From Pelotomaculum sp. PtaU1.Bin035 (lineage in GTDB: Bacteria > Bacillota > Desulfotomaculia > Desulfotomaculales > Pelotomaculaceae): 32,331 nt of DNA. How positions within the stretch are numbered: position 1 is the stretch's first letter; every line of letters starts with the position of its first letter. The notes beneath the pieces were generated by a model. It was not told the origin of the DNA. It saw nothing but the letters and a program-made list of their open reading frames with translations, and searched no databases. Made by a program: the position numbers and the translations under genes. Location of the stretch: the NCBI GenBank assembly GCA_002067965.1, contig MVRN01000099.1:1-32331 (forward strand). The letters are read 5' to 3'. This document shows positions 1 through 32,331 of the stretch, one piece after another.

Positions 1-55
1 CTTGGTCAGTTTATTCGTCAGACTAAGGACAATTAACACCGGCTATTTCTGGACT

Positions 56-1006
56 TTATACGGTAGCATTAACAGCCCGGCTTTCATGGAATTCATAGTA
101 GACAACCGGCACGTCGTGCGCTCCGCTGCAGTAAACCCAGATATAGCATTTCTTCTTGGATTCCCTGCCATCCTGCTGCACAACTTTCGTCCAGGTTTCA
201 TCTGCATGTAAGACTTCCTTGCTCAGCAGGGTACCTCTCATATGGGTATAGATCCTTGAAAAGTATTCTTCCGCACAGTGGAGTATCCAGTTGCTCATGT
301 TTTGCCTGGAGATTCGGACGCTGTCCATCCGGTCAAACTCTCGCTCGATCCGGGCAAGGGGCACCGCATTGGTATATTTAGTATTGATGATACCGGCGAT
401 CAACTCCGGTGTGGCAAAACTTCCGGGAATTGGCAAGTTAGGCATATCCGCACGGACAAAGGGAATTTTATCACCTTCACTTTGAGTCTTTTCACACGTC
501 CGGCAGGTATAAACATGACGGCGGTGCTCTTCGACTTCGAAATGAGCCGGTACAAGCTTCAGGGTCTTTGTAGCCTCAACTTTCATGTCGTGCAAAGGAC
601 TGTCGCAAACCGGACAGACCTGCTGTTCGGCTGGAAGCTCATGTTCAATGACGGTAACTTTTAAATCTTTGAAGTCCTGTTCACGCTTGCCCTTTTGTTT
701 GGGCTTCCTGGGAGTCTTCGCCGTCACCTCTTCGAAGGTGGGTTCAGGTCTCCCCTGCCGGGCAGCCGCTTCGGCTTCGTTAAAAAAGTTAAGTTGCTCC
801 ATGCCGTCGGGATAGGATACGGAATCACCGCTGGCACCGTACTTCCGATGATTATTCAAACGGATTATCTCGATGAGACGATTCAAGTTCCGAGTCAGTT
901 CGGCAATGGTCTGTTCCTGTTTCTCACAGCATACAGCCAACTCAGCCTGTGACATTTCCCTGTAATTGAGCTGTGGTTTTTGAGGTGATTTTGTCTCGCT
1001 AGCCAT
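56..1006 (-). pseudogene. tnpC: IS66 transposase TnpC, truncated after the first catalytic Asp region
   Basis: The 316 visible codons give a classic IS66 transposase N-terminus: a leucine-zipper-like helix (about residues 15-50), a basic linker rich in K/R/P, a zinc-binding pair of Cys motifs (CPVC and CRTC), and the start of the DDE catalytic domain with the motif LHADETW. Complete IS66 TnpC proteins are about 500-550 residues and continue after the segment YYEFHESRA with a second catalytic Asp in a TDGY-type motif. Here a TAA follows within a few codons of SRA, and neither other frame continues the protein over positions 1-65. A ribosome site (AAGGAT) precedes the ATG at 1006. The product is expected to be inactive because the rest of the catalytic core is missing. 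Confidence 0.85.
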
Positions 1007-1122
1007 ATCCTTATTATATACTGAACCAGCGGGAAATCACAGGATAATAGCGGTAAAAAGCCCTGAAACAGCCGAAAATAAGCCGTTTTTTCAAATTTCG
1101 TTAATAATTTTTTAGGAACTTA

Positions 1123-1476
1123 TTAAAGAATAATCCGTTGATTAACCGGTTTATGTGCGGATGGCTGTTCCATCGATAAACCATCCAAAAGCCATCTAAA
1201 CTGCCTTTCGGAAACCTCAAGGACCTGCTTGTTTTCGTAAAACTTCCATCGGAAGACGCCGCGGCTTAATTTGCGGTAGTACAACCACCAGCCATTATTC
1301 GACCAATGAAGGATTTTGCATTTATCACAGGTTCGGTTACAGAACACATAGAGGCAGTTGTCAAAAGGGTCCATTTTTAACTGAGTCTGCAGGGCTGCAA
1401 GTCCATCAATGCTTTTTCGCATATCACATGGTTTGCATGAAAGCAATATTCTGTGACCGTCAGAGTTTAGGCCCAT
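1123..1476 (-). CDS. tnpB: IS66 accessory protein TnpB (IS66 Orf2 type)
   Basis: This 117-residue protein matches the small IS66 Orf2 family. It has the diagnostic N-terminal stretch CKPCDMRKSIDGLAALQ, then YVFCNRTCDKCKILHW and a segment with GWWLYYRKLSRGVF. Family members are about 115-120 residues, so it looks full length. TnpB is required for IS66 transposition, but its biochemical role is not settled. Its ATG lies inside the end of tnpA (a 10-base overlap) and has no clear ribosome site of its own, which suggests translational coupling. A gap of about 116 bases separates it from tnpC. Confidence 0.88.
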   Translation of the reverse strand: MGLNSDGHRILLSCKPCDMRKSIDGLAALQTQLKMDPFDNCLYVFCNRTCDKCKILHWSNNGWWLYYRKLSRGVFRWKFYENKQVLEVSERQFRWLLDGLSMEQPSAHKPVNQRIIL

Positions 1477-1778
1477 AAGGAACGAATAGCAGTAATGGCC
1501 TCGCGCAAAGTTTCTCTCTGAAAGCCTGAATACAGCTCAATGGAAACCGCCCCAATTTTAACAATGACCGGAACTTCATTCACGGATGATTGCTTCAATT
1601 CAATAAAGGTTTCTTGCTTAATGCCGGCTTTGGCTTCGCGGTTACACTTAGTCAACCAGTATCGGAGTGTATTGATGTTTAGGTTGTTTTCTGAGCACCA
1701 TTCGGCAGCGGTTTTACCGGAAGAACGGTAATCGCTTACTTGCCGGCGTCTGATCATAGACTGCTCGTCAATAGTCAT
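1467..1778 (-). CDS. tnpA: IS66 accessory protein TnpA (helix-turn-helix)
   Basis: A small protein of 103 residues from the preferred start. Its N-terminal half is a helix-turn-helix of the transposase-8/IS66 TnpA kind (RRRQVSDYRSSGKTAAEWCSENNLNINTLRYW), suited to binding the element ends. The C-terminal half is a short beta-rich region. Two in-frame ATGs exist: 1784 sits only two bases after GGGGAGG, while 1778 has an 8-base spacing and is the likelier start. It is the first gene of the IS66 operon and overlaps tnpB. Confidence 0.82.
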   Translation of the reverse strand: MTIDEQSMIRRRQVSDYRSSGKTAAEWCSENNLNINTLRYWLTKCNREAKAGIKQETFIELKQSSVNEVPVIVKIGAVSIELYSGFQRETLREAITAIRSLWA

Positions 1779-2005
1779 GGACATTTCCTCCCCATATTGT
1801 CTTGAGGTTATTATCTCAATTCTAAAAGGGAGTTGCTATGTGCAAAGTTTTTGACAATTACCACTCTAATGAAAAACCTTCTCAAAGGACAATATCGTTT
1901 TTTGTCGAATCGTTATAAGATAAGCCGCTTAATGGTTGGATAATAAATTATTTTTCCGTCAATCATAGTAACATTACTAGCAATATGCGGGAGGTTTATA
2001 TTTAT

Positions 2006-3013
2006 ATGAGGGATTGGGTGAAAGGCTTAATGAGCAGAAAGGTTTATATGGTTGCCCTGGTTCTATTGGTCTTGGGGGTTTCCGGGTACTTTATGAAGTC
2101 TCAATTGGTAAATGCTGGACGGGGCGTTGCCGGGCCTTCTTATTCTGAAATGAGTATGGATAATAATCAAACCGGTGCAGTGCCTGGTTCCACTACTGCT
2201 CCGCCAGAGACAAACGGCGCGTCCGGTCCTAAAAATTCCGGTTCTAGTGTCGGCGACCCTGAAGTAATCAGCGGAGCTTCTGTCGCGGAAAAACCTTCAG
2301 GCGCGCCTGCCAGCAGCCAGTTATCAAACGCCAAACATGGTTGGGGGATGAAGCGCAACAGCAGTCATCTTCAACCGGAGATGCCGGTATCAATCAGTGC
2401 CGGACTTAGCAAGTACGGCGCTTATTGGATCGGCAGCCCCAATGAAAAGGCGGTTTACCTGACCTTTGACAATGGTTATGAAAACGGGTATACCGCCGGC
2501 ATTTTGGATACTCTCAAAGCTAACAATGTCAAGGCGGCTTTCTTTATTACCGGGCACTATCTGGATACCCAGCCGGAGTTGGTCAAGCGGATGGTGAGCG
2601 AGGGCCATATTGTAGGGAACCATACCGACACCCACCCCAGCCTGCCCGATATCACTGATGAGCAGATTAAAAAAGAGCTTCAAACGGTTGAGCGGGGTTT
2701 TGAAAAAACTACCGGTGTTAAAACTATGAAGTATCTACGGCCGCCAAAAGGTGAGTACAGCGAGCGCACCCTGGCGGTGACCAGGGAATTGGGCTACCAT
2801 AACATCTTCTGGAGCCTGGCGCTGGTGGACTGGGTGCCGATGCCGGGCGGCCCGGAGGAGGCTTACCAGTCGGTAATGGACAACCTGCACAATGGGGCGC
2901 TGATCCTGCTGCATACAGTCTCCAAGGACGACGCTATGGCGATGGACCGTATATTAAAGGATATGAAGGCTCAGGGTTATACGTTCAAGACACTGGATGA
3001 CCTGGTAAAATAA
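2006..3013 (+). CDS. pdaA: PdaA-type polysaccharide deacetylase (spore cortex muramic-delta-lactam synthesis)
   Basis: The product is predicted to remove the N-acetyl group from muramic acid residues, a step towards the muramic-delta-lactam of spore cortex peptidoglycan. Near the N-terminus there is one hydrophobic helix (VYMVALVLLVLGVSGYF), then a low-complexity Gly/Ser/Pro linker of about 80 residues, then a NodB domain. NodB motifs are visible: TFDNGYENGYT (the form typical of PdaA rather than TFDDG), HTDTHPS for metal binding, RPPKGEYS, a WSLALVDW segment and LLHTVS. The closing KAQGYTFKTLDDL also matches PdaA. The ATG at 2006 follows GGGAGG by 11 bases; an ATG at 1985 is in frame but has no ribosome site. 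It implies a spore former. It converges on the GH15 gene with only six bases between them. Confidence 0.88.
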   Translation: MRDWVKGLMSRKVYMVALVLLVLGVSGYFMKSQLVNAGRGVAGPSYSEMSMDNNQTGAVPGSTTAPPETNGASGPKNSGSSVGDPEVISGASVAEKPSGAPASSQLSNAKHGWGMKRNSSHLQPEMPVSISAGLSKYGAYWIGSPNEKAVYLTFDNGYENGYTAGILDTLKANNVKAAFFITGHYLDTQPELVKRMVSEGHIVGNHTDTHPSLPDITDEQIKKELQTVERGFEKTTGVKTMKYLRPPKGEYSERTLAVTRELGYHNIFWSLALVDWVPMPGGPEEAYQSVMDNLHNGALILLHTVSKDDAMAMDRILKDMKAQGYTFKTLDDLVK

Positions 3014-3019
3014 TGGCGC

Positions 3020-5017
3020 TTATTTTAGTATGCTCAGCCTGTTGTCTAGCGCCAGCCGGGTAAGCACGAGCATTGCGTGGGACCAGTTAAGGGGCGTTAC
3101 CCAGGCTGGCCCGCCGCGGTTCTTGTCGGCTTGTTCGGGTAGAAGCAGGTGGCGGTTTGACTGTTCCAGACACCAGCGGTAGAGCTTTTCAGCTTGGTCA
3201 CGTTTTCCGGACATACAGTAATAAATTGCCAGCCAGGAGGTTGTAATCAGCCAGGGATTGCCGCCTCTATAGATGTCTCCTTCGTAGCGGTGCAGGCCGC
3301 CGATATCGCGGTTCCATAAAAAATCCTCAACGGCCCGGGCGGTCGCCTGCATTCTTTCGTCATCTGGATCCAGTACGGCGAACGGGAAAGCCAGCCCTAA
3401 CAGGGCAGCGTCTACCCGTTCATCTTCTCCTACCCAGTAAGTGGGGTAAAGACCGGCGGGATCGGTTCCGGTAAAGGTTTTTTTACCTTCATAGGCTGCT
3501 TGGCCGTAAGTATCCTTGTATACCCTTCTGTTTATTCCACGCATGAACCTGTTGTGTTTTTCCGACCACTGGTGGTTTAATATCCCTTTTTTTACGTTTT
3601 CCGCAGCTAGATGCCACTGTTCCGCTGCTTCATTTTTCCCTTTTATCGCGGCGATTTCACTTGCTGCTTTCAAACCGCCATATACCGCGGCTGCTGAGTA
3701 AGTGCCCTGGCTATGCTCATCCTCCCAGGCATCAAAGCTGGGGCATGGGAGGCCGTTTGCTTCCAGGTTCGCCGAAAGGTAACCGGCGCCCGCTGCCAGG
3801 GAGTGCCAGGTCTGCTCCAGGAAAATGTCGTCACCGGTAAGGCTGTAGTGGTGCCGGTAACCCCACAACACAGATCCCACCTGGTCAATTTGCTTTCCCC
3901 AGGTAGGCGCAACCGAGCCGTCCGTGAAATATCTTTGCTGCCAATCGCCTCCATCTTCTTGGACGTCGCTGGCAAAACTGTAGAATTGCGCGGCAATGTC
4001 GTGATAGCCGGCCTCGTCAAAAGCAATGGCGACGTATGCTGAATCGCGCGGCCAGCAGTATCCGTATCCTCCGCACATCGAATAATATGGATCAAACTCC
4101 GGCGCGGCGATGGACGCTCCGGTTTCTTTGCTAGACATCAGCTTCATTGCCAGAAGCGACCGGTGATAAGCTTTGGCGCTCATATTTTCACCAGGCGACG
4201 GTATACCTTTCTCAAGCCAGCCGCGCCAGTACTGCTTTGTGTCTTCCAGCCATTCACGGCCTTCTTTCGAGGCGGCTTCGGTCACCAGCTCTTTTACCTT
4301 TCTTTGTCCGGCGCCTGCCGCCAGATAAAGTGTTAAGTTCTTTGTTTCTCCCGGCTGAAGTTCACCCATGTCCCAACTCAAGCTTCCGGCGCTCTGCCGG
4401 ATATTATCTTTCCCTCCCCGCAGCGCTCCCCTTGACGCGTCTTGGAAGGGGTCGGAATGGGTGCCTCGCCTGCCGCACTGGTAGCCGGCCAGGGGGTACC
4501 CTGCCCCTGAGACGGCCAAATAAACGTTTCTCCGGAAAAATATGAGGGAGTTATTAGAGTATTCGAAGTAGGCGCCGTCATAAAGGGTAGATTCTTCAAT
4601 ATCGAAAGTGCAATATACAATAAAGGTTAGCTTTTCGTTTTTCTCTCCGTGGTTGGTCAAAGTATAGTACCGGACCAGGATATCCCGGTCGGGGATAACG
4701 AAATCCCGCTGAATAGCTTCTAGATTGTGCGTACGGCTGGACATTTCAGTTTCTAATATGTTGGTGTTTTCCAGGTAGTGTTGGGAAGATTTCCATATAT
4801 TTAAGTGGAACCATTTGGTGAAACAATGCCCGTCCGGTAAAGCCACTCTTATTCCCGGCCAGTAATGACCGAGGTGTTGGCCGTATTCGATATGTGGCCA
4901 GAAAAGCCTGTAGATCTCCCCGTTGTCCCTAACGGAGGCAAGCATTCTGGAGTTTCCGATGATCGCTTCCGGCATTTCCGGCTGGGTTTTTGGAGTTAAT
5001 ATTTTCTTCACCACCAT
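3020..5017 (-). CDS. Glycoside hydrolase family 15 (glucoamylase-like), cytosolic
   Basis: A 665-residue protein with the prokaryotic GH15 plan: an N-terminal beta-sandwich domain (to about residue 260; opening PEAIIGNSRMLASV) and an (alpha/alpha)6 barrel. Barrel motifs include GGYGYCWPRDSAYVA (316-330) and FDAWEDEHSQGTYSAAAVYGGL, where Glu432 fits the catalytic acid. Near the end is PLNWSHAM: in many bacterial glucoamylases the matching place reads HAE, with Glu as catalytic base, but here it is Met649. No signal peptide is seen, so it probably acts on intracellular alpha-glucans or oligosaccharides such as glycogen or trehalose-like sugars. Substrate cannot be told from sequence. The ATG has no strong ribosome site. 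It follows the related 331-residue gene by 56 bases, probably as one transcript. Confidence 0.85.
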   Translation of the reverse strand: MVVKKILTPKTQPEMPEAIIGNSRMLASVRDNGEIYRLFWPHIEYGQHLGHYWPGIRVALPDGHCFTKWFHLNIWKSSQHYLENTNILETEMSSRTHNLEAIQRDFVIPDRDILVRYYTLTNHGEKNEKLTFIVYCTFDIEESTLYDGAYFEYSNNSLIFFRRNVYLAVSGAGYPLAGYQCGRRGTHSDPFQDASRGALRGGKDNIRQSAGSLSWDMGELQPGETKNLTLYLAAGAGQRKVKELVTEAASKEGREWLEDTKQYWRGWLEKGIPSPGENMSAKAYHRSLLAMKLMSSKETGASIAAPEFDPYYSMCGGYGYCWPRDSAYVAIAFDEAGYHDIAAQFYSFASDVQEDGGDWQQRYFTDGSVAPTWGKQIDQVGSVLWGYRHHYSLTGDDIFLEQTWHSLAAGAGYLSANLEANGLPCPSFDAWEDEHSQGTYSAAAVYGGLKAASEIAAIKGKNEAAEQWHLAAENVKKGILNHQWSEKHNRFMRGINRRVYKDTYGQAAYEGKKTFTGTDPAGLYPTYWVGEDERVDAALLGLAFPFAVLDPDDERMQATARAVEDFLWNRDIGGLHRYEGDIYRGGNPWLITTSWLAIYYCMSGKRDQAEKLYRWCLEQSNRHLLLPEQADKNRGGPAWVTPLNWSHAMLVLTRLALDNRLSILK

Positions 5018-5073
5018 TCGGCAATTGTTTTCATATTATGCCCGGTAAACAGGTAAATAGTATGTGTGGTGCG

Positions 5074-6069
5074 TCAACTTGACCATTCATATTTCCGCTT
5101 TATTAATAACGCGCAGATCATGACGAAAAAAGCTGCCTCGGCGCAATACCAGCTTCCTGATTTCGGAGCGATATAAACTTCAACAGCCGTGCGTATCTTC
5201 TCGTACGCGCGCCTGTAATCGCCGTGCAGGCAAGCGTAATAGCCAAGGATCATCCACGGGAAATCAGGTGGCTTGATATGGACCCAATCCGGGTGGCTGT
5301 CGTTGAATGTCTTAAATATGCGGGCGGCCCGCCCGGAATCCGGCTTAATTAATCCATAAAGCACCGGAAAGACTTGGCAGGTCGCGTCGGGGTAAAATTT
5401 CTTCATATTTACCCTCGGCCTGAACCAGCCGGTTTTGCTGGCGTGATAGTACCGGTCTCGCGGGTTCCAGAGCGCTCTTTCGATCCCATTGGCAATGGCG
5501 TCGGCGCCGGCTTGAAAATGTGAAGTCTCCTGATCACCGATATGGCGCAGAAGATTGGCGAAATCTCTCAGCCCCCGGTAGGTCTCACAGTTGTCCATTA
5601 GGTATTTCACCCGGTAGCTCGCCAATGCGAAGGTTAGCCCGTCCCGATCAATCAGATTGATAATTGCACGGGCTACTTTTTTTAGGCGGGGAAGATTTTT
5701 ATTAACCCAGCCGGTCTGTCCGGTCCTGTAATGGTAGGCGCAGGCCAGGGATAGATAGGTGCCGGCGTAGGAGTCTTCCGAGTCCGGACCGGCGGTTGTG
5801 GAATTCATCTTTTCATCGTAGTGATAATCAAGTATTGTACCGTTCTTTTCAAGGTTTAAAAGGTACCAGTCCAGGTAACGCTCGACCAGGGGGCCTGATG
5901 ACGGGTCTTCCAGCATGGCCATAGCCGTGAAGTTTGAAAAGTAAGGCATAATCCAGCCCTGGTCCGGATATTTTCTTATCGCGCCGTCGGCGCTGCTCCC
6001 CGGATTCAGGATCTGACAACTTTTTAACCAGTTGAGTTGGCCTTCCATGTTATGTTTTAAATAATCCAT
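5074..6069 (-). CDS. Six-hairpin glycosidase-like protein, cytosolic paralogue of the neighbouring SLH protein
   Basis: I do not recognise a named family. The 331 residues look like an (alpha/alpha) toroid: repeated helix pairs rich in Trp, Tyr and Asp. Conserved stretches are shared with the C-terminal domain of the divergent SLH gene: PYFSNFTAMAM, NGTILDY, DSEDSYAGTYLSLA, YLMDNCETYRGL (156-167) and PDFPWMILGYYACLHGDYRRA. There is no signal peptide or membrane helix, so it should be cytosolic. AAGGAGT lies five bases before the ATG. It is the first gene of a pair with the GH15 enzyme, which suggests work on the same glucan or oligosaccharide. The shared Asp and Glu residues are candidates for an active site, but catalysis is an inference. 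Confidence 0.7.
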   Translation of the reverse strand: MDYLKHNMEGQLNWLKSCQILNPGSSADGAIRKYPDQGWIMPYFSNFTAMAMLEDPSSGPLVERYLDWYLLNLEKNGTILDYHYDEKMNSTTAGPDSEDSYAGTYLSLACAYHYRTGQTGWVNKNLPRLKKVARAIINLIDRDGLTFALASYRVKYLMDNCETYRGLRDFANLLRHIGDQETSHFQAGADAIANGIERALWNPRDRYYHASKTGWFRPRVNMKKFYPDATCQVFPVLYGLIKPDSGRAARIFKTFNDSHPDWVHIKPPDFPWMILGYYACLHGDYRRAYEKIRTAVEVYIAPKSGSWYCAEAAFFVMICALLIKRKYEWSS

Positions 6070-6268
6070 AAGGTACTCCTTTATAAGTGTTATAGTCAGC
6101 TTTCAACGGAACGGAACTTGGCGGTGACGCAGTTTCACGCCTTTGTTCAAATTAAATACCGTTTTTTGAATTTGAAAGAGGGATTTAAAGATCGTTGCTG
6201 AATAGAATTATCATGATCCTGTAAATTTATATGTTAAGGGTTGAAATATTAAGCCGGGGGACTGGCAT

Positions 6269-7870
6269 TTGCTGAAAAAGAAAAATATTTTCTTTACTGT
6301 TGTTCTATTGATTTGTTTGTCAACAAACTGGATTTCTCCGGCGGGAGCTTCACCCGCCGGGAGCGATATTGAAAACCATTGGGCGGAAAAAGCTATAGAA
6401 ATGGTTTTGGACCTGGGAATAGCCGGCGGCTACCCGGAAGAGTTCTTTTTGCCGGAACAGCCGGTTACTAGAGCGGAGTTTGTCAAAATGATCGTTGCCG
6501 CGGGCTGGGTGCTTCCGGCCATAAGCGGCGCCGGGCAAACTTATAAGGACGTTGGGAGGGAACACTGGGCTTATCCGTTTGTTGAAGCAGCAGTCGCCGC
6601 CGGTATTGTAAAGGCTTCAGAAGATCCGGAGCGTTATTTTGAACCGGACCGGGCGATTGCCAGGGGAGAAATGGCGGCCATGGCCGGGCGGTTGCTGGCT
6701 TGTACGCGCCAACCGGAAATAGCGGCGGAAGGCGGCCTCTCCAATAATTGGCCTGCGCTAATGCTGGGTTCCGGCATTTTTTACGGTTATCCGGACGGAA
6801 CTTTCGGAGAAGGAAACAGTTCGACCAGAGCCGAGGCCTGCGCAGTTATCCTGCGTTTGAAAGATCGTCTCCTGGCTGTTGAAGCGGAAAGAGAGCGCGA
6901 GTGGATTTCTACGACCCAGAGTCCCGAGGGATATTTCGCACTTTCCGGTGGCAGGACTGATGTAATTCCTTATTTCTGTAATCTTACCGGAATGGCGCTT
7001 TGCGGTGATCCGCAGAGCCTTGACCGGGTAAAAAGGTATTTGGATTGGAACTTTTCCCGGCTCAACTATCCGGATCGGTGGGGGCTGAACGGGACTATTT
7101 ATGATTACCGCCAGGAAGGTGATTTACTGGTCAGCGTTGACAGATATGACTCGGCTGACAGCTATGCGGCTACCTTGCTTACCCTGGCGGCGGATTACCA
7201 GGCGTCTTCTAATGATTTGAGTTTTATCCGTGAACATTACCGGGAGCTATCGTCGGTGGAGGAGTTGATCATTACACTCCAGGACTCTGACGGGTTGATT
7301 TGGGCAAAAACGGATCTTAAGATCAAATACTTAATGGACAATTGCGAGTGTTACCGGGGGCTGAAAAACTGGGCACGTGTGCTGGACGTCCTGGAATATA
7401 AAGAATTGAGCGCACTTTGCGACCAGAAAGCGGAAATGATTAAAACAGGCATTATAGAACAGTTCTGGGATGAAGATAAATCTTGCTTCGCATGGGCGGT
7501 GGATCAAGCGGGGATTAAGCACTACCCTGTCCCGGGTCAGTCTTATCCGGGCATATTTGCTCAAATATATCCAGTGACCTTTGGAGTTATACCTCCAGCG
7601 AGCGAAATAGCTGTACAAGCCTACCAAAAGTTGAACAACGAGCTGCCAAGCTGGCCCGGACTGGAAGTTGGAGATCCTTTCCCCTGGGCCATCCTTGGTT
7701 ACGCGGCGGCGGTGATGAGCGACCTGCCCAGGGCCGGCGTCTTTCTTAAAAACTGCCGGACGACTTATATTGGAAGTGGAAGAGGCTTTCCATGGTCCTC
7801 TTTTGAGGGCGCTTTCTACGCCCGCGCCTGTGATTCCATCCGGAATAGAATTAAAGACGGTCTTAGGTAA
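6269..7870 (+). CDS. Secreted SLH-domain protein with six-hairpin glycosidase-like C-terminal domain
   Basis: A 533-residue protein from a TTG start that lies eight bases after GGGGG. Residues 1-28 form a signal peptide (Lys-rich start, hydrophobic core, AGAS near the cleavage site). Three S-layer-homology repeats follow, at about 33-77, 91-143 and 160-198; the third includes GYPDGTFGEGNSSTRAEA. They anchor proteins to pyruvylated secondary cell wall polymer. Residues from about 205 to the end form an alpha-helical domain paralogous to the divergent cytosolic gene (PYFCNLTGMAL, NGTIYDY, DSADSYAATLLTLA, YLMDNCECYRGL at 354-365, PFPWAILGYAAA). It is thus a cell-surface counterpart of a cytosolic protein, possibly a surface saccharide-degrading or binding protein. 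The substrate is unknown. A small membrane-protein gene follows after 30 bases. Confidence 0.82.
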   Translation: MLKKKNIFFTVVLLICLSTNWISPAGASPAGSDIENHWAEKAIEMVLDLGIAGGYPEEFFLPEQPVTRAEFVKMIVAAGWVLPAISGAGQTYKDVGREHWAYPFVEAAVAAGIVKASEDPERYFEPDRAIARGEMAAMAGRLLACTRQPEIAAEGGLSNNWPALMLGSGIFYGYPDGTFGEGNSSTRAEACAVILRLKDRLLAVEAEREREWISTTQSPEGYFALSGGRTDVIPYFCNLTGMALCGDPQSLDRVKRYLDWNFSRLNYPDRWGLNGTIYDYRQEGDLLVSVDRYDSADSYAATLLTLAADYQASSNDLSFIREHYRELSSVEELIITLQDSDGLIWAKTDLKIKYLMDNCECYRGLKNWARVLDVLEYKELSALCDQKAEMIKTGIIEQFWDEDKSCFAWAVDQAGIKHYPVPGQSYPGIFAQIYPVTFGVIPPASEIAVQAYQKLNNELPSWPGLEVGDPFPWAILGYAAAVMSDLPRAGVFLKNCRTTYIGSGRGFPWSSFEGAFYARACDSIRNRIKDGLR

Positions 7871-7900
7871 TTTCATTTTGTAAAGAAAAAGGGGATGTTT

Positions 7901-8206
7901 ATGAATAACCCTCGACTGCTTCTGATTTTATTTGCTCTGGCCTTTCTCGGCATCCAGGTGGTAAGTTTTATGTCCAACATAACAAGGCACGAAGAGAGGA
8001 TGGTAAAACTCGAAAAACAAGTGATTCAGGTTGAGAAAGGCGCCTATATTGATCTGAAAATGGACCCTTCGGTGGAACTTAGAAAGGAAGAATCCGGTTT
8101 TAAATTAGAAATTGTTAATTTTATTATCAAATTGCTGGTTATTTCCGGGGCCACAGCCTTTGTCTTCAATATGATGAAAAATAAACGGGGTCTAAAAAAA
8201 GAATAA
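7901..8206 (+). CDS. Small membrane protein with two predicted helices, function unknown
   Basis: A protein of 101 residues from the preferred ATG at 7901, which is six bases after AAGGGG; the in-frame ATG at 7895 touches the ribosome site and is less likely. It has an N-terminal hydrophobic helix (LLLILFALAFLGIQVVSFM), a charged amphipathic middle (HEERMVKLEKQVIQVEKG, possibly coiled coil), then a second hydrophobic stretch (FIIKLLVISGATAFVFNMM) and a basic tail KNKRGLKKE. It lies 30 bases after the SLH gene and is probably co-transcribed. I recognise no family. Confidence 0.65.
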   Translation: MNNPRLLLILFALAFLGIQVVSFMSNITRHEERMVKLEKQVIQVEKGAYIDLKMDPSVELRKEESGFKLEIVNFIIKLLVISGATAFVFNMMKNKRGLKKE

Positions 8207-8215
8207 GCAACCTTT

Positions 8216-8238
8216 CGGCAACGATGCCGTGTTTTATT
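8216..8238 (+). terminator. Weak intrinsic terminator after the SLH/small membrane gene pair
   Basis: CGGCA-ACGA-TGCCG forms a 5-bp stem with a 4-base loop, followed by TGTTTTATT. The stem is short but placed just after the 8206 stop codon, between two convergent transcripts. Confidence 0.45.
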
Positions 8239-8242
8239 GACT

Positions 8243-8500
8243 TCAAATAGGTATAATTTGAATAGCAGCCAGGATAGCCAGTCCTAGTATGGATATAACC
8301 GCCATTGTTTTGGTACGGTTGTGAGCTGCGGCCAACCCGGATAATGCTTTTTCCAGGTAAAGAATTTTTTCATTTATTTCATCAATAGAATAGTTTATAA
8401 TAGCGGCTTTTTCTCCGGCTGGCAGCATGATTTTATCCTGAATAGTGGATGCCAGTGAATTAACCAGTTCAACCTGTTTGTCGGAAATCTCAGTCGTCAT
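8243..8500 (-). CDS. Small tail-anchored helical protein, last gene of the dynamin operon
   Basis: An 85-residue protein. The ATG at 8500 is preceded by GGAGG at eight bases and overlaps the end of the previous gene by 11 bases; an upstream in-frame ATG at 8581 would read through most of that overlap region and lacks a ribosome site. The N-terminal part is helical and charged (ISDKQVELVNSLASTIQDK; YSIDEINEKILYLEKALSGL), and the C-terminus is one hydrophobic helix (TMAVISILGLAILAAIQIIPI) ending the protein, so it should be tail-anchored in the membrane with its body in the cytosol. No family is recognised. Its position suggests it could recruit the dynamin-like GTPase to the membrane; that is an inference. 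Confidence 0.65.
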   Translation of the reverse strand: MTTEISDKQVELVNSLASTIQDKIMLPAGEKAAIINYSIDEINEKILYLEKALSGLAAAHNRTKTMAVISILGLAILAAIQIIPI

Positions 8501-8789
8501 TCCGCATTCCTCCACCAGCCTGGTTGATGGCGTCTCTGAGTGCCGCCAGAATGACCAGGGGTACTTTTTGTATTTTATCATCCAGCATTGCTAAGGCAGC
8601 CTTTAAATCAATTATCGCTGTACGCTCCTGTTCTTTCAATTCTTCCAACTGCCCGGCAATTTTACAGTTTTCCTCCAGCACCGGCTGCACCAGCTTTGCC
8701 TTTAATCCGGTGAGGATATCCGATAACATTTGCCTGATCAGTTCGTCGCTTATTTCGTCACCCTTCAGGCCTTCCAGTTTTACTTCCAA
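8490..8789 (-). CDS. Small coiled-coil protein in the dynamin operon, function unknown
   Basis: A 99-residue, mostly alpha-helical protein starting at TTG (8789), eight bases after GGGAGG. The middle (ENCKIAGQLEELKEQERTAIIDLKAALAMLDDKI) has the heptad-like spacing of a coiled coil; there is no membrane helix and no catalytic motif. It overlaps the next gene and is 14 bases from the previous one, so the three small genes are almost certainly translated from one mRNA with the GTPase. I do not recognise it. Confidence 0.65.
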   Translation of the reverse strand: MEVKLEGLKGDEISDELIRQMLSDILTGLKAKLVQPVLEENCKIAGQLEELKEQERTAIIDLKAALAMLDDKIQKVPLVILAALRDAINQAGGGMRNDD

Positions 8790-8803
8790 AATACTTACCT
8801 CCC

Positions 8804-8998
8804 TTATATTTTTTCAACGGCGCTTTTCAACAGTGCCAGCATCCTGATTATTTCTTTATGGGAGTGTTTTTCCATCGCTGTGTTGATGCTGCCCTCAAAA
8901 TCAAGGAGCAGGGATTTTTTGATTTCTCTCCCGGTGCGTTCGCTAACATTACCAATAATTTTACGAAGCCGCTCATCCAGAAGCCTGGTGTTTTCCAT
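8804..8998 (-). CDS. Very small helical protein directly after the dynamin-like gene
   Basis: A 64-residue protein rich in Lys, Arg, Glu and Leu, predicted to be wholly helical (LLDERLRKIIGNVSERTGREIKK; HKEIIRMLALLKSAVEKI). Its ribosome site GGGAGG is embedded in the last codons of the GTPase gene, and its ATG is four bases after the GTPase stop codon, arguing for coupled translation. No domain is recognised. Confidence 0.6.
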   Translation of the reverse strand: MENTRLLDERLRKIIGNVSERTGREIKKSLLLDFEGSINTAMEKHSHKEIIRMLALLKSAVEKI

Positions 8999-9002
8999 TA
9001 AT

Positions 9003-11357
9003 TTACAACCTCCCGGGGCTATAAATAGTTTTTTTGATATTTTTTATTTCCCTGCGGGACTCCCTTAGTATTCCCAGCGCGCGGCGCAGTGATTTTTTTC
9101 TTTCGCTAAAACCCTGGCCTTTTTCAAATAGCTCAATGTTAATTTTTTGCGAAAGACCCTCAAGTTCTGCGTGCAGTTCATTCAGCTTGTTCCTGTAAAA
9201 ATCCTTGCCGCGGTAGCGCATGATCTCTTCTTCAAGGCTTTTTAGCAGGATTTCCATGCCCCGGTCTTTTCCTGCGAGTCCACTTAGGGCGGAGATCAAA
9301 AATATCTTCGGGTCCGGGAAAACCCGGGCGCCGGGTGAGGTGGTCCGGCTAAGGTTTTTACGGACGAAGTTGACTACTGCTTCTTTTTGGGAGGTGGTCA
9401 GAACGTCTGCAAAGTTAACAACGAAGAAAAATTTAGCCGATTCTTTCTCCGTCATTTCTAGCCGTTTAAAGCTAGCGTTTATTTGAGGCAAAAAGACTGC
9501 TTGCAGGTTCTCTCTGTCCATGTCGTTCAGGATGTGCCTGCCGTTAAGAAAAACAAGGCAGGCGTCACTTTGCCGGATGCAATCGGATATATCGGCGAAG
9601 TAGTGTTTTTGGATAGAGTCGAGACCCGGTGTATCTATAAAATCAACCAGCTTAAGGAACTCGGAGGGGTGGCTGATATTGATGCCCGCGACCCGGAAAA
9701 CGTTCTCAGATCCAGTTGTTTCTCTGAATTTTTTTATATAGGCCGGGTTTGAAAGATCAAATTCCGGCGCATCCGGATATTGAAAAGTTAAACGTACTTT
9801 TTGAAGCACTTTCTTTCCGGCGGTTCCCTTTGTGGGAACTGGCTTGAAAACGGCCGGTGTCCGGTGAATCCCGGCAGCCCTGGCAAAAGCGCCCGCCGCG
9901 AAAAACTCCTTGGTCAGCTCGGCCAAAGCAGCCATTTCCCGCCTGTCTACTTGTTTAAAGCGGCCATCTACGCAGGCCTCCAGATATGCAATTTCTCTTT
10001 CATTATTTGCAAGCCATTTTTCCAACGTGTCCAGTTCGTACCGGCAGAGAAGGTTATTGCCGCCGGCGCTTTCAACGATCCGCATGGTGACTTGCAATGG
10101 GATGTGTACAGTCGCCATTTTGTGTTCACCGTATGAGATCCGGGTTAAGGCTGAGGTCGTCGGTCCATTTCCTGTGGGAAGAATTTCTTCTTTCAACAAA
10201 GCATTAAAAAAAGTTGACTTGCCTGTGGAAAAACTTCCTGCCGCCACTATTGTGAAACGTTCTCCGGCGATTTCCCCCGCTAGTTTTCTCAACCCGGCGC
10301 GATCCAACAAACCATCCAATTGCTTTTCTCGCATTAAATACCCAATCAACCCCAGGATGAGTTCCCTGCCTTCTTTAAGGCCCGCGGCGCGCGGGCGGTA
10401 AAGCTGACCGCCCGGCCTGTTCTCCGCCTTGAGTAAATTGGACGAATTAATTGTATTTAACAATTCTTCCGTTTCTCCAATAATTAATGGTATGGATTTA
10501 ATAGAATTGTTCACAGAATGAAGCCGTTCCGCTGTTTCAAACACCTTCCAGAATTCAGACAGGAAGAGGGATTCATCTGTAATTTCTATTATCTTTTTCA
10601 GCCTGGCCGGTATTTCACTGTCAATTTTTATTAATTTTTGGGCTAGGTTATCAAAATGGCGCTTGGCCAGTTCTACTTCCAGATAGAGGCGTATTGCCTT
10701 GATATTTTCCTGGTTGAATGTATTTATCGCATTCAGCCTTACCCGGCTTAAAAAAATTTCTCTCAGCGCGGCCCGGGTCGTTTCAAGAGAAGTTCCGTCA
10801 CAATCTCCCAAATTACAATTAAGCCAGAATGAAATATCGTTTAAATTTTTACCCTTCCAGATTGAAGCGAACTTGTATAGGAATACCCTGTTAAAATTCT
10901 CCATCCCACGCTGGTGAAAAAGGTAGATAACCTTATCAGCTTCTTTGGCGGCTTGTTCAGCCAGGCGGATAGCTTCATGGGATTGGAAATCTATACCCGG
11001 CGTATCAATCAAACGGCATTTTTTTAAAATTGGAGACGGGATCTCAATATTCACCCGTCCGCCAGGGTTCCGTTGGCCTGCCAAGAAAGAATTGAAACTG
11101 ACGCGGTCGTTAAATATCCACTTGTCCCGGATTCCGGCATACTTAGCGCAAAAAGAATCCCCGTAATCAAAATATAAAAGGCGCCCCGTTGTGGGAACGG
11201 CGCCCACCGGGCTTATTTCTTCACCAAGCAGGCAGTTCAACAGAGTAGACTTACCTGAGTTGAACGAACCTAGTATAGCCACGGCAGGTTTTGTGCCCGG
11301 CCCGGCGAGGTCTTTTAATTCTTCCGACTTGGCCACAAAGATTTGCAGCTTGCTCAT
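9003..11357 (-). CDS. Bacterial dynamin-like protein with two tandem GTPase domains
   Basis: A 784-residue protein carrying two dynamin-family G domains. Domain 1 has a P-loop GSFNSGKST (30-38), a switch-I PTT (55-57) and DTPG (118-121); its G4 region is degenerate. Domain 2 has GSFSTGKST (374-382), PTT (399-401), DTPG (575-578) and a G4-like NFAD (648-651). Helical stalk-like segments follow each domain (about 215-365 and 700-784, with basic coiled-coil character). Bacterial dynamin-like proteins bind and remodel membranes; Bacillus DynA is also a two-in-one fusion but is larger, about 1,190 residues. No membrane helix is visible. The last gene of the operon supplies one in a small protein. 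The start at 11357 has AGGGG about ten bases upstream. Possible roles are membrane repair, fusion or phage defence; none can be chosen from sequence. Confidence 0.85.
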   Translation of the reverse strand: MSKLQIFVAKSEELKDLAGPGTKPAVAILGSFNSGKSTLLNCLLGEEISPVGAVPTTGRLLYFDYGDSFCAKYAGIRDKWIFNDRVSFNSFLAGQRNPGGRVNIEIPSPILKKCRLIDTPGIDFQSHEAIRLAEQAAKEADKVIYLFHQRGMENFNRVFLYKFASIWKGKNLNDISFWLNCNLGDCDGTSLETTRAALREIFLSRVRLNAINTFNQENIKAIRLYLEVELAKRHFDNLAQKLIKIDSEIPARLKKIIEITDESLFLSEFWKVFETAERLHSVNNSIKSIPLIIGETEELLNTINSSNLLKAENRPGGQLYRPRAAGLKEGRELILGLIGYLMREKQLDGLLDRAGLRKLAGEIAGERFTIVAAGSFSTGKSTFFNALLKEEILPTGNGPTTSALTRISYGEHKMATVHIPLQVTMRIVESAGGNNLLCRYELDTLEKWLANNEREIAYLEACVDGRFKQVDRREMAALAELTKEFFAAGAFARAAGIHRTPAVFKPVPTKGTAGKKVLQKVRLTFQYPDAPEFDLSNPAYIKKFRETTGSENVFRVAGINISHPSEFLKLVDFIDTPGLDSIQKHYFADISDCIRQSDACLVFLNGRHILNDMDRENLQAVFLPQINASFKRLEMTEKESAKFFFVVNFADVLTTSQKEAVVNFVRKNLSRTTSPGARVFPDPKIFLISALSGLAGKDRGMEILLKSLEEEIMRYRGKDFYRNKLNELHAELEGLSQKINIELFEKGQGFSERKKSLRRALGILRESRREIKNIKKTIYSPGRL

Positions 11358-11460
11358 AAAAAAGCAGCCCCTGGCTAGGTAGTAAATTCTTTTATTTATA
11401 TATTAATAGATGACCTGCTTTATGACTGGGTTGCGATAAAAGCGTCAGTCTAAAAATTTC

Positions 11461-11489
11461 TTGACATAATATCAGGTTTTTTGTATACT
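11461..11489 (+). promoter_or_regulatory. Sigma-A promoter of the ilv-leu operon
   Basis: TTGACA (11461-11466), a 17-base spacer and TATACT (11484-11489) are near-perfect consensus. Transcription would start near 11496, just ahead of the T-box leader. The divergent dynamin operon begins about 100 bases away on the other strand. Confidence 0.85.
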
Positions 11490-11495
11490 GGTTAA

Positions 11496-11800
11496 CAAGT
11501 TATATCTGGAAAAGGCTATGAAGGGGACAAAGGGCTTGTGTATTGGGCTGCAGAGAGCCGGAGAAGCTGAAAACCGGTGCCTTTAATGCTTAGCTTGAGA
11601 TCACCCCGGAGCTGCCGGCTGAAAGAATGCCAGTAAGCCGGGTCGTTTTGGCGTACGTTACAACGCTCTGCCTCCCCAGGCATATTAAGAGGCTTCCTTA
11701 TTTGACGGAGGCAAGCAGGGTGGTACCGCGCAAGGTTTTAACCTCTCGTCCCTGGCAGTGTAAAAAATCAGCTGCCGGGAGGGGGGTTGTTTTATTTCTT
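11496..11800 (+). ncRNA. T-box leader, apparent isoleucine (AUC) specifier
   Basis: The leader has the hallmarks of a T-box riboswitch that reads uncharged tRNA. Stem I carries AGAGAG (11552-11557) followed by CCGG. The specifier region reads TTGAGATCACCCCGGAGCTG, which places ATC (11600-11602) in the usual specifier position before the CCGGAGCTGCC stretch. The conserved T-box AGGGTGGTACCGCG is at 11717-11730. A terminator follows. When tRNA-Ile is uncharged, its CCA end should pair with the T-box bulge and let transcription enter ilvE. The AUC reading rests on my alignment to the usual leader layout, but it fits the operon. Confidence 0.9.
11742..11797 (+). terminator. T-box-controlled intrinsic terminator
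   Basis: CCTCTCGTCCCTGGCAG (11742-11758) pairs with the following CTGCCGGGAGGGGGG, with a loop rich in A, then TTGTTTTATTTCTT. The 5' arm overlaps the stretch after the T-box that would form the antiterminator, as expected for this mechanism. Confidence 0.85.
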
Positions 11801-11940
11801 AAATGCATTAATATTAATAGAAGGAAGTTTGTCCGTGGGGAATAAAAGACCCTTGCGGGTAGGTTCCATTATTGGAATTTTATCCAAAGGGCTTTTCTTT
11901 AACTTTGTTTTAGCCTATATTTTATACGGAGGTTATATAG

Positions 11941-12849
11941 ATGAGCCTAATTATTTACCTTGACGGGAAATATGTGCCCGAGGAACAGGCGGCAGTTTCT
12001 GTATTTGACCATGGACTGTTGTATGGAGACGGGGTTTTCGAAGGTATCCGCGCCTATCACGGGAGGGTATTCAAATTACACGAGCACTTGGTCCGCCTGT
12101 ATGAATCAGCCAGGACCATTGCCATGGAGATACCTATGTCTATGGAAGAAATGCAGGAGGTTGTTTTAGAGACTCTGCGGCTCAACAACCTGCGTGACGG
12201 TTATATTCGCGTTGTTGTAACCCGTGGCAAAGGTGACCTGGGTTTAGACCCGCTCAAGTGTCCTAAACCCACCGTTTTCTGTATCGCCGCTTCTATCCGG
12301 CTTTACCCTGAAGAGTTATATGAAAACGGCCTGGCAGTAATTACTGTTTCTACCCGCCGGAATATTCCCGTTGCTGTAACTCCGCGGGTGAAATCATTAA
12401 ACTACCTGAACAATATTTATGCCAAGATGGAAGCCAATCTGGCCGGCGTGTCTGAAGCGATCATGCTTAACGCCGACGGGTACGTGGCTGAGGCTACGGG
12501 AGACAATATTTTTATAATGAAAAATGGGGTTCTCATCACGCCACCGGCCTACATCGGTCTTTTGGAAGGGGTTACCCGCAACACTGTTATGGATCTGGCC
12601 CGTCAGCAGGATATTCCCGTTGAAGAAAGAGTCTTTACCTTGCACGATGTGTATAACGCGGACGAATGTTTCCTTACCGGTACTGCCGCTGAGGTTATTC
12701 CCACCGTTAAGGTCGACGGGCGTCTTATTGCCGGCGGCAAGCCGGGCAAAGTAACCCGGAAACTGATCTCAGCTTTCCGTGAACTGACCAAAGTTGACGG
12801 CCCGCTGATTTTTCCTGATGAAGCGGCATGTTGCTGTTGCGGCAGCTAA
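11941..12849 (+). CDS. ilvE: Branched-chain amino acid aminotransferase
   Basis: This PLP enzyme (aminotransferase class IV) moves the amino group from glutamate to the 2-oxo acids of valine, leucine and isoleucine. At 302 residues it has normal length. Visible family motifs are FDHGLLYGDGVFEGIR (22-37), the PLP lysine in RVKSLNYLNN (Lys151), EATGDNIF (from 184) and GLLEGVTRNTVMDLA, where the PLP phosphate binds, plus ECFLTGTAAEV near the C-terminus. ACGGAGG lies eight bases before the ATG. D-amino acid aminotransferase is a related fold, but the motifs and operon favour IlvE. The protein ends in an unusual run of four cysteines (297-300) followed by Gly-Ser. It is the first gene after the T-box leader. 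Confidence 0.93.
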   Translation: MSLIIYLDGKYVPEEQAAVSVFDHGLLYGDGVFEGIRAYHGRVFKLHEHLVRLYESARTIAMEIPMSMEEMQEVVLETLRLNNLRDGYIRVVVTRGKGDLGLDPLKCPKPTVFCIAASIRLYPEELYENGLAVITVSTRRNIPVAVTPRVKSLNYLNNIYAKMEANLAGVSEAIMLNADGYVAEATGDNIFIMKNGVLITPPAYIGLLEGVTRNTVMDLARQQDIPVEERVFTLHDVYNADECFLTGTAAEVIPTVKVDGRLIAGGKPGKVTRKLISAFRELTKVDGPLIFPDEAACCCCGS

Positions 12850-12863
12850 AAACGGGCGTATCG

Positions 12864-12889
12864 GCCGGCCGTAGAACCGGCTATTTTTA
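12864..12889 (+). terminator. Possible attenuating hairpin between ilvE and ilvD
   Basis: GCCGG (12864-12868) can pair with CCGGC (12877-12881), followed by TATTTTTAT. The stem is only five base pairs, so at most partial termination is expected; it could lower expression of the downstream genes relative to ilvE. Confidence 0.35.
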
Positions 12890-12984
12890 TATGTAAACGG
12901 AATAAAAAGCGGTAATATGTGACTGATAAGAAGAAAGGCCGGAGAAATTACCGGCGGGAGAATTTATTAAAGGAGGTAATGAGT

Positions 12985-14646
12985 TTGAGAAGTGACGTAA
13001 TGAAACAAGGTATTGAAAAAGCTCCCCACCGCTCACTTTTTAAAGCGCTGGGTTATATTGACCGGGAATTGGAACTCCCCTTGATTGGCGTAGTTAACTC
13101 ACACAATGAAATTGTGCCGGGCCACATCCACCTGAATGATATTGCAGAAGCGGTGAAGGCCGGCGTTCGCCTGGCCGGAGGAACCCCCATTGAATTTCCT
13201 GCGATAGCAATATGTGACGGCATTGCCATGAACCATACCGGGATGAAGTACTCCCTGGCCAGCAGGGAACTGATAGCCGACAGCATTGAAGTTATGGCTG
13301 AAGCCCACCCCTTTGACGGGCTGGTGCTAATCCCCAGTTGCGACAAGATCGTGCCGGGAATGCTGATGGCCGCGGCCAGGCTTAACATCCCGGCCATCGT
13401 AATAAGCGGCGGGCCGATGCTGGCCGGCCGGTATCAAGATAAGGATATCTCTCTGAGCAACCTGTTTGAAGCTGTAGGCAAGGTATATGCCGGCAGTATG
13501 ACCGAAGGCGAACTGCACGAGGTGGAAGAGGCGGCCTGCCCTGGCTGCGGCTCTTGTGCCGGGATGTTTACGGCTAACTCGATGAATTGTCTGACCGAAG
13601 CGCTGGGAATGGCCTTGCCGGGCAACGGTACGATTCCGGCGGTGTCTGCCGCCCGGCGGCGCCTGGCTAAAACAGCCGGCATCCAGATTATCAAGCTGGT
13701 GAAAGAAGGCATTTGCCCGTCTGATATAATGACCCCCGAGGCTTTTAACAACGGCTTGGCTGTGGACATGGCCCTGGGCTGTTCCACCAACACGGTGCTT
13801 CATCTCCCGGCCATCGCGTACGAGGCGGGGGTGGAAATAAACCTTGACTATGTGAACATGATCAGCGAGCGGACTCCAAACCTCTGCAAACTGAGCCCCG
13901 CGGGCCCGTTCTTCATGCAGGACCTGGACGAAGCCGGGGGTATCCCGGCGGTCATGGCTGAGTTGTCCAAAAAGGGCTTGATCAACCTGGAGGTCCGGAC
14001 GGTTGCAGGTACCGTGGGTGATACCCTTCAGGTAAAGGCTGTTTCCCGCCGGGATGTGATCCGTAGTGTGGAGGAGCCTTTCAGCCCCAGCGGCGGCATC
14101 GCAGTTTTACGCGGCAACATAGCCCCGGACGGCGCGGTGGTGAAGAAATCCGCGGTTGCGCCGGAAATGCTGAAACACAGTGGCCCGGCCCGGGTTTTTG
14201 ATTCCGAGGACGAAGCTGTGCGGGCCATAACCGCGAAGAATATCAGTAAGGGCGATGTGATCGTGATCCGCTACGAAGGACCCAGAGGCGGGCCGGGGAT
14301 GCGGGAAATGCTTACCCCCACCGCTACCGTTGCCGGTTTGGGCATGGATAAGGACGTGGCTCTTTTAACCGACGGACGCTTTTCCGGGGCAACCCGGGGT
14401 GCTTCAATCGGCCATATTTCCCCCGAGGCGGCTGAGGGCGGCACGATTGCGATAATCAGAGATGGGGATATTATTGAAATAGATATCCCGAACAACTCCC
14501 TGAATGTGGCGCTGAGCCCGGCGGAGATCTCCGCCCGCCTGAAAGAATGGCGGCCTCCGGAGCCAAGGATTAAGAAGGGTTATCTGGCCCGTTATGCCCG
14601 CCATGTGACCTCGGCCAGCACCGGGGCAATAATTAGGGAAGAATGA
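12985..14646 (+). CDS. ilvD: Dihydroxy-acid dehydratase
   Basis: Dehydrates 2,3-dihydroxy-isovalerate and 2,3-dihydroxy-3-methylvalerate to the 2-oxo acids of valine and isoleucine, using an Fe-S cluster. Family motifs include [49 protein letters not shown] and the cluster region [18 protein letters not shown], then [11 protein letters not shown] near the end. I chose the TTG at 12985: AGGAGG (12971-12976) sits eight bases upstream and the product then begins with [15 protein letters not shown], the usual IlvD N-terminus, giving 553 residues. The ATG at 12979 is only two bases from the ribosome site, and a GTG at 12919 would add 22 basic residues not seen in the family. The stop codon overlaps the region of the next gene's ribosome site. 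Confidence 0.93.
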
Positions 14647-14660
14647 TGGAGGTGCGCGGT

Positions 14661-16319
14661 GTGAAACTTTCCGGGGCAGAAATCCTGATCAAAAGTTTAG
14701 AAGCAGAAGATGTTGACATAATTTTTGGATACCCCGGAGGCCAGGTCTTACCGATCTATGATGCCTTGTATGACGCTGATATCCGGCATGTCCTTTGCAG
14801 ACATGAACAAGGGGCGGCTCATGCCGCGGACGGTTACGCCCGCGCGACCGGCAAGCCGGGCGTCTGCCTGGTGACATCGGGTCCCGGCGCGACCAACCTG
14901 GTTACCGGCATAGCTAACGCCCATATGGATTCGGTTCCCATGGTAGCCATAAGCGGCCAGGTTCCCCAGAATTTATTGGGAAGAGATTCTTTTCAGGAAG
15001 CGGATATTACAGGCATTACCCTGCCTATAACGAAACATAACTACCTGGTAAAGGACCTGTCCGAACTGGCGCGTGTAGTCAAAGAGGCGTTTTATATCGC
15101 TACTACCGGCAGGCCCGGCCCTGTGCTGATCGATATTCCAAAGGATATTTCCGTTACTTTGGAAGAGTATGAAGTACCGGGGGGACTTCACCTGCCGGGC
15201 TACAAACCCGTGTCAGAAGGCGACCCTAGTCAGGTGATGGAAGCGGCCAAGGCGATCGCCGGGGCAGAGCGGCCTTTAATTTATGCCGGTGGCGGGGTGG
15301 TTATCTCCGGGGCGCATGAAGAACTGCTCCGCCTGGCGGAACTGCTGGTGGCGCCAGTGGCTACCACCCTGATGGGGCTTGGAGGCTTTCCGGGTGATCA
15401 TCCGTTGTCTCTAGGTATGCTGGGGATGCACGGAACCAAGTACGCAAACTTTGCCGTTTGTGAATGCGATCTCCTGATCGCCGTGGGGGCGCGCTTTGAC
15501 GACCGGGTTACCGGAAACGTAGAAACTTTCGCGCCTGATGCCCGGGTGATCCATATTGACATAGATCCTGCGGAAATTGGGAAAAATGTTCGGGTAGATA
15601 TACCCATTGTCGGAGACGTGAAAAAAGTATTAAAACAGCTTATAGATATTTTGCAACCCAGACTGGGAGAAGCCTGGCAGGAAAAGATCCAGATGTGGAA
15701 AAAGGAATATCCGATAGATTTTTGTGATAACGGCACGCTGAAGCCCCAGGCTGTAATCCGTGATATTTACCAACTGACCGGGGGGAACGCCCGGATTACC
15801 ACCGAGGTGGGCCAGCACCAGATGTGGACCGCCCAATATTATACATTTACCAAGCCCCGTTCTTTCATTTCTTCCGGCGGTCTCGGCACTATGGGCTATG
15901 GCATGCCCGCGGCTATCGGCGTCCAGGCCGGTTGCCCGGACGATATAGTCTTTGATATTGCCGGGGACGGCAGTATTCAGATGAATATTCAAGAGCTTTG
16001 CACGGCGGTGAATTACGAACTTCCCATTAACGTGGCAATTATGGATAACGGCTATTTAGGGATGGTCAGGCAATGGCAGGAATTATTTTACAACCGACGT
16101 TATTCCCAAACAGAGTTGTTTAACCCTGATTTTGTCAAGTTGGCTGAGGCATATGGCGCGGAAGGGATAAGAATAACCAAGCGGTCGGAGGTGGTCCCGG
16201 CTTTGGAACTGGCGATCCGTTCAAGTAAGCCGGTAATGCTCGACTTTATGGTGGAAAGGGAAGAAAACGTGATGCCCATGGTTCCACCCGGCGAGTCACT
16301 TAACAAGATGCTCGGGTAA
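14661..16319 (+). CDS. ilvB: Acetolactate synthase large (catalytic) subunit 1
   Basis: Thiamine-diphosphate and FAD enzyme that joins two pyruvates to acetolactate, or pyruvate with 2-oxobutyrate to acetohydroxybutyrate. 552 residues. Motifs: [30 protein letters not shown] with the catalytic Glu, [22 protein letters not shown], and the ThDP motif [12 protein letters not shown]. The segment [11 protein letters not shown] keeps the Trp (residue 472) that in known synthases sets the preference for 2-oxobutyrate and forms part of the sulfonylurea site. The GTG at 14661 is six bases after GGAGGTG and gives the usual KLSGAEIL start; ATGs at 14643/14646 overlap ilvD but precede the ribosome site. 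The regulatory subunit gene follows. Confidence 0.94.
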
Positions 16320-16380
16320 TAAAGCCGTGGCGGCCTTTATTGAGGATTAACGGCCTACGGCCAACTTGGGAGGTTTAAAT

Positions 16381-16902
16381 GTGACACACACGCTTACGGT
16401 ATTGGTGGAAAATACCCCGGGAGTACTGGCCAGGGTAGCCGGCCTATTCAGCCGGAGGGGGTTTAATATCGATAGTTTGGCGGTCGGAAGATCTGAAGAC
16501 CCTGGTGTTTCTAGGATGACCATCGTTGTTGAGGGAGACGACCAGATTTTAGAGCAAGTTACCAAGCAGCTTCATAAGCTTGTTGATGTCATTAAAATTA
16601 CCGATGTTAGCAGGGATGATTTTGTTGACCGGGAACTGGTTATGATTAAAGTCAAAACTGAAACGTCGACCCGGGCTGAAATTATGCAGTTGGTAGATAT
16701 TTTTCGCGCCAGGATCGTTGATGTGGGTCCAAAAACATTAACCATAGAAGTTACTGGCTACGAAAGTAAAATTAATGCTTTTGAAAAATCTTTACGTCCT
16801 TTTGGGATTATGGAAATGGTCCGCACGGGAAAAGTCGCCATGTTGCGGGGCTTCAAATCCACTACAATAGATGAAAGCCAGAAGAAGGAGGATGTTTATT
16901 AA
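16381..16902 (+). CDS. ilvN: Acetolactate synthase small (regulatory) subunit
   Basis: The 173-residue product has an N-terminal ACT domain (THTLTVLVENTPGVLARVAGLFSRRGFNIDSLAVG), the valine-binding part of the family, and a C-terminal domain (AEIMQLVDIFRARIVDVGPKTLTIEVTG) that activates the catalytic subunit. Length fits the usual 160-175. The start is GTG at 16381, seven bases after GGGAGG; the overlapping ATG at 16380 is in another frame and stops at once. It ends directly before ilvC with no gap. Only one small subunit is present for two large subunits in the operon. Confidence 0.93.
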   Translation: MTHTLTVLVENTPGVLARVAGLFSRRGFNIDSLAVGRSEDPGVSRMTIVVEGDDQILEQVTKQLHKLVDVIKITDVSRDDFVDRELVMIKVKTETSTRAEIMQLVDIFRARIVDVGPKTLTIEVTGYESKINAFEKSLRPFGIMEMVRTGKVAMLRGFKSTTIDESQKKEDVY

Positions 16903-17898
16903 ATGGTAAAAGTTTATTATGATCAGGATGCGGATCTAAGTTTATTAAAGGGCAGAAAGATAGCTATTCTGGGATATGGCAGCCAAGGTCACGCTCAAGC
17001 CCAAAACTTGAAGGAGAGCGGGATGGACGTGGTGATCGGGTTACCCACGGAAGAGATACCCAGCCGCCAGCAGGCCGAAGCAGACGGTTTTGCGATCCTG
17101 CTCCCGGCAGAGGCAGCTGCTCAGGCAGACATTATCCAGGTGCTGGCGCCTGACGAAATCCAGGCCCGGTTGTACCGTGAAGACATTGCCCCTAATCTGA
17201 CTGCCGGCAACGTGTTGATGTTCTCGCACGGTTTCAATATTCACTACGGCCAAATTGTTCCGCCGGCGGAGATTGACGTTATTATGGTGGCCCCGAAAAG
17301 CCCCGGCCATATGGTCCGCCGTTTATACCAGGATGGCAAAGGAGTTCCGGGGTTGGTTGCCGTTTTCCAGGACTATTCCGGCAAAGCAAAAGACCTGGGT
17401 CTGGCCTACGCCAAAGGGATTGGCTGTACCCGCGCGGGTGTTTTTGAAACCAGCTTTAAAGAAGAGACCGAGACTGACCTTTTCGGTGAGCAGGCCGTTC
17501 TGTGCGGTGGCGTTACTGAGTTGATAAAAGCTGGCTTTGACACCCTGGTTGAAGCAGGCTACGCGCCGGAAATGGCTTATTTTGAGTGCCTGCATGAGCT
17601 AAAACTGATAGTAGACTTGATCAATGAGGGCGGGCTGAGCTTTATGCGGTACTCGATCAGCAACACAGCCGAATACGGAGACTATATGACCGGAACGCGC
17701 ATTATTAATGAGGACACGCGTAAGGAAATGAAAAAAGTCCTGGAAGAAATTCAAAACGGGGAATTTGCCAAGAGGTGGATTTTGGAAAACCAGGCCAACC
17801 GCCCGGTGTTTAACGCCATAGCTAAACGGGAAAAAGAACAGCTTATAGAAAAAGTCGGGGCTGAACTCCGCGCGATGATGCCTTGGCTGAAGAAGTAG
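16903..17898 (+). CDS. ilvC: Ketol-acid reductoisomerase with atypical cofactor loop
   Basis: Class I (short, 331-residue) enzyme that rearranges and reduces acetolactate or acetohydroxybutyrate, using Mg2+ and NAD(P)H. Motifs: [17 protein letters not shown] (Rossmann glycines), [31 protein letters not shown] and [13 protein letters not shown] with metal-binding acids, and [13 protein letters not shown]. In most class I enzymes the loop after the second beta strand begins GLR and carries Ser residues that hold the NADPH phosphate. Here it reads [14 protein letters not shown] (48-57 are the variable part), with Pro for Arg and two Glu. That suggests NADH or dual cofactor use. GGAGG lies 11 bases before the ATG. 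A 259-base gap with a repeat relic follows. Confidence 0.94.
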
Positions 17899-17913
17899 AA
17901 GAAATTCGTTAGA

Positions 17914-18140
17914 ACTCAGGAGTCAGAATAAAAGAACCGGCGAGAAAATTTGAAGACCTAACCGGTATGGCAGAAGGCGCACTTATTGGTGCTTGTGGTT
18001 TATCGTCTTTATTTTTACGAAGATTCTTGGATGTGGTGATATTCCCGAAGCAAAACTTCTTTTGCAATAGGCTGGTAAATTGCTGGAAGTATATTCTTGG
18101 GTTCATTCTGAATTCTGATTACTGACTACTGACTACTGAT
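17914..18140. repeat. Inverted-repeat-bounded relic between ilvC and ilvB2
   Basis: The gap between ilvC and the second ilvB has no credible gene. Its left side reads CAGGAGTCAGAATAAAAGAAC and its right side TTCATTCTGAATTCTGATTA followed by three tandem CTGACTA-like units; the two sides are imperfect inverted repeats. In the middle is GGTTTATCGTCT (about 17997-18008). The same elements in the same order recur in the gap after leuA, so this is probably a member of a short dispersed repeat family. Confidence 0.55.
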
Positions 18141-18157
18141 ATGAGGGGGGAGTGTGC

Positions 18158-19819
18158 TTGGAGATTACTGTTGCAGAGGCCCTTGTCCGCTGTCTTGAGC
18201 AGGAAAACGTAGAGCTGGTTTTTGGGTATCCGGGTGGCGCAATCCTCCCCGTTTATGACGCTTTGTGCAATTCTGTCATTAAACACGTCCTTGTACGCCA
18301 CGAACAGGGCGCTGCCCATGCGGCAGATGGTTACGCCAGGATGACCGGGCGTGTCGGGGTTTGCCTGGCCACATCCGGCCCCGGCGCGACCAACCTGGTG
18401 ACCGGTATTGCCAACGCCTACATGGATTCCGTCCCTATGGTCCTGATCACCGGTCAGGTCTCTGCCAGCCAGATCGGTACCGATGCTTTTCAGGAAGTTG
18501 ATATTACCGGCATAACCATACCCGTGACCAAGCACAACTATCTGGTTAAAGACCCGAATCAACTGCCGCAAATTATAAGAAAAGCATTTCATATTGCTTC
18601 AACAGGCCGGCCCGGCCCGGTGTTGATTGACTTGCCCAAAGACGTGGCCCAGGCCAAAATTAAGTTTACTTACCCCAAAAATATACACCTGCCCGGTTAT
18701 AGGCCCACTTACAAAGGGCACCGGGCTATGGTGAGCCAGGCCGGTAAGATAATCATGGAGTCCAATCGCCCGGTTATTTACGCCGGCGGGGGGGTTAGAA
18801 TCGCTGATGCCGCGCCGGAATTGAGAGAGTTGGCTGAGACCATCTCCGCCCCGGTGACCAATACTTTAATGGGGCTGGGCTGTTTTCCCGGCGAACATCC
18901 TCTCTTCCTGGGAATGTTGGGGCTGCATGGTACCCGGTACGCCAACCTGGCGGTTACCGAGTGCGACTGTTTAATCGCCGTGGGCGCCCGTTTTGACGAC
19001 CGGGTAGTTGCCAGGATTGACGGGTTCGCGCCAGGCGCGAAGATTATTCACATTGATATCGATCCGGCGGAAATCAGCAAAAATATGCGGGCAGACCTGC
19101 CAATCGTAGGCGACGTCAAGCGGGTGTTGGAGGCTCTCCTGCCGTTATTGAAGAAAAAGAAAAATACTGAGTGGATGGCGCGGGTGCAGGCCTGGAAGAA
19201 GGAGTACCCACTTAATTACCGGATTGACGGCACCCTGAAGCCCCAGTTAATTATTGAAAAAATTTATGAATTGACCGGTGGTGACGTCGTTGTGGTTACC
19301 GATGTCGGGCAGCACCAGATGTGGGCCGCTCAATATTATAAGTATAAAGAGCCGCGCAGCTTTATCACGTCAGGCGGTCTGGGCACCATGGGCTTTGGCT
19401 TGCCTGCGGCAATCGGAGCGCAAATGGGCGCTCCCGGCCAAAAAATTATCCTGATTACCGGTGATGGAAGCATTCAGATGACCCTTCAGGAACTGGGTAC
19501 CGCGATGGAACAGAAACTGCCCCTGAAGATTTTTGTAATGAACAACAGGCAGTTGGGCATGGTCCGGCAGCTTCAGGAATTCTATTGCGATAAGCGATAC
19601 ATTGCGGTAAACTTCCAGTACGATTTAGATTTTGCGGCGCTCGGAAGAGTGTACGGGATGGCCGGGTATACCATTGAAACACCGGAACAGCTAGCGGAAA
19701 TGTTGCCGGAGATACTGGCAGCCAATAGGCCTGTTATGGTAAACTGCTTGATTAATGGCGAAGAAAACGTGCTTCCGATGGTTTTGGCGGGAGCAAATAT
19801 TGGTGAGGCCATAGATTAA
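18158..19819 (+). CDS. ilvB: Acetolactate synthase large subunit 2, Trp-to-Leu at the specificity site
   Basis: A second full-length (553-residue) ThDP/FAD synthase, very similar to the first, especially in the N-terminal half ([30 protein letters not shown] with catalytic Glu, [42 protein letters not shown]). It differs near the C-terminal active-site lid: GMVRQLQEFYCDKRY has Leu472 where the first copy has Trp. In studied synthases a change of this Trp weakens the preference for 2-oxobutyrate and gives herbicide resistance, so this copy may mainly make acetolactate. The TTG at 18158 is about six bases after GGGGGGAG; a GTG at 18152 overlaps that site. No second small subunit is adjacent. 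leuA follows after 24 bases. Confidence 0.9.
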   Translation: MEITVAEALVRCLEQENVELVFGYPGGAILPVYDALCNSVIKHVLVRHEQGAAHAADGYARMTGRVGVCLATSGPGATNLVTGIANAYMDSVPMVLITGQVSASQIGTDAFQEVDITGITIPVTKHNYLVKDPNQLPQIIRKAFHIASTGRPGPVLIDLPKDVAQAKIKFTYPKNIHLPGYRPTYKGHRAMVSQAGKIIMESNRPVIYAGGGVRIADAAPELRELAETISAPVTNTLMGLGCFPGEHPLFLGMLGLHGTRYANLAVTECDCLIAVGARFDDRVVARIDGFAPGAKIIHIDIDPAEISKNMRADLPIVGDVKRVLEALLPLLKKKKNTEWMARVQAWKKEYPLNYRIDGTLKPQLIIEKIYELTGGDVVVVTDVGQHQMWAAQYYKYKEPRSFITSGGLGTMGFGLPAAIGAQMGAPGQKIILITGDGSIQMTLQELGTAMEQKLPLKIFVMNNRQLGMVRQLQEFYCDKRYIAVNFQYDLDFAALGRVYGMAGYTIETPEQLAEMLPEILAANRPVMVNCLINGEENVLPMVLAGANIGEAID

Positions 19820-19843
19820 ATAAAGTATATTTTGGAGGAAACC

Positions 19844-21382
19844 ATGAGCCAGCGTGTTTATCTGTTAGATACCACTTTGAGAGATGGAGAGCAATCGCCC
19901 GGCGCAAGCCTGAATATGGAGGAAAAGATCCAAATAGCCAGACAACTGGCTAAACTCAAAGTGGATATTATCGAGGCAGGCTTTCCTATTTCTTCACCCG
20001 GTGACTTCGAAGCAGTACGCGCTATTGCCCGCGAGGTCAAGGGAGTGGCAGTAGCGGGTCTGGCCAGGACTCATTTTGAAGATATCGACCGGGCCTGGGA
20101 GGCGGTGCGATTTGCTGAGCAAGCCCGGATTCACACCTTTATTTCCACTTCGGACATCCATTTAGAGCACCAGTTGCGGATGACCCGGGATCAGGTTTTG
20201 GAAGCGGCCGTATCTGCTGTAAAACGTGCCAGAGCCTATACGTCCGACGTGGAATTTTCCACCATGGACGCCTCCCGCTCTGATTTGGACTTCCTCTGCC
20301 AGGTTTTGGCGGCAGCTATCAAGGCGGGCGCCACGGTTGTGAATATACCGGACACGGTGGGTTACGCCGTTCCGGAGGAATGGGGCGGGTTCATCAACAC
20401 CATCTGCCATAAGGTCGCCGGTATTGAAAAAGTCATTGTCAGTGTACACTGCCACAACGACCTTGGTCTGGCTGTCGCCAATTCTCTTGCCGCGCTGACA
20501 AACGGCGCCCGGCAGGTTGAGGGTACCATCAACGGGATTGGCGAGCGGGCCGGCAACGCGGCCCTGGAAGAAGTAGTAATGACCCTCCGTACCCGAAAGG
20601 ATCAATTCAACCATTATACCAACGTTAATACCGAGGAAATCTACCGGACCAGCAGGCTGGTAAGCACTCTAACCGGGATGAGAGTGCAGGCCAACAAGGC
20701 GGTAGTAGGCAAAAACGCATTTGCCCATGAATCGGGCATCCATCAGGACGGGATTCTAAAAGAGCGCACCACATACGAAATTATGAACCCGGCTATGGTG
20801 GGCCTCAGCAAAAGCAATCTTGTACTCGGAAAACTATCCGGACGCCACGCATTCCGCCAGAGGCTGGAGGAACTTGGATATAACCTTCCTGATGAAGAAT
20901 TGAAAAGTGCTTTCACCCGCTTTAAAAAACTGGCCGACAAGAAAAGAGATATCACCAACGACGATTTGGAAGCTATAATAGAGGAAGAAGTTCGCCAAAT
21001 ACCTCACGCCTACACTCTTAATTACCTGCATATCTCCAGCGGCACTACCATAGTCCCCACAGCGACGGTTGGCCTGAAACAGAACGGCCGGTTGCTGGAG
21101 GAGGCAGCCTGCGGGAATGGTCCCGTAGACGCCATTTGCAAAGCGGTGGATAAAATTACCGGCCTGAATTGCACTATGGTCAATTGGGGGGTAAACGCTA
21201 TTACAGCAGGTAAAGACGCTTTGGGAGATGTTACCTTGAGGATCACCACGGACGGCCGGAAGGTCTACATGGGGCGCGGGATAAGTACTGACATCCTTGA
21301 CGCCAGCGCCAAGGCCTATGTCAACGCTGTAAATAAACTGGTCTGGGATAACCGGCCGGTTGAGGATAAAAAGCAAGATTAA
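19844..21382 (+). CDS. leuA: 2-isopropylmalate synthase
   Basis: Condenses acetyl-CoA with 2-oxoisovalerate, the first committed step to leucine. The 512-residue protein has a TIM barrel with [16 protein letters not shown] near the N-terminus, metal-binding VHCHNDLG (His202, His204), [17 protein letters not shown], and a C-terminal regulatory domain (from about 390; [15 protein letters not shown]) that normally binds leucine for feedback control. The ATG at 19844 is five bases after GGAGG; an earlier TTG at 19832 lies on the ribosome site itself. It belongs to the long-chain bacterial LeuA type rather than to homocitrate synthase. Confidence 0.94.
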
Positions 21383-21396
21383 AATAAAAAGTAACT

Positions 21397-21450
21397 TTCA
21401 GCAGTCAGAATGAGAGAACGGTTTATCGTCTCGAAGTATTCTGAATGACT
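21397..21450. repeat. Short inverted-repeat relic between leuA and leuC
   Basis: CAGCAGTCAGAATGAGAGAAC, GGTTTATCGTCT and TATTCTGAATGACTGAAT occur in this order within about 55 bases. The outer parts are inverted copies of each other and all three match elements in the gap before ilvB2, as if this were a shorter, deleted version of that repeat. No gene is seen in the rest of the 104-base gap. Confidence 0.5.
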
Positions 21451-21486
21451 GAATATGAAATATAAAAGCAAACGGGGTGAAAAAGC

Positions 21487-22749
21487 ATGCCGATGACCAT
21501 TACCGAAAAGATCCTGGCGGCCCATGCCGGTAAGGAGCAGGTAGTACCCGGCGAACTGATCAATGCCCGGGTTGACTTTGTGTTGGGTAACGATATTACA
21601 GCGCCGGTGGCCATCAAGGAATTTGAAAAAATCGGAGTACCGGACGTGTTTGACCGGGAGCGGGTCACTCTGGTCCCCGACCACTTTACGCCAAATAAGG
21701 ATATCAAGTCTGCGGAACAGGCTATGCTCGTCAAACAATTTTCAAAAAAACACAACCTAGCCAACTATTTTGAGGTTGGACGCATGGGTATTGAACACTG
21801 CCTCTTACCCGAGCAAGGTCTGGTAGGGCCGGGTGATCTGGTTACCGGAGCGGACTCGCATACCTGTACTTACGGAGCGCTGGGCGCTTTCTCCACCGGC
21901 GTAGGCAGCACCGATCTGGCCGCTGCCATGGCGCTTGGAGAAACCTGGCTGAAAGTGCCGGAATCCATCAAGTTTGAGTTTGCCGGTGTACTAAAACCAT
22001 GGGTTGGCGGTAAGGACCTGATCCTTTACACAATTGGGGATATCGGGGTTGACGGGGCGCTTTACCAGGCAATGGAGTTCACCGGACCGGCCATCGAAAA
22101 CCTGTCCATGGACGGCCGTTTCACTATGTGCAACATGGCCATCGAGGCCGGAGGCAAGAACGGCATCATAGCCCCCGATGAAATTACCCGGACTTACGTC
22201 GAAGGCCGCTGCAAGCGCTCCTATCAGTTTTACCAAAGCGATCCGGACGCCAAGTACGATAAGGTTATCCACTATGACGCTTCCCGGATTGAACCGCAGG
22301 TGGCTTTCCCGCACCTGCCGGAAAATAGCCGCCCGGTGAGTGAGGCAGGCAACGTGGAGATCGACCAGGTGGTTATCGGGTCCTGCACCAACGGGCGAAT
22401 AGAGGATCTAAGAGAGGCCGCCAAGTTGCTTCAAGGTAGGAAAGTGCATAAAAACGTGAGAATGGTTATTTTCCCGGGCACACAGGAAATCTATCTTCAG
22501 GCGCTGAGGGAAGGATTAATTGAAATATTTGTCGAGTCAGGCGGCGCGGTGAGTACCCCCACCTGCGGGCCTTGCTTGGGCGGCCACATGGGTATCCTGG
22601 CCAAAGGGGAGCGCGCCGTCGCTACTACCAACCGGAACTTTGTGGGCAGGATGGGACACCCCGAGAGTGAAGTCTACCTCGCCAACCCCGCGGTGGCTGC
22701 CGCGTCAGCGATATTGGGCCGCATTGCCGGACCCGGGGAGGTGGAGTAG
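21487..22749 (+). CDS. leuC: 3-isopropylmalate dehydratase large subunit
   Basis: Aconitase-family subunit that, with LeuD, isomerises 2- to 3-isopropylmalate and can also act on citramalate. 420 residues, the shorter form common in Clostridia and archaea. The 4Fe-4S ligands are visible as Cys300 in [11 protein letters not shown] and Cys360/Cys363 in [12 protein letters not shown]. Other motifs are [21 protein letters not shown] and [17 protein letters not shown] is about eight bases before the ATG. The stop codon abuts the leuD ATG. Confidence 0.93.
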
Positions 22750-23247
22750 ATGGAACTGTTGCAAGGTAAGACCTGGAAATTTGGTGCGGATGTTGATACT
22801 GATGCCATCATTCCGGCCAGGTATCTTAATACTTCGGATCCGGCTGAGTTGGCAAAACACTGTATGGAGGACGCCGACCCGGCGTTCCCCGCCAGGGTAA
22901 AGCCGGGGGATGTGATCGTTGCGGGTAAAAACTTTGGTTGCGGCAGTTCCCGGGAGCACGCGCCCATAGCGATCAAGGCTGCAGGCGTATCATGTGTAAT
23001 CGCTAAGACCTTTGCAAGAATCTTTTACCGCAATGCTTTCAATATCGGCTTGCCTATCTTTGAATCACCCGAGGCCGCTGAGGGCATCAGTGAGGGAGAC
23101 GTGGTGACGGTGGATGCCGGTACGGGGACTATAACCAATAATACCACCGGCAAGAAGTACCGGGCCACTCCGGTGCCGCCTTTCATGCAGCAGATCATTG
23201 CTGCGGGCGGACTAATCAATTATGTTGCAGAAAGGATGAAGAAGTAG
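22750..23247 (+). CDS. leuD: 3-isopropylmalate dehydratase small subunit
   Basis: The 165-residue swivelling-domain partner of LeuC. It shows [18 protein letters not shown], the conserved [21 protein letters not shown] that shapes the substrate site, and [11 protein letters not shown]. The length suits the short LeuD form that goes with this type of LeuC. Its ATG starts directly after the leuC stop, and its TAG shares one base with the leuB GTG, so the three genes are translationally coupled. Confidence 0.94.
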
Positions 23248-24326
23248 TGTATAAAATAGCCGTGCTGCCTGGCGACGGGATCGGCCCCGAAATAACTGTC
23301 CAGGCGCTCAGGGTCCTGGAAGCGGTGGGCCGCCGCTTCGGGCGCGACTTCAAATTTACTGAGGGCCTGATTGGTGGAGCGGCTTATGACGCGGTAGGCC
23401 ACCCCCTGCCGCCCGAAACCCTGGATTTGTGTCATAATAGCGATGCTATCCTCTTGGGCGCTGTCGGCGGGCCCAAGTGGGATGATTTACCATCTCACCT
23501 GCGCCCGGAGGTCGGGGCGCTCCTGCCTTTACGCAAAGAGATGGGGCTTTATGCGAACCTGCGCCCGGCCAGGGTGTTTCCCGCGTTGATTAACGCTTCC
23601 ACTTTGAAGCCGGAAGTTGTATCCGGACTGGATATCCTGGTTGTGAGAGAATTGACCGGCGGCCTTTATTTCGGCAAGAAGCTAAAAGAACCCCTTGCCG
23701 GCGGCGGTTTTCGGGTAATCGATACCCTGGAATACACCACCCCGGAGATCGAGCGGATCGCCCGCTTGGCTTTCCAGATGGCCAGAAAACGGCGTAACAA
23801 GGTGACATCTGTAGATAAAGCCAACGTGTTGGAAAGCTCCCGTTACTGGCGCGAAGTGGTAACGGCAATAGGGCTGGAATATCCTGATGTGGAACTGGAC
23901 CATTATTACGTTGATAACTGCGCCATGCAACTGGTTAAAAATCCGCGTCAGTTCGACGTCCTGGTTACCGAGAACATGTTTGGCGACATCCTGAGCGATC
24001 AGGCCTCCATGCTTTCCGGCTCTTTGGGAATGCTGGCCTCTGCCAGTATCGGCGGCGATATTGGCCTCTACGAGCCCAGCCACGGCTCTGCCCCTAAATA
24101 TGCCGGCATGCAGCGGGCCAACCCCATTGCTACCATTTTATCCGGCGCCATGCTCCTGCGCATTTCTCTAGACCTGGAGGAAGAGGCAGATTGCATTGAG
24201 CGTGCCATCACCAAGGTGCTGGATCTGGGCTACCGGACCGCTGACCTGATGGAAGACGGAAAAGAATTAGTTAATACGATCAAGATGGGCGACCGGATTA
24301 TTGAGCAGATTGAATCCGGAGTGTAA
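23247..24326 (+). CDS. leuB: 3-isopropylmalate dehydrogenase
   Basis: Oxidises and decarboxylates 3-isopropylmalate with NAD+ to the leucine 2-oxo acid, and can process 3-methylmalate in the citramalate route. 359 residues starting at GTG, which overlaps the leuD stop by one base. Motifs: [77 protein letters not shown] and [26 protein letters not shown] is the usual substrate and coenzyme region of this family. A 21-base gap leads to cimA. Confidence 0.94.
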
Positions 24327-24347
24327 ATGGGTGAGGTGACATAATGC

Positions 24348-25943
24348 ATGCATCCTGTACAGGTTTACGATACTACGCTCCGTGACGGCACCCAGGCGGA
24401 AGGCATATCTTATTCCTGCGAAGACAAAATAAAGATTGCCCAGCGTCTGGGCAAATTGGGTTTTCACTATATAGAGGGGGGCTGGCCCGGTTCAAATCCC
24501 AAGGACCTTGATTTTTTTCACAGGATCCGTGGATATGACATGGGGCGGGCCAAGATAGCCGCCTTTGGTTCAACCCGAAGGCCATCGGTGGCGGCGGAAA
24601 ATGACTCCAATGTTAAGTCCATTCTGGATTCGCAGGCTCCGGTAGCCACTATCTTTGGAAAGAGCTGGGACTTCCATGTCCATAGAGCGCTGGGTACCAC
24701 ACTTGAAGAGAACCTGGTCATGATCCGTGAGACGGTTGCCTACCTGAAAAGCCGCGGCATGGAAGTCATTTATGACGCCGAGCACTTTTTCGACGGGTAC
24801 AAGGCCAACCCGGCCTACGCCCTGGAAACCGTCAGGGCTGCCGGGGAAGGTGGTGCTTCGACGGTAGTCTTGTGTGATACCAACGGGGGCAGTTTGCCTA
24901 CGGAGATAATGGAGGTGGTGCGTTTAACCAGGAGCCACCTGAATATTCCCGTAGGTATTCACGCCCACAATGACGGTGAAATGGCTGTGGCCAATTCCAT
25001 GATGGCGGTGCAGGCCGGAGCTGTGCAGGTACAGGGCACGATAAACGGCTATGGCGAAAGGTGCGGCAACGCCAACCTTTGTTCGCTCATTCCCAACCTT
25101 ACCCTGAAGTGCGGCATTGAAACCATCCCGCGGGAAAAACTGGCCTACCTGACCGAATTGTCCCATTTTGTCAGCGAGGTTGCCAACGTTAGCCCGGATA
25201 CGCATAAGCCGTATGTTGGGGCAAGCGCTTTCACCCACAAGGGCGGCGTCCATGTCAGCGCTCTGCTTAAAGACTACAAAACTTACGAGCATATTGACCC
25301 CGAATTGGTGGGGAACGGCCGCCGGGTGTTGATATCGGAACTTTCCGGCATGTCTAATTTGCTGTATAAATATAAGGAGTTTAATCTGCAGATCGATCAG
25401 CAGAGCCCCGAAGGCAAGCGGATTTTGGAAGAGATTAAACAGCTGGAAAACCAGGGTTTCCAGTTCGAGGGAGCGGAGGGCTCCTTCGTAATCCTTATGC
25501 GTAAAGCCTTCAACGGATATCATGAGCCCTTTTCCCTGGAGACTTTGCGCTTGTTGACTGAAATGAGGGAAAACAGCCCCGCTTATTCTGAGGCGATCAT
25601 TAAAATAAAAGTGGGCGGCCAGGTGGTACATACCGCCGCGGAGGGCAACGGGCCGGTGAATGCTCTGGACAATGCCCTGCGCAAGGCCCTTGAAGAGTTT
25701 TATCCAAATATAAGATCGATGCATCTTTCCGACTATAAGGTGCGGGTGCTGGATGAAAAAGACGGCACCGGAGCGACAGTACGGGTCCACATTGAAACCA
25801 GTAACGGACGGCGTTCCTGGGGTACGGTCGGCGTCTCCCAGAACATTATCGAGGCCAGCTGGCAGGCCTTGGCCGACAGTATCGCTTACGGCTTGCTTGA
25901 AGGCGGTAATGCCGACAAGAAAAACATTGACATAGAAGGTTAA
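24348..25943 (+). CDS. cimA: (R)-citramalate synthase
   Basis: Condenses pyruvate with acetyl-CoA to citramalate, opening a threonine-independent path to 2-oxobutyrate and isoleucine. The 531-residue product has [16 protein letters not shown] (distinct from LeuA, which has GEQSPG), [12 protein letters not shown], the metal site [25 protein letters not shown] and [12 protein letters not shown]. These are typical of the long CimA type close to LeuA-like synthases of Clostridia and Geobacter. The C-terminal part ([16 protein letters not shown]) is the LeuA-like allosteric domain, probably sensing isoleucine. GAGGTG is nine bases before the ATG at 24348; an ATG at 24344 is in another frame. It ends the operon and is followed by a hairpin. 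Confidence 0.92.
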
Positions 25944-25951
25944 CCGTAATA

Positions 25952-25972
25952 CTCCGGCCTAATTGGCCGGAG
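25952..25972 (+). terminator. Hairpin at the end of the ilv-leu-cimA operon
   Basis: CTCCGGCC-TAATT-GGCCGGAG is a perfect 8-bp stem with a 5-base loop, nine bases after the cimA stop. The following bases (ACGTATTTG) are only weakly T-rich, so it may terminate inefficiently or protect the mRNA end. Confidence 0.6.
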
Positions 25973-26035
25973 ACGTATTTGTAACTGTATTGATAATAAT
26001 TCAGGAGATGGATGATTTTTGCAGGAAACGGCTTT

Positions 26036-26068
26036 CCGCTACAGAAATAAAGGAGAAGCGGTTTTTTT
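26036..26068 (+). terminator. Terminator-like hairpin in the leader of cdaA
   Basis: CCGCT (26036-26040) pairs with AGCGG (26057-26061), followed directly by seven T. The stem is short, with a 16-base loop. It overlaps the end of a 12-codon reading frame (26012-26050) that has AGGAG upstream, so an attenuation role is possible. A TATAAT at about 26083-26088 lies after it but has no good -35 partner. Confidence 0.45.
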
Positions 26069-26120
26069 GCTTACCTTGGAGATATAATATTTGTGATTGG
26101 ACGGAAGAGGGGAACATCCT

Positions 26121-26963
26121 GTGGAACATTTTTGGCTCCCCAACCTTGATTATTTTAAGGCAGTGCTCAAGTTCAACTTGAGCAGCGTTATTGATATCCT
26201 GATCGTGGCTTTTGTAGTATACAAGATAATGCTGTTGATCAAAGGGACCAGGGCAGTCCAATTGATCAAGGGGCTTGCCGTCTTACTGATGGCAACTGCT
26301 CTTTCCAGCCTGTTTAACCTCTATACTATGAACTGGCTCTTGCGGCAGGTTATGACCGCGCTTGTGGTGGCGCTGCCGGTGGTGTTTCAACCCGAGCTCA
26401 GGCGGGCGCTTGAAAAGCTTGGCCGCGGAAAATTTTTAACCCATACCCCGCTTACTTCCATTGGGGCGGAAGAAATTGGACAGGTTAAGGTTATCGCCGA
26501 GATTACCCGGTCAACCACTATACTGTCCAAGAATAAAATCGGAGCGCTAATCATTCTGGAGCGCGAAACCGGCCTGGAGGAACATATCGACACCGGCTTA
26601 AAAATAGATGGAATTGTATCAGCCGAATTCCTGGTAAATATATTCATACCGAAAACACCTCTCCACGACGGAGCGGTGATCATCCGGGGCAACCGGGTAG
26701 CTGCCGCGGCCTGCTTTCTGCCCCTGAGCGAAAATCCTTACCTCACCAGCGATTTAGGTACCAGGCACCGGGCCGGGATCGGCATCAGTGAGCATTCCGA
26801 CGCGGCGGCTATAATTGTTTCTGAAGAGACCGGCACCATATCAATAGCTGTTGAAGGGGTACTTACCAGGTATTTAGATGAAGCAAGCCTGCAGGATAAG
26901 CTTACAGCGCTGTTAAAAAGCCGGGCCAGCAATTCCCTGTCATCACTCTGGCCCAGGAGGTAG
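26121..26963 (+). CDS. cdaA: Membrane-bound diadenylate cyclase
   Basis: Makes the second messenger c-di-AMP from two ATP. The 280-residue protein has three N-terminal hydrophobic helices (about residues 15-90: VIDILIVAFVVYKIMLLI, LIKGLAVLLMATALSSLF, VMTALVVALPVVF) and then a DAC domain with DGAVIIRG (Asp183) and the nucleotide motif GTRHRAGIGISE (Arg215-Arg217). The GTG at 26121 is eight bases after GAGGGG and is preferred over the TTG at 26097, which has no ribosome site. It is followed after two bases by the YbbR regulator and then by glmM, the standard Firmicutes cdaA-cdaR-glmM order. In relatives, CdaR and GlmM both control the cyclase. Confidence 0.93.
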   Translation: MEHFWLPNLDYFKAVLKFNLSSVIDILIVAFVVYKIMLLIKGTRAVQLIKGLAVLLMATALSSLFNLYTMNWLLRQVMTALVVALPVVFQPELRRALEKLGRGKFLTHTPLTSIGAEEIGQVKVIAEITRSTTILSKNKIGALIILERETGLEEHIDTGLKIDGIVSAEFLVNIFIPKTPLHDGAVIIRGNRVAAAACFLPLSENPYLTSDLGTRHRAGIGISEHSDAAAIIVSEETGTISIAVEGVLTRYLDEASLQDKLTALLKSRASNSLSSLWPRR

Positions 26964-26965
26964 CA

Positions 26966-27928
26966 ATGGTTCGTCTGGATTGGCAGCAAAATTCTATTAA
27001 ATTTCTTTCTGTGCTGCTGGCCTTTATTTTATGGATTTACGCCAACAACGAGCAGAACCCGGTCAAGGAAAAAATATTAAATGTGAACCTTGAGCGCACC
27101 GGCCTCGTCCAGAATTTCTTAATTACAGGTGGAATGCCGGAGAGTGTCAAGGTGAAGGTGCTTGGAAATAATAACCAGTTAGCCAACCTCACTCCCGGGG
27201 ACATCAAGGCAGTTGTTGATATACCGGAAGGTGTGACCGGAGAAATTCTGTTGCCTGTCCAGGTGAGCGCTCCCGCAGGCCTCCGGTTGGCTCAGGTTAC
27301 TCCGGAAGAGGTGCGGTTGTCAATTGACTTATTGGTGGAAAAAGAGATACCTGTCGTGGTAAGTTTGCGGGGAGCGCCTGCTCAGGGGTACACCGCGCTG
27401 ACTCCGGTATGCCATCCCGGAACGGTCATTGCCAGCGGGCCGGGCAAGGTTGTAAATGAAATCATTCAAGCCACGGCGGTAGTGGAGATTCCGCCGGCTG
27501 TAAGAGACATTGAACAAAATTATCCGGTCAATGTCGGCAATTCGAGTGTTTCCTTAAACCCGTCGATGGTACATGTAGTAATACCGATCGTCAGTGCTGT
27601 TTCATCAAAAATCGTGCCTGTTCAGATCCAGTTAACCGGAGTCCCTGCTAACGGCTATACAATAAAAGGCAGTGTTGCCGAGCCGGTGTCAGTGCAGATA
27701 TTTGGTCCGGCGGAAGCGCTCAGCGAAATTTCCGGAATAAATACCGAGCCTGTGGATATTCACGGTATTGACAAGAACCTCGCAAAAGATGTAGGCCTGA
27801 TAATGCCGCCTGGAGTAACTAACTTTCAACCCGGCCGGGTGAAGGTGCAGGTGGAAGTTGTCAAAAAGGAGTCGCCGGTTCAACCGCCACCGGGCAATAG
27901 CGGTGAACCCTCCCCGCAAAAACCATAA
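26966..27928 (+). CDS. cdaR: YbbR-domain protein, regulator of CdaA
   Basis: Extracytoplasmic partner that modulates diadenylate cyclase activity. 320 residues: an N-terminal membrane helix (IKFLSVLLAFILWIYANN), then a run of YbbR repeats, seen as beta-rich units of about 80 residues (for example KEKILNVNLERTGL, VEKEIPVVVSLRGAPAQGY, SKIVPVQIQLTGVPANGY), and a Pro-rich tail. Starts at ATG, five bases after AGGAGG, and lies two bases after cdaA, so the two are made together. Confidence 0.9.
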   Translation: MVRLDWQQNSIKFLSVLLAFILWIYANNEQNPVKEKILNVNLERTGLVQNFLITGGMPESVKVKVLGNNNQLANLTPGDIKAVVDIPEGVTGEILLPVQVSAPAGLRLAQVTPEEVRLSIDLLVEKEIPVVVSLRGAPAQGYTALTPVCHPGTVIASGPGKVVNEIIQATAVVEIPPAVRDIEQNYPVNVGNSSVSLNPSMVHVVIPIVSAVSSKIVPVQIQLTGVPANGYTIKGSVAEPVSVQIFGPAEALSEISGINTEPVDIHGIDKNLAKDVGLIMPPGVTNFQPGRVKVQVEVVKKESPVQPPPGNSGEPSPQKP

Positions 27929-27995
27929 TCTTCATACCCGGGTGATTGACCGAAATTTGACGGTTATCATAGAATGTTATATAAAAACCGGGAAA

Positions 27996-28025
27996 TTGAC
28001 AATACCGATGCACTATAGTTATAAT
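27996..28025 (+). promoter_or_regulatory. Sigma-A promoter before glmM
   Basis: TTGACA (27996-28001), an 18-base spacer and TATAAT (28020-28025) are both perfect hexamers. Transcription would begin near 28032, giving a leader of about 30 bases before glmM and letting glmM be made apart from cdaA-cdaR. Confidence 0.8.
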
Positions 28026-28062
28026 GAATTGTATTTTTTTACGTTGAAAGGGGAGCGATACC

Positions 28063-29397
28063 ATGGGGAAATTATTTGGGACTGACGGGGTAAGAGGTGT
28101 GGCTAACAGCGAACTATCCCCCGAACTGGCTTTCAAACTCGGCCGGGCGGGGGCGCACATCCTGGCCCGGGGCGGCACCAACACCCGCATGGTAATTGGT
28201 AAAGATACCCGTATTTCCGGAGATATGCTGGAAGCTGCTCTGGCGGCGGGTATTTGTTCCGCAGGGATCGATGTTTTAATGCTGGGAGTTATGCCAACCC
28301 CCGCTATCGCCTACCTGACCCGTGAATTGAAGGCGGCTGCCGGGGTGGTTATTTCCGCCTCCCACAATCCGGTTGACGACAACGGGATTAAGTTTTTCAG
28401 TTCCAGCGGTTACAAGCTTCCCGATGAAATAGAGGCGGATATTGAGGCCTTGGTCATGGACGATTGTGACGGCGTACCTCTCCCTATTGGCAAAGGTGTG
28501 GGGCGTTCGTACCGGGTACATGACGCGGTTGAACGTTATGTCGGCTTTGCCCGCGGTACTGTAGAAACAGACTTGAGTGGGCTGAAAATCGTAGTAGATT
28601 GTGCCAACGGGGCGGCCTATCAGGTGGCCCCGCGGGTTTTCAGCGAATTAGGCGCGGAGGTCACACCCATCTACAACCATCCGGACGGGATCAATATCAA
28701 TGACGGGTGCGGCTCCACCCATCCTGAAGCCTTGATGGAAGCCGTTATTTCAACCGGCGCCGATCTGGGCCTGGCTCACGATGGTGACGCTGACCGGGTG
28801 CTGGCAGTAGACGCCAACGGCAGGCTGGTGGACGGCGACCAGATAATGGTTATCTGTGCGCGCCATTTAAAGGAAAAAGGGTTGCTGGCGAAGAATACTG
28901 TTGTCGTTACGGTCATGAGCAACCTTGGATTGCACCTGGCGCTACGGGATTCAGGGATACAGGTGGTGGAAACCAAGGTCGGTGACCGTTATGTCCTGGA
29001 AGAATTGCTGTGTACAGGCGCCCGTTTCGGTGGGGAGCAGTCCGGACATATCATTTCTTTAGATCATAACACCACCGGTGACGGCATTATAACTGCTTTA
29101 CAACTCCTGAGTGTGTTGAGAGAGAGCGGCCAGCCGCTGGATAAACTGGCGGCCCAGATGGAAAAACTTCCCCAGTTGCTGGTAAATAAGCCTGTATCTG
29201 ACAAGAACCGGGTTATGAACAGCCCCGTCCTAGCCAAGGCCATCAAGGAATTTGAGCTTGCGATGGGCGGAAAAGGACGCATCCTGGTGCGCCCGTCCGG
29301 TACCGAGCCTTTGGTGCGGATTATGGCTGAAGGAAAAGATATGCGTCAGTTAGAGGATATTGTTTATAGACTGGCGAATATAATACAAGAATTGTAG
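28063..29397 (+). CDS. glmM: Phosphoglucosamine mutase
   Basis: Converts glucosamine-6-phosphate to glucosamine-1-phosphate for UDP-GlcNAc and the cell wall. 444 residues, the usual length. Motifs: [14 protein letters not shown] at the start, the phosphoserine loop [16 protein letters not shown] (Ser100), the Mg2+ loop DGDADR (240-245), GEQSGHII for sugar binding and the phosphate loop [11 protein letters not shown]. The ATG is nine bases after GGGGAG. In other Firmicutes GlmM also binds and inhibits CdaA, which suits its place after cdaA-cdaR. Confidence 0.95.
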
Positions 29398-29440
29398 CGA
29401 TTACCTGTGTTACTAATAGATGTTTCAGGGGAGGTGAGAA

Positions 29441-29476
29441 TTGAAGAGAGCTTGTTTCCTAAAAACGAAAAAATAA
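29441..29476 (+). CDS. Possible 11-residue leader peptide before the glmS ribozyme
   Basis: TTG at 29441 follows GGGGAGGTG at a four-base spacing and opens a reading frame of 11 residues (MKRACFLKTKK) that ends eight bases before the predicted ribozyme cleavage site. The strong ribosome site with no other gene nearby is the main argument. Translation could affect the ribozyme leader, or the frame may be chance. Confidence 0.3.
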   Translation: MKRACFLKTKK

Positions 29477-29483
29477 ATAACAA

Positions 29484-29735
29484 GCGCCAGGACCCTTCTT
29501 GAATTTTAAGGTGTTTCAAAATTCAAGGTTAAAAATTACTGGGGTAAATATATAAGTTATTTGATTGGTTTTCAATGTTTCCCAGGTAATTTTTAGGGTT
29601 GACGAGGAGGGGGTTAATCGAAGTTTTCGGCGGGTTCCCCCCGGTCCGGCCTGACCGTCAGCGGCATTACAAAACCTCCGGGTAACCGGTGGGACAAAGA
29701 TGCCGGCGGCTAAGAGCGGCATAACGCATAAGGAT
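29484..29735 (+). ncRNA. glmS self-cleaving ribozyme/riboswitch
   Basis: Conserved core segments are present in order: AGCGCCAG at the cleavage site (cut predicted between A29483 and G29484), GTTGACGAGGAGGGGGTTAA, TCGAAGTTTTCGGCGGGTT with CCCCCCGG, CTGACCGTCAGCGGC, AAAACCTCCGGGTAACCGG and GGGACAAAGATGCCG. Glucosamine-6-phosphate acts as cofactor, so cleavage lowers the glmS mRNA when the product is plentiful. The P1 extension (CTTGAATTTT with AAAATTCAAG) and P2 (AAAAATTACTGGGG with CCCAGGTAATTTTT, with a loop of about 36 bases) are longer than in Bacillus. It fills most of the 451-base gap between glmM and glmS. Confidence 0.93.
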
Positions 29736-29778
29736 ATGTATTGCCTTTTTGAGAATATCCATAAACTGTAAACCAGTG

Positions 29779-29811
29779 CCGTGGCATTAGTGTGCCCCGG
29801 TATTATTTTTT
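29779..29811 (+). terminator. Terminator-like hairpin between glmS ribozyme and glmS
   Basis: CCGTGGCA (29779-29786) pairs with TGCCCCGG (29793-29800) with one mismatch and a six-base loop, followed by TATTATTTTTT. It is about 38 bases ahead of the glmS ATG. If real it would reduce read-through into glmS, in addition to the ribozyme. Confidence 0.45.
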
Positions 29812-29848
29812 GCTCTAGTACAAAGAGGAAAAATCAGGAGGTAAAAAA

Positions 29849-31678
29849 ATGTGCGGTATTGTCGGATATATCGGTTTCAAAGAGGCCGTCCCCATCTTAT
29901 TGGAAGGTATGGAGAAGCTGGAATACCGTGGCTATGATTCCGCCGGAGTAGTTTTTCCGGAGGAAGGCCGCCTTACATTAATAAAAAGGGCCGGCCGTCT
30001 GAACTCGCTCAAAGAGAAGTTGAATGGCCGCAGTTATGCTGCCAACATTGGAATTGGGCACACCCGCTGGGCTACCCACGGTAAGCCAACTGACAGCAAT
30101 GCCCACCCGCATACTGATTGTACCGGGCATTTCGCCGTTGTTCACAACGGCATCATTGAAAACTATATTAATCTGAGGGATTGGCTCCAGTTAAATGGCC
30201 ATACCTTTCGCTCCCAGACCGACACCGAAGTGCTCCCGCACCTGATCGAGCATTATTACAACGGTGACCTGGTAGACACCGTGTTGAGAGTGGTGTCGAA
30301 GCTGGAAGGCTCCTTCGCCATGGCTGTGGTCTCTTCACATGAACCGGATAAAGTAGTGGCCGTCCGGCAGGACAGCCCGCTGGTAGTGGGCCTGGGAGAT
30401 GGTGAATACTTACTGGCCTCGGATATCCCTGCTCTCTTGAAACATACACGGAACACCTACATCCTAAATGACGGGGAAATAGCGGTGCTGGAGGCAGGCC
30501 GGGTATGGGTCATGGACCGGAATGGCAACGAGGTAGACAAAGAAGTCCTGGACGTTAAGTGGGAAGCGGAGCAAGCTGAAAAGGGCGGCTACGAACATTT
30601 CATGTTGAAGGAAATTCACGAGCAGCCCCAGGCGTTGCGCGATACCCTGAGCGGCCGGATTTCTACAGACGGGGTCAATGTCATCCTGGACGAAGTTAAA
30701 ATAACTCCGGAAAAGATTAAAGGTTTGAAAAAAATATTTATCACCGCTTGCGGTACCGCGTACCACGCCGGCTTGGTGGGTAAACACATTATTGAAAAGC
30801 TGGCGCGGCTTCCGGTGGAAGTTGATATTGCCTCCGAGTTTCGCTACCGGCACCCCATCATTGAGTCGGATTCCCTGGTGCTCGTAATCAGCCAGTCCGG
30901 TGAAACCGCCGACACCCTGGCAGCGATGCGGGAAGCCAAGCGGCAGGGCGCCCGGGTGATCGCTGTAACCAATGTGGTGGGCAGTTCTGTATCCCGGGAA
31001 GCCGACGACCTGATTTATACCTGGGCCGGTCCCGAGATCGCCGTAGCTTCAACCAAGGCCTACACAACCCAATTGGTGGCTATGTACCTCTTCGCATTGT
31101 ATTTGGCTGACGTGCGCGGTACTGTCAAGTCTGAAGAAATACAAGAAATTCTTCTGGGAATGAAAAAGCTTGCCGCCAAAGCGCAGAGCATCCTGGATAA
31201 TACGGTAGTAGTTAAGGATTTTGCTCAAGAATTTGCCTGTAGCACAGACGTATTCTTTATTGGCCGGGGTCTGGACTACGCTGTGGCGATGGAGGGCTCT
31301 CTGAAACTGAAAGAGATCTCCTACATCCATGCTGAAGCCTATGCCGCCGGTGAACTGAAGCACGGCACCCTGGCCCTGATAGAGGACAAAATGCCTGTAG
31401 TGGCTCTGGCTACCCAGGAAGGCCTCTTTGACAAAATGGTCAGCAACATCCAGGAAGTAAACGCGCGTGGCGCGGCAGTGGTGGCCCTTGCCATGGATGG
31501 CCTCAAGGAAGTGGAAAGGGTGGCCGGCAAGGTGATCTACATCCCGAATACCCACCCGGTCCTGGCCCCGGTACTGACCGTGATCCCGCTGCAGTTGCTG
31601 GCGTACCATACGGCGGTGGCCAGAGGGTGCGATGTGGATAAGCCGAGAAATTTGGCGAAATCGGTCACTGTTGAATGA
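29849..31678 (+). CDS. glmS: Glutamine--fructose-6-phosphate aminotransferase (isomerizing)
   Basis: First enzyme of amino-sugar synthesis: makes glucosamine-6-phosphate from fructose-6-phosphate and glutamine. 609 residues. The N-terminal glutaminase domain starts MCGIVGYIGF with the nucleophile Cys2, and has RWATHGKPTDSNAHPH. Two SIS sugar domains follow (ITACGTAYHAGLVGK, SQSGETADTLAAMREAKR; GRGLDYAVAMEGSLKLKEISYIHAEAYAAGELKHG), and the end DKPRNLAKSVTVE is the conserved C-tail of the active site. AGGAGG is about eight bases before the ATG. Expression is controlled by the ribozyme upstream. Product flows to GlmM next door. Confidence 0.96.
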   Translation: MCGIVGYIGFKEAVPILLEGMEKLEYRGYDSAGVVFPEEGRLTLIKRAGRLNSLKEKLNGRSYAANIGIGHTRWATHGKPTDSNAHPHTDCTGHFAVVHNGIIENYINLRDWLQLNGHTFRSQTDTEVLPHLIEHYYNGDLVDTVLRVVSKLEGSFAMAVVSSHEPDKVVAVRQDSPLVVGLGDGEYLLASDIPALLKHTRNTYILNDGEIAVLEAGRVWVMDRNGNEVDKEVLDVKWEAEQAEKGGYEHFMLKEIHEQPQALRDTLSGRISTDGVNVILDEVKITPEKIKGLKKIFITACGTAYHAGLVGKHIIEKLARLPVEVDIASEFRYRHPIIESDSLVLVISQSGETADTLAAMREAKRQGARVIAVTNVVGSSVSREADDLIYTWAGPEIAVASTKAYTTQLVAMYLFALYLADVRGTVKSEEIQEILLGMKKLAAKAQSILDNTVVVKDFAQEFACSTDVFFIGRGLDYAVAMEGSLKLKEISYIHAEAYAAGELKHGTLALIEDKMPVVALATQEGLFDKMVSNIQEVNARGAAVVALAMDGLKEVERVAGKVIYIPNTHPVLAPVLTVIPLQLLAYHTAVARGCDVDKPRNLAKSVTVE

Positions 31679-31726
31679 ATCGGGGGAGAGTTCCTGTATA
31701 ATAAGCAGATATAGTATTGCTAACTT

Positions 31727-31780
31727 AACCACTTTTTTGTGATATCATAGTTATGAGATCCAAAAAAGTGGTTTTTATTC
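31727..31780 (+). terminator. Strong bidirectional-looking terminator after glmS
   Basis: AACCACTTTTTTG (31727-31739) and CAAAAAAGTGGTT (31761-31773) are perfect inverted repeats of 13 bases with a 21-base loop, followed by TTTATT. Because the stem itself carries T and A runs it may act on both strands. Confidence 0.8.
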
Positions 31781-31791
31781 TACTTTAGTAA

Positions 31792-31847
31792 GTTCTCCTG
31801 GCATGTTTTTAGCCAGGAGAACAAAAAACCGCCCGCTATGCGGGTGG
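31792..31847 (+). repeat. Two left-end hairpins of the IS200-type element
   Basis: GTTCTCCTGGC (31792-31802) and GCCAGGAGAAC (31812-31822) form a perfect 11-bp stem with a nine-base loop. Seven bases later CCGCCCGC (31829-31836) pairs with GCGGGTGG (31840-31847), with one G-T pair and a three-base loop. IS200/IS605 transposases recognise such subterminal hairpins in single-stranded DNA; which of the two is the true left-end structure is not clear. Confidence 0.65.
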
Positions 31848-31866
31848 GATTCAAGGCTTAAGCAAA

Positions 31867-31930
31867 GCAACACCCTTCTGTTAAAATGATGATTGTTCAA
31901 GCCATCAAAAAAACAGGAGAAAGGTGTTGC
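31867..31930 (+). promoter_or_regulatory. Leader stem that can hide the tnpA ribosome site
   Basis: GCAACACC (31867-31874) is complementary to GGTGTTGC (31923-31930), and CTGTT (31878-31882) to AACAG (31912-31916). The 3' arm includes AAAGG just before the tnpA ATG. A similar 5' leader fold represses tnpA translation in enteric IS200, so low basal transposition is expected here too. Confidence 0.6.
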
Positions 31931-31932
31931 TT

Positions 31933-32331
31933 ATGGCAGAGAGTTTAGCACATACCAAATGGCTGTGCAAGTATCACATAGTGTTTACCCCGAAGTACAG
32001 AAGGAAAATAATATATAACGAGTTGCGGGCAGATATAAAGGGGATTATAAAAGATTTATGTAAGTGGAAAGGTATCGAAATAATAGAGGGGCATATGATG
32101 TCGGATCACGTCCATCTGTTGTTGAGTATTCCGCCGAAATATAGTGTTTCGCAGATAATGGGATACCTGAAGGGAAAGAGTGCAATGATGATCTTCGACA
32201 GGCACTCAAATCTGAAATATAAATTTGGCAACCGACATTTCTGGGCCGAAGGATATTATGTCAGTACGGTAGGGTTGAATGAAAAAACGATAGCAAAGTA
32301 TATACGCGAGCAAGATAAACATGACCAGATA
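31933..32331 (+). CDS. tnpA: IS200/IS605 transposase TnpA (Y1 family), cut by window end
   Basis: 133 codons are open from the ATG at 31933 to the last base. The product starts MAESLAHTKWLCKYHIVFTPKY, a standard opening for this family, and has the HUH motif in MSDHVHLLLSIPP (His59 and His61), YLKGKSAMMIF, and the C-terminal helix with the catalytic tyrosine (Tyr123 in IAKYIREQ). Family members are about 130-155 residues, so only a few residues are missing. It nicks and joins single-stranded DNA at the element ends. Nothing visible disables it. Confidence 0.9.
   Translation, partial: MAESLAHTKWLCKYHIVFTPKYRRKIIYNELRADIKGIIKDLCKWKGIEIIEGHMMSDHVHLLLSIPPKYSVSQIMGYLKGKSAMMIFDRHSNLKYKFGNRHFWAEGYYVSTVGLNEKTIAKYIREQDKHDQI

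Follow-up and report, generated by a model that had tools for sequence, protein, structure and literature searches.

The operon described here lies in a window of 32,331 nucleotides from Pelotomaculum sp. PtaU1.Bin035 (the whole stretch of DNA that was analyzed). It encodes a tandem-GTPase dynamin-like protein and three small helical proteins, designated A, B, and C, and represents a new composition within the dynamin superfamily. The four-gene set is real, indivisible, and vertically inherited within families, and it is limited to one class, the Desulfotomaculia (relatives of Desulfotomaculum and Pelotomaculum). A link between this dynamin module and sporulation is likely. The fuller explanation, which we favor with some reserve, is that the four components form a sporulation-linked membrane-remodeling module of endospore-forming Desulfotomaculia in which membrane contact comes from separate subunits. 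The most informative feature of the operon is a conserved promoter-like element that some sporulation genes also carry; it was absent from the first-pass annotation made from the sequence of the window.

Gene content, linkage, and descent

The four co-directional genes run from position 11357 to position 8243 of the minus strand. The first, at 9003..11357, encodes the GTPase (784 amino acids [aa], without a trunk) and is followed on the same strand by the genes for protein A (8804..8998; 64 aa; ATG start), protein B (8490..8789; 99 aa; TTG start), and protein C (8243..8500; 85 aa; ATG start). The GTPase and A genes are separated by 4 bases and the A and B genes by 14 bases, and the B and C genes overlap by 11 bases. 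A check of the open reading frames confirmed this arrangement, including the lengths and spacings first given for it. A longer frame for protein C, starting at 8581, would encode 112 aa; homologues begin near the 85-aa start. Upstream of the GTPase gene, a divergent ilv operon is located behind a T-box leader (11509-11756, plus strand), and a small membrane protein gene and an SLH/amylase cluster are located downstream in convergent orientation. None of the neighboring genes was a universal additional member; the flanks vary between families, and the four genes alone are common to all.

Genes A, B, and C were present in the same order at all 41 GTPase loci (40 neighborhoods of relatives plus the window), with homologues of A at E 6e-9 or better and of B at E 5e-12 or better. 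A blind scan of the genomes of 84,980 species with protein A alone yielded 38 loci, each of which contained the GTPase, A, B, and C. These loci belong to Pelotomaculum, Desulfofundulus, Desulfovirgula, Desulfotomaculum copahuensis, Desulfocucumis, Desulfoscipio, Desulfallas, Desulfotruncus, Sporotomaculum, and further relatives. The GTPase was found (E < 1e-20) in 49 of 100 genomes comprising the source genome and its relatives, and A was present in all 49. Within the family of the source genome, 23 of the 25 genomes encoded the GTPase, and the operon there is single-copy and core-like. In this linkage check, the GTPase was never found without the small genes, and the 64-aa gene was never found apart from the GTPase. 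The results support the proposal that this GTPase has A, B, and C as its dedicated partners. In a phylum-wide sample of 398 genomes, strong matches occurred only within the same taxonomic order.

The dN/dS ratios of ten close pairs were about 0.04 to 0.6, mostly 0.1 to 0.25, for all four genes, indicating purifying selection. This selection, together with the order and composition kept in every relative found, indicates that the operon is not a product of chance. Each taxonomic family formed one clade in both trees, that of the GTPase and that of A+B, without transfer between families. Within families the same flanking genes are found again, and no family cluster contained the set in a different gene neighborhood. 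In a search of viral contigs, A was absent and relatives of the GTPase were found at the P-loop level only; the set was not found in a search of plasmids.

Predicted architecture of the four proteins

Pfam Dynamin_N (PF00350) matched two stretches of the 784-aa protein (E 1e-36). Both GTPase cores, which the first-pass annotation had described as complete, are intact; an alignment of 27 sequences shows them to be conserved, as are the P-loop and DTPG motifs in 27 to 37 sequences. GTPase domain 1 (residues 20-215; 10713..11300, minus strand) carries G35 K36 S37 T38 and D118 P120 G121, with NxGxxDGTS where NKxD is expected. GTPase domain 2 (residues 366-698; 9264..10262, minus strand) carries G379 K380 T382 and D575 P577 G578, and its G4 motif is N648-F649-x-D651. 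By profile, domain 1 matched Cj-DLP2 of Campylobacter jejuni best among full bacterial dynamins, and domain 2 matched Cj-DLP1.

The predicted model of the GTPase (pLDDT 82, pTM 0.71) consists, in order, of GTPase 1 (20-215), helices up to 308 and at 327-365, GTPase 2 (366-698), and helices 699-745 and 751-779. The structural matches (VIA-align) cover mainly residues 318-782, so that the folds of the first half are barely sampled. Domain 2 with its flanking helices (321-365 and 699-779) matched the minimal constructs of Mitofusin-1 and Mitofusin-2, which are trunkless and consist of the GTPase domain and HD1 (Z 25-27 over residues 321-782; best match Z 26.9, 330 residues, rmsd 4.3). In this comparison, the neck or bundle-signaling helices beside the GTPase domain were present in the model. 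Full mitofusins differ in having HD2 and a membrane segment of their own. Sequence identity in this comparison is about 13%. The next match was the Campylobacter pair (Z 24.6).

Among bacterial dynamins, Cj-DLP1/Cj-DLP2 is the best full-length relative in both structure and sequence. The C. jejuni proteins are encoded by two separate genes and have trunks, and no small tail-anchored partners are described for them (PMC6104087), whereas the operon GTPase is one trunkless chain. No four-helix trunk with a lipid-binding tip was present in the GTPase model, in which GTPase 2 is followed just by helices 699-745 and 751-779, and a search for a hydrophobic paddle in the protein was negative. The operon GTPase is therefore not a full BDLP. 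Since the C. jejuni complex no longer binds lipid or tethers once its trunks are removed (PMC6104087), a trunkless dynamin plausibly requires a partner.

None of the three small proteins gave a Pfam match above the cutoff, consistent with the earlier view that they have no recognizable domain. Profile searches against Pfam, NCBIfam, PADLOC, and PDB sequences likewise gave no convincing match, the weak ones being coiled-coil or designed proteins. Protein A has a strongly conserved N terminus (MENARxLDERLRKIIREVSxxTG). Protein B contains DILxGLKxKxVQPVLxEN, a predicted coiled coil, and a C-terminal PLxILxALRDAINQA. In protein C, an N-terminal SLAxTIxKKxVxP is followed by a variable helix and a C-terminal membrane anchor. 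Protein C is the most divergent of the set, and outside the family of the source genome it was recognized by its position, an SLAxxIxxxxxxP motif, and the tail anchor. A weak helix-K-x-V-x-P resemblance was detected between B and C (hhalign 41%); in profile comparisons for a common origin, A resembled neither.

The predicted tail-anchor helix of protein C comprises residues 64-85 (8246..8311, minus strand). A hydrophobic C-terminal helix was found in all 41 homologues of C and in none of the 41 homologues of A or B, which bears out the initial description of the last protein as tail anchored. Few residues follow the helix, and in most sequences the segment before it is positively charged, which suggests a cytoplasmic N terminus. 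The trunkless dynamin never occurs without this tail-anchored neighbor, and the best reading is that the neighbor supplies the membrane contact.

At one locus (L107), the A, B, and C genes share one frame and could be modeled as one joined chain of these three proteins alone, with the stop codons read through. The prediction (pLDDT 82, pTM 0.38) consisted of separate long helices and does not support a rigid trimer or a fixed arrangement of the three proteins. In families f12, f16, and f18, the GTPase has 200 to 250 extra C-terminal residues, and all three small proteins are retained. The idea that A, B, and C merely replace a lost trunk was thus rejected as the whole story; the retention indicates that the small proteins do more than stand in for a trunk.

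A promoter-like element also found at some sporulation genes

The promoter-like element GTCATAAAGCAGGTCATCTATTAATATA is located at 11399..11426 on the minus strand, about 42 bases 5' of the GTPase start codon. It can be written as GTCATAAA-N14-AATATATA, spanning 11426-11399 plus two bases further. The strict pattern G[TG][CTA]ATA-N15-17-AATATA occurred within 250 nucleotides upstream in 31 of 39 operons, which belong to families f1, f8, f12, f16, and f18. It occurred in none of 286 control genes from the same loci and in 5 of 3,900 shuffles (0.13%). In family f5, none of four operons had the strict pattern, and only a diverged version was found.

In the source genome, a stricter pattern was found at four places: upstream of this operon, about 50 bases upstream of spoIIGA, and twice inside coding frames. 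The element or a close variant was present at the same spacing before spoIIGA throughout the family of the source genome. Many of the other matches to the pattern in relatives fell in coding frames or preceded unrelated genes; only the dynamin operon and spoIIGA recurred. In the same genomes, closely similar sites were found for spoIVA (GTCATATT-N13-CATATATA) and for spoIIIAA (GGCATAAN followed by CAATATTTA or CATATTTA). The spoIIE gene, a control for which another promoter type is expected, was arranged differently from the operon element. The element as a mark of all early sporulation genes was ruled out on this ground.

The genes spoIVA and spoIIIAA are canonical mother-cell sigma-E genes, as established in Bacillus subtilis. 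With a matrix trained solely on the promoters of these two genes from one family, 26 of 39 operons scored above the 95th percentile of the controls, with a spacer of 14 in nearly all. The median score of the dynamin operons was 13.6 bits, and the 99th percentile of the controls was 12.7 bits. The -35 half of the element agrees with sigma-E recognition in containing ATA (GTCATA in most operons), and the spacing fits 16 to 18 bp. Sigma-E promoters of Clostridioides difficile have ATA at -35 and a CATA-like -10 (PMC3789822). In the -10 half of the operon element, AATATATA, A or T stands where CATA has C; AATATTT also occurs at spoIIIAA of some relatives. The operon may be controlled by sigma-E. 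The main alternative is sigma-A together with Spo0A, the arrangement of spoIIGA in other species, which would also be sporulation control. Since the -10 reads AATATA rather than CATA and a sigma-A promoter has been mapped for spoIIGA in C. difficile (PMC3789822), a factor other than sigma-E could own the element.

The distribution of the operon was compared with that of sporulation markers. The two members of the source genome's family without the operon are 64% and 85% complete. The latter genome (G023) had no match above the cutoff for spoIIGA, spoIIE, spoIVA, or spoIIIAA and thus looks asporogenous as well as operon free, a correlation from one genome that is 85% complete. The operon is missing from many genomes of the class, some of which probably sporulate, so that it is not universal for sporulation.

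Proposed function and alternative explanations

In the proposed mechanism, the tandem GTPase would contribute two dynamin heads on short helical necks, the lipid-binding trunk being missing. The C-terminal helix of protein C would be inserted in the cytoplasmic membrane with its coiled coil projecting, and A and B may be soluble helical adaptors that connect C to the necks of the GTPase. GTP-driven contacts between heads would then pull membrane together. The operon would be turned on in sporulation, probably by sigma-E in the mother cell, and the module may act at septal or engulfing membranes. A more specific version is possible but tentative: a mother-cell sigma-E dynamin machine with a separate tail-anchored subunit, which would use GTP to remodel or sever the engulfing membranes, either alongside FisB or in its place. 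FisB has been called the sole dedicated machinery known for membrane fission in bacteria (PMC8274934). FisB (YunB) resembles the operon in the proposed process, mother-cell membrane remodeling in sporulation, and is not a GTPase, unlike the operon dynamin. In the Pfam search, no FisB/YunB match was listed for any part of the operon proteins. The proposed role is also reminiscent of Streptomyces DynA/DynB, dynamins that serve (exo)sporulation (PMC7985256); these act at FtsZ rings in Actinobacteria, and their gene composition differs from that of the operon. No endospore dynamin was described in the papers found, and no paper joining bacterial dynamins with Desulfotomaculum or Pelotomaculum was found in the literature searched. 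Likewise, no named system of this composition was identified by profiles (Pfam, NCBIfam, PADLOC) or in that literature.

B. subtilis DynA, also from a Firmicute, resembles the operon GTPase in carrying two dynamin GTPase domains in one polypeptide; its model is 1,187 residues long versus 784. The score of the operon GTPase against the DynA equivalog (NF052648) was 83.7 bits, far from the curated cutoff of 1,600, and by this cutoff the operon is not DynA. To our knowledge, DynA has not been described with three small operon partners or as a sporulation gene. Sporulation is unmentioned in the paper on DynA (PMC8844932).

A vegetative membrane-maintenance dynamin like DynA, surveying the membrane and sealing damage with the small proteins as anchors, would account for several observations. 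DynA-type two-headed Firmicute dynamins carry out membrane surveillance (PMC8844932), the NCBIfam match to DynA is present if weak (84 bits), the operon is single-copy, core-like, and vertical in the source genome's family, and spoIIGA, another bearer of the element, is transcribed from a sigma-A promoter in C. difficile. The promoter likeness would then be a coincidence or an AT-rich sigma-A variant. We regard this explanation as rather unlikely, because the element was absent from all 286 control genes, the operons match the spoIVA/spoIIIAA matrix, and the apparently asporogenous relative lacks the operon. A conventional dynamin pair is encoded elsewhere in the same genome (L157); it was checked for the element, which was absent, and this also argues against vegetative maintenance.

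A GTPase signaling complex that regulates a membrane enzyme and does not shape the membrane is improbable. Its precedent is Escherichia coli RdcA/RdcB, a dynamin-like GTPase and its operon partner that act through a membrane protein (PMC6510439), and the absence of a trunk and paddle from the operon GTPase is compatible with it. The two complete heads and the mitofusin-like neck suggest mechanical head-head work instead, and no conserved enzyme gene was found beside the operon.

LeoABC of E. coli is like the operon in being a dynamin with operon partners, but LeoB and LeoC are reported to be dynamins themselves (PMC4159319), unlike the helical partners of 64 to 99 aa found here. The PADLOC LeoA model matched the GTPase (E 1e-19) over four short stretches, in the GTPase motifs only; the LeoABC models (LeoA and LeoBC) gave no full-length match, and A, B, and C matched nothing of LeoABC. 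The operon thus does not match the LeoABC models along their full length. An anti-phage dynamin system, like LeoABC or like the phage tolerance given by DynA, which restricts phage lysis (PMC8844932), is very improbable despite the LeoA match, given the monophyly of the families in both trees, the near universality of the operon in the source genome's family, the lack of viral-contig and plasmid copies, and the constant gene company inside family clusters.

From the first-pass interpretation, the dedicated companions, the tail anchor, and the lack of a named system are therefore retained, and phage protection is not; the distribution is one class, not Firmicutes at large. The sporulation-linked module remains the preferred explanation. 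If it is correct, a GTP-driven dynamin module tied to endospore formation would represent a second type of machinery and would extend the role of bacterial dynamins to development in endospore formers. A trunkless dynamin with separate small membrane subunits would be a natural test of which dynamin parts membrane work needs, and the four genes, being perfectly linked, offer a ready-made unit for reconstitution.

Further copies of the dynamin operon

In the closed genome G010, the gene of the tandem GTPase (L058 4998-7290) is broken into two frames near residue 430, within GTPase domain 2, and the genes of the small proteins A, B and C are intact. The gene may truly be split there, or the break may stem from a frameshift or from an error in the sequencing. 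A complete operon was also found on a contig labelled 'Actinobacteria bacterium' (L109 316-3315). The start of its GTPase closely resembles that of a Peptococcaceae genome (L105), and the contig is probably mislabelled or part of a mixed bin.

Likeness of proteins B and C

A weak likeness, helix-K-x-V-x-P-x-E, was detected between protein C (window 8420-8473, minus strand) and protein B (8682-8733, minus strand), with an hhalign probability of 41%. The two proteins may go back to an ancient duplication, or they may share a docking motif.

Neighboring genes and promoter-like elements

The end of the operon adjoins a convergent gene of 103 aa (window 7895-8206, plus strand), whose product has a membrane helix at its N-terminus and whose position is kept within the family, in 19 genomes, but not beyond it. 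Elsewhere in the window, a glmS ribozyme (29472-29715, plus strand; Rfam RF00234, 96.7 bits) precedes a 609-aa frame. The T-box leader of the divergent ilv operon (RF00230, 11509-11756, plus strand) lies back to back with the promoter-like element of the dynamin operon. No sporulation-like element was found upstream of the conventional dynamin-like pair on contig C29 of the same genome (L157 142-1920 and 3370-5205; products of 592 and 611 aa), between whose genes a 241-aa gene is located. The element GTCATAA-N15-AATATAAT is common to the dynamin operon and the spoIIGA promoters of the family (L185-L208, upstream of spoIIGA), and its user may be sigma-A/Spo0A or sigma-E.
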